In this document: positions 1-64,000 of the stretch, piece after piece
How the letters are laid out: each line of letters opens with the position of its first letter
Position numbering within the stretch: the stretch's first letter is position 1
Program-made: the position numbers and the translations under genes
The notes under the pieces: generated by a model
What the model saw: only the letters and a program-made list of their open reading frames with translations
Database searches by the model: none
What the model was told of the DNA's origin: nothing
Assembly (NCBI GenBank): GCA_949372655.1
Contig: CASIAI010000001.1
Location: 325,279-389,278 of the forward strand
Source of the DNA: Candidatus Poseidoniaceae archaeon
Lineage (GTDB): Archaea; Thermoplasmatota; Poseidoniia; Poseidoniales; Poseidoniaceae
Direction of reading: 5' to 3'
Length of the DNA: 64,000 nt

Positions 1-429
1 CTCAAGGCCCCTTGATAGAGCCACAATACCGAGAATTAGGGTTATTTGGACTAAAATCGAACCAAGAATCCCGCCTATTGCAAAATCTGCAATTTCTGGG
101 TTCGAAGAAGAATCCATCGCCGCTGTACTAGTTACTAAAATCTCAGGCAAAGAGGTACCGATAGAAACAATGGTTAATCCAATAACAACTTCTGGAATTC
201 CACCCCTTCTAGCTAAACCTTTAGCTCCTTCAATAAAGAAGTCTGCAGAAACGACTAGTAAACCTAATGCTAAAGCCAAAATAAACAATGTGATTGGGAA
301 ACTGTTGGAACCAAAATTAGAAGATAGAGCTTGACTAGCAATTATTCCGATGAATAATGCGCCTAAGATAAGTAGGGTATTGAATTGTAAAAGTTGAGGG
401 ATACCCATCTCTTTTCTACCCTCTCCCAT
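1..429 (-). CDS. Sodium/calcium exchanger (CaCA) family membrane protein, partial (truncated by window start)
   Basis: Minus-strand translation from ATG at 429: MGEGRKEMGIPQLLQFNTLLILGALFIGIIASQALSS...GGIPEVVIGLTIVSIGTSLPEILVTSTAA; the GTSLPE alpha-repeat motif is typical of CaCA exchangers. Confidence 0.8.
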   Translation of the reverse strand, partial: MGEGRKEMGIPQLLQFNTLLILGALFIGIIASQALSSNFGSNSFPITLFILALALGLLVVSADFFIEGAKGLARRGGIPEVVIGLTIVSIGTSLPEILVTSTAAMDSSSNPEIADFAIGGILGSILVQITLILGIVALSRGLE

Positions 430-522
430 AACTCACACGAGGTAGGCTTACTTATTCACGGTTATCATTGAATATATATTATTTTTAGAAAAAAGCATTA
501 ACCGGAATGAACTCGCGAAGGC

Positions 523-1134
523 ATGCTCAAACGCATGAGTGCTGAATTTTTTGGAACGACTATTATGGTTTCATTAGGTTGCCTAAGTATCAAGGCTGGG
601 TGGTCTAACTTTATGATCGCCTCGACATTTGGAATCGCTGTATTCATCGCAATTCTTTTTTTACGAAATACTAGTGGCGCACACATAAACCCAGCCGTTA
701 GCATTGCATTCTATAGAACTAATCACCTTGAGAAAAAAGCCCTAGTACCATATATTTCAGCACAGTTAGCAGGAGCGCTAGTAGGTGCTGTTATAGTTGG
801 GCAATATGGATTTACAAGTTTTAATATCAATATTGGAATAGGTATCTTAATAGAAATTCTAATCACGTTCTTACTAATGCTGGGAATTTATTTTATAATT
901 TCTAAAACCGACGATACAAGAATTGTTGCTATATGGGTTGGACTAGTCGTTGCCATACTAGCATTCATATTTGGACAATATACAGGAGCCTCAATGAATC
1001 CGGCGAGAACTTTTGGGCCAAATCTTATTTCAGGGGAAATCAGCTCGATTCCGATTTATTTCATATCGACTATTATTGGCGCAGTACTTGCTTCATATTG
1101 TAATGACATGTTTAAAAAGTCTCGAGAAGAGTGA
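523..1134 (+). CDS. MIP/aquaporin family channel
   Basis: Two NPA motifs (HINPAVSIAF and SMNPARTFGP), multiple hydrophobic helices, 203 aa. Confidence 0.92.
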   Translation: MLKRMSAEFFGTTIMVSLGCLSIKAGWSNFMIASTFGIAVFIAILFLRNTSGAHINPAVSIAFYRTNHLEKKALVPYISAQLAGALVGAVIVGQYGFTSFNINIGIGILIEILITFLLMLGIYFIISKTDDTRIVAIWVGLVVAILAFIFGQYTGASMNPARTFGPNLISGEISSIPIYFISTIIGAVLASYCNDMFKKSREE

Positions 1135-1182
1135 AAAATAGGAAAGGCATCAATTGATAACTAAGATAATGTTAGCAATTTT

Positions 1183-1428
1183 ATGTCCGAGAAGCGTATC
1201 TTGAGAAAGATGAAAAAACTCGCTTCAAGAATTAACGGCCAGATGGAAACTGTTCGTGACATCATGGATGACCTAGAAATTGAATTCGAACTTCTTCAAA
1301 CACAAATCTCAAAACTGGAATCAAAGAAAGTTAGCAGTGGGCAAGAAGAAGAGTTAGAAGTGGTAGTTGAAGAAGAAGAAATCGATTTAGAGAATACTTC
1401 TTCTGTAACAATTAAGCGAAAGTTCTAG
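1183..1428 (+). CDS. Small coiled-coil acidic protein of unknown function
   Basis: Intact 81-aa ORF in a clean intergenic slot; heptad-like charged composition. Confidence 0.6.
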   Translation: MSEKRILRKMKKLASRINGQMETVRDIMDDLEIEFELLQTQISKLESKKVSSGQEEELEVVVEEEEIDLENTSSVTIKRKF

Positions 1429-1442
1429 ATAGAACTTTGACA

Positions 1443-2636
1443 TCAAAGTTCGGATAACTTTTGTTCTAGTTTAGACGCTATAGCGTCTCCAACAGCACTG
1501 CATGAAGCAGTTCCGCCCAAATCATAGGTCAGCAATTTACCTTCCTTAAGATGGTCTTCAACACTTAGTTCGATCAATTTAGAAATTTCCAACAATTCTT
1601 CATCTTGATTTCTACGACCCAACCAATCAGTCATCATCTGAACAGAATTGATAGATGCTATAGGATTGACCTTGTTCATACCAGCATACTTTGGAGAAGA
1701 ACCGTGTACTGGTTCGAAGAAAGCATGGTCATCTCCTATGTTTCCTGAACCAGCCATACCCATTCCGCCTTGTAAAATAGATGCTAAATCAGTTGCAATA
1801 TCTCCAAACATATTCGAAGTAACTACAACATCATAGTGCTCTGGATTTCTAGTGATCCATTGAGTGAAAGCATCAATATATCCGTAATCAGTACTTATTG
1901 ATGGGTACTTGCTAGCCACTTGGTCAAATGTTCTTCTGAATAACTGACAGCCGCGGGTTACATTGCTTTTATCGATGCATGAAACCCTACTGACTCCATC
2001 GGAGGGGGCTCCGTTCCTTGTCTGCGCAATATCAAATCCCATTTTGACTAATCTTTCAGTACCATGTGATGAAATTGGTCTAGGGTCATACGCTACTTCT
2101 CCTTTCAGATCAGGGAACTCAAGTTCTGGTATTACATAATCTTCTAATCCTTGAGCACGATTTGAGGCTCTCTTTAACAATGAATAATACAATCCTTCAG
2201 TATTTTCCCTTAATATGGTCATGTCAACCATATCTGGTTGCCATATTTGAGTAAATCTTCCATGAACTTTGTGAAGTACTCCTTGGAAAAGTTTCACAGG
2301 CCTTACATTTGCATATAGGTCTAGACCACTTCTCATACCTAGAATAACTGAACCACCAGCTAAATCTCCATTGGGTAAATATGAACCAGGATGACCTATT
2401 GCTCCAAGGAAAATCGCGTCTGCTTCATCACGGCATAACTCAAAAGAGCCTTCTTCCCATTCTTTCCCTGTTTCTTTGTATAACTGACCACCACATGCAA
2501 TGTCCATTTGTTCAAATCCAAAATTAGAATTTGAGGAGATTGTATTCAGAATCTTAACAGCCTCTAAAGCAACTTCCCGTCCTGTTCCATCACCGGGCAA
2601 AATCGCAATACGGTAGTCGCTCATGGACTCTGCCAA
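1443..2636 (-). CDS. Isocitrate/3-isopropylmalate dehydrogenase family protein
   Basis: ILPGDGTGREV N-terminus, LRENTEGLYYS, SNMFGDIATDLAS motifs; likely start is the internal ATG MSDYRIAILPGDG. Confidence 0.9.
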   Translation of the reverse strand: MAESMSDYRIAILPGDGTGREVALEAVKILNTISSNSNFGFEQMDIACGGQLYKETGKEWEEGSFELCRDEADAIFLGAIGHPGSYLPNGDLAGGSVILGMRSGLDLYANVRPVKLFQGVLHKVHGRFTQIWQPDMVDMTILRENTEGLYYSLLKRASNRAQGLEDYVIPELEFPDLKGEVAYDPRPISSHGTERLVKMGFDIAQTRNGAPSDGVSRVSCIDKSNVTRGCQLFRRTFDQVASKYPSISTDYGYIDAFTQWITRNPEHYDVVVTSNMFGDIATDLASILQGGMGMAGSGNIGDDHAFFEPVHGSSPKYAGMNKVNPIASINSVQMMTDWLGRRNQDEELLEISKLIELSVEDHLKEGKLLTYDLGGTASCSAVGDAIASKLEQKLSEL

Positions 2637-2725
2637 AGGTCACAGGTAAATGAATAAAACCCCCTATGTTTTGGTACTTTACTTTCAGATTAAATCTTTA
2701 TAATACCTCGATATAATTAGAGCCC

Positions 2726-3046
2726 ATGACTGTAAAGAGAGAGTTTCGAACAGTGCCCGCAACAGAAGAGAATTTATCACTAGAGGATGACATCCATCCA
2801 TTCGATGAAAACCCACCAAAGCAACTATCACCAAGACACCCAGTGCTAGTTGATGGAATCAAAGGAGTGGCCTGTGTTGGTAGCCTTAGAGGATATAGTA
2901 CACGAATAAATGTAGAATTAGAACAAGAACATCCGGAATTAGGAAAGGAATTTCAAACTAAATACTTCATATTCACAGAACCTGGCTCAGTTAATTGGGG
3001 TCATTATGGACAGAGTTTCAAAATACAAAGAATTGTAGAAGATTAA
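2726..3046 (+). CDS. Hypothetical protein
   Basis: 106-aa ORF converging on the E1 gene; no recognised domain. Confidence 0.55.
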   Translation: MTVKREFRTVPATEENLSLEDDIHPFDENPPKQLSPRHPVLVDGIKGVACVGSLRGYSTRINVELEQEHPELGKEFQTKYFIFTEPGSVNWGHYGQSFKIQRIVED

Positions 3047-5643
3047 GAATTTACAACTGCCTTCAATACTTCTATAATATGCTCTATTGAAGGAATTGTA
3101 TAATTTTCCAATGGAGGAGAAAAGGGCACTGGAGTATCTAGCGCTCCAATTACTGCTGGAGTGGATTCTAAAGCATAGAAACATGACTCTAAAATTCGAC
3201 TTTGAATCGTGTGTCCAAGGCCACCATTCCATTGACCTTCTTGAAGTACTACTAATCGACCTGTTCGAACAACTGAATCTATACAGGTTTGAGAATCAAA
3301 TGGTAGAAGAGTCCTTAAATCAATAATTTCAATCTCGATTCCTTGTTTACTAATTTCTTCTGCTGCCTGTATCGCCACATGCAGCATTGCACCCCAAGTA
3401 ACCAAAGTAACGTCACGTCCACCTCGAATTACTTCCGCTTTACCAATCTTGTACCTTTCCTTATTTTCAATAAAATTATTCACTGTTTTAGTATCAACTT
3501 TCTGATTGATATTTTGACCCCATCCTGTTAATCCACCTCTAAGGCCGTATAATCCAATGTGTTCTAACATAATTACTGGGTCATTTAATTCAGCAGCCTC
3601 GACAAGTAAGTCATAAGCATCTTGAGGAGTACCAGGGGCCAAAACAACTAATCCCGGGTCATTTGCAAACCATGATTCAATCATATTAGCATGGAAAGGC
3701 CCTGAGCGAGTTTTACCACCTAAGGGAATTCTAATTGTCATAGGACAGTCTGCACCCCAACGCCATCTAAGCATTGCAGCGTTATTTATCAAAGCATTAT
3801 ATCCTAAAGCGGCAAAGCCACCAAACTGAATTTCAACCATAGGACGCATTCCTGATAATGCTGCACCTGTACCTGTGTGTACAATCACTGCCTCACAAAG
3901 GGGCATATCGACTAATTTATCAGAATGCCCTGCATTCTTCAATGAAATATTCATTCCAAATGCTCCAGCGACTTCCATATCTTCCCCAATAAAGACACAA
4001 TCATCACCATATCTATCTGCAACATCAGCCATAGCTTGCTGTATCGCTCTGGCATATGTCCAACCACCTGATTCAGCGTATTGCACAATTAATTGGCCTA
4101 TATCAAGCGGTGAAGAGGATATCTGATGCTCTTGTCCTTTGAGCCGGTCAAGGTGTTGAGAATGAGTATCAGCATCATTCAGGGTAGTTACGCCCTTAGT
4201 GACTGTCTCTGGTTTAGGCCAATCCATTTCTATCAAAGTTTCATAGTCTTGTTCAATCAAAGACTTTTCTTCTAGTTCTATGTCAGCAATTATCTGTTCA
4301 TCAACTCCGAGATTGATCAGTAAATCTCTATGTGTTGGAATCGGGTCTTTAGCTTCCCAGTAACTAAGTAAGTCTCTATCCACATAGCCTGGGGGAGTAC
4401 CTGATTGACTACCCAAATACAGATCATCATGGTGATGAGCATGGCCACAACCTCTCATTGTTTCAACATGAATTAATGTTGGGCCTCCGCCTTCTAAAGA
4501 AAATTCTCGGGCACAAGCCACACTTGCGTGCCATGCAGCGGGGTCTGAGCCATCGATTGTCCAACTCGGGAATCCCATTGCTACCGCCTTATCTGCCCAG
4601 ACTTCAACACCAGATTGGTTCTTAGTAGAAGTGTCTAAGGCAATTTGATTATTTTGAAGAATATAAGTTATTGGAAGTCCTCTAGTACCTGCAAAGTTCA
4701 TCGCTTCCCAAAACTCTCCTGAAGATGATGCCCCTTCTCCTATGCAAGCGACATGAAATCTATCCTGCTTCTTCCGCCATGCTGCAAATGCAAGACCTGT
4801 CATAGTAACACTAGCAATTGGTAGAGGCGCAGTAGGAGGTAAAACCCCTACATTCCAAGCACCGATATGTAAATCTCTACCACCTGCATCTTCCCAACCA
4901 CCATTTTGATTAGAACCAACCTTTCCTAGATTAGCTGACATCACTCCAATTGGAGTATCACCCATAGCCAAAGCGAGCCCTACGTCTCTAATCATTGGAG
5001 CAACTAAGTCTCCATCATATCCCTTTGCTGGGGTTGCATCAGCGTCTGAATTCGGTCTTCTTTGCAGAGCAGTTGCTACCGCGACAACTCCTTCTTGCCA
5101 TGTAGAACGAAAACCCTTTCCACCAAATTTAGAGCCATCAGGAGTGTCCAAACCTTCAGAGTAGATTTCTTTCAAGGCCTCGTCTAAGTATCTTGTTCTT
5201 GTCATCAACCGTTGCCATTCTAATCTCTGTTCAATAGTAACTGACATGTAATGGGCCAGTCTCCTAAGCATTAACTTGACATCAATGATAAAGTGGGATG
5301 CTCTTCGTTGAACATACTGAGACAGATTCCGACGAGGAATTACTTCCATATCTTTTTCTTTTTCCATTTTCTCTTCAATTTGAGCAATTACTGCTCTTTC
5401 TAATGATTCTAGTAGTCTAGAACTAAATTTATCCCATGATGGCCCTTCGAACTGTTTAGGTTCAGATTCTATCATATGGTCCCATATATCACAAACTAAT
5501 GCGATACGTGATTCATGTCTTTGAGCAATGAAGAGAAGGAACTCTTGACGCGCAGCGTCGCTATGTAGCGGTTGTACAAACTTCAAAGGCCCACTAGGAG
5601 ACCAGTCTAATCCGAAAATTTCAGGAACTGCACCTTGGGCCAT
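3043..5643 (-). CDS. 2-oxoacid dehydrogenase E1 component, alpha and beta domains fused
   Basis: 866 aa; N-terminal half has ThDP-binding E1-alpha pattern (CIGEGASSSGEFWEAMNFAG...ILQNNQIALDT); C-terminal half has E1-beta pattern (VFIGEDMEVAGAFGMN...PMVEIQFGGFAALGYNALINNAAMLRWRWGADCPMTIRIPLGG). Confidence 0.9.
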   Translation of the reverse strand: MAQGAVPEIFGLDWSPSGPLKFVQPLHSDAARQEFLLFIAQRHESRIALVCDIWDHMIESEPKQFEGPSWDKFSSRLLESLERAVIAQIEEKMEKEKDMEVIPRRNLSQYVQRRASHFIIDVKLMLRRLAHYMSVTIEQRLEWQRLMTRTRYLDEALKEIYSEGLDTPDGSKFGGKGFRSTWQEGVVAVATALQRRPNSDADATPAKGYDGDLVAPMIRDVGLALAMGDTPIGVMSANLGKVGSNQNGGWEDAGGRDLHIGAWNVGVLPPTAPLPIASVTMTGLAFAAWRKKQDRFHVACIGEGASSSGEFWEAMNFAGTRGLPITYILQNNQIALDTSTKNQSGVEVWADKAVAMGFPSWTIDGSDPAAWHASVACAREFSLEGGGPTLIHVETMRGCGHAHHHDDLYLGSQSGTPPGYVDRDLLSYWEAKDPIPTHRDLLINLGVDEQIIADIELEEKSLIEQDYETLIEMDWPKPETVTKGVTTLNDADTHSQHLDRLKGQEHQISSSPLDIGQLIVQYAESGGWTYARAIQQAMADVADRYGDDCVFIGEDMEVAGAFGMNISLKNAGHSDKLVDMPLCEAVIVHTGTGAALSGMRPMVEIQFGGFAALGYNALINNAAMLRWRWGADCPMTIRIPLGGKTRSGPFHANMIESWFANDPGLVVLAPGTPQDAYDLLVEAAELNDPVIMLEHIGLYGLRGGLTGWGQNINQKVDTKTVNNFIENKERYKIGKAEVIRGGRDVTLVTWGAMLHVAIQAAEEISKQGIEIEIIDLRTLLPFDSQTCIDSVVRTGRLVVLQEGQWNGGLGHTIQSRILESCFYALESTPAVIGALDTPVPFSPPLENYTIPSIEHIIEVLKAVVNS

Positions 5644-5696
5644 GGCACCCCCACAAGTAGCCTACATACAAACGCAACGGGAGAAAAAAATATTCA

Positions 5697-6434
5697 TTAT
5701 TCTTCAATCGCATCATTTAGACCCTTCATTGTGACCCTAGTCACAATTATTGTCGCTAATATAGTCGCCATAAGTCCTAGAAACAATAGTGACATTCCTA
5801 AAGGAGATTGCTTGAAACCACCCATTCCATCAGAACTTAGTGCAATTTCACCTATTGTATGACCAAAGTAGGCATAAGCCAATGAATATATTATACTCGA
5901 AAGATTAGATATGAAGAAAACTCGAGTAGTAACTGGACCTGAGGACATTATGTAATTTAGCCATTCATCAGGAATCAGTGGAGATAGTCTAACCAAAACT
6001 GAAATCTTCATGGCTTCTTCGCCGATAGCAGTTTCAATACTTTGCAAACGCCTATCACTTGCTACTGTTTTGGCAATCGTATCTCTAAACAACCACCTTC
6101 CAAGAAGGAAAGCCAGCAACCCTCCAACTATGGATGCTGTGAAATTTATTATAACTGCAATCCAATATGGGAATAGGGCTCCAGCAGTCACCTTTATTAT
6201 TGGTGTGGGGGCAAGAATAACGACGCCAATTATTAACATCAATGTGAAAAGAATAGGAGCTAAAGCACCAAGTTCCTCAAACCAATCTAAGAAAAAAGAT
6301 ATATCTTTGAAAATCCAAAAAATTATCAACGACCAAATTATAAAAATACTAATACTGAGGGCAAGTCTGAACTTTACAACTTTACTATCCTCGATTACAA
6401 TCTTTTCTTGCTTAAGTAAAGACATCGTCTTCAC
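5697..6434 (-). CDS. VTT/DedA (TVP38/TMEM64)-like membrane protein
   Basis: PTPIIKVTAGALFPYWIAVIINFTASIVGGLLAFLLGRWLF ... RLSPLIPDEWLNYIMS pattern. Confidence 0.8.
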   Translation of the reverse strand: MKTMSLLKQEKIVIEDSKVVKFRLALSISIFIIWSLIIFWIFKDISFFLDWFEELGALAPILFTLMLIIGVVILAPTPIIKVTAGALFPYWIAVIINFTASIVGGLLAFLLGRWLFRDTIAKTVASDRRLQSIETAIGEEAMKISVLVRLSPLIPDEWLNYIMSSGPVTTRVFFISNLSSIIYSLAYAYFGHTIGEIALSSDGMGGFKQSPLGMSLLFLGLMATILATIIVTRVTMKGLNDAIEE

Positions 6435-7531
6435 TCCTCTTCAGAATTAGTCTCTTCATCACTGTTTTCTTCTTCAATTACAGGTAAAGCCCCTAAAACA
6501 TCGGATAGCATTTGTGCTGCATCTTCAATTTGAGTGATTAGAGTGACATCAGAAACAGCCCCTGGTCTGCCAAGACTCCACATCAAATCATGTACTACTT
6601 CGGTTGTTAATTTTGTTAATTTTAATACTTCCAAGTCAATACCAAATAAGTCTTCATCTCTTTTTATTGCCACCAATTCAGGCATCTCATCTAGTATTTC
6701 ATCCATCTTGGAAACTACTTCATCTCCAAGAGAATCCGCTTGTTTTTCTAAAATCTCTTCCATCGAAGTCATTCTAGGTTTTCGGGGTATTGAAGGACCT
6801 GCGCCACTTCCAAGGGTATTCCCTCGAGACATATCCCCATAGGATTGGACCTCTTCTTGCTGTTGTGATGGGTCTAAGTTCGCTTTTGGTAAATCTTCTG
6901 GAGAAACATCTTGAACAAGATGATTGAGTGCGATTCTAAGCATATTAGCCATCATCGACGTATCTACAGTCTCGCTAACTTCTAACCCTTCCTCGTTCAT
7001 TTGAACAAGTATTTCATCAATAAAACCTGGATTGATCTTTTCTGGACTAACCAAACCCTTCAGCATAGGTAATGCCCAAGTAGAATCACCCATAAGCATG
7101 GAAACATCAAAGCTACCTCCACCACCACCGGACCCTGCTACTTCTGCTGGAGGCTTTACAAACTGTTTACGAGCATGCTTATTCAATTGCTCAATCAACA
7201 AAGACATGTCAATAGGTTTGGCTATGACTTCTGAGACTCCAGCTTGTGCTGCCGATGTGAGATATTCTGGACCTGAATTCCTTGAAAGGATAACTACTCG
7301 ACACTTGAAAGCGAATTCAGGGTCTGACATAAGTCGTTGTGAAGCATCAATAGCATCTCCCGATTTCCAATCTCCATCCATTAGAACTATTTCAGGCATT
7401 ATTGCTAGTGCAGTACCTTCTGCTTGTCTCAAAGTTCCGGCTCGAGTGATATCAAAGCCTTCTCTTTCCAATGTATTTGCCAATAAAGTACGTCTACCTT
7501 CGTTCTCATCTGCAACTATTACCTTGGCCAT
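6431..7531 (-). CDS. Response-regulator receiver-domain protein with uncharacterised C-terminal region
   Basis: N-terminal receiver pattern VIVADENEGRRTLLANTLEREGFDI...EIVLMDGDW...VVILSRNS...GVSEVIAKPID. Confidence 0.8.
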   Translation of the reverse strand: MAKVIVADENEGRRTLLANTLEREGFDITRAGTLRQAEGTALAIMPEIVLMDGDWKSGDAIDASQRLMSDPEFAFKCRVVILSRNSGPEYLTSAAQAGVSEVIAKPIDMSLLIEQLNKHARKQFVKPPAEVAGSGGGGGSFDVSMLMGDSTWALPMLKGLVSPEKINPGFIDEILVQMNEEGLEVSETVDTSMMANMLRIALNHLVQDVSPEDLPKANLDPSQQQEEVQSYGDMSRGNTLGSGAGPSIPRKPRMTSMEEILEKQADSLGDEVVSKMDEILDEMPELVAIKRDEDLFGIDLEVLKLTKLTTEVVHDLMWSLGRPGAVSDVTLITQIEDAAQMLSDVLGALPVIEEENSDEETNSEEE

Positions 7532-7635
7532 GATTTCCCCCCCCCGATAAATGTCATAAATACCTTAAACATTTGAACCTCATGTATAATTCCAACCTCC
7601 AAGGCCGTAAAATTAGGAGTCTTTTGGATAACGGT

Positions 7636-8802
7636 TTATTCAATATCTTCTGGTGAAGTTTGATTCCAAGATAGAATACCACCATCAATATTGAATAATT
7701 TATTACTATCAAATCCAGAATCAATCAAGTCTAATGCAGCTATTTGAGACCTCATCCCACTTCGGCACAATATCAAAATTTCACGATCTTTAGGTAGCGT
7801 TTGTGTAACTGATAAAATCTCTTCGTGGCTAACCTGTAAATCTGTAAAAGAAATTCTTACCTGTTGATATTCTTGATTAGACCGGACATCCAAAAGAAAC
7901 GGTTTCCAACCTTCTTTACGTCTCTTAATACATTCAGCAGGGGTAATATGTTGGAACATACTCTTGTGGTCAACATAACTTAGTTCTTTAATTTCTCGGT
8001 CACTAGGGTTGGATTTACTTTGACACCATCCTTCATCTATGAACATCTCCATGACTAAAGACAAATTTTCAACCTGTACTCTAGATTCATTTTTAGAAAA
8101 ATTGAGCCTATTGAATTCCATTCTTTCAGCATCATAAATAAGTAATTTCCCAGATAGTAATTCTCCAATACCTGTCATTATTTTTATCGCCTCTGTAGCC
8201 TGAATCGAGCCAATTACTCCAGGTAAAACTCCCAATACACCGCCCTCTGCACAAGAAGGAACACTTTCGGAAGGAGGTGGTTCTGGAAATAGGTCTCTAT
8301 AACTTGGTCCTCCAAGTAAATTAAAAACGCTGACCTGTCCTTCAAATCGGTATATTGAACCATAAATCCATGGTAGATCTAAGATACTACATAAATCATC
8401 AATTAGATATCTAGTGGGTAAATTATCGGTGCCATCTATCACAATATCCCAATCGTTCTGAAAAATTTCCATACCATTCTCTGGAGTGAGGCGTTCTTTC
8501 CAAATTTCAACTTCTACCTCCGGATTAAGTTGTTTAATTCGTGATTTGGCTGATTCTGCTTTATTTCGTCCAACTTCCGAGTTAGAATGTATTACCTGCC
8601 TTTGAAGATTAGAAACATCAATATCATCAAAATCAATAATTCCCATCTTTCCAACTCCTGCAGCAGCAAGGTACAAGATTACTGGACTACCTAATCCTCC
8701 AGCCCCGATAACTAATATTTTAGAACTGGAAATAGCCTTTTGACCTTCTAAACCAATCTGCGGCAACGAAATGTGCCTAGCATATCGATTAATGTCGACC
8801 AT
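7636..8802 (-). CDS. ThiF/MoeB (E1-like) adenylyltransferase fused to rhodanese domain
   Basis: RYARHISLPQIGLEGQKAISSSKILVIGAGGLGSPVILYLAAAGVG; C-terminal rhodanese active-site loop LCRSGMRS. Confidence 0.9.
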   Translation of the reverse strand: MVDINRYARHISLPQIGLEGQKAISSSKILVIGAGGLGSPVILYLAAAGVGKMGIIDFDDIDVSNLQRQVIHSNSEVGRNKAESAKSRIKQLNPEVEVEIWKERLTPENGMEIFQNDWDIVIDGTDNLPTRYLIDDLCSILDLPWIYGSIYRFEGQVSVFNLLGGPSYRDLFPEPPPSESVPSCAEGGVLGVLPGVIGSIQATEAIKIMTGIGELLSGKLLIYDAERMEFNRLNFSKNESRVQVENLSLVMEMFIDEGWCQSKSNPSDREIKELSYVDHKSMFQHITPAECIKRRKEGWKPFLLDVRSNQEYQQVRISFTDLQVSHEEILSVTQTLPKDREILILCRSGMRSQIAALDLIDSGFDSNKLFNIDGGILSWNQTSPEDIE

Positions 8803-8852
8803 GTACAGGCCAAAGAGCGCTATTTCATCAAAGCGCCGGCTTGTTTAGAATA

Positions 8853-9794
8853 TCAATGGGCATTTTCTTCAAGCCACTTTTCAGCATCCATTGCTGCCTG
8901 GCAGCCCATTCCAGCCGCTGTAATCGCTTGTTTATACCTTGTATCAACAACGTCTCCGGCGGCAAAAACTCCTTCAACTGAAGTCATGGTATGTTTTCTG
9001 TGAACTATATAACCTTCTACATCGGTTTCAATTTGCCCTCCAAGGAATGAAGTTATCGGCTTATGACCAATTGCTATGAAAGCTCCTGTTGCCTTAATTT
9101 CTTCAGTAGAACCATCTCTTGGATCTTCTAAAATCGCTCCTGTCAGACCTTTATCATCAGATAGCCATTTCTTAATTTGGCGAAACGTTTTGATCTCAAT
9201 TTTATCATTTTTTACTGCTCTATCATACATAATTGTAGATGCTTTGAAAACATCTCTTCGATGCAATAAAGTAACTTTTGAAGCAAATCTGGTGAGGAAT
9301 GTCGCTTCTTCACAGGCTGAGTCTCCGCCCCCAATAACTAGAACTTCTTCATCCCGGAAGAATGCCCCGTCACAGGTAGCGCATGTAGAAATCCCACGCC
9401 CTTTCTGCTCCGCTTCACCTTCTGCGTTCAGCCAAATAGATTCAGCACCGGTTGAAATAATAATTGAATGAGTTAGAAACTCTTCTCCTTCCAAACTTAC
9501 TTTGTAAGGTCTTTGTGATAAGTCGACAGATTCTACATTTCTGTCTTGGACTTCTAAGCCGAACCTTTCGGCTTGCTCCCTAAGTTGTATCATCATCTCT
9601 GGGCCGCCAATTCCTTGAGGATATCCTGGAAAGTTTTCTACATCCGAAGTTAGCATTAACTGTCCACCTGACATGTATCCTGCAAACATTAGTGGTTCAA
9701 GCATAGCTCTGGCTGCATATAGGCCTGCGGTATAACCTGCTGGGCCTGAACCAATTATTATCACATTACGTACATCTGACATTTTATCGCCCAC
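8853..9794 (-). CDS. trxB: Thioredoxin-disulfide reductase
   Basis: FAD GSGPAGYTAGLYAARA, CATCDG redox motif, GGGDSACEEA NADPH motif, C-terminal AAGDV. Confidence 0.95.
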   Translation of the reverse strand: MGDKMSDVRNVIIIGSGPAGYTAGLYAARAMLEPLMFAGYMSGGQLMLTSDVENFPGYPQGIGGPEMMIQLREQAERFGLEVQDRNVESVDLSQRPYKVSLEGEEFLTHSIIISTGAESIWLNAEGEAEQKGRGISTCATCDGAFFRDEEVLVIGGGDSACEEATFLTRFASKVTLLHRRDVFKASTIMYDRAVKNDKIEIKTFRQIKKWLSDDKGLTGAILEDPRDGSTEEIKATGAFIAIGHKPITSFLGGQIETDVEGYIVHRKHTMTSVEGVFAAGDVVDTRYKQAITAAGMGCQAAMDAEKWLEENAH

Positions 9795-9867
9795 ATCCTA
9801 AACAGGAAGGACAAGACTCTTGAACATTTACCTGAGATTATGACAAAAAAGACAATAATTGCATAAA

Positions 9868-10266
9868 TCAAAGCATTTTTGCAACGGCCGAAACAGCTGC
9901 TCTAGCATGTGGCTCGAGCCGAGGTAGGATATGTCTTGATTCTGCACCTGGTCCGATAATTCCTAAACCAATTGGCTTGTTATGCTTCAACTGAAGTTCT
10001 AGAATAGTCTTAATCACAGCTTGACCCATCGCTAAGCCATGTTTGGTCTCTCCTTTCTCGATAATTCCAAGACAAATAGCACCATCGACATCGGCTAAAC
10101 TCATACTCCTTTCCAGTGCAAGCGGCACTTCCATTGAACCTGGAACCCAAACCTCCTCTAGTAATTCGAGTGAGTGTTTCTCAGCCTCTTCTTTAGCCCA
10201 AGAGAGCATTTGTCCTATTTCTTGTTCATGAAATGAGCCACATATTACCGCTATTTTACTTGTCAT
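9868..10266 (-). CDS. ribH: 6,7-dimethyl-8-ribityllumazine synthase
   Basis: 132 aa; VWVPGSMEVPLALE, ICLGIIEKGETKHG motifs; adjacent to ribE. Confidence 0.92.
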   Translation of the reverse strand: MTSKIAVICGSFHEQEIGQMLSWAKEEAEKHSLELLEEVWVPGSMEVPLALERSMSLADVDGAICLGIIEKGETKHGLAMGQAVIKTILELQLKHNKPIGLGIIGPGAESRHILPRLEPHARAAVSAVAKML

Positions 10267-10281
10267 ATTATCACCTTAAGT

Positions 10282-10881
10282 TCAATCTTTTCCATTCAAC
10301 CTTTCTACGGTTGCCACTATTGTTTGTGTTGTGGAATCAATTTCAATATTTACTGCATCGCCTACCTGTTTTGAAGATATTTTAGTTTGGCGCATTGTTT
10401 CGGGAATAATGTGTAGGTTGAACCTTGAATTACTAACTTCACCGAGAGTTAGAGAAATACCGTCGATGGCTACATAGCCTTTTTCAATTAAGTATTTTTC
10501 TATAGATGGTGGTGCAATAATGGATAAGTTCATTCCTTCTCCAGAGTTTAACACTTCATTGACAAGTCCTGTTGCCATTATATGCCCTGATAATAAATGA
10601 CCTCCTATTTCATCACCAAATTTTAGCGAGCGTTCGATATTAACCGTATCTCCTGATTCTAGTTGACCTAAAGTGGTCCTTGTCAAAGTTTCCTGAATCA
10701 CATCAAAAGAAACTATATTATTTTCAATTACGACTGCAGTCAAACAAACTCCATCAACTGAAACACTGGCTCCAATCTGAAGAGACTCTACATTTGGTAT
10801 TTCTATTTTGAAACTCTTAATGGTTTCACCCTGAATCACTTCGACAATGTTGCCGACGCCTTGAATAATTCCAGTAAACAT
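10282..10881 (-). CDS. ribE: Riboflavin synthase alpha chain (bacterial-type, duplicated lumazine-binding domain)
   Basis: MFTGIIQGVGNI start, VDGVCLTAV and IDGISLTLGEV repeated motifs. Confidence 0.93.
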   Translation of the reverse strand: MFTGIIQGVGNIVEVIQGETIKSFKIEIPNVESLQIGASVSVDGVCLTAVVIENNIVSFDVIQETLTRTTLGQLESGDTVNIERSLKFGDEIGGHLLSGHIMATGLVNEVLNSGEGMNLSIIAPPSIEKYLIEKGYVAIDGISLTLGEVSNSRFNLHIIPETMRQTKISSKQVGDAVNIEIDSTTQTIVATVERLNGKD

Positions 10882-10890
10882 TAAAACAAC

Positions 10891-11325
10891 TCACTTTTTC
10901 TGTGACAGATCAAGAATTCTAGCAATTATTTTTCTTGTACCATCTAAGTCTTCTGATAATCCTTCAACCCTTACCACTTCAATATCATTATGTCCCAATT
11001 CTCTGAGTTTACGATTAATAGACTCTTCTGCATGTTCTTGATCATAACCAAGGGCGATTATATGTGGTTTTACAATTGGTAAAATATCAAAGATTGGAAC
11101 TTCGGGTGGGTTTCCTATAATCGCATCATCTACTGGTTTTAGGCCTTCAACCATACGTCTTCTTAAATCATGATTCGTGACTGGTTCATGCTTTCTTACT
11201 CGAACTGTATCATCATGAGCAATTACTACTGTCAAATGTGTTCCAAGAGATTTAGCCTGTTCAAGATAATGAAGATGTCCAGCATGAAGTAAATCAAAAA
11301 CTCCAACTGCCATAATGCGTTTCAT
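10891..11325 (-). CDS. ribL: FAD synthase / cytidylyltransferase-like protein (archaeal RibL type)
   Basis: MAVGVFDLLHAGHLHYLEQAKSLG HxGH nucleotidyltransferase motif; in riboflavin cluster. Confidence 0.82.
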   Translation of the reverse strand: MKRIMAVGVFDLLHAGHLHYLEQAKSLGTHLTVVIAHDDTVRVRKHEPVTNHDLRRRMVEGLKPVDDAIIGNPPEVPIFDILPIVKPHIIALGYDQEHAEESINRKLRELGHNDIEVVRVEGLSEDLDGTRKIIARILDLSQKK

Positions 11326-11376
11326 ATCCTCGCCTCAAATCTCTGTAATCGATATAACACATCATGTTGTCGGAAA

Positions 11377-12090
11377 TTAAGTCTTATTTTTCAGAGCATC
11401 GATAATATCTATCCCATGTAAAAATGGAATCCCTCTTTGTTCAGCCCAAAGTCTGGCATCTTCCACTGAAAGTGCATTATCGCCATTTGATTGAAGCATT
11501 TCGGCTCCAATCACAACTGGAGTGGTTCCTGAAAGTCTTGCTAGTCCAACTGCAAGTTCAGTATGACCTTGTCGTACGCTAAGTCCGCCTTTGGCTTCTC
11601 TACATACAGGTATGTGACCAGGAGTTCTAAATTCTTCACCTAGAGCCTTCTGGGCCATTTTTAAATCGACTTTTGAAGTTGATAGTTCATTGGTTAGTTC
11701 AGCGAACCTTCTGGTTGTCAATGCTCTGTCTTTGTCTGTGATTCCAGTATAAGTATCTCTATGATTGATTGATAAGGTAAAAGCAGAGCGGTTATCATAA
11801 AGTAAATCATCAGTGATTAGATGCTTCAAAACAGAATATTGTTTGGTCAATTCCGGGTGAGTGTGTAAATCTTGTAGAAACGGAAGAGAGAATAGTTCTC
11901 CGACTTCATCTCCAATCGCCAGAAAAAGTAAACCTCCACAATCTTGCCTTAGTTGCCTCATTGTACTAGGTTGAACGTATTGTGCTGAGAAGAGAAGGTC
12001 TGTCTCTCCCTCCCTTTTTTCGGAATCAAATAAACAAACTGGAAGACCCTTAGAAAAAGCCTTGATTGCAACAGAAATCACATCGCTCAT
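11377..12090 (-). CDS. ribB: 3,4-dihydroxy-2-butanone 4-phosphate synthase
   Basis: DSEKREGETDLLFSA; TGITDKDRALTTR; RTPGHIPVCREAKGGLSVRQGHTELAVGLARLSG. Confidence 0.93.
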   Translation of the reverse strand: MSDVISVAIKAFSKGLPVCLFDSEKREGETDLLFSAQYVQPSTMRQLRQDCGGLLFLAIGDEVGELFSLPFLQDLHTHPELTKQYSVLKHLITDDLLYDNRSAFTLSINHRDTYTGITDKDRALTTRRFAELTNELSTSKVDLKMAQKALGEEFRTPGHIPVCREAKGGLSVRQGHTELAVGLARLSGTTPVVIGAEMLQSNGDNALSVEDARLWAEQRGIPFLHGIDIIDALKNKT

Positions 12091-12233
12091 GTTAATCGGT
12101 TGTATAACTTCTTCATGAACTGTCGCATATATTCACAATACGAAAATAATAGAAATGGGCGGTTATTTTGAGCATTCGACGGAAAGGTGTTATGATAGGA
12201 CGACCCTTGGGTTGAACCTGCGGGGGGTTGAGA

Positions 12234-13427
12234 ATGCCAGTTAAATTAGGTCCAGCCGGTATTCCTTTATCTTGTAAAGGAAGAACGATTGTAGAAGGAA
12301 TGGACGATATTATTTCTCTAGGATTAGAAACTATGGAAGTTCAAACAGTCCGTATGATTGCGCCTCAGCATTTTGAACAATACTGGCAAGCAGGTGTTTT
12401 AGCCAACAAGACTAATTTTGAAATGAATATTCACGGCCCTTACTACTCCGAACTACTAGGAGATAAGATAGAAAGGGGACGCTCCCTAACTAAAATTGAA
12501 GCAACTCTACAAGCTGCTAAAACAATCAATGCAAGACATATAACTCTGCATGCTGGTCATTACGGCGAAATGGGTCGTGGTCGAGAAGCAAATGAGCAAT
12601 TAGCGAATGTATTTTCAGGAATTGTAGACCGAGTCGCTGAAATTTGGCATGATGATGAGGACATATACCCTGTTTTCCCTTGGCTAAAGGATGGAACTCC
12701 TTCCAAGATAGGTATCGAAACATCAGGCCGACAAGAATTATGGGGGAGTCTTGAGGAGGTTCTAGAAGTTGTAAATCACGTTGAAGGTACAATTCCAGTA
12801 CTGAACATTGCTCATATTCACTCTAGAGGACATGGAAGAATGCGTACTTCGGAAGATTATGGAGAATTATTTGACCAAGTAAGAGAAACAATTGGTACAA
12901 AAGAATTCTACTGTCACTTTTCAGGTGTTGAACACAGGACTGGTAATGCAATGCATTATACACAAATTAAGAAATCAGATTTGAATTTTGAACCATTGGC
13001 TGAATTCATTGTAGAAGATGGTGGCTGGTTAGATATTACTCTAATTTCAGATTCTCCTCTTCTTGAACACGATGCAATGTACATGTTGCAAAACATTGAG
13101 AAGGCTCGACATAAGCAACTTGAACGTAAAGCCCGAGAAGATCGTAGAAGAGCATTATCTGCTCAAACAGGTAAATCCTTTGAAGAAATTGCTGACAGTG
13201 ATTTAGATGAGGCTGAACTTCGTGAAGATACTGAAGCTGAGCAAGAAGTAGTCAAGGAAACTCCAAAGACTGAGGAAAAGGTCGAGGAAACTCCAAAACC
13301 TGAGGAAAAGGTCAAAGAAAAACCTGCTAAGAAGGAAACTAAATCTAAGAAAAAGGCTGATGGCAAGAAAAAGGAAGAAAGTAACGATGTCTTTGAATTC
13401 GAAGAAGACGATGATGACTTATTTTGA
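12234..13427 (+). CDS. TIM-barrel AP-endonuclease-family-2-like protein with Lys/Glu-rich C-terminal tail
   Basis: Endonuclease IV-like pattern (MNIHGPYY...; ITLHAGHYG; IGIETSG; NIAHIHSRG; EFYCHFSG); low-complexity KPEEKVKEKPAKKETKSKKK tail. Confidence 0.75.
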   Translation: MPVKLGPAGIPLSCKGRTIVEGMDDIISLGLETMEVQTVRMIAPQHFEQYWQAGVLANKTNFEMNIHGPYYSELLGDKIERGRSLTKIEATLQAAKTINARHITLHAGHYGEMGRGREANEQLANVFSGIVDRVAEIWHDDEDIYPVFPWLKDGTPSKIGIETSGRQELWGSLEEVLEVVNHVEGTIPVLNIAHIHSRGHGRMRTSEDYGELFDQVRETIGTKEFYCHFSGVEHRTGNAMHYTQIKKSDLNFEPLAEFIVEDGGWLDITLISDSPLLEHDAMYMLQNIEKARHKQLERKAREDRRRALSAQTGKSFEEIADSDLDEAELREDTEAEQEVVKETPKTEEKVEETPKPEEKVKEKPAKKETKSKKKADGKKKEESNDVFEFEEDDDDLF

Positions 13428-13523
13428 GTGCCGTGCTACCAGCTAAACCACCAAACTGCGTATATTTGCTTCTAATCATCGGCAACTAACATAAGTGAAG
13501 GGTTTAGCGTAAGGCTTGGTCAT

Positions 13524-14522
13524 ATGGCACATATTGCGATTTTGGGATTAGGCAACTGGGGTACTGCGGTTGCTAGGATGTGGTTACTTGATGGCCACAA
13601 AGTGAAAGGTTGGACTATCGAGCAAGAAGTTTATGAATCGATAACAATGGACCAAGTAAATAAAAAATATCTTCCGGAGCACTCAGTTGAAGGCCTTGAA
13701 GTCACCATGCACCTCAATGAAGCTCTCGAAGGAGTAGAAATAGTTGTTCTAGCCGTACCTTCATCTGTAATTTTAGATGTTGTTGATGATATTTTACCAC
13801 ACTTAAGGCCCGGGCATGTACTAATCGACTTGGCTAAAGGATTAGCCCCCGGTAAGAGATTGATTTCAGAAGCAATCCATACTAAATTGAAAGAGGCAAA
13901 TATGAATAATCCACTTGCTGTTGTAACTGGACCGACAATTGCACCTGAAGCGGCAAGTGGCGTTATGACCACAGCACTGGTTGCTAGTGAAGACGAATCA
14001 GTCGCCAAGAAGTTGGCTGAAACACTAACCACTCAAACTTTCATTCTTCATCCAGCATCTGACCCTGCTGGTGCAGAGTTATGGGGCGCTTTCAAGAATG
14101 TAGTGGCTTTAACTTGCGGTTTAGTAGACGGACTGAAACTTAAGGGAACTCTTGGAGGTGATAATTTGAAAGCTGCTATATTCATGGCTGGATTCAAAGA
14201 AGGTTGCATATTATTACCTCTCTTAGGAGCAAAGGCAGAAGTTGCATTTGGACCTGCTGGACTTGGAGATCTCTACGTTACTGCAACTTCACCATATGGA
14301 AGGAATAGAAGCATGGGGGAAAAATTAGGAACTGGCCTAACACTCGAACAGGCGTTAGAAGAAATGCACATGGTTGCTGAAGGAGTTCGTGCTGCTAGAA
14401 TGTTTATTCGCCGTGCTGAAGATGAAAATATCAATACACCATTCACTAAAGCCATCAATACTTTACTCGATGGAGACATCGATGCTGAAGAGTGTTGTAG
14501 AAGAATTGTCGCCCTAAATTAG
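13524..14522 (+). CDS. gpsA: NAD(P)-dependent glycerol-3-phosphate dehydrogenase
   Basis: ILGLGNWGTAVARM; GPTIAPEAASG; ELWGAFKNVVALTCGLVDGL; AGLGDLYVTATSPYGRNRSMGEKLG. Confidence 0.9.
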   Translation: MAHIAILGLGNWGTAVARMWLLDGHKVKGWTIEQEVYESITMDQVNKKYLPEHSVEGLEVTMHLNEALEGVEIVVLAVPSSVILDVVDDILPHLRPGHVLIDLAKGLAPGKRLISEAIHTKLKEANMNNPLAVVTGPTIAPEAASGVMTTALVASEDESVAKKLAETLTTQTFILHPASDPAGAELWGAFKNVVALTCGLVDGLKLKGTLGGDNLKAAIFMAGFKEGCILLPLLGAKAEVAFGPAGLGDLYVTATSPYGRNRSMGEKLGTGLTLEQALEEMHMVAEGVRAARMFIRRAEDENINTPFTKAINTLLDGDIDAEECCRRIVALN

Positions 14523-14571
14523 AATTTATTCAGTCGGTGTTATTTTGAGGGGGAACTATATCCCCACTAAC

Positions 14572-14787
14572 ATGGCGGATGATTTAAGCGAACTAGAGGC
14601 ACGCTTATTCGAATGGATTAGACAATCCGATTTCCATACAATGCCTTGGTCAACATCTAATGCCGCAAAAGCATTCAAAGTTAACAAAGATGAAATTTAT
14701 GAAGCGGTCGCTGCTCTAACAAAAAAGGTACCAGACCGAATCCAAGTATTCTACAAAGAAGGTACTCTGCATATCGCTGCAGAATAG
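14572..14787 (+). CDS. Small protein, possible winged-helix domain
   Basis: ATG at 14572: MADDLSELEARLFEWIRQSDFHTMPWSTSNAAKAFKVNKDEIYEAVAALTKKVPDRIQVFYKEGTLHIAAE. Confidence 0.6.
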   Translation: MADDLSELEARLFEWIRQSDFHTMPWSTSNAAKAFKVNKDEIYEAVAALTKKVPDRIQVFYKEGTLHIAAE

Positions 14788-14791
14788 TTAT

Positions 14792-15733
14792 TTACTCTTC
14801 TTCGGGTTTAGTGTACATCTCTACAGCCATAGAAGGTGGCAGTACTACGCTCCACCACTTAGGCCTCTTCACATCCCCTTCTTCAGTTACGAAGGAACGA
14901 ATCAACATAGAAATTAGGTCAATTATTACAACTACTACAAATACTACTATTAGTAGTGCAAATGCCTTATTATAATCGAATGGAGGATTGATATAATTAT
15001 CGATATACATCCCTATTCCGCCAGCACCAACGAGTCCCAATACGGCTCCATGCCTTACATTATATTCGAACATGAATAATAATTGACTCAGCAAGTGATT
15101 ACTTGACTCGGGAATTACAATATGAAATAGTTGTTCTGAATGTGAAAGACCCATGGCTAATCCCGATTCTAATGGTGCATTATGCACTCCTTCCATCGCT
15201 TCATATTGTAATTTACCCAAGTACCCAATCGTATACAAAGTCATTGCTAAAATTCCTGGCAGTGGTCCAAAACCAAGTGCGATTGCAAATAATAAAGCCC
15301 AAATTATACTCGGCAAACTTCTCAATCCAGCCAATATCACTCTAGCAGGTATTGCTATTGGAAGTGGAGCCATATTATTAGCAGCTAGTGATGCCAAAGG
15401 AACGGAAAAGAAGAAACCTATAAGTGTTGCAACAAATGCCATTTTTACTGTTATCACCATACCAGTCCAAGCCTTGGAGCAGAAGAATTCTACTGTTTCA
15501 TCACAAATATCTCCATTTGGTTTGTGTAAAGAACCATCTGACCAAGTTTCGGCCTCTAATACTGACCAATCTGGGGGCCAAAGGTCTTCACTGAAGAATA
15601 TCTGTAACTTTTCAGGAGCGCCTTCAATTTGACCCCAGTCCTCTACTAAGTCATCTAGTGACCACCAAGCAATAAGGATCAATATAATCCCCGATAATAA
15701 TAACTTCCTATTGATTGGAATCACCTTCCTCAA
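14792..15733 (-). CDS. phnE: PhnE-like ABC transporter permease
   Basis: Permease with ASNNMAPLPIAIPARVILAGLRSLPSIIWALLFAIALGFGPLPGILAMTLYTIGYLGK; EAA-like loop; adjacent PhnC/PhnD-like genes. Confidence 0.82.
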   Translation of the reverse strand: MRKVIPINRKLLLSGIILILIAWWSLDDLVEDWGQIEGAPEKLQIFFSEDLWPPDWSVLEAETWSDGSLHKPNGDICDETVEFFCSKAWTGMVITVKMAFVATLIGFFFSVPLASLAANNMAPLPIAIPARVILAGLRSLPSIIWALLFAIALGFGPLPGILAMTLYTIGYLGKLQYEAMEGVHNAPLESGLAMGLSHSEQLFHIVIPESSNHLLSQLLFMFEYNVRHGAVLGLVGAGGIGMYIDNYINPPFDYNKAFALLIVVFVVVVIIDLISMLIRSFVTEEGDVKRPKWWSVVLPPSMAVEMYTKPEEE

Positions 15734-16424
15734 TCAATTTATTATCGATAATTCGCCAAATCCTATCAGCTAATTCTATGGCTCTTTCTTCATGGTGTTC
15801 AATCAATATCAAAGTGGCTCCAATCTCATCAACTATTTCCTTAGTGGCAGCAATAATCGAGTTAACATTATCTTTATCCAACTCACCCAAGAATTCATCA
15901 GCAAGTATTATTTTAGGTCTTTGAACAAGTGTTCTAGCAATAGCAACTCGCCTCTGTTGGCCGCCTGACAATATCCTAACTGGTTCATCTGCAATATCTA
16001 AAATTTTCAATGCCCTCATAGCATTATCTACATCGTCTTTGAGTTTCTTATCCAGAGGGAACCAAAATGGATACCATCTTGATCTTCTTGTTCTGGCCCC
16101 TAATGAGACATTGCTTCGTACTGAAGAATGCCTAATTAGCCCTAGTCGTTGTGGAATATAGCCGATTCCTCCTCTCTTGGGATAATTATGTGATATTTCG
16201 CCTGAAAGCGGCCTTATTAAACCAGCTATTGTTCTCATCAAAGTGGTTTTTCCAATACCCGATGCACCCAATATTGCTATTGTATCTCCAGGATATATTA
16301 TTTGATTAATATTTGAGACCAATGGTACATCATAGCCGACAGATAGGCTCCTCAGAGTAATACTCTCAGAATCTATCTGTTGAACTTCATCACTGCCCTG
16401 AGGGGAGGGTTTGTCGACTACCAA
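15708..16424 (-). CDS. phnC: PhnC-like ABC transporter ATP-binding protein
   Basis: Walker A GASGIGKTT, signature LSGGQQRRVAIARTL, Walker B IILADEF; start of phnE overlaps its end. Confidence 0.85.
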   Translation of the reverse strand: MVVDKPSPQGSDEVQQIDSESITLRSLSVGYDVPLVSNINQIIYPGDTIAILGASGIGKTTLMRTIAGLIRPLSGEISHNYPKRGGIGYIPQRLGLIRHSSVRSNVSLGARTRRSRWYPFWFPLDKKLKDDVDNAMRALKILDIADEPVRILSGGQQRRVAIARTLVQRPKIILADEFLGELDKDNVNSIIAATKEIVDEIGATLILIEHHEERAIELADRIWRIIDNKLIEEGDSNQ

Positions 16425-16473
16425 GTAACCATCACCATGACTCCGTAGAATTATTGTATTTAGAGCAAGTAGG

Positions 16474-18687
16474 TCATTCTTGTTCAGAAGTCTCTGCCTC
16501 AGTGATACCGTACTTATCTGAAGAATGATAATACTCGGAAAGTCCCGGTACTGAGCCTAGAAGGTCAGAATAACTTGCAAGATGATTCTGACTGTTTCCT
16601 GCTTTCAATCCATACCCCTTAGAGGTGACTGAAGACATAATTTCTCCACCACATTGATTCATAGGAATATCGGCAACTTGATGGGTGACAATGTTGTAGC
16701 ATCCTGTATAATTCTGACCGCCCATTGGATAGTCAACGATCCACATTTCATCATTCCAACTTAGCATTGCATTCAATATTGCATTACGAGTATGTACGTC
16801 TAGGTGTTCAGGATTATACATTACCGGATGGCTTGGCGATTGGCCAAATGAGGGCAACTGAATGTATTGATCCATTGAAAGGCACCAGTCTTCATTTTCA
16901 GAGGCATTGTCTGCACCACAGTACTTTTCAGGGGTACTGAAATCATCACCTTTGGCAAAAGCAACATCTCCGTATCCTTCACTCAGGCACTCAATAGCAC
17001 CACTATATCCAGAATACAAGGCACCAGAATCAGGGATTGATGCTGGATTTCCATTACTGGTTGAGCCATCGAAGTGGTTGTCAATAGTCGTTCTAAGTGA
17101 GTTTACATCCGTACTATCTCCTACAGGAGTAACATATCCGTTCTTTATCAGATATCCCATTGGCATCAACATTCCAGCAGATTTTAACCATCCTGTGTGA
17201 CATGAGGTCTTACCTGCCATTACTGCGAATGGGTCAGTTGAATCGTCTCCATCTAAGTGGGCATTGGCAATATCTGAGCCATTAAGAGCCCATGCAGATG
17301 CATTGTAGTGTGTTGCTCCTTCCATTGTTGTGGTTTCAACAGCTAATACAGAAAGGCCGTATTGTTTCCATCCAATCCAAGCAGGACCGCCTTCCATGAA
17401 ACCAATATCGGCATTTCCGAATCTTAGTGCTTGAATAATCATCCCTTCCGAAGATACATCATACAGATTAACATTAACTCCAAGGTCAGATGCTAGTCTG
17501 TCTGCCATTCCTTGTGCATTTGCATTTGAACTAGCATCATCTGCCAAATAATATGCAATATTAATTGTGGATTTTAGTGGAGCGGTTTGTGAACCATTTG
17601 TGAAAGCATTTCCATACTTACTGGAAATACCTGGGATGTTTTGAAGCGCTGCTCCATATGTTCCCAGATGTGTTTCAGCATCGGTAACAATCATAGCATC
17701 TGTACCTAGGACATTGTTTAGAATTTCTAGGCCATTGGTATCATCTTTCATTGCTACAAGTGCATCTTGAATCAAGGTCACTTTGTCTGCTGCGAGGACA
17801 TCACTGTTATACATGACAGAGTGACTAGGAGAAGAACCAAATTTCGGTAGAGCGACATATTGGGTCATGTCTAAACACCATGCTTGGTTCAAGGTTGTAT
17901 CCTCATTAGCACAATATGAAGCAACTGTCGAATCCTTAGCAAACGCTACATCTCCATATCCAGTACTCAAACATTCAACAGCCCCACTATATCCTGAGTA
18001 CAATGCGCCACTTTCTGGAATAGATGCTGGATTTCCAGCACCTGTACTTCCATCAAAATAATTGTTGATAGTTGTCCTAAGAGTCTCTGTATCAGACATA
18101 TCTCCCTGTACGGTTACATATCCGTTACCTATCATGTAACCCATCGGCATTAGCATACCTGCTGATTTTAGCCATCCGGTGTGACAAGATGTTTTTCCAG
18201 CAAGTAGAGAGAAAGGATCGGTTGAATCATCATTGTCTAGATGAGCTGTTGCCATTTCTGAATCTGCTTTTACCCAAGCATGTGCATCATAATAGGCGCG
18301 TCCATCACTTTTTGTGTCAGCCGCCATAACATCTAGTTCATATGCATTCCAGCCAACCCAAGCAGGTCCGCCATCAATATTCATTGCAATATCAGCGTTT
18401 CCAAATCTAAGTGCTTCCATAGCAATTCCTGAACTTCCAACATCGTATAGTGAAACATCCATATCTAACTTATCACAGAGATAATCTGCAATCTGTTGAG
18501 GATTGGACAGATCTGTATCTGTCAAATCTTCTTTTATTTCATAGGCTATTTTTAATTCATCTCCGCTACAATTATCTGTAGAAGATGTAGAATCATCATC
18601 ACTACCAATACAACCTGCCATAGCAGTAGTCACCATTAGTAGTATCATTAGGCTCGATTTCGCAATTTTTGTTTTCCACATTTCCAT
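16474..18687 (-). CDS. PhnD-like ABC substrate-binding lipoprotein with two tandem substrate-binding domains
   Basis: Lipobox MAGCIGSDDD after hydrophobic leader from ATG at 18687; near-identical internal motifs DPFSLLAGKTSCHTGWLKSAGMLMPMGYMIGNGYVT / DPFAVMAGKTSCHTGWLKSAGMLMPMGYLIKNGYVT and ESGALYSGYSGAVECLSTGYGDVAFAKDS / DSGALYSGYSGAIECLSEGYGDVAFAKGD. Confidence 0.87.
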   Translation of the reverse strand: MEMWKTKIAKSSLMILLMVTTAMAGCIGSDDDSTSSTDNCSGDELKIAYEIKEDLTDTDLSNPQQIADYLCDKLDMDVSLYDVGSSGIAMEALRFGNADIAMNIDGGPAWVGWNAYELDVMAADTKSDGRAYYDAHAWVKADSEMATAHLDNDDSTDPFSLLAGKTSCHTGWLKSAGMLMPMGYMIGNGYVTVQGDMSDTETLRTTINNYFDGSTGAGNPASIPESGALYSGYSGAVECLSTGYGDVAFAKDSTVASYCANEDTTLNQAWCLDMTQYVALPKFGSSPSHSVMYNSDVLAADKVTLIQDALVAMKDDTNGLEILNNVLGTDAMIVTDAETHLGTYGAALQNIPGISSKYGNAFTNGSQTAPLKSTINIAYYLADDASSNANAQGMADRLASDLGVNVNLYDVSSEGMIIQALRFGNADIGFMEGGPAWIGWKQYGLSVLAVETTTMEGATHYNASAWALNGSDIANAHLDGDDSTDPFAVMAGKTSCHTGWLKSAGMLMPMGYLIKNGYVTPVGDSTDVNSLRTTIDNHFDGSTSNGNPASIPDSGALYSGYSGAIECLSEGYGDVAFAKGDDFSTPEKYCGADNASENEDWCLSMDQYIQLPSFGQSPSHPVMYNPEHLDVHTRNAILNAMLSWNDEMWIVDYPMGGQNYTGCYNIVTHQVADIPMNQCGGEIMSSVTSKGYGLKAGNSQNHLASYSDLLGSVPGLSEYYHSSDKYGITEAETSEQE

Positions 18688-18692
18688 CACTC

Positions 18693-18710
18693 TTTTAGGG
18701 CGACCGAAAA
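18693..18710. promoter_or_regulatory. Operator-like dyad copy 1 (TTTTAGGGCGACCGAAAA), near expected transcription start of the PhnD-like gene
   Basis: Near-palindrome TTTTAGG-N4-CCgAAAA; matches copy 2 with one arm mismatch. Confidence 0.6.
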
Positions 18711-18717
18711 GCAACCG

Positions 18718-18726
18718 ATATATATA
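18718..18726 (-). promoter_or_regulatory. TATA box-like element for the PhnD-like gene
   Basis: AT alternation ATATATATAT about 30-40 bp upstream of ATG, flanked by the two dyads. Confidence 0.55.
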
Positions 18727-18744
18727 TTTTAGGACGCCCTAAAA
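18727..18744. promoter_or_regulatory. Operator-like dyad copy 2 (TTTTAGGACGCCCTAAAA)
   Basis: Perfect 7-bp arms TTTTAGG / CCTAAAA with 4-bp spacer. Confidence 0.65.
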
Positions 18745-18762
18745 AATCAAAAGTGAGTATAA

Positions 18763-19683
18763 TCATTCAACTTTGATTTCACTAATACCTTTCAGTAATT
18801 GGGTTAAATATCTTACTTCTACTTCTAGGATACAAATAGATTCGCATATATCATAACCATTCTCGGAAATAAAAATAGTCTCATCAAATTTCCAAATACT
18901 CTCGTTATTAGATGATATGATACAATGGGCTTCTTTGGTTAAATCTTCATTACTCAAGGCGGGTACTTCAAAATCGGTTAGAGAAGAAATGATGAATGAG
19001 ATATATCTTGAATCATCTTCGGAATTATAGTAACTTAAAAATTGAATCTTGTAAAGTATGTCGCTTTCGTTGACGATGTATGTGATTTCTTTCGGTATTA
19101 CTCGGTGGACTGAGAGATCATAATCATACCATTCTAACCTAGAATCTGAGGTTTCAGTAGGTTCACCGTCAGGAATTGTATCCACATTTTGAAACTCTTC
19201 CTCGGTAGAATAACCCGACACATTCTCCCCCAGTATGATGTCTGTCTTTGAAAAACTAATACTGTAATTACTATCATTGGTCTGTTGCATATTAGAGAAA
19301 CTCAAGTAAATGAAATCATCCGATTCTGAATTAGCCTCAATCGTAAAACTATTTCCATCAGAGTTGAGTTTGGTTTGTATCGGTCCGTCATGAGCAATAC
19401 TTGAGGTTAGTCCACTCTTAGTACAGTCATATCGAGAATCATCTTGAGTAATTGACATTACCAACTTAGACCAGTCAAGATTATCTTCGCCATGGGAAAA
19501 GGAAAGAGATAATAATTCATCACTAGACTGGTTTGAGACATTTGTGGGAAAATCTTCAACCAAAATCTCATTCTCAGTTGCCAATTCTATTGAATAAGAG
19601 GATATGAGAAAATACCAGCCTCCTGCGCCTAAGACTAGAGTGACTAGAACACCAGCTAGAAGTCGCTTAAACCAATTAGACAT
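18763..19683 (-). CDS. Hypothetical membrane-anchored extracellular protein
   Basis: N-terminal TM (RLLAGVLVTLVLGAGGWYFLIS) then Ser/Asp-rich ectodomain. Confidence 0.7.
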   Translation of the reverse strand: MSNWFKRLLAGVLVTLVLGAGGWYFLISSYSIELATENEILVEDFPTNVSNQSSDELLSLSFSHGEDNLDWSKLVMSITQDDSRYDCTKSGLTSSIAHDGPIQTKLNSDGNSFTIEANSESDDFIYLSFSNMQQTNDSNYSISFSKTDIILGENVSGYSTEEEFQNVDTIPDGEPTETSDSRLEWYDYDLSVHRVIPKEITYIVNESDILYKIQFLSYYNSEDDSRYISFIISSLTDFEVPALSNEDLTKEAHCIISSNNESIWKFDETIFISENGYDICESICILEVEVRYLTQLLKGISEIKVE

Positions 19684-19711
19684 GATGAGTGCCTCCTACT
19701 ATCAAATATAA

Positions 19712-19729
19712 ATTTTGGTAGCCCTAAAA
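19712..19729. promoter_or_regulatory. Operator-like dyad copy 3 (ATTTTGGTAGCCCTAAAA) upstream of the 19683 gene
   Basis: Shares the CCCTAAAA half and GG/TTT positions with dyads at 18693 and 18727; overlaps an AT-rich TATA-like stretch. Confidence 0.5.
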
Positions 19730-19744
19730 GGTTCAACTAACAGA

Positions 19745-20239
19745 TTAAACTGTGCGTGTATTAACGAAATATCGTACGTAGATCATGCCTAAAAAACCAA
19801 CAAATATGATTGTTATAGAGCCCATAGCATAACTATCTGCACCATTCCAGGAATCTAAATCAAATAAATCACCATCACCTTTAGTAGATAAATACCATAC
19901 CAAGTAAGCAGAAATGGAAGTCATTACCCCCACCATTGCCATTATTATATATTTTACATGCTTAGGGAGAGATTTACCTGTTGAATAATAATCAAACATT
20001 TGCGCTCCAAAGAATTTATTGGTGAGAGTCCATCTAAATAGCCTCTCGTTTGATAAAGAAAACATAAACGCTGCAGGTACTGCCCAAGAGACAGTTGGCC
20101 ACCCAGGAATAAATATCCCTATTAATGCAAATAAAGTAAATAATGAACCAAGGGATTGAAAGATAATACTCTTTACCTTACTGTTAGAAACACAATATCT
20201 TTCGACTACCAATTCGATATTGGAAAGTGGTTCGCCCAT
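19745..20239 (-). CDS. DUF454/YbaN-like membrane protein
   Basis: SLGSLFTLFALIGIFIPGWPTVSWAVPAAFMFSLSNERLFRWTLTNKFFG pattern. Confidence 0.75.
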   Translation of the reverse strand: MGEPLSNIELVVERYCVSNSKVKSIIFQSLGSLFTLFALIGIFIPGWPTVSWAVPAAFMFSLSNERLFRWTLTNKFFGAQMFDYYSTGKSLPKHVKYIIMAMVGVMTSISAYLVWYLSTKGDGDLFDLDSWNGADSYAMGSITIIFVGFLGMIYVRYFVNTRTV

Positions 20240-20299
20240 AGATACCGGTTTAATTATTCATTATCAATAATAGGTATCCCAAATTATTTCAATTTCTGA

Positions 20300-21211
20300 C
20301 TATTTGGAAGATATCCACTGTGAGACAAGGCTTTCTGCAAATCGGTCTTGTTGAATACCAGTGTGGCTTATTGGTCTTACTACGACCAACATGTCAATTT
20401 CTCCACCCCATGTTCCGGATGCTGCACAAAGTACTTCTCCGACCTTAAATCCATCAGCATCAGAACTCAATGTTAGACTTCTTAATTCATAAAGCCGAAC
20501 ATCTAAATTATACTCATCTCCAGAGCCAGAAGCAGCGTATGTATGTTTGTCGGCCGCAATTATCTCTACAAGGTTCATTTCGTCTGAATCTAAGTTTAGA
20601 ACAATCTGCTCATCTAATAATTCAACCGCTTGTTTTAACCTAGACTGTTCCATATTGAAAATATCAGCTAAATCAAGAGATGTAGATGCTGATCCAAATT
20701 GGCTAAATTGATGAGGAAGGCGCAACTTCATCGACTGAACTACTTCGACATTTAATCCGCCGTCAGATGGAATCATAACCCAAGTATACTGACTTCCAGA
20801 AGGAAAAATCGGGGCATTAGGGTTCTCTTTGAGTAGTGGCTCTCCCCACTCTGAAGGAGATATCGGCTCAGAGGCAGGAACAAAACCCCCGGCAAATAAA
20901 ATCATACATAGTGAAATAACGACATAAATCCTTAATCTAGTGAACTGTTGCCAAGAAACTCTACCTGCTGGACTTACCAATGAAATGAGCAATATCACTG
21001 GTAAAATAATCAATATACCCCAAGGTACTATCCATAATAGCAGAATACAAATGACTAGTGTTTCAATTCCGTATTCACCAATAATATCATTTCTATCAAA
21101 GTCTTGACCATTTGATTCGGATTTTTTCTTGTTGAATAGTACCAAGCCTACTATTGCTACCAAAAGTAGGAGCGTTGTAATCACACCACCAAGCATTTCG
21201 ACCCTCAACAC
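20300..21211 (-). CDS. Hypothetical membrane protein with extracellular domain
   Basis: Three predicted hydrophobic segments followed by a ~180-aa soluble domain. Confidence 0.65.
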   Translation of the reverse strand: MLRVEMLGGVITTLLLLVAIVGLVLFNKKKSESNGQDFDRNDIIGEYGIETLVICILLLWIVPWGILIILPVILLISLVSPAGRVSWQQFTRLRIYVVISLCMILFAGGFVPASEPISPSEWGEPLLKENPNAPIFPSGSQYTWVMIPSDGGLNVEVVQSMKLRLPHQFSQFGSASTSLDLADIFNMEQSRLKQAVELLDEQIVLNLDSDEMNLVEIIAADKHTYAASGSGDEYNLDVRLYELRSLTLSSDADGFKVGEVLCAASGTWGGEIDMLVVVRPISHTGIQQDRFAESLVSQWISSK

Positions 21212-21295
21212 TGCACATATGTTCTATTGAAAGAGGCTTTCGTAATTTCTAGCATTGAACGGTAGATTGTCAAATGATAACTTCAAGGCCAAACC

Positions 21296-22324
21296 ATGTC
21301 GGAAGTAGTGCTAGAGTTGGAGGATGCTGCTTTTAGGCATTCAATATCTTCTAGAAGTATATCCAAACCTTTCGGTAAAAAACAAGGCTCAGGTATATTT
21401 TCAATCAATCTTAAGATTCGCGAAGGGCAGATTTTAGGCTTGGTTGGCCCTAATGGTGCAGGAAAAACAACGTTGATGCGGATTCTAGCTGGTATTTTTC
21501 CAATTCAGAAAGGTAAGATAATGATTAAAGATTCCAAATCTAATGATTTATCTCCAATTTCCGAAATGGAACTCCGTTCCGTAGTTGGCCATATGCCTGA
21601 GCAAGTTCGGTGGCAAGGAAAAGTTTCTGTCAAAAGAACTTTACAAGATATTGCTGAAATGCGTGGTGTATCTTATCGCGTAGATGGAATTATTGCAATG
21701 GTTGGACTATCCGAAATTAAAGACTCGCCACTAGACCAACTCAGCCAAGGAATGAGACAACGATTAACTTTAGCCAGCGCCCTATTAGGTTCTCCAAAAA
21801 TTCTCTTACTAGATGAGCCCTTCAACGGCTTAGACCCGGTAGCAATAAGAGCATTTGAGAAATTATTAGTTGAACTAGCAAAAAAAGGAGTTTCAATAAT
21901 AATATCCTCCCATAGAGTCGCTGGAATGGCCCACCTAGTTGACAGATTAGCATTACTCCATAGAGGTCAGCTACTAATCGAAGGAACTCTAAAAGACATT
22001 GAAACGGAATTCGGATTAGATGACAGAATAGAAATCCAAGGAATTGGAGAATTACCTGACTTTAACAAAATATTAACATCAGCGGAATCTATTTTGGAAA
22101 GTCGAAAGTCGGAAGAAGGATGGAGTGTAGTAATTCGAAATCAAGACGAGAGTTTACTAAAAAAATTAGTCTCCTCGAATGTAGAAATTACTACATGGAA
22201 AACCAAAGATACAGATATCTTAGAAATGATATGCTCTGCAACTGGCCAAGAATTAGATGAGATTGGTTTTGGAGTCATAGATTCTACTATGATGCCTTAC
22301 AAAAATAGAGGTGAGGAAGAATGA
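21296..22324 (+). CDS. ABC transporter ATP-binding protein (exporter type)
   Basis: Walker A GPNGAGKTT, LSQGMRQRLTLASALLG, ILLLDEPFNGLDP. Confidence 0.93.
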   Translation: MSEVVLELEDAAFRHSISSRSISKPFGKKQGSGIFSINLKIREGQILGLVGPNGAGKTTLMRILAGIFPIQKGKIMIKDSKSNDLSPISEMELRSVVGHMPEQVRWQGKVSVKRTLQDIAEMRGVSYRVDGIIAMVGLSEIKDSPLDQLSQGMRQRLTLASALLGSPKILLLDEPFNGLDPVAIRAFEKLLVELAKKGVSIIISSHRVAGMAHLVDRLALLHRGQLLIEGTLKDIETEFGLDDRIEIQGIGELPDFNKILTSAESILESRKSEEGWSVVIRNQDESLLKKLVSSNVEITTWKTKDTDILEMICSATGQELDEIGFGVIDSTMMPYKNRGEEE

Positions 22325-23151
22325 ATGACCTCCAAAAAGTTAGAACTGTTGCATTAAGGCATCTTTCGAACAAGTTATTCTCCACCAGAATGGCAATCAT
22401 GTTACCGATTTTGATTCTTTTCATCCCAGGAATGGCTTGGGGTTTTTCAGATCCAAAGGTGATGCTACCGGGAGGGATTACTCCTTCATCTGCAACCGAA
22501 GTTATGTTCTATACTAGCCTTGGAATTGTCTTTGGAGCAACTATGTGCTCGGTTTTACTATCCTTTGATGGTGTGAGTAAAGATAGAGCAAGTGGAGTTT
22601 TAGAAATAAAACTCTCACAACCAATGGCTCGCTCATATCAGTCAACAGCACTAGTGATAGGTCATTGGTTTGCAATACTGATACCGACATGGCTTTTGTG
22701 GGCTATATCATTCATCATTGTAAATTACAGAATGGGTGATTGGCCAAGTATTGTAGATACTTTGACTTCTTTTATCTCTGTAGCCTTGATATTATTATGG
22801 TATGTTTTATTTTCTCTAATCGCATCAACTCATGCTAAAGAGCAAGGAACATCAATAGCATTTGGAGTAGGTGTTTGGTTTCTATTTACCTTCCTATGGG
22901 CACTTGTAACCACTATGGTAGCATTCGCTTCTGGCGTATCGATAGGAGAGGAAAATAACCCACAATGGATTGACTTAGAAGGAATATTAGATTTATTTTC
23001 TCCTAATGGGGTTTTTCATCACTTACTTGAAACCCGCCTAACCGATGTTGAAAGAGGAGTTTCTCCAGTTATTTCATGGATTGCTGCTCTAATTTGGAGT
23101 ATTATACCTTGGTATTGGTTTAATTCTAGGATGAAGTCTATACAACCATAA
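22321..23151 (+). CDS. ABC-2-like transporter permease
   Basis: ATGA overlap with upstream ATPase; SFDGVSKDRASGVLEIKLSQPMARSYQSTALVIG pattern of ABC-2 permeases. Confidence 0.85.
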   Translation: MNDLQKVRTVALRHLSNKLFSTRMAIMLPILILFIPGMAWGFSDPKVMLPGGITPSSATEVMFYTSLGIVFGATMCSVLLSFDGVSKDRASGVLEIKLSQPMARSYQSTALVIGHWFAILIPTWLLWAISFIIVNYRMGDWPSIVDTLTSFISVALILLWYVLFSLIASTHAKEQGTSIAFGVGVWFLFTFLWALVTTMVAFASGVSIGEENNPQWIDLEGILDLFSPNGVFHHLLETRLTDVERGVSPVISWIAALIWSIIPWYWFNSRMKSIQP

Positions 23152-23212
23152 ACTGAAAATTGGCATTCATTAAGGCCGAAGAGTATTAGGCAAGCATAGA
23201 ATAGGCGATAGC

Positions 23213-25150
23213 ATGGCAGGAAACCGTTTCGCTGTACATTCGACTGCAATTGGACTAATTATTCTTATGATTATGATGACTCTTACCCCTCTAGCGGAAG
23301 ATTCTCAACTAGAAGAAAAAGAATCTTTTGAAACTAGTGGAAGGCAACTGGATGACATAGATTGCTCTGGATATACATTCGAAGATCTGTTCGATTACAA
23401 CTTCGCTTTATTCCAAATTGATATTGGAGATGATTGGGCTACCTCGAGTATGGCTGCAACTGCGTATGTCAACGGTAGTAACTCCGCAACGGTTAGAGAA
23501 AATTTAGATGGTCTCTTTGATGGTGCACCCGGAGGAAATAACTCTTGGATAAGTACCGATGAAAGAGAAGCGGTTAGAGAAATTGGCCCGAAATGTATTG
23601 TTGATATGGATACGCGACTTGGAATGCGTGAAGGAATTTCTCATCGTGGGGGAGTTGACTGGAACGACTTTGAATTCGTAGAAGAGGGTATAGCACTTGA
23701 TGAAGTTGACTTGGTTCCTACCGGGCACTCCGAACAACGTAATTGTCAAAACCTACTAGCAGCAGCTAACTGCACAGAAGTTCCGGTAACTGTTACAGAC
23801 GACCTTCAAATCATATTATTTGTGGCTAATGGCCAAGATAGTAATGTGAGATTTGACCAATTACCAAATCAAGGAGCCTCAGACTTCACCCTAGCCCTCA
23901 ACGTAACAAATATGACAAATGCTGACCTAATGCTAACATTCCCAGTCCTTCAAGGACTTAGGATTGCAAACTTTAGCATGCGTGATGATGGAGTTGAAAT
24001 TAATTCTTTTGAGCCAGAAGAAATCTATCTTCCTGATGGACGACTTAGAGTTAATCAACAAGTCAATTATGATAAAGCAGATTGGCCTGTTGGAAGGAAT
24101 CTATTTATTGATTTCACTACTTCAGCACCTGAATCTAATGATATCCCTCAATGGACTGGCGCTGCCCCTACTAACAACTCAATCGTTCCAATAGTGAATG
24201 GTGCAGAATACTCTGCAGTCCTGGGTGAAGATGTATCCACATGGGCAACTGACTCAAATGGTTGGAGCCTAGAATGTACATTCGCAGATATGGGATGGTC
24301 TTCGAGACAAAACCAAGATGGAGACTTGTTAGTCACCTCCCCATCCGGAACTGCCACCACTACTGCTGAATGTGCCATTAAAGACCCATTCGGTGCACAA
24401 AACAACGATACTCTAACATTCACATTTGGCCAACCATTCACTGCTACTGCAGAGATTAATGATGGCGAAAACATTGATTTCACTGTAACTTCAACTGGAA
24501 TGGTTAGCGAACTTAGTATTGCAGCACATGCTCATCAAATGCAAATCATGGGTACAATGAGGTCTGTTTCTCTAACTTCTGCCCCAGTAACCATTTCCCT
24601 GCCTATGGAAGGTCTAAGACCTGGAGGTGTTATGGTGATGGGAAGTGCTCAAAATAGTAATATGCTGGACTTCGATTTCATGCTAGACTTTGGATTAGAA
24701 AAGGTTAGTTTGCCTCCTGTCCTCGAAATTAAAGTAAACTTTGAAGGGGATAATGGAACATGGGATGCAAGTGGATTGAAGTTTACTTTGAAAGGCGAAG
24801 TAATTGACCCAGACGGTGAAACTGTTTCTCTATCCCTAACACTATGCGGTTCACAGGCTACTGACTTTACCAAAGTTGGAAAGAATTGGGAGATTGATGT
24901 TTCTATCGCAACCTGTGTCCAACAAGGAATTACAAACTTCGATGTATCTATCTCAGCAACAGATGAGTCAGGTGTTGTAAGCACTCTTAGTGTCGTAGTC
25001 AAAGATCCTTATGCCAATGAGGATAACTCACAAACTAATGATGGAGATAATACTGATTCTGAAAGCTCAGGATTACCTAGCGTTTCATTGATAGCCACTC
25101 TTTCTGTTACTCTTCTAGGGGCAGCCTTCGCTCGGAGAAAGCAGGAATAA
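23213..25150 (+). CDS. Large secreted/surface protein with C-terminal TM-Arg tail
   Basis: N-terminal signal-like segment, Thr/Asn-rich ectodomain, C-terminal GLPSVSLIATLSVTLLGAAFARRKQE. Confidence 0.75.
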   Translation: MAGNRFAVHSTAIGLIILMIMMTLTPLAEDSQLEEKESFETSGRQLDDIDCSGYTFEDLFDYNFALFQIDIGDDWATSSMAATAYVNGSNSATVRENLDGLFDGAPGGNNSWISTDEREAVREIGPKCIVDMDTRLGMREGISHRGGVDWNDFEFVEEGIALDEVDLVPTGHSEQRNCQNLLAAANCTEVPVTVTDDLQIILFVANGQDSNVRFDQLPNQGASDFTLALNVTNMTNADLMLTFPVLQGLRIANFSMRDDGVEINSFEPEEIYLPDGRLRVNQQVNYDKADWPVGRNLFIDFTTSAPESNDIPQWTGAAPTNNSIVPIVNGAEYSAVLGEDVSTWATDSNGWSLECTFADMGWSSRQNQDGDLLVTSPSGTATTTAECAIKDPFGAQNNDTLTFTFGQPFTATAEINDGENIDFTVTSTGMVSELSIAAHAHQMQIMGTMRSVSLTSAPVTISLPMEGLRPGGVMVMGSAQNSNMLDFDFMLDFGLEKVSLPPVLEIKVNFEGDNGTWDASGLKFTLKGEVIDPDGETVSLSLTLCGSQATDFTKVGKNWEIDVSIATCVQQGITNFDVSISATDESGVVSTLSVVVKDPYANEDNSQTNDGDNTDSESSGLPSVSLIATLSVTLLGAAFARRKQE

Positions 25151-25181
25151 ACAACTACAATTCAACAACAAAGTGATTTAC

Positions 25182-26610
25182 ATGTTCTCAGGTACAATTA
25201 ATTCAATGAGTCACGAAGGTGGCTTACTCCTCTCCTTTAGTGGGTCGTCTCCTGCTCTTGAATCAATTATCATTCGAGCTTCTGACGGTATATATATCGG
25301 TAAAATAGATGGTGTTCTAGGAAATTCTGAATCGCCAATTGCCCACGTTGGCCATATCGATCGTAAGTTAGACTTGGATTCGCTTATTGGTGAACAAGTT
25401 ACTATTCGACCAAAAAAGCCTCGTGAAGAGCGTTACCCCTCTCGTGATAGAGACGGTGGCGGCAGGAGAGAATTCGATAGAGGTTCTAGGGATGGCGGTC
25501 GTGGAAACTTCGATAGAGGTTCCAGGGATGGCGGTCGCGGAAACTTCGATAGAGGTTCCAGAGATAGAAGAAATGATTCGAATGATGGTGACTGGGATTG
25601 TCCAAAGTGCAATAATTCCAACTTTGCTAGACGTACTGAGTGTAACAGGTGCGGCGAGCCTCGTGGCGCTGGTGGCGGCCGAAGAGACGGCGGTCGTGGG
25701 AATTTCGACAGAAGGTCCAGAGATGGCGGTCGTAGAGACGGTGGTCGTGGAAACTTCGATAGAGGTTCCAGAGATAGAAGAAATGATTCAAATGATGGTG
25801 ACTGGGATTGTCCAAAGTGCAATAATTCCAACTTTGCTAGACGTACTGAGTGTAACAGGTGCGGCGAGCCTCGTGGCGCTGGTGGCGGCCGAAGAGGCGG
25901 CGGTCGTGGAAACTTCGATAGAGGTTCCAGAGATGGCGGTCGTAGAGACGGTGGTCGTGGAAACTTCGATAGAGGTTCCAGAGATGGCGGCCGAAGAGAT
26001 GGCGGTCGTGGAAACTTCGACAGAGGTTCTAGAGATAGTGGGAAAACTTTCGCTCATAATGACTGGGACTGTCCTAAATGTAACAATTCTAACTTTTCTT
26101 TCCGTAGAGACTGTAATCGCTGTGGTGAACCACGACCTGCGCGGCGGCGGCGGCGGTCGTAGAGACGGTGGCCGAGGAAATTTCGACAGAGGTTCTAGAG
26201 ATGGCGGCCGTAGAGACGGCGGCGGTGGCGGTGGCCGTAGAGACGGTGGCCGAGGAAATTTCGATAGAGGTTCCAGAGATGGCGGCCGTAGAGACGGCGG
26301 CGGTGGCGGTGACCGCAGAGACGGTGGCCGAGGAAATTTCGACAGAGGGTCCAGAGATGGCGGCCGTAGAGACGGCGGCGGTGGCGGTGACCGCAGAGAC
26401 GGTGGCCGAGGAAACTTCGATAGAGGTTCTCGAGAAGGAAGAGATTCTGGCCGTGGAGAGCGAAGAGAATTCTCTAATCGGGATGATAGTAGAACAAAGC
26501 CGGAAGAGAATAATTTCCGTAAGTCAAGGGGTAAAAGAGCAGGACATGCCCATAATAATGCCCCAAAGCCAATTGTTCCTCGTAAATTTAATCGAAATAG
26601 TGATGATTAA
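25182..26610 (+). CDS. Gar1-like domain + three RanBP2-type zinc fingers + RGG/RDGG repeat protein, apparent frameshift near 26143-26160
   Basis: N-terminus GTINSMSHEGGLLLSFSGSSPALESIIIRASDGIYIGKIDGVLGNSESPIAHVGHI...LIGEQVTIRPKK; zinc fingers DWDCPKCNNSNFARRTECNRCGEPR (x2) and DWDCPKCNNSNFSFRRDCNRCGEPR; RGG-type repeats continue in the next frame to 26610. Confidence 0.7.
25541..25960 (+). repeat. Imperfect tandem repeat, 210-bp unit (zinc finger + RGG), within the Gar1-like gene
   Basis: AAACTTCGATAGAGGTTCCAGAGATAGAAGAAATGATTC(G/A)AATGATGGTGACTGGGATTGTCC... starts at 25541 and again at 25751. Confidence 0.85.
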
Positions 26611-26635
26611 ATGATTCCCTCATAGAGCGGTACAT

Positions 26636-27676
26636 ATGAGCGCAGAAGAACATTACCTAAATGCTATCGAAGCATTGGAATTGGGCGATAGAGAGACTGC
26701 ACAAAAAGAAGCTAAGGCTGCAACTAAAATCGACCCTGAACATGTCGAAGCCTGGCAACTATACTCTGATGTTACCCTGCCTCTTCCGGGAGAGCCTGTC
26801 TCTCTAATGGACGCCTCCAAATCACTATCAGCGGTAAGAAAAGTGGTCGAATTAGAACCAACTCGCATAGATATGTGGGTAAGGGGAGGAAGACTTCTAG
26901 CCGATGAGTTAGGACTTCTAACCGATGCACTACAATGGTGGCAAGATGTACGGCACTATGCTCCAAATGAAGTCACTCCATTAATTGAGCAAGCTACAAT
27001 TCTTGCTGATATGGGACTATATGAAGAATCAAGACAACGACTTGAGACGATTATTGACGAGAACATGGATGTTGCTACTACTCAATATGGCCGTATTCAT
27101 CAGTTACTAGGACTTGTTAGAGCTGCAGCAAGTCAAGATGCTGCAATTCACTTCAAGCCGTGGGAAAAACGCCATGCTGGATGGTCAGCGATCGAAACAA
27201 AAATGAAGAAGCAACCTGCATCTGAAACTTTTATTTTTATGTTGACTACTGTACCGATTCTTTTTGCTGTTATTCTTCTGTCAAATGCCTTAGCAGGTCA
27301 AGGATGGGGTGCCTTTTGTCTAACTTCATTAGTTATTTTTGCCACCGTATTATTCGGTATGCGAATTGCCAAAAACCTATTCCGTTCAGTAAATAGGCCG
27401 GCTTTTAATCTTCTTAGAGCAATGAATTTTGAGTCTTCAACCGGCTTTTCAGTTATTCCCGAACATGTTAGAACCTCTGTTCTATGTATGTACATAATGC
27501 AGAGAAAACCCCTTGCTTGGCAAGAACGTATGTTGATGATAATAGAAGAGAAAAATAAAATTCCTAAAAACTGGCAACTAACAATGCCTGACTTTGAATC
27601 ACACTACGACGATCTTGGATATATCGAAGAAGAGGAAGAAGAAAATTCTGCTTCCAAATTCTGGGAAGAAGAATAA
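26636..27676 (+). CDS. TPR-repeat protein with central transmembrane segments
   Basis: TPR-like AEEHYLNAIEALELGDRETAQKEAKAATKIDPEHVEAW; TM segments FIFMLTTVPILFAVILLSNAL and AFCLTSLVIFATVLFGM. Confidence 0.75.
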   Translation: MSAEEHYLNAIEALELGDRETAQKEAKAATKIDPEHVEAWQLYSDVTLPLPGEPVSLMDASKSLSAVRKVVELEPTRIDMWVRGGRLLADELGLLTDALQWWQDVRHYAPNEVTPLIEQATILADMGLYEESRQRLETIIDENMDVATTQYGRIHQLLGLVRAAASQDAAIHFKPWEKRHAGWSAIETKMKKQPASETFIFMLTTVPILFAVILLSNALAGQGWGAFCLTSLVIFATVLFGMRIAKNLFRSVNRPAFNLLRAMNFESSTGFSVIPEHVRTSVLCMYIMQRKPLAWQERMLMIIEEKNKIPKNWQLTMPDFESHYDDLGYIEEEEEENSASKFWEEE

Positions 27677-27678
27677 CT

Positions 27679-28944
27679 TCATGTTCCAGCAGTATAATCA
27701 CTGAGATAGGCAACTTGGTCTGTTGTTAATACGTCAATCTTGAAACCAAGAGTTGCCAGTTTGGTCTTTGCCAATCCTTGGTCTTGTTCTAGAGATATAT
27801 CATAAACAACTGGTCCAAGTGACTCTCCTTCTTCAGCAAGGCGACATAGTGCAAGATATTGATTAGCAAATGACATATCCATTACCTCTGAAGGGTGCCC
27901 CTCAGCTGCTGCTAAATTGACAAGTCTTCCATCTGCTAAGATGAAAATTCTACGACCATCTGAAAGAGTATATTCAATATTATTCTCTCTTATAGTGCGG
28001 TTACTGACGCTCATTTCTTGAAGTTGTCCGATGTTAATTTCACAATCGTAGTGCCCTGTATTAGAAATAATTGCTCCTTCTTTCATAGAGGCAAAGTGGT
28101 GCTCGACTATTACATCCTTCATTCCGGTTGCAGTACAGAAAATATCTCCAAGTTTTGCAGCTTCGTCCATAGGCATTACTCTAAATCCATCCATGACTGC
28201 TCTGAGTGCTGGAAGTGGGTCAATTTCAGTAATAATTACATTAGCGCCCATTCCTCTAGCACGCATTGCCACTCCTCTACCGCAATGACCATATCCTGCA
28301 ACAACAAATGTCTTACCTGCAATAAGAACTGAAGTTGCTCTTAGAATCCCATCAATAGTAGATTGTCCTGTTCCATATACATTATCAAAATCCCACTTAG
28401 TAATTGCATCATTAACTGCTATTACTGGATACTTCAGGTCTCCTGCTTCACCCATTGCTCTTAGCCTATGCACACCTGTTGTTGTTTCCTCGGTTCCACC
28501 AATAACACCTGCAGCATATTCACTCTTTTCGCCATGAACCCTAACAATCAAGTCTGCTCCATCATCAAGTGTCAAAGTAGGTTTGAATTCTAGAGTCTTA
28601 TCGATGCACCAATAGAAGTCTTCATTGGATTGTCCATGCCAAGCGTGAACAGAATATCCTTCAGAAGCAAGCCATGCTGCTACATCATCTTGAGTTGATA
28701 GAGGGTTACATCCAGACCAGGAGATTTCTGCTCCTGCTGCAGCGATAGTCTCGATTAAAACTGCAGTTTCTTTAGTTACGTGTAAACATCCAGCAACACG
28801 CATTCCTGCTAATGGTTTTGTCTTCAAAGCTTCTTCTTGAAGAGCAGCTAATACTGGCATTCGGGCTCTCGCCCAGTCTACTCTAAGAGAACCACTCTCA
28901 GCAAGTTTGATATCGGCAACCGTGTAGGTGTCTGTCTTGTCCAT
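27679..28944 (-). CDS. ahcY: Adenosylhomocysteinase
   Basis: ADIKLAESGSLRVDWARARMPVL; KPLAGMRVAGCLHVTKETAVLIETI; GYGHCGRGVAMRARGMGA; NTGHYDCEI. Confidence 0.95.
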   Translation of the reverse strand: MDKTDTYTVADIKLAESGSLRVDWARARMPVLAALQEEALKTKPLAGMRVAGCLHVTKETAVLIETIAAAGAEISWSGCNPLSTQDDVAAWLASEGYSVHAWHGQSNEDFYWCIDKTLEFKPTLTLDDGADLIVRVHGEKSEYAAGVIGGTEETTTGVHRLRAMGEAGDLKYPVIAVNDAITKWDFDNVYGTGQSTIDGILRATSVLIAGKTFVVAGYGHCGRGVAMRARGMGANVIITEIDPLPALRAVMDGFRVMPMDEAAKLGDIFCTATGMKDVIVEHHFASMKEGAIISNTGHYDCEINIGQLQEMSVSNRTIRENNIEYTLSDGRRIFILADGRLVNLAAAEGHPSEVMDMSFANQYLALCRLAEEGESLGPVVYDISLEQDQGLAKTKLATLGFKIDVLTTDQVAYLSDYTAGT

Positions 28945-29027
28945 GATGTCGCCGACCAATAGTTACTTTTGAACCCATTGATGCTACTCGCCATACAATA
29001 TTAGCGAGATTAACAAAATTAGTGCTA

Positions 29028-32000
29028 CTATCCTTGTTGCTGTATGTAAGCGGCTGCATATTGCTGAGCATATGCTGCTGCTGTTTGTTGGTCATACCCT
29101 TGGGAAATGAACTGTTGGTAGTATTGCTGATAGGCTGCATCCATTGCTGGATTAGAAGCAGTAGCTGGTTGAGCAGTAGCCACAGCAGCAGTTGTTGAAG
29201 CACCGCCCGCTTGGTCAGCATACTGAGAAGCATAGGCTCTTGCAGTTTCTTCAGGGTAACCTTGAGCGATCAATTGTTGGACATATTGTTCAACAGGGTC
29301 TTGTTGATACGCACCTGCTGCACTGAAGTCTTTGACCATTCCATCCATTCCTTCAGAATCACTTCTCTTCAAGAAGAGGAAAGTTAGCGAAAGTATCACG
29401 ATGAGAATTAGAGCCCCGCCACCAAGTAATAGAGCACTTGAACCGCTTTCTGCTGAATCTCCTGAGTTATCAGAAGAAGGTTCAATCCATTGTCCGTTTT
29501 CAAACTTCCAATCACCTTCATACTGGCATTGTCCGCCTATGAAAATCCATCTACCGTCAGCATCATCGAGTAGAACTTCATTTGGAATTGTTTCACCTCT
29601 ACATATCGGTAAAGTTAATTTTATACTTGTAGGAATTCCATAATCATTATCAGTCCATCGCTTTTCATTACCATACTTAGTATCAAATTCATAGATAAAT
29701 ATGTAAACTGTGATTACCTCAGATTGGTTAGTATAATAACTATCCATATTCAAATTAAGTTCGAATGTATCACTATTGGATAATTCGCTGACCACAATTA
29801 AGGTTTTATCTGTTTTAGCAGAAATTCTATCTGAACCAGATGCAGTGAATAAGTCGTTATTGAGGGCGATTTCTACAAACACATCGCCATCAGAGCCAGA
29901 AAGAATACTTCCAGTAAGGGTGAAATTAGATTCATTGAATCCATCTACATTCTCCCAGCCGTTTAACTGTATTTCAGGTGCAATATCTCCAAACCCTTGA
30001 GGTAATACTTCAAAGTAAATCTCCATATCATCATCCCAATTTCCAGCCTCATCAAATACTGTTAGTTTGACCTTGATTGGTTGAGTAATTGCTCCAGTAG
30101 TTTCGTCCACTGTTAAATTCTCTCCAGCATATGAGACTCCATCACTATCAACTCCAAACCCACCAAAGGTGTATGTCCAAATACCTTGACTAGCCGCAGA
30201 CTGCGTGTAAGTATTAGCATTGGTTGAGAAGACTGCATCTTGAGCCTTATCATAGAATACTTCCCATTTGTAAGTCTTGATTCCTGTACTTCCCTCAGGG
30301 GCATCTTCGTCATAAGACCCTGATGCATTAAAGTAAATTGGAACTTGTCCATCTTCATCAAGAACTATTCTATACTTATCCCATTCGTTGTTTGAACCAG
30401 AACTTCCAATCAGATCAATATTATCCGAGTACTCTGCCCTCATTTCAACAAAGGCATCAGAGACTGGTTCGAATTCGTCTGCATTAGAATCATCAGTTTC
30501 GACTACAACTGATAATTGCCTCGAATGTCCATCTTCATCATGGAGCCAGAGGGTAACTGTCCATTGGACATCTTGCTTGCAAGCACCTTGAGTTCCAATG
30601 GATTTACAGAAATTGACAACTGGTGAAATCTCTGTATCAAAAGGAACTGTTCCTACATCTGGAATAAAGTGTTCCTTTTGTCCAGCCGCAAGGGATGAAC
30701 CATCCCAAGAAGTTGGTCCTTCAATGACCCAATCAGTTACTAAACTAACTGTGGCATCTGACTGATAACTGAATGTTACTTCTGCATTACTCTTCATGTA
30801 ATGGGTAAGATAACCTTGTCCTAGAGAATCCAATGGCTTTTGGCCGTTGATTAGAATATCTGTACCCTCTCTTTGTTTAGAGAATGGATTAGGATAATCA
30901 TTAACCTGGTGCAGAAGCATATTCTTCAGTAATGGGAATGTAGAGCTTGTAGCATTCTCTGAATTAAATTCAACGTCAATAGTAGATATAATCATTCCAC
31001 CTTGACCATAACTGCATAGCCCAACAAGTACATCTCCCGGACTATCTGAAACTTGAATTATCGGCTGGAACTCCGCATTACCTAAATTACCAGTACAAAC
31101 CGAAGCCCAATCTGCCTGTTCAGTGGCTAAACCTGCTTCTAAAGCAGATGTTGCTACAGCATTTCCGCTGTTGATTCCTTCGAATATTGCAAAATTATTT
31201 AGTTCAGAAATATCGTTCATTATAGGGTGGTACGGGTCATAAACTTCCGTGTTACTGTAAGTGATTTGAGTTGACTGCGTCTTTCTATCACCAATTGTTA
31301 AGTCGAGAGGCAATCTATTTCCAACTGAACTGGATGAGCCATAAATTTGACTTCCATGAGGGGCTAAGTGTGCTTGTATAGTTCCACCACTCTGCATGAA
31401 TGCAGTTAAGATTTGCTTTCTATCAATAGTACTATCATCATTCTCAGAAAGTCTCAGATAATATTTGTCATCCCCTGAATCACTAGCTGCGGAAGTGTCT
31501 TGCCAAGGCAAAACAATTTTATCATAATGAGTAAACCAGTTTCCTTTGAAGTAATCATCCCAATCATTAATTGAAAATCGTGTATATGATTTACCAAGGA
31601 TCATCAGGTCTTCTACAATTCTAGAGGTACCATCTGTCTTATCGGAAAGTATTGCTATATCGATATTATTTGCAAATGTTGCATGGAAGTATCTTGGAGT
31701 CCCGGACGATGTTCCGTCTTCTAATTCGGCACGATAACTGATATTGTATGTGTGTCCATCTTGGTATCCATTCCAAGGCGTGAATGAAAGGTCAACAACT
31801 TGGCTTGCAATCAATTCTTGAGCAGGTCCTGCAGTTACAGTGTGAGCCAGTGAATTGGTGGTTTCATCGTAAATTTCCATGTAGAATATATATTCACCTT
31901 CTAGTACACCATTGGTTGCTCTAACATCCCATGAATGGGTTAATGATTGGTCAATAGGTAGTACACAGTTCATCTTAGAATCAGATAAACAATCGAGAAC

Positions 32001-35000
32001 ACCGATAGGCTTACTCAAAGAAATATCAACAGACCTAACATCGAAGATTACTCTCTTGATATTATTTGCAGTATTGATTTCATTGCCATTAAACCAAGGC
32101 TTTCCAACAGTAGAGTTATCGAATACTGTTTCCACCTCAATCATGTAAACTCCAGAGAAGAATTCATGCTCGGAAATCAAATCTGTAGAAACATCTCCTG
32201 CATCAACATCAGTTCTAGAGATTGTGTAGCTATTATCCTCTACGAAAGTAAATTCTTTCATTGTGATATTGTTTATACCAACTCCTCTAAATCCATCATT
32301 AATACCATTTCTTCCATCATCATCAGAAAAGAAATCGAATTTCAAATCCACTTGGTTCCCAGATAGAGAAAGACATTCTACTCCCCAATCGGAAGAATCT
32401 GCTGATGTTGTATTATAGACATACAGGTGAGTTAAATCTATACTTACTGTCTTTTTCAATTCATCAGAATTGAAGAATAATGGCCAGTTGCCAGATAGAC
32501 CATCTGTATTACGTGAATCTCCAATTAAAGAAATCTCTGCATTATCTATTGGTTCTGAAGCATTAACTATTCCGTTATTATCTTGGTCAACTTGACAAGT
32601 TCCGTCTTCATTATAATCATTCCATTGACCATAAATTACCGCTTCGTTAGTTTTACCATTATTCGTATAATCCACAATTAGAGCCATGTAATCACTTGGA
32701 TCTATGTTTCCTTGCGAATCAACTTCATAGAAGGTATCTGCATAATATTCGAAATTCAAAGAGACGAAATCACCAGAAAGGTTCTCCATATCAATATTGG
32801 TTACTGTCAATGTTTCATTCTCCCAAGCATCGCCATATCCATTAACTCCAGTGCTGGAGGAACATGGATGTCCAAACCAATATGCATCATTGTTGAAAGT
32901 CAACTCACTAGGACAGAGTTGTGAATCATTATATTTTTGACCCTTTGGATTATTACTCTCAGTATATCGAGTTCCATCTGTACTGTTATCGAATGTAATT
33001 GTACATACCGATGATGGGGTACCACAATTAACATCAGAAGGGTCAGCAGTGAATACTGTCGCTGTAACATCGAAATCTACTGCAGTATTACCCCAGTTGT
33101 TGGTAGTTGCTGAAATTGGGAATGTTCCTTGAGCATACAACCCACCTGGTGAGAAGTAATCGATAGATTCCAAAGTCGGGTCATAGAGATTGAACGGCGT
33201 CACATAAGTGACAATTTCATCATTGATATTCTGTTCATCCCAAGCGTTATTGGACAAAGTAGCAGATATTCTGTAAGTAGTATCATTCAAGAAATCAGCT
33301 TGAATAGATGTAGTGTATTCTTGACCGGGACCTAAGTTTTGTAGATTAATTTGAGTTTGTTGCGTCTGAGCATTTGGACGGAAAGCAGTATTTTGTTTAG
33401 TAATCGTCAAATTATCAACAGCATATCCGTCGTTGCCAGTCCAAAGACTTTCATTATCATCGGAAATCGAACCTTCAAAGCCAGTTCTAAATCTAAATCT
33501 AATATCAACTGTTTCTCCAGCCCAAGGACTCAAATCAAAAGTTCCAAATCCTTCATCTGTAAAGTTATTCCATCCATAATAGGTATTGAAAGAATAAATT
33601 CCATAGTAGTACAACCCTTCAGCATATGCGCCTAAAGCATTTTCTTTGTAAGCTCTATCCAAGTCAAAGCCACCCCATATTGAGTCGCCAGAAAGACATG
33701 CTCCGTTTAGATAAGCGGTTACAGGACAACTAATTACGTCCCAACCATTTTCTTCACTGCCAACTTCAATCATTGCCATATCATCCCAGACATTTCCGAC
33801 AACAAAGCCATTAGTATCTGCACTACCAAGTGCTCCAAAACCTAGGTCTTGATATAATTCAACACTCATGAAAGCACGGTCTGAACCGGACAAGTCAACA
33901 TCTGTCAAGACCATTGCTTCGTCCCAGTTCTTTCCATATCCAGTCCATTCTCCACCAGTACTGTTGGTCTTAGTTTCTCCAGACCACATGAAATCAGTTG
34001 GATTTAGGTAACTTGGTGAAAATTCAGATTGTGATTCATCAGGGTCTGTTCCTGTTCCAGAAGAATGATTTGTTTCTTCAAACCAGTGATGAGTTCCATC
34101 AACATAGTCATCATACTCCCAATTACATCCACCGCAACCGGCTTTATTCTCTGGAGAATCCCAATCCATAGCATAAACTGTTTGATTTGTTGAATTTAAT
34201 TGGTCAACTACCTTCAGTTCAACGTCTAGTTGAGCACTCTGACCGTTCAGAATATCCATTCCAGTATTAGTGACTGTTACATTCAGATCTCTTGTTCCTT
34301 CACCGACAATACCGAAGTATCGGTCAACAGGGTCGATTTCGATTCCAGATACTGACAAGTCTCTACTATCCATTTCAATTACTGAAATTGTATCATACTG
34401 CCCTTCCCATCCGAAATTATCTCTCCATCCGCCGAAAGCCCAATTCTTGTGAGCTACAACAATATCAGGTGCAGAATTAGCCGCTCCTGCCATTTGAGCA
34501 ACTTCAGCGATGTGGGGTCTTCTTCCAGCTGCATATGATAGCGGACTCAAATGGCCACCATTTCCATCAGAAAGAGTTACTTGAATAGAAGTTGGATAGT
34601 TCAAGAAGAAATTAGAACTAGAACCACCAGCAGAGTCGGTTGAATTCTGTTGGTAAGCAATTGTAGGGTTGACAAAGTCAGGCTCATTGTCGCCGTTAAG
34701 GTCAGCGACTGTCACAGTCCATGAGATGTAAGGACCAAAGTATGCCAGTTGAGGATTACTCCACGTACCAACTGCAGAAGAGGTCACATAAGTTACATTC
34801 TCGATATTCTCGTCATTTAGAGCAAGAACGTCAATCACTCCATCACCGTCCATATCACCTACACTCAGTGCTTGAGAAGAAGGTGTTTGCATGTTAACAA
34901 CGTGCTCACCTGGCCCAGGTGTTGTACTGAATGTGTAGGTTAAGGGGAATGAATTGGTTTGACAATTAAATTCAATTATTGAAACGTTGTCATCATTACC

Positions 35001-35855
35001 AGGGTTTGTAACTTGGCCCGTACTGTAATCTAGTCCTTCAGTACGCAGTAGCCAAACGTCGTTATCCAAACATTGGCCGCCACCGCCTATTCCTCCACCA
35101 ACTTGGGATTCTCCCCAGTCACCAGAAGTAAAAATTCTGTAAGTATTTTGTTGAGAAGGGCCTAGGTTTGTAATTACACCTTGAGTGCTTGAAGTGATCG
35201 GGCCCAAGTAGGAAACTACTCTTTGTGTAGTAATATCTGCTTGAAGGTCAAGAACCATAACATCATCATTACCATCTTGATTAAGATCGCTAACTTCTAA
35301 ATCCCATGCCCAAAAGTGAGTGAAACGTGCACCAATGTCCCATGTCTTCTCATTACATCCACCATTCTCGATAATGGTGACGTTACCAGGTTGTCCATCA
35401 GGAGCGCCATTGTCGTCTGTTCTAAACGGATTATTTCTTTGGAAGATTACGATATCTGTTGCACCGTCTCCAGTAAATTCCCCAACTTCAATAAATTGAA
35501 CATTCGAAAATTCATCCCAGTCAGCATTTCTACTTTGATTTGCAGTAACCCAAATGTCTTGGCGCTCACTGAAATCACCAAAACCGTCATTCCAAAGAAT
35601 GGAAATCGTGTGAGTTCCATCGGTTGCAACGGCTATATCATTGAATCCATCACAATTGAAATCGCCGATAGCGACATCATGAGGGTCACGATTTGTAGTA
35701 TACGACCTTGCTTGAGATGCACTGGCAGTTGATGCAATTGCAGCGGTTGTTGATAAAACCATTAGCATACATAGAAACATGCTTCGGGCGCGGGCTTTGA
35801 AGAGATTGCTTTCGTTTAACATCATCATCACTCTCCGTGCCAAGTTTACTTGCAC
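29028..35855 (-). CDS. Giant surface protein (up to 2275 aa): FG-GAP/VCBS repeats, long ectodomain, C-terminal TM and Q/Y/A-rich tail
   Basis: Signal-like N-terminus (SMFLCMLMVLSTTAAIASTASAS); FG-GAP motifs (DVAIGDFNCDGFNDIAVAT, VSDLNQDGNDDVMVL, SVGDMDGDGVIDVLAL, VADLNGDNEPDFV); TM LLLGGGALILIVILSLTFLFLKR. Confidence 0.85.
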   Translation of the reverse strand: MQVNLARRVMMMLNESNLFKARARSMFLCMLMVLSTTAAIASTASASQARSYTTNRDPHDVAIGDFNCDGFNDIAVATDGTHTISILWNDGFGDFSERQDIWVTANQSRNADWDEFSNVQFIEVGEFTGDGATDIVIFQRNNPFRTDDNGAPDGQPGNVTIIENGGCNEKTWDIGARFTHFWAWDLEVSDLNQDGNDDVMVLDLQADITTQRVVSYLGPITSSTQGVITNLGPSQQNTYRIFTSGDWGESQVGGGIGGGGQCLDNDVWLLRTEGLDYSTGQVTNPGNDDNVSIIEFNCQTNSFPLTYTFSTTPGPGEHVVNMQTPSSQALSVGDMDGDGVIDVLALNDENIENVTYVTSSAVGTWSNPQLAYFGPYISWTVTVADLNGDNEPDFVNPTIAYQQNSTDSAGGSSSNFFLNYPTSIQVTLSDGNGGHLSPLSYAAGRRPHIAEVAQMAGAANSAPDIVVAHKNWAFGGWRDNFGWEGQYDTISVIEMDSRDLSVSGIEIDPVDRYFGIVGEGTRDLNVTVTNTGMDILNGQSAQLDVELKVVDQLNSTNQTVYAMDWDSPENKAGCGGCNWEYDDYVDGTHHWFEETNHSSGTGTDPDESQSEFSPSYLNPTDFMWSGETKTNSTGGEWTGYGKNWDEAMVLTDVDLSGSDRAFMSVELYQDLGFGALGSADTNGFVVGNVWDDMAMIEVGSEENGWDVISCPVTAYLNGACLSGDSIWGGFDLDRAYKENALGAYAEGLYYYGIYSFNTYYGWNNFTDEGFGTFDLSPWAGETVDIRFRFRTGFEGSISDDNESLWTGNDGYAVDNLTITKQNTAFRPNAQTQQTQINLQNLGPGQEYTTSIQADFLNDTTYRISATLSNNAWDEQNINDEIVTYVTPFNLYDPTLESIDYFSPGGLYAQGTFPISATTNNWGNTAVDFDVTATVFTADPSDVNCGTPSSVCTITFDNSTDGTRYTESNNPKGQKYNDSQLCPSELTFNNDAYWFGHPCSSSTGVNGYGDAWENETLTVTNIDMENLSGDFVSLNFEYYADTFYEVDSQGNIDPSDYMALIVDYTNNGKTNEAVIYGQWNDYNEDGTCQVDQDNNGIVNASEPIDNAEISLIGDSRNTDGLSGNWPLFFNSDELKKTVSIDLTHLYVYNTTSADSSDWGVECLSLSGNQVDLKFDFFSDDDGRNGINDGFRGVGINNITMKEFTFVEDNSYTISRTDVDAGDVSTDLISEHEFFSGVYMIEVETVFDNSTVGKPWFNGNEINTANNIKRVIFDVRSVDISLSKPIGVLDCLSDSKMNCVLPIDQSLTHSWDVRATNGVLEGEYIFYMEIYDETTNSLAHTVTAGPAQELIASQVVDLSFTPWNGYQDGHTYNISYRAELEDGTSSGTPRYFHATFANNIDIAILSDKTDGTSRIVEDLMILGKSYTRFSINDWDDYFKGNWFTHYDKIVLPWQDTSAASDSGDDKYYLRLSENDDSTIDRKQILTAFMQSGGTIQAHLAPHGSQIYGSSSSVGNRLPLDLTIGDRKTQSTQITYSNTEVYDPYHPIMNDISELNNFAIFEGINSGNAVATSALEAGLATEQADWASVCTGNLGNAEFQPIIQVSDSPGDVLVGLCSYGQGGMIISTIDVEFNSENATSSTFPLLKNMLLHQVNDYPNPFSKQREGTDILINGQKPLDSLGQGYLTHYMKSNAEVTFSYQSDATVSLVTDWVIEGPTSWDGSSLAAGQKEHFIPDVGTVPFDTEISPVVNFCKSIGTQGACKQDVQWTVTLWLHDEDGHSRQLSVVVETDDSNADEFEPVSDAFVEMRAEYSDNIDLIGSSGSNNEWDKYRIVLDEDGQVPIYFNASGSYDEDAPEGSTGIKTYKWEVFYDKAQDAVFSTNANTYTQSAASQGIWTYTFGGFGVDSDGVSYAGENLTVDETTGAITQPIKVKLTVFDEAGNWDDDMEIYFEVLPQGFGDIAPEIQLNGWENVDGFNESNFTLTGSILSGSDGDVFVEIALNNDLFTASGSDRISAKTDKTLIVVSELSNSDTFELNLNMDSYYTNQSEVITVYIFIYEFDTKYGNEKRWTDNDYGIPTSIKLTLPICRGETIPNEVLLDDADGRWIFIGGQCQYEGDWKFENGQWIEPSSDNSGDSAESGSSALLLGGGALILIVILSLTFLFLKRSDSEGMDGMVKDFSAAGAYQQDPVEQYVQQLIAQGYPEETARAYASQYADQAGGASTTAAVATAQPATASNPAMDAAYQQYYQQFISQGYDQQTAAAYAQQYAAAYIQQQG

Positions 35856-35967
35856 TTTAATTCCTTTGCTCTTAGGTTTAGAACAAAATATCGCGGTAGC
35901 CCCGCAGTAGCGTGATTTGGTTAATTAAAATAAACGCCAAGAGAAAAACGGGAAAAAAAGGTTCAAG

Positions 35968-36639
35968 TTATATTTTTCCAATGAGCCATCTAGGAGAAGG
36001 ACCCCAAGCAATAGCATCAGGACCGTGAACTTTTACTAGTTTTCCTGCAGAGAATAAAGAGTCCAACCAGACCTCTAGAGAAGTACCTTCCCGATTACCT
36101 AGTTTTTTACTTGCAATTTCCTCGATATCTTGGGTCTTTAGAGCCGTTGTACCATACTCCCTAACAACAACTGTCAATAACTCACGAAGCCAAGCTTCCG
36201 CCATAGGATCTACACTCATTGGACCTTGAACCGGCCTTGGTGTATCCATGTTAGAAAAAATTTCCATCAATTCAATTATATCAGGTCGTATTGGCTTCTC
36301 TATCCCTAGCATACGCAATTCCTTACTCAAATCCAATTGGCCTATAGGACGTCTAACAACTGGTATTCTACTTGGGTCGGGAGTTGGACCCATATCAGAA
36401 GGCTTGTCTCCAAGAGGTTCTTCTTCTATCGAAATATTAGCTTTAGACTTGGTCTTAGTAGAACTACTTGGTTTGCTCTCGGTCGAATCTTGCCCATATG
36501 GCATTGTCCAACCCAAACCGGTCAAACCTAACTCGTCTACCTTTCGACTGACCCATTCGGCCTCGCCTCTAAGTAAAATATTGGTATCCTGCTCATCCGA
36601 CCTAAATCGGTATTGAACATAACCTGTTAGACCCGCCAT
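35968..36639 (-). CDS. Hypothetical protein
   Basis: 223-aa ORF; no recognised domain apart from a possible helical C-terminal module. Confidence 0.6.
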   Translation of the reverse strand: MAGLTGYVQYRFRSDEQDTNILLRGEAEWVSRKVDELGLTGLGWTMPYGQDSTESKPSSSTKTKSKANISIEEEPLGDKPSDMGPTPDPSRIPVVRRPIGQLDLSKELRMLGIEKPIRPDIIELMEIFSNMDTPRPVQGPMSVDPMAEAWLRELLTVVVREYGTTALKTQDIEEIASKKLGNREGTSLEVWLDSLFSAGKLVKVHGPDAIAWGPSPRWLIGKI

Positions 36640-36680
36640 AAAGAGTGGTAAGAACTCTTAAACTTCAAGGTGACGATTCA

Positions 36681-39344
36681 TCACTGGGCAAGTTGCCTTA
36701 GGACTGTGTGGAGGATTCCGCCGTTACGGTAATATTCTACTTCCACTGGAGTGTCCAAGCGTACTTGTGCTTCAAATTGAATTGCCGTTCCGTCGCTGCG
36801 AGTTGCAGTCACAGTAAGCATTTCTAGCGGTTTAACGTCATCATTGACTGGTATCGAAAATAACTCGGTTCCATCTAACTTCAATGATTCATGAGATTCG
36901 CCTTCTTTGAAAGTCATCGGTAGCACTCCCATCCCTACAAGGTTTGAGCGATGTATTCTCTCAAAAGAGGTTGCTATTACCGCCTTTACCCCCAGTAAGT
37001 AAGTACCTTTAGCCGCCCAATCTCTAGACGAACCTGTTCCATATTGGGAGCCTGCTAGAACGACTTTAGCACCAAGATAGGCTTGTGCTGCTTCGTAAAC
37101 TGATGTCACTTCCCCCGTATCTGGATGAATAGCATATCCCCCTTCTGTACCTGGAGCCATCTGATTTCTTATCCTTACATTAGCGAATGTACCCCTCATC
37201 ATGATTTCATGGTTACCTCTTCTACTTCCAAAGGAATTGAAGTCCTCTTTTTCTACACCTCTTTCCACTAACCATCTACCTGCCGGACCATCTTCAGGGA
37301 AAGAACCAGCTGGAGAAATATGGTCTGTTGTAATCGAGTCTCCGAGTTTGAGTAAAACTCTAGCATCAGAAATAGATGAAATCGGGTCAGGATTGGTTGA
37401 AAGTTGAGAGAAAAAGGTAGGTAGGCGGATGTATGTAGAATCGTCTTGCCAAGAATAAAGTGGGCTTGGTTCAGAAGGTATTCCATCCCACCTAGGTTCA
37501 TTCATGGCATCGGAATATCGCTGGATAAACATATCAGGAGTAATCACCGAAAGAGCTTCTTTTATTTCTTCTTCAGATGGCCAAATATCGCTCAACATAA
37601 CAGCAGAACCATCACTCGAGAATCCAAGCGGCTCGTTATCCAAATCGATTTCTAAATTACCTGCTATAGCATAGGCCACAACCAAAGGTGGACTCGCAAG
37701 ATATGATGCCTTCACTTTACTATGAACCCTGCCTTCGAAATTCCTATTACCTGAAATCACTGAGCCTACGATCAAACCTGACTCGTCAATAGCATTGTCA
37801 ATTTCTTCTGGAAGTGGTCCTGAATTCCCTATACAAGTGGTACATCCATAGCCTACAACATTGAAGCCCATCGCATTGAGGTCTTCTTCTAGACCTGTAG
37901 CCTGATAGTATTCAGTCACAACTCGGCTTCCAGGAGCGAGTGAGGTCTTAACCCAAGGCTTCACTGTCAAGCCTTTTGCCCTTGCCTTTCTTGCCAATAA
38001 TCCTGCAGAAAGCATTACTCCGGGGTTTGAAGTATTGGTGCAAGAAGTAATTGCTGCAATTACAACATCACCATGGTTCAAATCATATTTATTTCCATCA
38101 TTCTCGATAATAGCACTATTTGACAAATCTTGCTGCTTCAAGCCGTGGCCTTGATGCCCAAGTGGAGAGGTTAATGAATCGATAAAATGTGATTTCATAT
38201 TCGATAAATCCACTCTATCTTGTGGCCTCTTTGGCCCAGCTAGTGCGGGTTTTACTGTAGATAAGTCCAACTCTAATAATGCAGTATAAGATTTCTCTTC
38301 ATCTTGTGCCGAGTACCAAATTCCTTGGGCCTTACTGTATGCTTCAACCCCTTGAACGTGAGTTTCTTCACGACCAGTCAGCCTTAGGTACTCTAATGTC
38401 CGATCGTCTATAGGGAAGAAACCGCATGTGGCTCCATATTCAGGAGCCATATTGGCAATAGTTGCACGGTCTGCTAAGGATAATGCAATCATCCCTTGAC
38501 CGAAAAATTCTACGAATTTACCTACAACTCCGTGCTCTCTAAGAATTTCAACAATTCTAAGAGTCATATCTGTTGCTGTAACTCCTGGATTTAATTTACC
38601 AACCAGTCTAACACCTACAACATCTGGAGCAAGCATGTAAATCGGCTGTCCAAGCATTACTGCTTCTGCCTCAATACCTCCAACTCCCCAACCTAGTACG
38701 CCCAAACCATTGACCATAGTAGTGTGTGAATCTGTACCGACCAAGGTGTCAGCCAGCCATATTCCACCTTCTTGGCGTGAAACGCTTGCTAAGAATTCTA
38801 AGTTGACTTGGTGTACAATTCCTCTTGAAGGTGGCACTGCTTGAAAATCTTTCAACGATTTTTGACCCCATTTTAGGAATGTATATCTTTCCATATTACG
38901 GTGATATTCAATATCTAAATTCAATTCCAGTGCATCACTATGTGAACCCGATACATCGACTTGTACAGAATGGTCAATTACAAGGTCGACTGGAACTTGT
39001 GGATTTACTTTCTCAGGGTCACCACCCATTTCGACCATAGCATCTCTAAGAGCAGCGAGGTCTACAACCGCTGGTACGCCAGTAAAGTCTTGTAATATCA
39101 CTCTAGATGGTCTAAATGGTATTTCTCCACGCTCACCATCAGGTTGCCAATTAGCAATATTTCGAATGTCTTTTTCACTTACTAAAAATCCGTCATTACC
39201 TCTTAGAGCACCTTCGAGAAGAATTCTAATTGAATAAGGTAGTTTACTTGTATCAATTCCATTTTCATCCAAGCCATCTAAAGAATAATAATGCCCACCA
39301 ACTGATAATTCTCTTTTTGAATTAAAAGGGTCTAATGTCGCCAT
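36681..39344 (-). CDS. acnA: Aconitate hydratase (AcnA/IRP-like)
   Basis: LQDFTGVPAVVDLAALRDAM; GTDSHTTMVNGLGVLGWGVGGIEAEA; AAITSCTNTSNP; GYGCTTCIGNSGPL; GSQYGTGSSRDWAAKG. Confidence 0.95.
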   Translation of the reverse strand: MATLDPFNSKRELSVGGHYYSLDGLDENGIDTSKLPYSIRILLEGALRGNDGFLVSEKDIRNIANWQPDGERGEIPFRPSRVILQDFTGVPAVVDLAALRDAMVEMGGDPEKVNPQVPVDLVIDHSVQVDVSGSHSDALELNLDIEYHRNMERYTFLKWGQKSLKDFQAVPPSRGIVHQVNLEFLASVSRQEGGIWLADTLVGTDSHTTMVNGLGVLGWGVGGIEAEAVMLGQPIYMLAPDVVGVRLVGKLNPGVTATDMTLRIVEILREHGVVGKFVEFFGQGMIALSLADRATIANMAPEYGATCGFFPIDDRTLEYLRLTGREETHVQGVEAYSKAQGIWYSAQDEEKSYTALLELDLSTVKPALAGPKRPQDRVDLSNMKSHFIDSLTSPLGHQGHGLKQQDLSNSAIIENDGNKYDLNHGDVVIAAITSCTNTSNPGVMLSAGLLARKARAKGLTVKPWVKTSLAPGSRVVTEYYQATGLEEDLNAMGFNVVGYGCTTCIGNSGPLPEEIDNAIDESGLIVGSVISGNRNFEGRVHSKVKASYLASPPLVVAYAIAGNLEIDLDNEPLGFSSDGSAVMLSDIWPSEEEIKEALSVITPDMFIQRYSDAMNEPRWDGIPSEPSPLYSWQDDSTYIRLPTFFSQLSTNPDPISSISDARVLLKLGDSITTDHISPAGSFPEDGPAGRWLVERGVEKEDFNSFGSRRGNHEIMMRGTFANVRIRNQMAPGTEGGYAIHPDTGEVTSVYEAAQAYLGAKVVLAGSQYGTGSSRDWAAKGTYLLGVKAVIATSFERIHRSNLVGMGVLPMTFKEGESHESLKLDGTELFSIPVNDDVKPLEMLTVTATRSDGTAIQFEAQVRLDTPVEVEYYRNGGILHTVLRQLAQ

Positions 39345-39400
39345 ATCTTAGCCGAGTAGCCGCATGTCTATGAATAAAACCCTTGGGGGCAAATTCATCA

Positions 39401-40449
39401 TTACCAGAATTTCCACCAAGAATCATTTTCCAGATTAGTGGTTACGCTTTCTAGTACAACATCTTGAGGAGTTTTATCATTTTGACAGTTTTGACTGTTA
39501 TCACAGAGTGCGGTTATAGCATCAATATGCTCAAAGCCACTGGTAACTTCACCAAATACTGTGTGAACTCCGTATCTAGATGAGGAGTTCCTGGCGAACC
39601 ATCTTGGCCAACTGCCTCAGGATCTACAATGAAAAATTGTGAACCACCTGTGTGTGGATTATTTGTTTTAGCCATTGAAAGAGCATAAGGAGCATGAGTA
39701 CGACCATTATCTGCTTCATCTGGCACTGTATAGTCTTTCATAAGACAATCACCCGCAGAATCTGCTTCTTGACCATTACAATAGCCAAAGAATTTACCAG
39801 CATGTCCTCCAGAACCATCACCATTCGTGAAATCGCCACCTTGCATCATGAAGTTCGAAATTATACGATGAAATACTGTTCCATCATAATTACCTTCTTC
39901 GGCTAGTATACCAAAATTTTCAACATGCATTGGAGCATCTTCGGAGTATAATTCAACTACAACAGTCCCAGTACTTTGAGTGCCGTCGGTATTGGTCCAT
40001 GACAATTCTAATGTTGCTTCTGTCGCTAAGTCAGAGGTTGTTGTAGAAGCAGCTTTGACTACAAGTAATACTAGAATAATCGACGCAAATAAAGCGATAA
40101 TACCAGCAAAAGTAGGTGTCCCATCATTCACCAATCGAGGAAGTGTTGTTTCCTTGATTCTTTTATCTTGCATCTCATTTAGTATGGAGTTATATGAATT
40201 ATTTGCCTTTTTATCCCTTGGATCTTTCTTGACCGAGTCCCTCAGTAACGAAGCCGCTTTACGATATTCAGACTTTGAAGAACTTGCACTAGCAAGCGAC
40301 CATGTTGCTTCTCCAGCAATTCTAAGAGTGGTAGCATTTTCTCCATCAGGGTCTATGTCACGAAGAATCTTCAGTGAATCTTTTGCATTTCCTTTGGCTA
40401 AGACCTTCTCAGACTTAGTCCAAGCGTCTCTTAATTTTTCATCGGCCAT
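39401..40449 (-). CDS. Membrane-anchored cyclophilin-type peptidyl-prolyl isomerase; apparent frameshift near 39559-39567
   Basis: MADEKLRDAWTK helical domain + TM + cyclophilin core (VENFGILAEEGNYDGTVFHRIISNFMMQGGDFTNGDG...GGSQFFI); the canonical ending VFGEVTSGFEHIDAITALCDN...WWKFW* continues in another frame to a stop at 39401-39403. Confidence 0.82.
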
Positions 40450-40601
40450 GACCCTGCGAGTACCAATCCTTTTTTGAGTTTCACTATCTAAAAATGAACT
40501 CAATATTCTAAGAAATGAATCAACATGTTCAAAGAGTGTATGCGAAACGCAAAGAACATAGGGCCGGAATAGACACCAAATAACCCTAGGAGAAAAACAC
40601 A

Positions 40602-42389
40602 ATGGAAGCCATTGCCAATGATTTCACCATCAATATAGCCACAGCAAACGGGACAGGTTCACAATCTGCAAATTTAATTCTACTTCAATCAATATTTGAT
40701 ATGGGAGTACCTGCAAGCGGAAAGAATCTATTTCCTTCAAATATCTCCGGACTACCGACTTGGTATATCGTTAGATTATCAGATATGGGGTATCAAGCAC
40801 CTGGAGATAGAAATCACATCCAAGTTCTTGTCAATCCAGCGACTTGGGACGAAGACTTAGCGTCTTTAGAGCCCGGAAGTGTTGTCATATGGAACGAGAA
40901 TGCGAAGAAAGAGATGACAAGAGAAGATGTAGTTTCTTATCCAATACCTATGTCTGCTTTAGCAAGAAAAATAAATCCTAAAATTGCTAAATTAGTTACA
41001 AATATCATCTATGTTGGCGCATTAGCAGAGGTTCTTGGAATCGATCAAGAGGTTTTAGAAGCCTCGGTAGCTAAACAATTCAAAGGTAAAGATACCGCTA
41101 TTGAACTTAATATTACTGCCCTAGGACTTGGGAGAGATTATTTTCGAGAGAATCTAGAAAAGAAAGACCCTTACACAATAGAAGCACGTGAAAGGAAATC
41201 AAAACAATTCTTTATTGATGGAAATGAAGCAGTTGCTTTAGGTTCGCATTTTGGCGGTGTTCAAATGTTGGCTTGGTACCCAATTACTCCCTCCTCATCA
41301 ATCGCTGAAGGAATTATTGCTTGGAGTCCAAAACTTCGAACTGATGAAGAAGGTTCAACAAACTGTTCTATAATTCAAGCAGAAGACGAACTAGCTGCTG
41401 CTGGAATGGTACTTGGAGCAGGTTGGGCTGGAGGTAGAGGTATGACTGCAACATCCGGACCCGGTATCTCTCTAATGCAAGAATTCATTGGACTAGGGTA
41501 CTTTGCTGAAATCCCATCGGTGTTTTGGGACGTTACTAGAGTTGGACCGTCAACTGGTTTGCCAACTCGTACTCAACAATCAGATATTGCAATGCTCTAT
41601 GAAGGAAGTCATGGAGATACCCAACATATTGTATTGATTCCTGGAACTGTCGAAGAGTGTTTTGAATTTGGTTGGAGAATTTTTGACTATGCTGAAAGAT
41701 ATCAAACACCTGTCTTTGGAATGAGTGACCTTGATTTAGGTATGAATCGTTGGGCCTGTAATGGGTTTGAGTATCCTAGCGAACCGATGGATAGAGGCAA
41801 GGTTGTAAGAGACCAGAAAACTTTTGATGCGTTTGAAGACTTTGGCCGATACCTCGATGTTGATGGTGACGGAATCCCTTACAGAACATTGCCTGGCTCG
41901 GGAATGGCACCTATTCTTTACAGAGGAACTGGCCACAATACAAAAGGGGTTTATTCTGAAAAGCCTGAAGATTATTTGGCCCTCATGACCCGTCTAAAGA
42001 ATAAAATCGAGGGAGCAAGAGATAATCTCCCTGCGCCAATTTTGAGAGAAGAGAAAGAATGCGAAATTGGAATCATATACCTTGGAAGTATGGAAAATAC
42101 AATACAAGAAATCGATGATTTATTGGAAAGTACAGGATTAAAAGTTAGTCAGTGTCGTATTCGAGCACTACCAGCTCACAGCGAAATAGTAAACTTCGTC
42201 GAAAGACATGAGCACACAATTATTCTTGAGATAAATAGAGATGGACAACTATATGGAATACTTCGTAAGGAATTACCAAACAACCTTGTATCTCGTGTTC
42301 ATTCTGTTGCGTACAGTGATGGAATGCCACCACGAGCTAGAATCTATGCAGATAGAATTCTTGCTAAACTAGAGGAGGTGAACCAATGA
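40602..42389 (+). CDS. korA: 2-oxoacid:ferredoxin oxidoreductase, fused gamma-alpha subunit (KorA-like)
   Basis: N-terminal gamma domain then GNEAVALGSHFGGVQMLAWYPITPSSSIAE; ATSGPGISLMQEFIGLGYFAEIP. Confidence 0.9.
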   Translation: MEAIANDFTINIATANGTGSQSANLILLQSIFDMGVPASGKNLFPSNISGLPTWYIVRLSDMGYQAPGDRNHIQVLVNPATWDEDLASLEPGSVVIWNENAKKEMTREDVVSYPIPMSALARKINPKIAKLVTNIIYVGALAEVLGIDQEVLEASVAKQFKGKDTAIELNITALGLGRDYFRENLEKKDPYTIEARERKSKQFFIDGNEAVALGSHFGGVQMLAWYPITPSSSIAEGIIAWSPKLRTDEEGSTNCSIIQAEDELAAAGMVLGAGWAGGRGMTATSGPGISLMQEFIGLGYFAEIPSVFWDVTRVGPSTGLPTRTQQSDIAMLYEGSHGDTQHIVLIPGTVEECFEFGWRIFDYAERYQTPVFGMSDLDLGMNRWACNGFEYPSEPMDRGKVVRDQKTFDAFEDFGRYLDVDGDGIPYRTLPGSGMAPILYRGTGHNTKGVYSEKPEDYLALMTRLKNKIEGARDNLPAPILREEKECEIGIIYLGSMENTIQEIDDLLESTGLKVSQCRIRALPAHSEIVNFVERHEHTIILEINRDGQLYGILRKELPNNLVSRVHSVAYSDGMPPRARIYADRILAKLEEVNQ

Positions 42390-43441
42390 GCGATAAACCC
42401 GAACGCCCTGCAAGAGCAGTGAAACTCAATGTCATTAATGAACCGAAAGACAGTTACACTGGTGGAAAATCTTCACTCTGCCCTGGTTGTGGTCACGACC
42501 AAGTTTCTAACGTGATAGTAACTGCTGCTTGGGAAAGCGGCATTGAGCCTCACAGAATCGCTAAGATGTCTGGAATTGGTTGCTCTTCGAAAACACCTGC
42601 ATATTACTTAGGGAAGTCACATGGATTCAATACAGTACACGGAAGAATGCCATCGGTAACCACTGGCGCATATGCTGTCAACAAGGATTTACTCTACATT
42701 GGAGTTTCAGGTGATGGAGATTCGGCATCTATAGGAATTGGACAACTTATTCATGCAATTAGAAGAAATATGGATATGGTTTATATTATCGAAAATAATG
42801 GTGTTTATGGATTGACAAAAGGACAATATTCTGCAACTGCAGATATTGGTTCTAAAAAGAAGAAAGGCCCAATCAATAAGACTCAGCCTATCGACCTTTG
42901 TGCTTTGGCAATAAATCTGGGATGTACATTTGTTGCTCGCTCTTTCTCCGGCTCTAAGAAACAATTGAATTCATTGATTAAGGCTGCTATGTCGCATAAA
43001 GGATTTGCACTTATCGATGTAATTAGCCCTTGTGTCACTTTCAATAATAACGATGAATCTATGAAGTCTTATGGATATGTAAAAGAAAATGAGATCACTC
43101 TCCACATGGCTGACTATATACCTCACTTCAACCCAATCACAGAGGTTGAAGTTCCCGAAGGCCATTACCGAGATATCACTTTACATGACGGTTCTACAAT
43201 TAGACTAGAAACCATCTCAGAGGAACATGACCCAGCAGATGCCGTGGCGGCTCTGACGGCTCTTCACAATGCAGAATCTGACGCAAAGCACGTAACTGGG
43301 CTACTGTATTTTGATAATACTAAGGCATCACTAGCAGAAGACCTCGGGTTAATTGAGAAAGCCCTTATCGATGTACCTGATGAAGAATTGAGGCCTAGTC
43401 AAAGCGTATTGGATGAAATAAACTCAGCCTTTATGGGATAA
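42386..43441 (+). CDS. korB: 2-oxoacid:ferredoxin oxidoreductase, beta subunit (KorB-like)
   Basis: ATGA overlap with korA; LCPGCGHDQV; ISGVGDGDS-type ThDP motif (GVSGDGDSASIGIGQLIHAIRRN); NNGVYGLTKGQYSAT. Confidence 0.92.
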   Translation: MSDKPERPARAVKLNVINEPKDSYTGGKSSLCPGCGHDQVSNVIVTAAWESGIEPHRIAKMSGIGCSSKTPAYYLGKSHGFNTVHGRMPSVTTGAYAVNKDLLYIGVSGDGDSASIGIGQLIHAIRRNMDMVYIIENNGVYGLTKGQYSATADIGSKKKKGPINKTQPIDLCALAINLGCTFVARSFSGSKKQLNSLIKAAMSHKGFALIDVISPCVTFNNNDESMKSYGYVKENEITLHMADYIPHFNPITEVEVPEGHYRDITLHDGSTIRLETISEEHDPADAVAALTALHNAESDAKHVTGLLYFDNTKASLAEDLGLIEKALIDVPDEELRPSQSVLDEINSAFMG

Positions 43442-43493
43442 TTACGGGATTTTCACCCAATGTCCAATAAAGGAGAACTGATTCAATTTACCC

Positions 43494-44453
43494 ATGGAGC
43501 CGGGAGTCTTGGCTATTTCTAGCATAAGTGCTGGAAGTTTGGCTTTCGTTCTATATCGATTAGTTAAACGTCGTAATCAAAGATTACTTCGTGAAGCATT
43601 GAGGAAAAAATATGCGCCAGATTTGCCTGTTTTGAAAAATCACGATACTACAACGGTAGTTCATTCGAAAACCAGAGTCTTCCATGAAGGAGATTCCAAA
43701 ATACCACCGGTAATTAGAACAAAGCAGATAGAAGAAATAACTGAGAAGGATTATGGCGAGTGGGAGACTCGAGATAACTCAAGAAATGAGAATATTATTG
43801 AATTAAAATTAATTGATGATGAACTACTCGTCGAACACCCAGGGAGGGGAGACGAATTTGACGAAGATGAACGAGTTATGGAACTCGGAATCAGAGAATC
43901 ATGGATTGAAGAAAACGATGAAGAATTAGAGGAGCATGCTACCTTTGTTGAAAGGGAAATGATTGGTTCAGGGATAATTGTTGAAGATTCTCCACCTGAG
44001 GACGATGACTTAGACCAACGTCTTGAACGTGAGGGTGGAAAAAGTGGTTCGGTTCAAGTCTCGCTTGCTTGGGATGATTATAATGACCTTGATTTGCATC
44101 TATTTTGTCCATCTGGGGAAAGAATATATTTCAATAATAAAAATAGTGAATGTGGAGGCGAATTAGACGTGGACATGAATGTGAAGCCAGTTAGCAAAAC
44201 ACCTGTAGAGAATGTTGTTTGGACTTCTAATCCACCTATTGGCACTTACAAAGTAGGAGTTCATTTCTACAAACATCACAGGAAAAGAAAAACTAAGAGG
44301 TCTTGTAAATTTAGGATAAGGGTTTGTCTTTATGGGAAAATTCAAGAATACTCCGGCATAATAAATTATGGAAAAGCTATGCAAATGGTGACTGGTTTTA
44401 CAATTGGAACTGAAGAAGAAGTGTCTAAAAAATACGAAAGTCACGAATTTTAA
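43494..44453 (+). CDS. N-terminally TM-anchored protein with DUF2135/YfaP-like C-terminal domain
   Basis: VQVSLAWDDYNDLDLHLFCPSGERIYFNNKNSECGGELDVDMN...PPIGTYKVGVHFYKHH resembles DUF2135-type domains. Confidence 0.7.
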   Translation: MEPGVLAISSISAGSLAFVLYRLVKRRNQRLLREALRKKYAPDLPVLKNHDTTTVVHSKTRVFHEGDSKIPPVIRTKQIEEITEKDYGEWETRDNSRNENIIELKLIDDELLVEHPGRGDEFDEDERVMELGIRESWIEENDEELEEHATFVEREMIGSGIIVEDSPPEDDDLDQRLEREGGKSGSVQVSLAWDDYNDLDLHLFCPSGERIYFNNKNSECGGELDVDMNVKPVSKTPVENVVWTSNPPIGTYKVGVHFYKHHRKRKTKRSCKFRIRVCLYGKIQEYSGIINYGKAMQMVTGFTIGTEEEVSKKYESHEF

Positions 44454-44456
44454 TAG

Positions 44457-44524
44457 TAGTCCCACTCGGATTTGAACCGATCGAGGTGATAACTTCAATT
44501 ATGGGCCGCTAAATTAACAAATCT
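44457..44524 (-). pseudogene. Decayed tRNA-Gln-like copy
   Basis: Plus-strand AGTCCC(A)CTCGGATTTGAACCGA and ATGGGCCGCTAAATTAAC match the intact tRNA at 48863-48935; 5' acceptor AGATTTG no longer pairs properly with TGGGACT and the anticodon arm is disrupted. Confidence 0.75.
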
Positions 44525-44620
44525 AGACATCAATGATTTGTTTTCTTCCAATTTAAAGCATTTTTAGCATTAATAATTAGGAACAATTGGTTTATTAGCC
44601 GACGGTTCAAGGGATAGACG

Positions 44621-47600
44621 ATGAAGAAAATATTAGCAGTGCTTTTCGCATGTTCGATTGTTCTAGCTGGATGTATGGATTTAACCGATGATGAAGTCGA
44701 AAAAATCGTCGATGAAATCGTTGAAATCCCTGGCTGCAATGCAGACGAAACAGCCTACAATTATGATAAAGATGCTTCAAATAATAATGCCTGTTTGACT
44801 GAAATGGTTCTGAAAGATTCGGTTACTAATTTTATCAACCTGCTGGATAATGGACCTGGACCAGATGAAATGATGGGAATGTCAATGGAAGGTTCAGGAA
44901 GCATGGAAGGCCAAAATTTAGACTGGACTTCTGTTAGAGTTTCTAGCCCAACTGGCCAATACATGAGTATGGAACTAAACATGGAGATACCAGTGTGGTC
45001 ACAGTCTCAACTCATCACCTCTGCATCTGACGGAACTACTTTGATGCAGGTCGACTACAATGGAGCCCAAATGCTAATGAACAGTGCTACAGATTTCACT
45101 TCGTTTAACAGCATTGACATGAACGACGATGATGGCAATGATGACACTTCAGATGATATTTCCGATAATGATGTAGACTGGAATACTTTTTCATACTGTG
45201 AATGGGAAGGAGAGGATACTGACACACGATGGTATTGCTCCGAGTATAATCAAGATGGAACTGACGGATTTGACGATTGGTGGTACTTGTGCGAACTAGA
45301 TTCACAAAACGGAATGTGGTATTGTTCTGATGATTTTGGAGAATCTCCAAATTGGGCAAATACTGCTAATGATACACGTCATTTAGGTGCGGTAATCGAT
45401 GACGATAGTGATATGGGCGATGATGGCACTGGCGACATGGATTTACCTAGCGTTGAAATCCCTGACGGTTTTGACCCTTCTACTGCATTATTTGAAGCAG
45501 GCTTGGCCACCGATAGCGGATACTCTTTCTCAACAACGTTGAACGATGGAATGGGATACTCACTGACTATGACCTTTGCTCTTGGAATGGACTTTAAGGT
45601 CAAATCATTGAATATGATCGAAACTATGGGTGAAGAAACCACAACTTCATCAGTTACTATTCTTGATGATGTCACCTCAATGAAATATCTTGATATTGAC
45701 TATACTCTACCATACCATGCTCTTCCATTTACTGTTTCCCTAATTGACCAAAATTATGGTGAAGTAATGTGGATGTGTGATGATGGTCAAGAAATTCAAG
45801 AAGATTGGGTCAATGATGGATATGAGGACTGTCAAGACGGATCTGATGAATTCAGCCATGATGATGGTGACATGAGTGGTGAAGAAGGAAATGGTAATGA
45901 CGGCTCAGATGACCAAAGTGACCATCCAAATAACCAAGACGATTGTGAAGCTGCTGGTGGCCTATGGATGACAGAAGAGTGGGAGTCAGAAGATGATATG
46001 GAAAGTGGGTCAGATGGAACCACAATGAACTCAGAAAGTTACTGTGATTTAAGCGGCAACGATATTGCTTCCGAGGAAGATATGTTTGCTGGTATGGATG
46101 TTAGCCTAGACTGGTATGATTTGATGTTATCAAATATAACCTCTTGGGTCACTGACTCAGATAGTCCAGCTGATGACATGGTTGCTTTGAATCACTACTG
46201 GATGAATAACAGTTTATACCACGTTGAAGAAATGGAAGTTGATTCAGATTGTGATGGAATTCATAACTCAGAAGACAATACTTGTACTACAGCAATCGGA
46301 ATCAATGTCACTGAAAGTGATAGCAATATGATGATTTGGTCATATGATGAAAGTTTTGAAATCTCCGACATAAAAGTCCTTTATGCATACAACCATGACA
46401 CTAGCAGTGGCATAATGGTTGGAATAGTCTTGAGTGATACAGATGATGATATGTTTTTGTGTGACAATGGCAATGAAATCGACTACGAATATTATGATGA
46501 TGGATATGACGACTGTGGAGACTGGTCTGATGAGCCTAACCATGAAGATGATGGTCCTGATGACCATGGTGATGAAGTATCGGAAGATACTGAAAACTTC
46601 ATGGATACTGCTGATGATGATGCAGACGGAATGTTGAGTCTAGACGAATGGATAGATTTTTGGAATGAAACAAGTAATGACGAAATTGGTGAAGGATTGA
46701 GTCAAGATGAGATAGATTCCTTTACCGAATTATTCGAAGATTATGATTATGATGATACTGATGAACTTGACTTAGATGAACTTGAAGATTTACTTACTTA
46801 CCTCATGGATAGTGATCATGATGACCATGAAAGCAGTTCTACAGGTACGAATGCTGAAGCTTTGATGTTTGCTCAAGATTATGTTGATGCTGAATCTGGT
46901 TATCACAACCAACCTGGTTTTGATCTTGCCAACGTGTTTAACTTAGCTGTCGAAAGCGATGGAGAAAATGTGACTGGCGGACTTGGAGGGGATTCAACCG
47001 ATGAATGCGGAATGAATTGGCCTTCTGATAGTTACCATGTCGCGATATATTCTTTCGTTTCGGAATATGTTTTGGTTGAGGCTGGTGCAATTGGATGTTT
47101 CTTAGACGATGCTAATTTGAACCAAACCTACGGATATGTTGCAGAGGATATGGAAAATGAGTGGTTCAATGCCGATGTTGAGCGTACTTTTACCTGTGAT
47201 AACGGTGATGAAATCCTCTTTTCTGACGTGAATAATGGATTTCAAGATTGTTATGAAGACGGTGCTGACGAACAGCAGTATGACAGCAATAACAATCCAA
47301 TTAACTCGTTTGATTGCGATGATGGAAGCCAAGTGTGGATATATCAGGTGAACGACGGCGTTGAAGACTGCTCAATGGGAGAAGACGAGAGCATCGAAGA
47401 TAGTGATGATGATCCCGAAGAGCCAGAAAATTTTGCCTGCTATGACACAATAATGGAAGAATACGACTATGTTCGAAACCAAACCGATTGTGAAGATAAT
47501 GGTTTTATCTGGATGGATTTGAATGATGACCATAATGAAAATGGAATTGTAGATGATGAGGAATTCGTTTGTGACAATGGTAATATAATACATAACGATC

Positions 47601-48721
47601 TAGTCAATAATGAAAATGACGACTGCGGAGATGGTTCAGACGAATACTCCGATGATGGCAATGGTGATGATGACCAAAGTGACAATCAATCTGAGGAGTG
47701 GATATATGAATGTGCTTACTTTGTAGATGCCGGCAGTACAGTCTATGACGATAATGGTAATGCGTCTTTCAATGATTCATGGATTTCTGATGAACTAAAC
47801 TATCTTTCTACCCTTTGTGGAACAGTTGTTGAAGAACCTGATATGTATCAAATCAATGAAGATGAGGCTGGAGATGGCAACATCACTTTGACTGAAGCAA
47901 CAGATTATTTTGGATCTGGAGATGATGATTGGATGACCTTTATTGACTCCGCTTTCATGTGTTCTGATTACAACGCAGACTCTATACTTGATTTAGTCGA
48001 ATTTAGTTCCTTCTACAGCATTATATCTCCCGAAGGAAATATTGCTATGCTACTTTGCGAGATGGACTTAGATCAATCCGGCGAAGTAAGCCCTAGTGAA
48101 TTTGGTCTTTGGAAAAATCAATCTCATCAAATGTCTGATGAAGATTGGAATGGCTTCCTCTCTGGATGGTACACAATCGACACTGACAATAGTGGTGGAT
48201 TAAATACTGTTGAACTTGCAGAAATGCTTTCCAATGATGAGGAGGATGATGATGACATCAACGAGGAGAATGGAGGCGATGTAGAAAATGATCGTGAAGG
48301 TTTGTATGGATGGATTATTACTAGTTCACAGGATATGCCTATGGAAGGAACATTTAGCGATTACTCAATCGTACTTGCACAATGCACTATGGAAGATACT
48401 GAAGACTCTGACAGTATGGACATGGACCTCAGTAATACTCCAACGATGGACTGCGGTGAAGATGTCATGAAACTCTCAATTGCTGATGCAATGGTAGATA
48501 ATGTAGCAATTACCTTCTATGATGCAGATGAATCTGGTACTGTTTCAGAGGGTGACGTGATTATGGTCAACAATGATACTGGTGATTGGAATACGGTTAG
48601 ACTACACTCATCATCTGCTAACTCTTATTCTGACGAAAACCCGATGATGACTCCAGGTTTCACCGGAGCTTTAGGAATGCTTGCTCTACTTGGAGCGGCT
48701 TTGCTAACTCGCAGAGATTGA
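44621..48721 (+). CDS. Giant acidic lipoprotein with LDLa-like and EF-hand-like repeats and a C-terminal PGF-CTERM-like signal
   Basis: Lipobox VLAGCMD; five CDNG...(V/Y)NDG..DC.DGSDE-type repeats; EF-hand-like loops (DDDADGMLSLDE, DLDQSGEVSPSE, DTDNSGGLNTVE); C-terminus PGFTGALGMLALLGAALLTRRD. Confidence 0.85.
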   Translation: MKKILAVLFACSIVLAGCMDLTDDEVEKIVDEIVEIPGCNADETAYNYDKDASNNNACLTEMVLKDSVTNFINLLDNGPGPDEMMGMSMEGSGSMEGQNLDWTSVRVSSPTGQYMSMELNMEIPVWSQSQLITSASDGTTLMQVDYNGAQMLMNSATDFTSFNSIDMNDDDGNDDTSDDISDNDVDWNTFSYCEWEGEDTDTRWYCSEYNQDGTDGFDDWWYLCELDSQNGMWYCSDDFGESPNWANTANDTRHLGAVIDDDSDMGDDGTGDMDLPSVEIPDGFDPSTALFEAGLATDSGYSFSTTLNDGMGYSLTMTFALGMDFKVKSLNMIETMGEETTTSSVTILDDVTSMKYLDIDYTLPYHALPFTVSLIDQNYGEVMWMCDDGQEIQEDWVNDGYEDCQDGSDEFSHDDGDMSGEEGNGNDGSDDQSDHPNNQDDCEAAGGLWMTEEWESEDDMESGSDGTTMNSESYCDLSGNDIASEEDMFAGMDVSLDWYDLMLSNITSWVTDSDSPADDMVALNHYWMNNSLYHVEEMEVDSDCDGIHNSEDNTCTTAIGINVTESDSNMMIWSYDESFEISDIKVLYAYNHDTSSGIMVGIVLSDTDDDMFLCDNGNEIDYEYYDDGYDDCGDWSDEPNHEDDGPDDHGDEVSEDTENFMDTADDDADGMLSLDEWIDFWNETSNDEIGEGLSQDEIDSFTELFEDYDYDDTDELDLDELEDLLTYLMDSDHDDHESSSTGTNAEALMFAQDYVDAESGYHNQPGFDLANVFNLAVESDGENVTGGLGGDSTDECGMNWPSDSYHVAIYSFVSEYVLVEAGAIGCFLDDANLNQTYGYVAEDMENEWFNADVERTFTCDNGDEILFSDVNNGFQDCYEDGADEQQYDSNNNPINSFDCDDGSQVWIYQVNDGVEDCSMGEDESIEDSDDDPEEPENFACYDTIMEEYDYVRNQTDCEDNGFIWMDLNDDHNENGIVDDEEFVCDNGNIIHNDLVNNENDDCGDGSDEYSDDGNGDDDQSDNQSEEWIYECAYFVDAGSTVYDDNGNASFNDSWISDELNYLSTLCGTVVEEPDMYQINEDEAGDGNITLTEATDYFGSGDDDWMTFIDSAFMCSDYNADSILDLVEFSSFYSIISPEGNIAMLLCEMDLDQSGEVSPSEFGLWKNQSHQMSDEDWNGFLSGWYTIDTDNSGGLNTVELAEMLSNDEEDDDDINEENGGDVENDREGLYGWIITSSQDMPMEGTFSDYSIVLAQCTMEDTEDSDSMDMDLSNTPTMDCGEDVMKLSIADAMVDNVAITFYDADESGTVSEGDVIMVNNDTGDWNTVRLHSSSANSYSDENPMMTPGFTGALGMLALLGAALLTRRD

Positions 48722-48726
48722 ATTCA
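48656..48726 (+). repeat. 71-bp exact direct repeat copy 1 (encodes PGF-CTERM-like tail, stop and 3' flank)
   Basis: Identical to 51541-51611. Confidence 0.95.
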
Positions 48727-48862
48727 GCCAACATATGACAACCACTGGGGATATCCTTCAATGCTTGGAGGATGATTTCTGCTGTCTTAGCCGAACCATT
48801 CTTAATCTCTGACAATGCTGTTTCAATATGTGGAACTGCTGTCTTTAGATGTTGAACTAAAG

Positions 48863-48935
48863 TAGTCCCTCTCGGATTTGAACCGAGGTCGGGGGAACCA
48901 GAATCCTCCATGATGGACCGCTACACTAAGGGACT
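48863..48935 (-). tRNA. tRNA-Gln (anticodon CTG)
   Basis: AGTCCCT/AGGGACT acceptor, D-arm with GG, CTCGG-TTCAAAT-CCGAG T-arm, loop TTCTGGT giving anticodon CTG; one A-C mismatch in the anticodon stem. Confidence 0.87.
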
Positions 48936-49017
48936 ATGTAGGCCGCTAATGGCCAATGTTTTTCAAATAGAGGGTAAAAAATAAAAAAAAACGCTTGAAT
49001 CGGTCATATTATATGGT

Positions 49018-51606
49018 ATGGTTCGGCGTCCTTCGGATATGAATAAGAAGTTTGCAATAGTGATGGCCCTTTTCATGGCCCTTGCTGGATGTACTGAAAG
49101 TATCGAAGATGACATAAAAGAAAACGTTAGTATCCCTGGGTGCAACGACGAGGCATCATTCAATTATAATGAAAGTGCAACTAATGTAGATGCATGCTTA
49201 ACAGAATTAGCCCTAGAACAAGCAATCATGGATTTCATGATGGCTATCGATGAAGGTCCTAAGAATGCCAATGATACAATTGGAGTAACTGCCTCTGCAA
49301 CATCATCTATGGATGACATGGCTTCAACTTCTACACTCGCATTCTCACCTTCAGGATTTGCTCAAATTGTGACCATGACTGGAAACATCGATATGGGACC
49401 AGGTATGGTAATGCCGATCGATATTAAAATCAATCAAAATGTCATGCCTAATCCTGATGGAACAGACTCTACAATTATGCACATAGTTCACATGAGTGCT
49501 GACAATGAATTTGTTATGCACAACGCTGTTTCATGGTCTACAATAGTCGCTGATATGCTTGATGATGACTGTGATGATGACTGTGATGGTGACAACATGG
49601 GTGAAGACGACATGGATGGAGACAACATGGGTGGAGACGACATGGATGGAGACGACATGGGTGGAGACCACATGGATGGAGACCACAACTCAAACAGTAA
49701 CCATGGAGACCACATGGAAATGGTGTGGCGTTGTATCGACTTTGTAAACTACTCGTTAGCCCCTTCAGATGGAAATATAACTGATGTTTTTATGTCAAAT
49801 GACCTTGACTTTTCCATGTGTGGTATGCTAGTAGGCGAGACTAATCATACCTTTGGAACAGGCGAATTCACCATGCCTGAAAAATTTGCAACCCGTGAAT
49901 GTATGACCAGTAGTATAGATCAAAGTTCAGAGTGCGAAACATCGGTAATCGAGTCAAATTCAACAGGATTATGGAATCACTTCTACGTATCTGAGGAATC
50001 TGCATGTGATGAGGGGAGCTTTGATAGTTCAACAAATATGTGCTTAGAATTTTTAGGTGAACTATCTATGAATGATTCTGAAGCATTTGAGGTATTCTCT
50101 CAAGGAGAAAGTATTACTGTCATGTATCAGTATAATTCAACTACTCAAAGTGGAATTTTAATGGTTGAAGATGATCCTGAACATGACGATGACATGAATG
50201 GGCATGATGATGACATGGGTGGAAACGACATGGACATGGGTATGCCAGATCCGGTTGACGCAAAGGATGTTTTGGAAGATTTTGATGTTACTAACTCAAC
50301 ATATGCTTTAGCACAAGCAACAGATAATGGATACTCTTTTACTGCCAATGTAACTGAAGAATATATGGATGAAGATGGTTCATCCATGAATGTCACAACC
50401 ACTTTCACATTTGTAATTGATTCTAGTTTTAAGGTCAATTCAGTTTCTGCTTCCAATGTAATGGAAACAATAACTGTTACAATTTTAACTGATACACAGG
50501 TCGAAGCGTACTTCAATACAGACTTGTCTGCTTTGACCACTCAAGCACTTCCATTCAGTGTTATGCCAATGGGTGGAAACCATGGTGATGACATGGACGG
50601 AGACGACATGGGTGGAGACCACATGGATGGAGACCACAACTCAAACAGTAACCATGGAGACCACATGGAAATGGTGTGGCGTTGTATCGACTTTGTAAAC
50701 TACTCGTTAGCCCCTTCAGATGGAAATATAACTGATGTTTTTATGTCAAATGACCTTGACTTTTCCATGTGTGGTATGCTAGTAGGCGAGACTAATCATA
50801 CCTTTGGAACAGGCGAATTCACCATGCCTGAAAAATTTGCAACCCGTGAATGTATGACCAGTAGTATAGATCAAAGTTCAGAGTGCGAAACATCGGTAAT
50901 CGAGTCAAATTCAACAGGATTATGGAATCACTTCTACGTATCTGAGGAATCTGCATGTGATGAGGGGAGCTTTGATAGTTCAACAAATATGTGCTTAGAA
51001 TTTTTAGGTGAACTATCTATGAATGATTCTGAAGCATTTGAGGTATTCTCTCAAGGAGAAAGTATTACTGTCATGTATCAGTATAATTCAACTACTCAAA
51101 GTGGAATTTTAATGGTTGAAGATGATCCTGAACATGACGATGACATGAATGGGCATGATGACCATGGAGTTCACAACTCACTTGATTGGATGATCTCTGA
51201 TAGTAACCTAGACCTACCACCTATCGCAGGAGATCTTTCTGACTACTCTGCAGTTCTTTCGGTTTGTGATGAAGACATGCCAGATTCTAGCGATGAAATG
51301 ATGGACTTGGGAGGCTCAGAATCAAGTTTAGTATGCTCAGAATTTGTTCTTATTGTTAAATTGAGTGACGCTGGAATGGACTCAGACATAATGTTCCATG
51401 ATGTAGATAACTCTGGAACTTTAACTGACGGAGATATGCTTCACATAAACCCTAATGCAACTATTGGAGATTGGACACACCTGCGTCTATACTCTACTAG
51501 TGCTGATGCATACAGTGATGAAAATCCAATGATGACTCCTGGTTTCACCGGAGCTTTAGGAATGCTTGCTCTACTTGGAGCGGCTTTGCTAACTCGCAGA
51601 GATTGA
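49018..51606 (+). CDS. Acidic lipoprotein with internal exact duplication and C-terminal PGF-CTERM-like signal
   Basis: Lipobox ALAGCTES (likely start MNKKFAIVMALFMALAGC); IPGCNDEASFNYNESATNVDACLTELAL parallels the 44621 protein; C-terminus PGFTGALGMLALLGAALLTRRD. Confidence 0.83.
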   Translation: MVRRPSDMNKKFAIVMALFMALAGCTESIEDDIKENVSIPGCNDEASFNYNESATNVDACLTELALEQAIMDFMMAIDEGPKNANDTIGVTASATSSMDDMASTSTLAFSPSGFAQIVTMTGNIDMGPGMVMPIDIKINQNVMPNPDGTDSTIMHIVHMSADNEFVMHNAVSWSTIVADMLDDDCDDDCDGDNMGEDDMDGDNMGGDDMDGDDMGGDHMDGDHNSNSNHGDHMEMVWRCIDFVNYSLAPSDGNITDVFMSNDLDFSMCGMLVGETNHTFGTGEFTMPEKFATRECMTSSIDQSSECETSVIESNSTGLWNHFYVSEESACDEGSFDSSTNMCLEFLGELSMNDSEAFEVFSQGESITVMYQYNSTTQSGILMVEDDPEHDDDMNGHDDDMGGNDMDMGMPDPVDAKDVLEDFDVTNSTYALAQATDNGYSFTANVTEEYMDEDGSSMNVTTTFTFVIDSSFKVNSVSASNVMETITVTILTDTQVEAYFNTDLSALTTQALPFSVMPMGGNHGDDMDGDDMGGDHMDGDHNSNSNHGDHMEMVWRCIDFVNYSLAPSDGNITDVFMSNDLDFSMCGMLVGETNHTFGTGEFTMPEKFATRECMTSSIDQSSECETSVIESNSTGLWNHFYVSEESACDEGSFDSSTNMCLEFLGELSMNDSEAFEVFSQGESITVMYQYNSTTQSGILMVEDDPEHDDDMNGHDDHGVHNSLDWMISDSNLDLPPIAGDLSDYSAVLSVCDEDMPDSSDEMMDLGGSESSLVCSEFVLIVKLSDAGMDSDIMFHDVDNSGTLTDGDMLHINPNATIGDWTHLRLYSTSADAYSDENPMMTPGFTGALGMLALLGAALLTRRD
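49648..50210 (+). repeat. Exact in-frame direct repeat, copy 1 (563 bp)
   Basis: Identical by eye to 50599-51161, offset 951 bp (317 codons). Confidence 0.93.
50599..51161 (+). repeat. Exact in-frame direct repeat, copy 2 (563 bp)
   Basis: Identical by eye to 49648-50210. Confidence 0.93.
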
Positions 51607-51611
51607 ATTCA
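51541..51611 (+). repeat. 71-bp exact direct repeat copy 2 (encodes PGF-CTERM-like tail)
   Basis: Identical to 48656-48726. Confidence 0.95.
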
Positions 51612-51633
51612 ATCAACCAATGTACGCACCTTC

Positions 51634-51828
51634 TTAGAAGGTAACAAAGCGAAATAGTACCTTTGATACTGCGCTTAGCATTAGTACGATCATGAAAGAG
51701 CCAAGAGCCCATTTGGCCCAAGGCCTATCAGGCTTACTTGGTGGCCATGGGTCGAAACCAAGGCGTTCAGCCTCTTCTACCAAAGCGGCTAGTTCTGCCA
51801 ATTCTTCCTCTAAAGTCTCGGCTACCAT
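51634..51828 (-). CDS. Small single-TM protein
   Basis: MVAETLEEELAELAALVEEAERLGFDPWPPSKPDRPWAKWALGSFMIVLMLSAVSKVLFRFVTF. Confidence 0.6.
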   Translation of the reverse strand: MVAETLEEELAELAALVEEAERLGFDPWPPSKPDRPWAKWALGSFMIVLMLSAVSKVLFRFVTF

Positions 51829-51955
51829 GCAAAATGCCAAATGCTCGGCATAATTGAATAATTGGTATGAAAGGCAAATAAAATAGTCAAAATCCACCCA
51901 ATTCTCGATACAGAAGGAAACATGCATTCAAAAGCAAACGGATGGATTTGAGAGT

Positions 51956-52753
51956 ATGTCCATAAGATTAATTGCTATAATTTCTGCCCTAATATTTGTT
52001 TCAGGGATCTTTGGCGGTGTGATTTTAGAACGCTTAGACTTAAGTTTATCATCTGAAAACGAGCAATCCTTCTCCGTCGAAGTAGATAATGAAGAAGGAA
52101 CAAATGTATATTCTCTAATTGAAATCGACGAAGGTGATAACGATGAGGAAGAGCAAGTAACATGGGTTTTACATGAATTTGAGTTTAATTCTAAAAACGG
52201 GGAAGAAGCCATTACATGGGACTTTGGAGACGGAACTACTGCTTCAGGAGATTCTGTTACACACCAATTCCAAACATCTGGAATATTTTTGATTACTGCA
52301 ACATCCATTGGTACTGATGATGTTAAAACTGCTTCAGTCGAAGTCACTGTAAATCGAGATTCATTTGCCGAGGTAGATAATATGGAATGCTCGTGTGCTC
52401 CAACCGGTAAAGATACTGTAATCGACCTTGTAGCACTCCCTGGTGTGCAATCCATACAGGGTTTTGTCCAAGTAGAACATGATGGAAGTAGCGAATCTTG
52501 TACCCTGAGAAATCCACTACAAGAATGTCACATTAGAGTAATTCTACAGCGTACACAGCAAGGAGAGGTAGTTTCTGAAGAAGTATTATTTGATGATACC
52601 TTTCGAAGTAATGAAAAAGTTGTAGATTTCGACCTATCAGAAATTGAGTTCTCACAGGGAGAAACTCTCCAACTACGTCTTGAAACTGACCAACTTAGAG
52701 ATTGGCATAAACCAACTGCAGAATGGAGCATAAGTGCACCAATTATTGCTTGA
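51956..52753 (+). CDS. Secreted/membrane-anchored protein with PKD-like domain
   Basis: N-terminal TM; AITWDFGDGTTASGDSVTHQFQTSGIFLITATS is a PKD signature. Confidence 0.8.
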   Translation: MSIRLIAIISALIFVSGIFGGVILERLDLSLSSENEQSFSVEVDNEEGTNVYSLIEIDEGDNDEEEQVTWVLHEFEFNSKNGEEAITWDFGDGTTASGDSVTHQFQTSGIFLITATSIGTDDVKTASVEVTVNRDSFAEVDNMECSCAPTGKDTVIDLVALPGVQSIQGFVQVEHDGSSESCTLRNPLQECHIRVILQRTQQGEVVSEEVLFDDTFRSNEKVVDFDLSEIEFSQGETLQLRLETDQLRDWHKPTAEWSISAPIIA

Positions 52754-52856
52754 TTCATTCTATTCTATGAGTTCTTGAAGATATTCAGTTTTCTTTTTCC
52801 AATGGCGCTCGAACAAGGATAATGTTTCTGAGACATTGTCAAATATTGGTATAGCC

Positions 52857-53012
52857 ATGAGTGAATTTTTAGTTTCAGGAGAATTTGTAATGCCTAAAAT
52901 CACTTACAATATTGGAAGAATTGGCGACAATATAGGAAGAATTGGAGATACAGTTGCGACAGATTCGGTAGTAATGGAAGAACAAGTTCAGACCGGCCAA
53001 GAGGAAGAATAG
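52857..53012 (+). CDS. Putative 51-aa protein with GRIGDNIGRIGD repeat
   Basis: MSEFLVSGEFVMPKITYNIGRIGDNIGRIGDTVATDSVVMEEQVQTGQEEE; intact small ORF, weak evidence. Confidence 0.3.
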   Translation: MSEFLVSGEFVMPKITYNIGRIGDNIGRIGDTVATDSVVMEEQVQTGQEEE

Positions 53013-53099
53013 TTGCAAAGGGCCCCCCTTTGATTAGACGGATAGGGAGAGAGTACCCTCTCATCTCGGCTGATGAAAGCAAGGGTAGGTTCAGTGACA

Positions 53100-53363
53100 T
53101 TATTCAACCAAGGCTATGATTTCCAACGAGGCGTGGTCAACTCCCGCATTCTTTCTAAATTCGATCATACGAGGATCTTTCAACTGCTTATCCTTAATCG
53201 AATTCATTTCGAAAACTGTGTATACGCTACTTTCGTTGCCGTTTTCATGACCGTAAGCTAAGACTCGAACGTGATTTTTTAGCCTCATGGCTTCGTTTGA
53301 CTCGAATTCTTTTTTCCATACACCGTAACCTTTGGTCACTTTGAATTTCGATATTACTTTCAT
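53100..53363 (-). CDS. Small hypothetical protein, possible dimeric alpha/beta-barrel type
   Basis: 87-aa ORF MKVISKFKVTKGYGVWKKEFES...; adjacent to HxlR-type regulator on the same strand. Confidence 0.6.
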   Translation of the reverse strand: MKVISKFKVTKGYGVWKKEFESNEAMRLKNHVRVLAYGHENGNESSVYTVFEMNSIKDKQLKDPRMIEFRKNAGVDHASLEIIALVE

Positions 53364-53375
53364 TTCTGAATCACC

Positions 53376-53741
53376 CTAGGAATTATTGCTTCCAACCCAT
53401 TCAAAAACAGATTTGAGGATTGGCCCCAGCGTTCTGCCTTTTTCTGACAATTCATACTCAACCCTTGCAGGAACTTCAGCAAAAACTTCTCGATCAACCA
53501 GCCCCTGATTAATCATCTCATCCAAGCGACGGGCGAGCGTGGTCGCAGTAATGCCTATATCTCGCTTAAGTTGATTAAATCTCATTGGTTTTTTCGTACG
53601 AGACATGAAAAACAACATGTTGAGGACATGTGACTTCCCTAACAGTTCGATGAATTCTCGTCCTTGTGATTGCAAGCAAAGGGGCTGCACATAAATAGGT
53701 GGTTGCATAGCGCTACCAAGTTGCTTAATTATATCAAGCAC
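53376..53741 (-). CDS. HxlR-family winged-helix transcriptional regulator
   Basis: GKSHVLNMLFFMSRTKKPMRFNQLKRDIGITATTLARRLDEMINQGLVDREVFAEVPARVEYELSEKGRTLGPIL. Confidence 0.88.
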   Translation of the reverse strand: MLDIIKQLGSAMQPPIYVQPLCLQSQGREFIELLGKSHVLNMLFFMSRTKKPMRFNQLKRDIGITATTLARRLDEMINQGLVDREVFAEVPARVEYELSEKGRTLGPILKSVFEWVGSNNS

Positions 53742-53832
53742 CCAGTTTCAAACTCGATACCATGGTCTCTGCTTTGGAACTTTTTCTTATTAATAGGAAC
53801 GGTACCTCCCAGTGACAAGGAGATATGATATT

Positions 53833-53952
53833 ATGAGTAAATGCGGATGCGGAAGATCACCAACTGGAATGTGTATAGGATGGCACGGTCTTTCCAAAGA
53901 AGAATATGAAGCGAAATTGAAAGAACACCAAGAGAGCTCAAAAGAGGAATGA
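53833..53952 (+). CDS. 39-aa Cys-rich mini-protein with CDGSH-like 3Cys-1His motif
   Basis: MSKCGCGRSPTGMCIGWHGLSKEEYEAKLKEHQESSKEE; ATGA overlap with downstream ORF. Confidence 0.6.
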   Translation: MSKCGCGRSPTGMCIGWHGLSKEEYEAKLKEHQESSKEE

Positions 53953-54203
53953 ATTTGGCAAGGAATTGGAATACAATTCTTCGTTGGGTTCATCTGACCT
54001 TTGGGATGATGATTTCTGTTTATTTCGCTCGAATTACTTTCACTGGAAACACTGACGCCTGGGATAATGATCCTTGGGTCACGATGTTTGTTGGACAAGC
54101 TGTGGTAGCGATTGTTTTCTGGACTGGAATCATCAAGTGGCAACTGCCTCGTATCAAGAAGTGGAATCGTAACCGAAAGAAATCCAAAGCAGCGACAAAT
54201 TGA
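53949..54203 (+). CDS. Small 2-TM membrane protein
   Basis: 84 aa, hydrophobic segments LRWVHLTFGMMISVYFA and WVTMFVGQAVVAIVFWTGII. Confidence 0.6.
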   Translation: MNLARNWNTILRWVHLTFGMMISVYFARITFTGNTDAWDNDPWVTMFVGQAVVAIVFWTGIIKWQLPRIKKWNRNRKKSKAATN

Positions 54204-54355
54204 TTCGGATGAGTTGCAAGGGGTCATCCGAAACCCCTTTGCATTTTATTTTCTGATACAAAGGGGATTCAGTGGTTCGATACAGACGCTAGGCACTTAA
54301 AGGACTCACTGCTTACTTTAAATTGGGTATTACCTTTGCTAAAGTCAACTCTCGA

Positions 54356-55228
54356 TTATTCAGACTCAAGAAAACTTCTAAACTCTTTTTTGTTGAATAA
54401 AATTCCCGATAACAGAACCGAAGAACCTAGGCATCCAGCGAGAATGAAGAGGATTGCTCCTGATGTTCCTGGACTTGCAATTGCAACACGCAAGATTACA
54501 GTCGATAATATGAAACCAGTATTTCTTGCTAAATGGGAAAAATCTGTGATATACTGATATGATACCAGAAGTATTAGGATATCTGCCATAATGAGTACTG
54601 TGAAGAAGTCTAAGAAGAAAATCATGCGATTTGTACTTCCATCTCCCTGGAATAAAGAATATGACCAAGTCGACAGAGAGTAGATGGCAACCAGAATATA
54701 CACTCCAAGTAGTAAGATTGCAAGTTGTTTTTTCTGCGAGATAAAATTATCTAAATCTTCGTTTTCACTGGTATTCAAACTGATATCTCGTTGAGCATTA
54801 TTAAAGAAGAGAGCTGTGCAAAAAAGTACGACAAATGCAATACACTCTATCGCTAAGGTTGTGATACTATCATCAACCGATGAAGATACTGATGCATCGA
54901 TATCTGATAACCGCTTGAGAATATCTCGAACAACAAGTAAGGTAATAATTTCAAATTGCTTCCCGATTGAATTGGTAAAGGATTTTGGGATTGTACGAAT
55001 TAATTCATACACTTCATAGGCCAAGAAGATGGAAAAAGGCGTGTACAATGAGTCGAGATATGAATCAAATAATCCACTGGTCTTTTCACTCAAACCAATC
55101 CATTCTAGTTGATACAGAAGGCAAAGCAATAGGTGGACGAGAAAACCAAAAATTGCAGTTCGGATGCAAACAATACGCAGCTTTCCTTTTACATTTGAAC
55201 CCAGTAACCTGTCGTACAATGAATCCAC
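54356..55228 (-). CDS. Hypothetical multi-pass membrane protein
   Basis: 290 aa with several hydrophobic helices. Confidence 0.65.
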   Translation of the reverse strand: MDSLYDRLLGSNVKGKLRIVCIRTAIFGFLVHLLLCLLYQLEWIGLSEKTSGLFDSYLDSLYTPFSIFLAYEVYELIRTIPKSFTNSIGKQFEIITLLVVRDILKRLSDIDASVSSSVDDSITTLAIECIAFVVLFCTALFFNNAQRDISLNTSENEDLDNFISQKKQLAILLLGVYILVAIYSLSTWSYSLFQGDGSTNRMIFFLDFFTVLIMADILILLVSYQYITDFSHLARNTGFILSTVILRVAIASPGTSGAILFILAGCLGSSVLLSGILFNKKEFRSFLESE

Positions 55229-55462
55229 CTAATCCGCGTTTTTATTATTCATTCAAATAGTTGTGTTCAAAAAATACTCTCTTTAATTTAAACTGACAAA
55301 CCGTTTATTCAAAGAATTGGTACACCCACTGCATCCCTACAAGGGCATCCGATTGTACTCGTCTGTATTCGGAACAGTACTCACTAATTCAAAGAGTTTA
55401 GACTCATAAGGATTAGTTAAGAAAACCTACAGTTTGCTGTATTCAGTAAATATCAAGTATCA

Positions 55463-55663
55463 ATGAACCTTAGAACAGTCGTGAGTAGACTAGAGTTAAT
55501 CGGTTATTTCCTTTGGTTTTTGACATTGTTAATTTTGATACTCGGATATTACTATGGTTTGTTTTACTCTGAATTTATTTTTATCTTCCCTTTTATCGTA
55601 TTTGGAACGATGGTGTTCAATTATTTTGCAATCGCATATAGCGAAAAGCAAGAATCTCCCTAA
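55463..55663 (+). CDS. Small 2-TM membrane protein
   Basis: 66 aa, two hydrophobic segments. Confidence 0.45.
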   Translation: MNLRTVVSRLELIGYFLWFLTLLILILGYYYGLFYSEFIFIFPFIVFGTMVFNYFAIAYSEKQESP

Positions 55664-55720
55664 GCACTAATTAAATTTAGACTCACAAGAGTTCAAACCC
55701 CTAGGCCTTGAGGCCTTGTA

Positions 55721-57235
55721 ATGAGCGAAGTACCAGATGGTGTTGACCTATCCGGTTTTCAACGTAAACCACCTCGTCCTACTGCGACAATGACGCTCAC
55801 TAGAGACGGTCCAAACGGACCTGAAGTTTTACTTGGCCTGCGTAGTGAAACCATGGCTGCTTTCCCTGGTTACTGGGCGTTTACTGGAGGTGGTGTATCA
55901 CGGGTTGATGCTGCAGCCGTTGAATCTTTTTCAGTACTTGATGTTGAACATGGAAAGGCTATTGCCTGTATCTTAAGAGAGACTTGTGAAGAACTCGGTT
56001 TGGCCCCAAATGGTGACCATGTGATTTCTATAGATGAAAATGCTCGATTTGAAGTAATCAAAGATAAGGCCAACTGGTTACCAAATGCAGAGGATTGTAC
56101 AATTCCAGTTAATACGGATAATATTAAAATTCTCGGACACCGTATTACGCCGCCTTTTGGGCCGATTCAATTCGATAATGCCTTCATTCACTTTCATTGT
56201 GGTGATTGGCAGAGTGTGCCTGAAATAGACCTTGAACCACAGACAGAATTTGATGAAATAATGTGGGCAACTCCACAAGAAATACTCAATCGATGGTCCA
56301 AATATGAAATTAAAGTTGCTCCGCCAGTGATCTCAATACTGATGGAAATAATCCGAGTGCTTGAATTTTCTAATGGAGATATTGAACAAGCAGCAGAGAA
56401 TATTTCACGAAGAAAGCCAGGTCGACAATCAATACTATTTGCACATGGTGTAGAAGTAGTCCCTATTAGAACTCAAACCTTACCTCCTGCCGACCATACT
56501 AACTGTTATCTTGTTGGCGACCCTGATGGGGATTTCATAATAATTGACCCAGCAGTGCGTTTCCGCGAAGATATGGAAGACTTAGCCGATGCCGTAGAGC
56601 GCCATAAAGGCCAACCTATCGCTATTGCTTTCACTCATTCTCATGGTGACCACCTTGCTGATATGGACCTATTAGGTGAGGCTTTTGACCTACCGATTTG
56701 GGGTAGTGAATACACATCAAGAAGCGTTCATTGCGACAGAATTCTTTCCGAAGGGGATGTCTTGATACTCGGCCAACAAAGTTGGCAGATTCTAATCACT
56801 CCAGGTCATCATCCAGGACATACTTGTTTCCTAAGTGATGCTGGATTAATCGCTGGTGATATGGTGGCCGGTTTTGGTACTATTTTGATCCCTCCAGCCA
56901 CCGGTGACATGGATGTTTATCTTGAGCAGTTAGATAGACTAAGAGCACTTGAGCCACATTTAGTATTTCCAAGCCATGGTCCAGTAATCGCTTTACCTAC
57001 TAAGATTTTCACTCATTACATCACTCACCGTGAGGCGCGCCATAGTAAAGTTCTGGCCGCAGTAAACGATGGTTTGTCCTCAGTTGATGAAATCTCAGTC
57101 AAAGCCTACGACGATACACCGAATGCTCATCCCGGTTTAGCAAAAGACCAAACCCTGGCTCACCTATTATCTCATCAAAGACAAGGCCGACTTACTAGTG
57201 ATAAATCGGGCAACTGGCATGCAAGCATTGATTGA
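55721..57235 (+). CDS. Nudix domain fused to metallo-beta-lactamase-fold hydrolase
   Basis: Nudix box-like GGGVSRVDAAAV...ACILRETCEELGL; MBL HxHxDH-type motif FTHSHGDHLADMD, GHHPGHTCFL, AGDMVAG, FPSHGPV. Confidence 0.88.
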   Translation: MSEVPDGVDLSGFQRKPPRPTATMTLTRDGPNGPEVLLGLRSETMAAFPGYWAFTGGGVSRVDAAAVESFSVLDVEHGKAIACILRETCEELGLAPNGDHVISIDENARFEVIKDKANWLPNAEDCTIPVNTDNIKILGHRITPPFGPIQFDNAFIHFHCGDWQSVPEIDLEPQTEFDEIMWATPQEILNRWSKYEIKVAPPVISILMEIIRVLEFSNGDIEQAAENISRRKPGRQSILFAHGVEVVPIRTQTLPPADHTNCYLVGDPDGDFIIIDPAVRFREDMEDLADAVERHKGQPIAIAFTHSHGDHLADMDLLGEAFDLPIWGSEYTSRSVHCDRILSEGDVLILGQQSWQILITPGHHPGHTCFLSDAGLIAGDMVAGFGTILIPPATGDMDVYLEQLDRLRALEPHLVFPSHGPVIALPTKIFTHYITHREARHSKVLAAVNDGLSSVDEISVKAYDDTPNAHPGLAKDQTLAHLLSHQRQGRLTSDKSGNWHASID

Positions 57236-58275
57236 CAGTACCTCTTAGCGCAGTCATGCCTCGCAGACTTGTAATCACTAAAGCCGGTTCACCTTCGGTA
57301 TTAGACGTAATTGAAATGTCGATGCCAGAACCAAAAGAAGGAGAAGTATGTATCGAGGTCCACTATGCTGGGATTAATTTTGCTGATACTCTGATGCGCT
57401 TAGGACTCTACCAACCAAGACCCGCATTTCCTTTTACCCCTGGATATGAGGTTAGTGGAACCATTCATTCACTCGGAAAAGGTATCAAAGATTTGTCAGT
57501 TGGACAACGTGTTGTTGCTGCAATGCCTAATGGTGGACAATCTAGTCATGTTCTTGCAGCTAGTTCAAGAGTAATCCCTCTACCTGATGAAATGTCGTTA
57601 GAAAAAGCAGCAGCAATGCCAGTCACCTACCTTACTGCACATCATATGTTACATCATTTAGGAAATCTAAAATCAACTGATTCTGTATTGATTCATGGTG
57701 GCGCTGGTGGTGTGGGAACTGCTGCACTACAACTCTGTCAATGGGCAGGAGTTTCGAAAGTTTGGGCCACTGCATCAGGTCATAAGGCTGAAATAATTAA
57801 GAAATATAATGCAATACCAATCGATAGACACAATCAAGACTTTGTCGAAGTTATCAAACAAGCCACAAAAGGACGAGGAGTTGACCATATATTAGACCCA
57901 ATTAGTGGTGAAAACCTCAAACGAAGTCTGAAGGTTTTAGCAATGGGAGGCAAAGTCTACTCATTTGGCATGTCAGCAGCAGCACCGACATCAAAGCGCT
58001 CTTTACTCAAGGCATACTTCGCTTGGCGTAAAACTCCTAAACTAGACCCACTAAAGATGATGAGTCGAAATCAAGGTATTTTTGGGGTTCATATGGGAAC
58101 TTGGGATAATGAAGAAGTAATTGCTGAGCAATTGAAGCGCATAATGAATGGAGTTGAAACCGGGGTATTAGACCCCGTTATTGATTCTGTTTTTGCGGTT
58201 GAAGATGCGGCTAAGGCTCATCAGCATATTCATGATGCTAAAAATATCGGTAAAGTTCTATTGAAATTCAAGTGA
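57232..58275 (+). CDS. Medium-chain dehydrogenase/reductase, quinone oxidoreductase-like
   Basis: ATGA overlap; HYAGINFADTLMRLGLYQPRPAFPFTPGYEVSG; VLIHGGAGGVGTAALQL. Confidence 0.9.
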   Translation: MTVPLSAVMPRRLVITKAGSPSVLDVIEMSMPEPKEGEVCIEVHYAGINFADTLMRLGLYQPRPAFPFTPGYEVSGTIHSLGKGIKDLSVGQRVVAAMPNGGQSSHVLAASSRVIPLPDEMSLEKAAAMPVTYLTAHHMLHHLGNLKSTDSVLIHGGAGGVGTAALQLCQWAGVSKVWATASGHKAEIIKKYNAIPIDRHNQDFVEVIKQATKGRGVDHILDPISGENLKRSLKVLAMGGKVYSFGMSAAAPTSKRSLLKAYFAWRKTPKLDPLKMMSRNQGIFGVHMGTWDNEEVIAEQLKRIMNGVETGVLDPVIDSVFAVEDAAKAHQHIHDAKNIGKVLLKFK

Positions 58276-58320
58276 TATAATTCAAGAGGAGTCGGCTCTA
58301 CACTAACATGAGGGGATATA

Positions 58321-60498
58321 ATGAAAGCAGCAATGAGCGGTTTTGATTTGCGAGCAATCGCTGGCGAATTAGATAAGTTCAGTGGTGCTTATGTCAAAAA
58401 AGCGTATATGCCTCACTATGAGCAAATAGTTTTGAGAATTAATCCAAAAGAAATGGACCAATTCGACCTAGTCTTGGTGAGAGGTGAACGTATCTATACC
58501 TCAAATAGAGATAGACCGATGCCTATGACGCCTCCTCCATTCGCTATGATGTTACGCAAACATTTGAAGAATGCTAGAATGACTGGAGTGAGACAACTCG
58601 GATTTGACCGAGTTCTAGTGTTTGACTTCGATACAAAATTTGGTGAAAGGCACCTATATGTCGAAGTTTTTAGAGATGGTAACATAATTTTGGCTGATGA
58701 AGAAGGTATTATTATTCAACCACTAACCCATGCCTCTTATTCTGGAAGAACTCTGAAAAAAGGTGTTCAATATCAACCACCCCCTCAAGCACTTGACCCT
58801 TATGAAATGGACTTAGAAACTCTAAATGAGATGTTTCAAGATTCTGATAGAGATTTAGTATCTACTTTAGGAGGTAAAGCAAATCTTGGAGGAACTCATG
58901 CTAATGCGGTTTGTGAACTTGCAGGAATTAAGCCTAATATCGATACTAAAGATGCCTCGGCTGAAAAAATCTTAGAAGCTCTACAGTCATTACTAACGGA
59001 TTTATCCAACAGTAATGAAGGTCATATACTACTAAAAGCATCAGAAGATTTTGATAGCGATGCATTATTAGAGCATATTCCTACTTTGGAGAATAACTCG
59101 ATTCGAGATAGGTTTTTAGAAAAGCATGCAATAGAAGCAACTCCAACTCTATTACCTTCACACTCCAATATGGTGAAAATGGAATTTGAAAGTTTATGTC
59201 AAGCAGTTGATGCTTGGAAAGGAGCTCATGATGCTGGAGCATTGGCTAGAAGAGAAGCAGAAAAAATGGATATTGCTGCACCAGGAAGAGGGTACTCAAC
59301 AGATGTTGAAAGGTTACAGAGAAGAAAAGCCCAACAAGAAAAAGCACTTCAAGGATTTTCTGTGAAAATAGAAAAACAACAAAACCTTGGTCATCTGATT
59401 CAAAATAACTGGACGCATATCGAAAGTTTATTGAACCAAGTTTCTGAATCCATAAACAAAAATGGATGGAAAGTAACTCAAAAAGCCAGTAAAGAGATTC
59501 CATGGATCAAATCAATGAATGCTGCTGAAGGTAGTTTCATTACAGTTCTACCTGGTGAGGATGGTCAACCTTCAGGACCACAAGCGACCCTAAAGGTAGA
59601 TGAATCAGTTCATCAAAATGCACAGAGACATTTTGCGGCAGCCAGAAAGCAAAAATACAAGACTAAGGGTGCAGTAGAGGCTTTAGAAAATACCAATACC
59701 GAACTAAAGCGAGCAACAAAAAAAGAAAAGAAAGCCGAGGAGAGTGGTAAACTTGGAAAGGTCAAGCGGAGCAAGAGACTCTGGTTTGAAAATCATCGAT
59801 GGAGTATGACTGCTGGAGGGCATCTTCTAGTTGGAGGTAAAGATGCAAAAGGCAACGATACAATTGTCAAAAAGCACTTATCTGGTTCAGATATGTATCT
59901 GCATGCTGATATTCATGGAGCACCTAGTTGTAGCCTTAGGTCTACTCAAGGATTCATTGTCGATGAACATAGACCTGCAAATATCCCGGATCATATTCCT
60001 GCCTTCAAATTAGTAGATAAATTAGGTGATGAAAGAATTAACGAAGAAAGATTACTTGAAGCAGCAACATTAGCTCTATGTTGGAGTCGTGCTTGGGCTA
60101 GTGGAGGTGGGCATGGTACTGTATATTCAGTCAAGCCTGCGCAAGTATCGAAAACCGCACAATCTGGCGAATATGTTGGAAAGGGTGCTTTTATTGTAAG
60201 AGGTCAAAGACAATGGTTCAAAGATTTAGATGTCAAAATGGGAATAGGCTTAGTATCGATCAATGGAGTTCCACTATTGATGGGTGGAACTCCAGAAAGA
60301 ATCAAACAATTATGCCAAAGATATGCAGTATTATCACCAGGTCTAAGTAAAAAAGATAAACTTGCCAATAGAATTTATAAAAATACTGGTATAATGACCG
60401 ATGATATTCTATCTATACTGCCAGGTGCCTGTGAAATTATTGAAGATTATGGTATCTTTTCTCCAGTTAAAGAAAAGAAAATAGACGAAGAGGAATGA
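58321..60498 (+). CDS. NFACT/Rqc2/NEMF-like ribosome-associated quality control protein
   Basis: N-terminal FbpA-like domain (MSGFDLRAIAGELDKFSGAYVKKAY...) and C-terminal NFACT-R domain (LWFENHRWSMTAGGHLLVGGKDAKGNDTIVKKHLSGSDMYLHADIHGAPSC). Confidence 0.92.
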   Translation: MKAAMSGFDLRAIAGELDKFSGAYVKKAYMPHYEQIVLRINPKEMDQFDLVLVRGERIYTSNRDRPMPMTPPPFAMMLRKHLKNARMTGVRQLGFDRVLVFDFDTKFGERHLYVEVFRDGNIILADEEGIIIQPLTHASYSGRTLKKGVQYQPPPQALDPYEMDLETLNEMFQDSDRDLVSTLGGKANLGGTHANAVCELAGIKPNIDTKDASAEKILEALQSLLTDLSNSNEGHILLKASEDFDSDALLEHIPTLENNSIRDRFLEKHAIEATPTLLPSHSNMVKMEFESLCQAVDAWKGAHDAGALARREAEKMDIAAPGRGYSTDVERLQRRKAQQEKALQGFSVKIEKQQNLGHLIQNNWTHIESLLNQVSESINKNGWKVTQKASKEIPWIKSMNAAEGSFITVLPGEDGQPSGPQATLKVDESVHQNAQRHFAAARKQKYKTKGAVEALENTNTELKRATKKEKKAEESGKLGKVKRSKRLWFENHRWSMTAGGHLLVGGKDAKGNDTIVKKHLSGSDMYLHADIHGAPSCSLRSTQGFIVDEHRPANIPDHIPAFKLVDKLGDERINEERLLEAATLALCWSRAWASGGGHGTVYSVKPAQVSKTAQSGEYVGKGAFIVRGQRQWFKDLDVKMGIGLVSINGVPLLMGGTPERIKQLCQRYAVLSPGLSKKDKLANRIYKNTGIMTDDILSILPGACEIIEDYGIFSPVKEKKIDEEE

Positions 60499-62133
60499 TC
60501 AACTATTATTTCCGCGTTGGCCACGATTTCCTCTGCCACGGTTATTACCGCCACCTTCGGATCGACCACCTTGGTAACCTTGGCTAGATTTTTGACTCGG
60601 TTTGTAAGTTTGGCCTCTAGCCTGCCCACGGTAACCCTTGTTGCCACCGCCGTCATTAGAATTACTACCTTGTGAATCTCCTGAACGACCGCCACGACCT
60701 CCGCCGCCCCGCCACGACCTCCGCCGCCACGACCTCCGCCGCCACGACCTCCGCCGCCACGGCCTCCGCCGCCACCGCCACGGCCTCCGCCGCCACCGCC
60801 ACGGCCTCCGCCGCCACCGCCACGACCTCCGCCGCCACGCGCCACGACCTCCGCCGCCACGGCCTCCGCCGCCACCGCCACGGCCTCCGCCGCCACGATT
60901 ATTTCCATAAGAGCCTTGATTTCTCTGACCATAATGGCTTTGATTTCGATCGTTTCTATTCCTATCGCCATAACTTTGGCGTTTTCTTGGGGCTATGAAT
61001 TCGACTTCGAATTCAGGTAAATCAGTGAATTCAGGAGGTTTGAAGTCTACTTTAATACCAACTTCGCGCTGAACTCTGCCATAAGATTTCTTTTGTGGTT
61101 TTTGAACAAGGGAAATAACTACTCCGCTAGCTCCACCTCTGGCGGTTCTTCCACTACGATGTTTGTATGCTTTGGAATTCTCGGGAGGGTCGTAATGAAC
61201 TACACAGTTAACTCCTTCAACGTCAATACCTCTTGCAGCAACATCTGTTGCGACCAAAGCCATACATTCACCATGTTGGAATCGCTTCATTGCTCCGTCT
61301 CTCTGTCTTTGAGATAGACCACCGTGAAGAGTTTCAATCGCTAAGCCATCATATTCTAGGTCTTCACCAACTCTATCGACTCCTGCTCTGGTACGACAAA
61401 ATAAGATTGTACGGCCACACTTCCTAATGATTTCAGAAGAAATAGCAGATTTCTTGGAGTTTGGCATCAACCAAAAGTGATGTTCCATACTCTCGATACT
61501 AACTTCTTCTGGGCCTACTTGAATAGTGACTGGGTCAGTCTGATAATCACGTACTAATTCTGCAACTTCATCATCTAAAGTTGCACTGAAAAGAATTGTT
61601 TGACGGTCTTTCTTACATTCATCTAATATTTGGCATACTGGTTCCATAAAACCCATATCCGCCATTCTATCTGCTTCATCTAAAACTACGATTCCTGTAT
61701 CCTCTAAAGTTAGAGAACCGCGGTCAAGTAAATCGATAAGACGTCCTGGACAAGCAACTAAAATATCAACTCCTCTTTCTAAAGCACGGAATTGTTTGGT
61801 GTATGATACTCCACCATATACTGCATGAACATAAAGTTCCATTTCCCAAGCCAATGGTTCGAGAACTTTGTAAATCTGTTCTGCTAATTCTCGAGTTGGG
61901 GTTAGAATAAGAGAGGTCGGACGGCCTGGGGCTGCTTGCGGAGTTCTTTCAAGAAGAGGTAGCCCAAAAGCAAGAGTTTTTCCAGAGCCAGTAGGCGCTC
62001 TACAACACACATCGTTTCCAAGCATTCCATCTGGAATTGACTCGGTTTGTACCTCGAAAGGTTCCTCAATACCTTGCTGACGCAAAGCATTGACTATTCT
62101 TTCGCCAATACCCAAATCTGAAAATGAAACCAT
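60499..62133 (-). CDS. DEAD-box RNA helicase with Gly/Arg-rich C-terminal tail
   Basis: APTGSGKT, PTRELAEQ, VLDEADRMADMGF, SATL, HRSGRTARGG motifs. Confidence 0.95.
   Translation of the reverse strand: MVSFSDLGIGERIVNALRQQGIEEPFEVQTESIPDGMLGNDVCCRAPTGSGKTLAFGLPLLERTPQAAPGRPTSLILTPTRELAEQIYKVLEPLAWEMELYVHAVYGGVSYTKQFRALERGVDILVACPGRLIDLLDRGSLTLEDTGIVVLDEADRMADMGFMEPVCQILDECKKDRQTILFSATLDDEVAELVRDYQTDPVTIQVGPEEVSIESMEHHFWLMPNSKKSAISSEIIRKCGRTILFCRTRAGVDRVGEDLEYDGLAIETLHGGLSQRQRDGAMKRFQHGECMALVATDVAARGIDVEGVNCVVHYDPPENSKAYKHRSGRTARGGASGVVISLVQKPQKKSYGRVQREVGIKVDFKPPEFTDLPEFEVEFIAPRKRQSYGDRNRNDRNQSHYGQRNQGSYGNNRGGGGRGGGGGGRGGGGRGAWRRRSWRWRRRPWRWRRRPWRWRRRPWRRRSWRRRSWRRRSWRGGGGRGGRSGDSQGSNSNDGGGNKGYRGQARGQTYKPSQKSSQGYQGGRSEGGGNNRGRGNRGQRGNNS
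60686..60895. repeat. GC-rich short tandem repeat (15/21-bp units) encoding RGGGG-type tail of the helicase
   Basis: Repeated CCGCCGCCACGACCT / CCGCCGCCACCGCCACGGCCT units. Confidence 0.9.
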
Positions 62134-62236
62134 ACCCTCACCATTTGTGGCCGCCTTCCAACCCTATTTGATACCCACAGTAGTAATAGTGCCTAAATCA
62201 GTAAATTATTGTAAATTATGTGCGGTTCGAACGATA

Positions 62237-63430
62237 TTAGCCCATTCTAACTAACATTGCCACAGCATTGCCTCCGCCAAGACACAATGTAACAATACCT
62301 GATTTTGCTTCAACTCTTCTCATGACACCTATCATGGTGATTAAACATCTAGTACCGCTGCTTCCAAGTGGGTGTCCAAGGCTTATTGCGCCGCCGTGAA
62401 GATTGAACCTATCATTTGGAATTCCGACTTCTTTGGCCACTGCACAAGATGCTGAAGCAAATGCTTCATTGTGTTCATAGATATCAACATCTAAAACCTC
62501 TAATGAATTTCTTTGTAAAAGAGTCCTAATTGCCGGAATAGGTGCACTCATCACTTGGTCTGGTGCCACACCGCTAGTGCAATAATCCTCGACATAGGCG
62601 ATTATATCCCAACCTTGGTTCTTGGCAAAGCCGGCATCTGCTAGTAAAACTGCGCTTGCCCCATCGTTTAGAGTACTAGCATTTCCAGCAGTCACCTGTC
62701 CTTCTTTATTGAATACTGGGCGTAACTTAGAAAGTACTTCCATTGAAGAATTCGGTTTTACCCCTTCATCTTTAGAAAATATAACTGGATCTTTTCTCCT
62801 TTGTGGCACTTCAACAGAAAAAGATTCCCAATCAAACCATCCCGAATCCCATGCCTTAGCCGCTCTATGGTGGCTTTGAAGTGCGAATTCATCAGAATTA
62901 ATTCTAGAAATATCACTTACTTTGGCGACCGTTTCTCCTGTATTGCCCATGTGAATATCATTGTATACATCCCATAATCCATCATGAATCATAGAATCTA
63001 TCAATTTAGAATCTCCCATTTTCTTGCCTCTTCTTTGACCGAGGAGGAGTTGAGGGGCATTTGACATACTTTCCATTCCCCCTACAATGACAACCTTACT
63101 TTGACCTGCACGAATACTGTTTGATGCAAGCATGGCTGCTTCAAGGGAACTTCCGCATACTTTGTTGATTGTTGTTGCTGGAGTTGTTACTGGTAAACCT
63201 GAGCCAAGTGCTACTTGTCTCGCTGGATTTTGGCCACAGCCTGCTTGCAATACTTGCCCAAACAGGAAATCATCTACTAAGCCGCCAGCAGGGTCTAGAC
63301 CAACCCTTGAACATAATTCTTTAACCGCTAGTATTCCCAAATCCACCGCTGATAAAGAAGATAAAGAACCCATAAAGGAACCGATAGGGGTTCTGGATAC
63401 TGCACAGATTGCTACTTTTGATTCTCCCAT
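62237..63430 (-). CDS. Acetyl-CoA acetyltransferase / thiolase
   Basis: NKVCGSSLEAAMLASNSI active site; NEAFASASCAVAKEVG; GGAISLGHPLGSSGTR; CLGGGNAVAMLV. Confidence 0.93.
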   Translation of the reverse strand: MGESKVAICAVSRTPIGSFMGSLSSLSAVDLGILAVKELCSRVGLDPAGGLVDDFLFGQVLQAGCGQNPARQVALGSGLPVTTPATTINKVCGSSLEAAMLASNSIRAGQSKVVIVGGMESMSNAPQLLLGQRRGKKMGDSKLIDSMIHDGLWDVYNDIHMGNTGETVAKVSDISRINSDEFALQSHHRAAKAWDSGWFDWESFSVEVPQRRKDPVIFSKDEGVKPNSSMEVLSKLRPVFNKEGQVTAGNASTLNDGASAVLLADAGFAKNQGWDIIAYVEDYCTSGVAPDQVMSAPIPAIRTLLQRNSLEVLDVDIYEHNEAFASASCAVAKEVGIPNDRFNLHGGAISLGHPLGSSGTRCLITMIGVMRRVEAKSGIVTLCLGGGNAVAMLVRMG

Positions 63431-63525
63431 AAATTGGCTAAAAGGGTACTTATCTTGAATGTGTGCATCTAAGTTTACTCTGTTTTCATGAGAAGAGTTG
63501 ATGAAAGAAAAGTCCTGCGGGTGTC

Positions 63526-64000
63526 ATGGCCAAATTCAAAACCGATTTTGAAACCGAGAGAGAACCCAACCAAATGCGACATGTTGAGGTTGAGATTGAT
63601 TTTACCCCAAATGCCCTTGCATCGATACTTTATCGCCAAGGAGACACTGTGATTCTGGTATGTTGTACCAAAGAATCAAGACTACCTGGTTGGTTCCCTA
63701 GAGACTCGACCAAAGGATGGGTACATGCAGAGTATTCTTTACTCCCAGGTTCAACTGATTCTAGATTCCGAAGAGAGAGGCGCGGTGCAAAAGGCCGTAC
63801 TCAAGAGATTGAAAGATTGATTGCTCGCTCTCTGCGTGCTGCTGTAGACCTTGAGGCATTAGGTCCAATTTCCTTGAATATAGATTGTGATGTACTAAAC
63901 GCTGATGGTGGCACTAGATGTGCATCCATCACTGCTGCAAACATTGCACTTCGACTTGCAGTCAGAAGAATGATCGCTCAAGGAATATGCTTGCCTTTGG
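63526..64000 (+). CDS. rph: Ribonuclease PH-like exoribonuclease, partial (truncated by window end)
   Basis: GWVHAEYSLLPGST...GRTQEIERLIARSLRAAVDLEALGPISLNIDCDVLNADGGTRCASITAANIAL. Confidence 0.85.
   Translation, partial: MAKFKTDFETEREPNQMRHVEVEIDFTPNALASILYRQGDTVILVCCTKESRLPGWFPRDSTKGWVHAEYSLLPGSTDSRFRRERRGAKGRTQEIERLIARSLRAAVDLEALGPISLNIDCDVLNADGGTRCASITAANIALRLAVRRMIAQGICLPL

Follow-up and report, generated by a model that had tools for sequence, protein, structure and literature searches.

The analysed window was a 64,000-nucleotide stretch from an assembly (1.58 Mb, 75% complete) whose host was a Marine Group II archaeon (Ca. Poseidoniaceae/Poseidoniales), judging by its nearest named relatives. 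The genomes compared with it were nearly all metagenome assemblies, and chimeric contigs were possible among them. The locus of interest began with a resident gene of 319 aa (43494-44453, plus strand), hereafter the 43494 gene, which had orthologs in many genomes of the same genus. Its product had no Pfam match and strongly matched PHROG families 1735 and 23228 of unknown function; two more copies of its C-terminal domain were present in a 655-aa ORF elsewhere on the same contig. Next to it were a decayed copy of tRNA-Gln(CUG) (44455-44524, minus strand), a lipoprotein gene of 1366 aa (44621-48721, plus strand), an intact tRNA-Gln(CUG) (48862-48935, minus strand) and a second lipoprotein gene of 862 aa (49018-51606, plus strand). 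We refer to the two lipoprotein genes as the 44621 gene and the 49018 gene; the products of both had a lipobox. The right border was formed by the conserved small gene orf51634m (51634-51927, minus strand), which had the same place to the right of the lipoprotein gene in the related loci L081-L083, L086, L087, L165 (located on contig G002:C35) and L168.

The original prediction described both tRNAs as lying just upstream of related lipoprotein genes. Their proximity was evident, since the 5' ends of the intact and the decayed tRNA were located about 82 and 96 bp before the respective ATG codons, but the orientation was different: both tRNA genes were on the minus strand, divergent from the plus-strand lipoprotein genes, with their 5' ends facing the ATGs. 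The intact tRNA-Gln was recognized as such by ARAGORN as well as by the Rfam model RF00005 (48.7 bits), as had been expected. Of the 31 tRNA genes found in the 75%-complete genome, no other was a CTG isoacceptor, and the TTG isoacceptor of tRNA-Gln was on another contig.

The decayed copy also proved to be real. Its 26 bp at the 3' end (44455-44480) were nearly intact and matched positions 48861-48886 at 25 of the 26 sites. This was a direct repeat at the tRNA 3' ends, where a search for repeats had been suggested. It had no further match in the window at up to three mismatches and none in 100 shuffles. The eroded remainder (44481-44524) could be aligned with the intact tRNA at 29 of 49 positions, which exceeded 1000 of 1000 shuffles. 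In a tRNA-Gln covariance model that was built from 16 sequences, the intact gene scored 105.2 bits and the decayed copy 24.8 bits (E 4e-5). No tRNA was called there by Rfam, even at E<=10, or by ARAGORN (in the region 44300-44700). Lacking a complete cloverleaf and anticodon, the decayed copy did not qualify as a tRNA-Gln gene; its homology to tRNA-Gln(CTG) over both halves together with its location at the ancestral site identified it as a tRNA-Gln pseudogene, and its 3' end resembled that of the CTG isoacceptor more than that of the TTG one. The decay was significantly uneven between the 3' part (25/26) and the rest (29/49; Fisher p 4e-4), and the copy therefore looked as if its 3' part were young and its 5' part old. 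No additional copies of the tRNA-Gln 3' end were found in the loci of the relatives, and thus two copies were seen in the window alone. Two other matches were considered and discarded. Namely, a second tRNA-Gln(CTG) in genome G034 (contig C21) shared its neighbours with the locus, as well as the last part of the 43494 ortholog, and thus seemed to be a strain variant rather than a paralog. The tRNA-Gln match at the edge of G074:C150 had a 3' end that fitted the TTG isoacceptor.

The loci L081, L082, and L083 from the closest relatives served as the reference for synteny. All three had the order 43494 ortholog, tRNA, one lipoprotein gene, and orf51634m, and the outgroups thus contained the single tRNA-lipoprotein unit that had been looked for. 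Wherever a tRNA-Gln was detected in the relatives' loci, it was a single tRNA-Gln(CTG) whose 3' end adjoined the 43494 ortholog. Since this was the position of the tRNA in the relatives, the decayed copy in the window occupied the ancestral tRNA site while the intact tRNA was found 4.4 kb to the right of it. The DNA synteny with L081-L083 was unbroken from 36002 to 44480 at about 81% identity, ended inside the T-arm of the decayed tRNA, and restarted at 48859, at the 3' end of the intact tRNA. Thus, the two tRNA-Gln copies marked the exact borders of the insertion, and the repeat of the tRNA 3' end stood at its far end, which agreed with the earlier suggestion of a tRNA-associated integration site. 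The insert was missing from L081-L083 and from G074, where both sides were syntenic. In G074 (locus L163) the locus was empty, i.e., the tRNA was followed by orf51634m with no lipoprotein gene between them; several other genomes likewise had none between these two genes.

The two lipoprotein genes had different affiliations. In the tree of the core gene PORb the window grouped with L081-L083 (support 99/99); the dS between the window and its nearest relative was saturated in this gene (3.8). The 49018 gene followed this species clade: the tree of the N-terminal parts placed it with L081-L083 (100/100), and it was the ortholog of the single lipoprotein gene in the closest relatives. The 44621 gene, on the other hand, grouped with L085, L086, L087, and L165 (97/92) and was nested within the clade of one other lineage. 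Its 3' part (47042-48721) had 94.2% DNA identity over 1685 bp and a dS of 0.14 to contig G002:C35, whereas the flanking genes of this contig shared only 70-74% identity with the window but 91% with L087, which represented another lineage. Given this difference from the flanks and from the saturated dS of PORb, the 44621 gene had evidently moved between lineages recently. We therefore regard it as a xenologous gene that, judging by these divergences, is the product of a recent exchange with another lineage, which may have run in either direction or by way of a third source. A near-identical relative was available only for the 3' 41% of the gene; its 5' part had no more than about 80% DNA identity to any genome searched. 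On G002:C35 the same gene was located beside an intact tRNA-Gln and ahead of that lineage's own resident lipoprotein gene. This contig began inside the gene, so that the left end and a possible tRNA relic there were invisible.

The product of the 44621 gene had a lipobox, LDL-receptor-A-like repeats (Pfam PF00057, 2.6e-8), EF-hand-like motifs, a PGF-CTERM-like end (TIGR04126, 2e-4, under the family cut-off) and 226 Asp among its 1366 aa. The region 45776-47650 encoded at least four half-LDL-receptor-A-like motifs of the C[DN][DN]G...DC..GSDE type as well as the EF-hand-like motifs. From its domains, the protein would be an acidic, secreted lipoprotein that contains Cys, and its role at the surface is perhaps calcium-dependent. 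This gene was the sole large ORF in the inserted 4.4 kb, and no recombinase was present within the insert. The one tyrosine recombinase/integrase gene detected in the genome was on contig C7, away from the insert. A search for the cassette in viral contigs, phages, and plasmids produced no match.

The decayed tRNA was separated from the 44621 gene by a spacer (44525-44620) that had homology to its tRNA-lipoprotein counterparts in L165 and L087 (0/500 shuffles in each case) and none to the second such spacer of the window or to that of L083. Because it was of the donor-clade type and unlike the second spacer of the window, it probably arrived together with the 44621 gene. For the 140-bp spacer that follows the inserted gene and ends at the intact tRNA (48722-48861), there was no full-length match in 63 genomes of the same genus. 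The possibility that it was a decayed orf51634m, as found at the same place in L165, was rejected because the similarity was not above that of shuffles. This spacer also contained an open minus-strand frame that was part of an ORF at 48660-48911. It was not accepted as a gene remnant since the matches in relatives were almost all to the tRNA and the rest had no convincing relative.

Taken together, these findings made it very likely that recombination at the tRNA-Gln(CUG) gene had introduced a lipoprotein gene from another Poseidoniaceae lineage. Against this reading stood the cut left end of G002:C35, the want of a near-identical relative for the 5' part of the gene, the lack of a recombinase in the insert, the 140-bp spacer, for which the scenario does not account, and the chance of chimeric contigs. 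According to the synteny, the starting order would have been that of the closest relatives: the 43494 gene, tRNA-Gln, the 49018 lipoprotein gene, and orf51634m. The two boundaries suggested that the incoming cassette consisted of an eroded tRNA-Gln, the spacer, and the 44621 gene, and that its point of entry was in the 3' part of this tRNA. At present, the 26 bp of the tRNA-Gln 3' end stand at both ends of the insert, and a single intact tRNA remains on the side of the 49018 gene. The uneven decay of the pseudogene agrees with a recent junction near the 3' end and would be expected if the crossover hit the resident tRNA in its 3' part while the tRNA brought in by the cassette was already eroded; alternatively, selection acting locally on the tRNA 3' part could have caused it. 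The likely effect for the host was the acquisition of a second and different surface lipoprotein, acidic and, as far as its domains indicate, probably calcium-binding.

As for the crossover, homologous recombination between copies of tRNA-Gln was the most likely mechanism, and a tyrosine recombinase acting from elsewhere was possible. The corresponding alternative was site-specific integration of an integrative element or a tycheposon-like cassette at the tRNA 3' end, where 44455-44480 would be the second attachment site; it differed from our preferred explanation in the enzyme only. With the intact tRNA at one end and the 25/26-bp repeat of its 3' end beside the native downstream gene at the other, the arrangement was exactly the one produced by such an event, and the genome had a tyrosine recombinase gene, though on another contig. 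However, the insert comprised one lipoprotein gene without its own tyrosine recombinase and had no match among the viral contigs, phages, or plasmids. Moreover, the tRNA homology extended past the 26-bp core, and the adjoining spacer was an ordinary chromosomal tRNA-lipoprotein spacer, making the cassette look like plain chromosomal DNA. Since the last two observations favored homologous recombination, we considered site-specific integration possible but doubtful.

The main idea of the original prediction was that a tRNA-plus-lipoprotein unit had been duplicated in tandem inside this genome, after which the two genes diverged and one tRNA decayed. In its favor, the two units had the same orientation, and the proteins were identical in their final 31 residues. 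In addition, in the related lineage of G002:C35 a decayed second orf51634m was located between the first (transferred) lipoprotein gene and tRNA-Gln (L165:1679-1940), which is evidence for an older tandem duplication of the locus there. Thus, tandem duplication does occur in this family. However, the 44621 and 49018 genes belonged to different orthologous groups in the clades of different lineages, and neither the trees nor the identities made them each other's closest relatives. The 44621 gene was 94% identical to that of a foreign lineage, the two tRNA-lipoprotein spacers were unrelated, and the kinship of the two proteins was limited: apart from the identical C-terminus most of the sequence differed, with an identity of about 31-38% in the N-terminal part. 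The simple form of this scenario was not supported, and overall we found duplication within the genome unlikely.

The identical C-termini, which had been one argument for the duplication, turned out to coincide with a sharp 71-bp tract (48656-48726, plus strand) identical to 51541-51611. It was the longest perfect run between the two genes, with strong divergence directly upstream, and it spanned the PGF-CTERM-like sorting signal, the stop codon, and 5 bp beyond. The orthologs of each gene had many synonymous differences from it, and over the last 120 bp the identity between the 44621 gene and G002:C35 fell to 86%. Given the perfect run, its sharp edge, the divergent orthologs, and this drop in identity, the shared C-terminus was best read as the result of a local gene conversion in this genome, affecting a sorting signal that is conserved, rather than as identity left from a duplication. 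Such conversion would be a later step that equalized the 3' ends of the two lipoprotein genes. Since the protein form GALGMLALLG, common to both copies, was also the form in L087 and G002:C35, the direction was suggested to be from the 44621 gene to the 49018 gene; both this direction and the timing of the event are our inference. Both proteins ended in PGF, a hydrophobic stretch, and RR(D), similar to the PGF-CTERM proteins of the archaeosortase A type (TIGR04126/PF18204). Their scores (about 16-22 bits) were just under the curated cut-offs of this family.

Finally, an ancient duplication that gave both gene types to a common ancestor, with most lineages keeping one, would agree with the gene types being old and single in most lineages, yet it was highly improbable in view of the 94% DNA identity and the dS of 0.14 between lineages far more diverged in other genes and of the nesting of the 44621 gene inside one lineage's clade.

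Addition of a gene at the tRNA resembled several systems that have been described in marine and other bacteria. Additive flexible genomic islands (fGIs) with gene cassettes at tRNA genes were reported in Ca. Actinomarinales (PMC7771536) and in Ca. Methylopumilus (fGI-2; PMC10872708). Similar to them, the locus studied here had a single-copy tRNA at which a cassette with a cell-surface gene was inserted, kept the intact tRNA, repeated the 3' part of the tRNA directly at the far end, and was subject to exchange between lineages. The far-end direct repeat was found here, the insert was absent in close relatives, and the sharing was above background (94% vs 70-74%, in the 3' 1.68 kb only). In contrast to the described islands, the host was an archaeon, the cassette was a single lipoprotein gene, and the far-end repeat continued into a fuller decayed tRNA. 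The tycheposons of Prochlorococcus (PMC10872708) were similar in that a tRNA bordered a variable region in a streamlined marine microbe, but they carry a tyrosine recombinase, which this insert did not, and are generally larger. A statistical survey of Aeromonas documented additive transfer by homologous recombination in flanking regions (PMC11375855). As in that survey, the new gene entered the same neighbourhood as in the donor, here beside the tRNA, while the anchor in our case was narrowed to one tRNA gene. In the limited literature that we searched, no such tRNA-anchored exchange was found described in Marine Group II. Thus, the insertion is a clear archaeal example of a known route by which marine microbes swap surface genes. 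It documents to the level of junctions how an uncultured, abundant marine archaeon gained a different surface protein common to another lineage with a tRNA as the anchor. Most of what is known about comparable exchange comes from marine bacteria.

The lipoprotein slot was variable within the family: it had no gene, one gene, or two genes (L133 and G002:C35). More speculatively, the tRNA-Gln(CUG) locus of Poseidoniaceae might be a standing exchange site, where surface-lipoprotein cassettes are gained and lost via the tRNA without a cassette recombinase and the functional tRNA shifts between units. The several states of the locus, with zero, one, or two lipoprotein genes, would make the mechanism testable.

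Two further observations concerned the gene order and the resident gene. In a more distant clade (L127, L131, L133, L135, L138, and L139) the order was tRNA-Gln, orf51634m, and lipoprotein gene(s), and in L133 two lipoprotein genes were in tandem on the other side of orf51634m. The 49018 gene contained an internal direct repeat (49620-51170), in which residues 234-381 and 551-698 were identical (148 aa each). At the DNA level these copies, located 951 bp apart, were identical over more than 500 bp, and the repeat must stem from a duplication that is very recent or else from an error in the assembly.

Follow-up and report, generated by a model that had tools for sequence, protein, structure and literature searches.

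LDLa-like repeats with two cysteines in a predicted lipid-anchored surface protein of Poseidoniales archaea

Introduction

LDL-receptor class A (LDLa) modules are usually treated as an animal invention. They hold six cysteines, paired in disulphides 1-3, 2-5 and 4-6, and in the LDL receptor (LDLR) a lysine of the ligand is clamped by carboxylates that calcium keeps in order and by an aromatic residue close to them. Glucosidase II beta contains an LDLa-containing domain as well, which holds the catalytic subunit of that enzyme. PGF-CTERM surface proteins carry a C-terminal tail that is processed by archaeosortase A.

Here we compare these systems with P0001, a protein of an archaeon that probably belongs to Marine Group II (Poseidoniales). 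LDLa as a kind of module is already known, and Pfam detects the archaeal repeats. In the literature searched, which excluded most subscription papers, LDLa repeats were nowhere described for these archaea; nor did the papers searched contain the uniform one-disulphide form, the class-wide spread, the LRP-like archaeal arrays or the likeness to glucosidase II beta. Adhesion in the lineage has been discussed in terms of flagella, thrombospondin and flotillin genes (PMC6461757, PMC6336850), and the words 'lipoprotein', 'EF-hand' and 'calcium' are absent from both papers.

Results

The window (the whole stretch of 64,000 nucleotides that was analysed) contains an open reading frame on the + strand with exact bounds 44621-48721, encoding the 1366-residue P0001. 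Among named records the closest is L003, from a metagenome-assembled 'Euryarchaeota archaeon', with 92% identity across the second half of P0001; 3 of 85 residues differ within the repeats and 40 of 472 in the remainder. The features, all on the + strand, are as follows.

44621-48721, +, predicted lipid-anchored modular surface protein P0001, 1366 aa (ORF, profile, shuffle tests)
44621-44674, +, signal peptide with lipobox LAGC and putative lipidated Cys at aa 18 (sequence; lipobox-like start also in L003 and in a relative, L075)
45158-45400, +, second module, aromatic, four-Cys (YCEWEG...WYCSEY...WWYLCEL...WYCSDDFG), without a Pfam family, recurring in many genomes of the order
45770-45853, +, two-Cys LDLa repeat 1, aa 384-411, 4/4 acidic Ca ligands
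46454-46537, +, two-Cys LDLa repeat 2, aa 612-639, 4/4 acidic Ca ligands
46613-46648, +, EF-hand loop DDDADGMLSLDE, aa 665 (profile and consensus)
46745-46780, +, EF-hand loop DYDDTDELDLDE, aa 709 (profile and consensus)
47189-47275, +, two-Cys LDLa repeat 3, aa 857-885, one-residue insert, N at the D196 equivalent
47309-47392, +, two-Cys LDLa repeat 4, aa 897-924, 4/4 acidic Ca ligands
47528-47563, +, EF-like loop DHNENGIVDDEE, directly 5' of repeat 5 (consensus only)
47564-47647, +, two-Cys LDLa repeat 5, aa 982-1009, N at the D196 equivalent
47966-48001, +, EF-like loop DYNADSILDLVE (consensus, profile scan)
48065-48100, +, EF-hand loop DLDQSGEVSPSE, aa 1149 (consensus, profile scan)
48179-48214, +, EF-hand loop DTDNSGGLNTVE, aa 1187 (consensus, profile scan)
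48521-48556, +, EF-like loop DADESGTVSEGD in the conserved C-terminal domain (consensus)
48650-48715, +, PGF-CTERM-type sorting tail, predicted archaeosortase A substrate (profile; archaeosortase A in the same genome)

The N-terminus, MKKILAVLFACSIVLAGC, is a lipobox signal with the cysteine at position 18, in agreement with the first-pass annotation, which had called the protein a lipoprotein. The C-terminus, MTPGFTGALGMLALLGAALLTRRD, is a PGF-CTERM tail; PF18204 scores 19.1 bits on the C-terminal part (cut-off 18.8) and 15.8 on the whole protein. The genome also encodes archaeosortase A (TIGR04125; 107.5 bits, cut-off 75), as do 38 of the 40 genomes sampled from the order. The lipobox, the tail and the archaeosortase together therefore place P0001 at the cell surface. 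P0001 shares the PGF-type tail with other PGF-CTERM surface proteins but also carries the N-terminal lipobox, and the presence of both signals (44621-44674 and 48650-48715) in one protein suggests that both ends could be anchored. Asp and Glu make up 25% of P0001. An AlphaFold model of the N-terminal domain, built from three sequences, reached a pLDDT of 34, and the idea of a lipid-binding half-barrel, taken from the predicted strands of this domain, found no support.

The five repeats with two cysteines each, as first annotated, were recovered within 0-3 bases of the original coordinates. The full motif [FWY]xC-17-C...DE occurs five times in P0001, against a mean of 0.001 and a maximum of 1 in 2000 composition-preserving shuffles. 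A further FxC-17-C match at aa 204 is not an LDLa repeat and belongs to the aromatic four-Cys module. PF00057 matches P0001 with 34.4 bits (E 2.6e-8; curated cut-off 24.1) and repeat 1 alone with 27.5 bits; in genome-wide scoring, single repeats reached 22 bits, and the five are the only LDLa repeats of the genome. Loose EF-hand loops are likewise enriched (7 observed, 0.63 expected). They comprise the four annotated originally, at aa 665, 709, 1149 and 1187, and three more that we added. EF-hand_1 scores 34.0 bits on aa 1060-1210 alone against a cut-off of 25.4, slightly under that cut-off on the whole protein (23.7 bits), and 54.9 bits in a paralogue in L003. Of the profile searches recommended at first pass, PF00057 gave a score above cut-off on the whole protein and EF-hand on aa 1060-1210.

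The repeats resemble the LDLa modules of LDLR, VLDLR and LRP2 (PF00057) in the C2-to-C5 spacing of 18, the FxC start, the DC.DGSDE end, the four acidic ligands and a profile score above cut-off, as well as in forming tandem arrays on surface proteins anchored through a lipid or in the membrane. They differ in lacking C1, C3, C4 and C6, which leaves one possible disulphide instead of three, in having Asn at C4, in their archaeal host and in the EF-hand loops intermixed with them. Each of 236 distinct core repeats has exactly two cysteines and no extra core cysteine, a count that tests just the absence of other cysteines, as the search pattern itself demands C2 and C5. The C1 region (seven residues before F) has a cysteine in none of the 236. 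In the C6 region the five residues past DE are free of cysteine, and 15 cysteines occur at +6, where the first cysteine of the next repeat accounts for at least part of them. To avoid circularity, the archaeal repeat profile was rebuilt with every Cys replaced by X; in the 219 distinct repeats found with this cysteine-blind profile, C2 and C5 are Cys in ∼ 99% and C3 and C4 never are. The reduction to two cysteines, proposed from P0001 at first pass, is the rule across the archaeal lineage. Since LDLa modules natively have a C2-C5 bond, the loss is one of whole disulphides rather than of random cysteines.

The acidic calcium ligands are strongly conserved: the D196 equivalent is D in 219/236 repeats and D200 in 232/236, and D206 and E207 are invariant in the 219-repeat set. 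All four cage acids are present in three of the five P0001 repeats, with N for D196 in the other two (93-100% across the family). The C4 site is Asn ('VNDG') in 204 of the 236, and two of the five P0001 repeats, like ∼ 46% of the family, have W or Y at the aromatic site of the LDLR lysine clamp. An AlphaFold model of repeat 1, with nine P0001 and L003 repeats as input, gave a pLDDT of 72 and a hairpin at residues 6-9/14-16. Its Foldseek neighbours in the PDB are nearly all LDLa (best probability 0.95, rmsd 1.7 Å over 28 residues, every E-value ≥ 0.3), and a viral structure library returned no good neighbour (best probability 0.30). Since Foldseek scores draw on sequence in addition to shape, we treat this match as supporting evidence only. 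For the predicted LDLa fold, the sequence thus offers good support and the model moderate support.

As a lone PDB query, repeat 1 matches VLDLR, LDLR and glucosidase II beta, and these three and LRP2 are retrieved with a profile built from 34 archaeal repeats. Among 11 eukaryotic modules, this profile scored module 1 of glucosidase II beta highest (46.3 bits), followed by VLDLR LA2 (40.6 bits; shuffles ≤ 12.8). Without cysteines the values were 43.5 and 40.1 bits (shuffles ≤ 10.6), and the cysteine-blind profile matched eukaryotic LDLa modules with 24-44 bits overall; the match therefore does not come from the cysteines alone. Module 2 of glucosidase II beta scored lower (26-27 bits). In PDB sequences, module 1 reads FTCLDGSATIPFDQVNDDYCDCKDGSDE and the second module has 31 residues; both have no Cys at C3/C4 and Asn at C4. 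The IP...VND motif and the DC.DG(S/T)DE end are further likenesses of glucosidase II beta (PRKCSH, PF12999) to the archaeal repeats, from which it differs in that its modules add cysteines (DYC/GVC, and after DE) and in being a eukaryotic ER protein. PF12999 is second best after PF00057 for 26 of the 34 archaeal repeats. On repeat 1 it scores 18.5 bits, under its cut-off of 34.9, and it has no match in the genome of P0001; in some relatives it passes the cut-off (e.g. 61.1 bits in L075). A Pfam scan of P0001 found no mannose-6-phosphate receptor homology (MRH) domain. Judged by Asn at C4 and the overall profile, the match to glucosidase II beta is as good as, or better than, that to metazoan receptors. 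The likeness to metazoan LDLa noted at first pass thus stands with the PF00057 match, but metazoan receptors had been the only relatives named and, of the eukaryotic modules compared, module 1 of glucosidase II beta is the best match.

A survey of related archaeal genomes, also suggested at first pass, found PF00057 matches in 100 of the 146 genomes of the order (about 70%), 88 of them above cut-off, and in none of 14 control genomes. Across the phylum, the 34-repeat profile matched 108 of 393 genomes and 19 of 156 genera, all within the same order or one further (sister) family of the same class. The biggest arrays found comprise 17-23 modules in lipoproteins of 1347-1597 aa, and PF00057 scores 229.7 bits over 15 stretches of a 1594-aa relative. 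In many other proteins of the relatives there is just a single module or a pair, in some cases at the extreme C-terminus. A relative assembled as a single 2.06-Mb contig has 20 repeat matches, on which ground we reject eukaryotic contamination; the archaeal origin assigned at first pass is supported. The repeat had no match in the phage, plasmid and viral-contig collections searched.

Some relatives carry the module in other settings. Two small membrane proteins (L084 136-729 and L043 57-800) have one C-terminal LDLa module straight after the transmembrane part; L084 also has a zinc-ribbon-like N-terminal part and a weak DUF4190 match. In L083, an ORF on the - strand, LDLa repeats flank a domain that, judged by eye, resembles a bacterial solute-binding protein (family 3).

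Discussion

We propose that P0001 is a lipid-anchored modular surface protein with a calcium-stapled, one-disulphide variant of the LDLa module, which probably binds basic ligands or particles in a calcium-dependent manner, for adhesion or capture. This function is read from the sequence, and we give the proposal about an even chance of being correct. Each module of ∼ 28 residues would consist of a beta-hairpin and a calcium cage formed by the equivalents of D196, D200, D206 and E207. A single C2-C5 disulphide would hold the module, C1-C3 and C4-C6 being gone and Asn replacing C4. Calcium, abundant in seawater, would give the stability otherwise supplied by the lost disulphides, and cages that are always filled in seawater would make it a structural staple rather than a signal. 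Modules and EF-hand loops would then most likely show acidic, calcium-ordered faces that bind partner proteins, particles or extracellular ligands through their basic (lysine-rich) patches. We count in favour of the proposal the profile matches, the conserved cysteines and acidic ligands, the model of repeat 1 with its LDLa neighbours, the smaller divergence of the repeats between P0001 and L003, the archaeosortase A in the genome and the presence of repeats on membrane proteins, in long arrays and beside the solute-binding-like domain (by eye). Against it we count the moderate confidence of the model and the Foldseek E-values of 0.3 and higher, the N at the D196 site in two of five repeats, the variable clamp aromatic and the lack of a pathway hint from neighbouring genes.

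That variable aromatic, where a ligand would be contacted, would also be expected if the modules were calcium-hardened structural spacers, i.e. long, protease-resistant, highly acidic stalks that lift other domains off the membrane without binding any specific ligand. The very acidic composition with nearly no Lys/Arg and the long tandem arrays, whose repeat number varies from 17 to 23, fit such a role. However, the many proteins with one or two modules, some of them C-terminal, would be useless as stalks, and the repeats of P0001 are dispersed among other domains. We consider a spacer role possible, if on the unlikely side. Somewhat less probable still is that the modules are docking elements for partner proteins such as secreted hydrolases or solute-binding proteins, comparable to the LDLa-containing domain of glucosidase II beta. 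The top eukaryotic score of its module 1, with or without cysteines and with the same VND at C4, argues for docking, as do the rank of PF12999 and its scores above cut-off in some relatives; the repeats of L083 flank a solute-binding-like domain (by eye). No conserved partner gene adjoins P0001, and the adjoining genes, a 2-oxoacid oxidoreductase and unknowns, give no pathway hint. In a protein with 25% Asp+Glu, an acidic low-complexity sequence might mimic DC.DGSDE by chance, but this reading is refuted by the counts (5 motifs against 0.001 per shuffle), by the Pfam cut-off passed and by the order-wide conservation with fixed cysteine spacing, and we regard its chance of being true as negligible.

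The preferred reading, a calcium-stapled binding module, would make the archaeal repeats a natural minimal LDLa module and a model for calcium replacing disulphides. P0001 and its relatives are a candidate surface-binding system of uncultured ocean archaea, and an abundant, probably marine planktonic, archaeal lineage carries one-disulphide LDLa arrays of up to 23 modules. The repeats also offer a lead on the origin of the LDLa module. It is conceivable, but in our estimate quite improbable, that the glucosidase II beta LDLa has its prokaryotic sister or precursor in them, in which case a calcium-held form of the fold would be older than animals and the extra disulphides would have come later. 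Modules of this length do not suffice for building a tree, and we therefore treat a shared ancestry with glucosidase II beta in particular as a lead and not a result.

The locus itself looks like a module-shuffling site for surface proteins. P0001 (44621-48721) and the adjacent 862-aa paralogue (49018-51606) are 32-53% identical in their N- and C-terminal parts, whereas their middles are wholly different; in L003, by contrast, the gene that follows carries a single LDLa repeat with several EF-hands. The paralogue contains an internal duplication of 193 identical residues (49633-50211 and 50584-51162), in which 4 of 579 bases differ; either it arose very recently or it is an artefact of the assembly. 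Between the two surface-protein paralogues lies a tRNA-Gln (CTG) gene on the - strand (48862-48935), a possible site of gene exchange.
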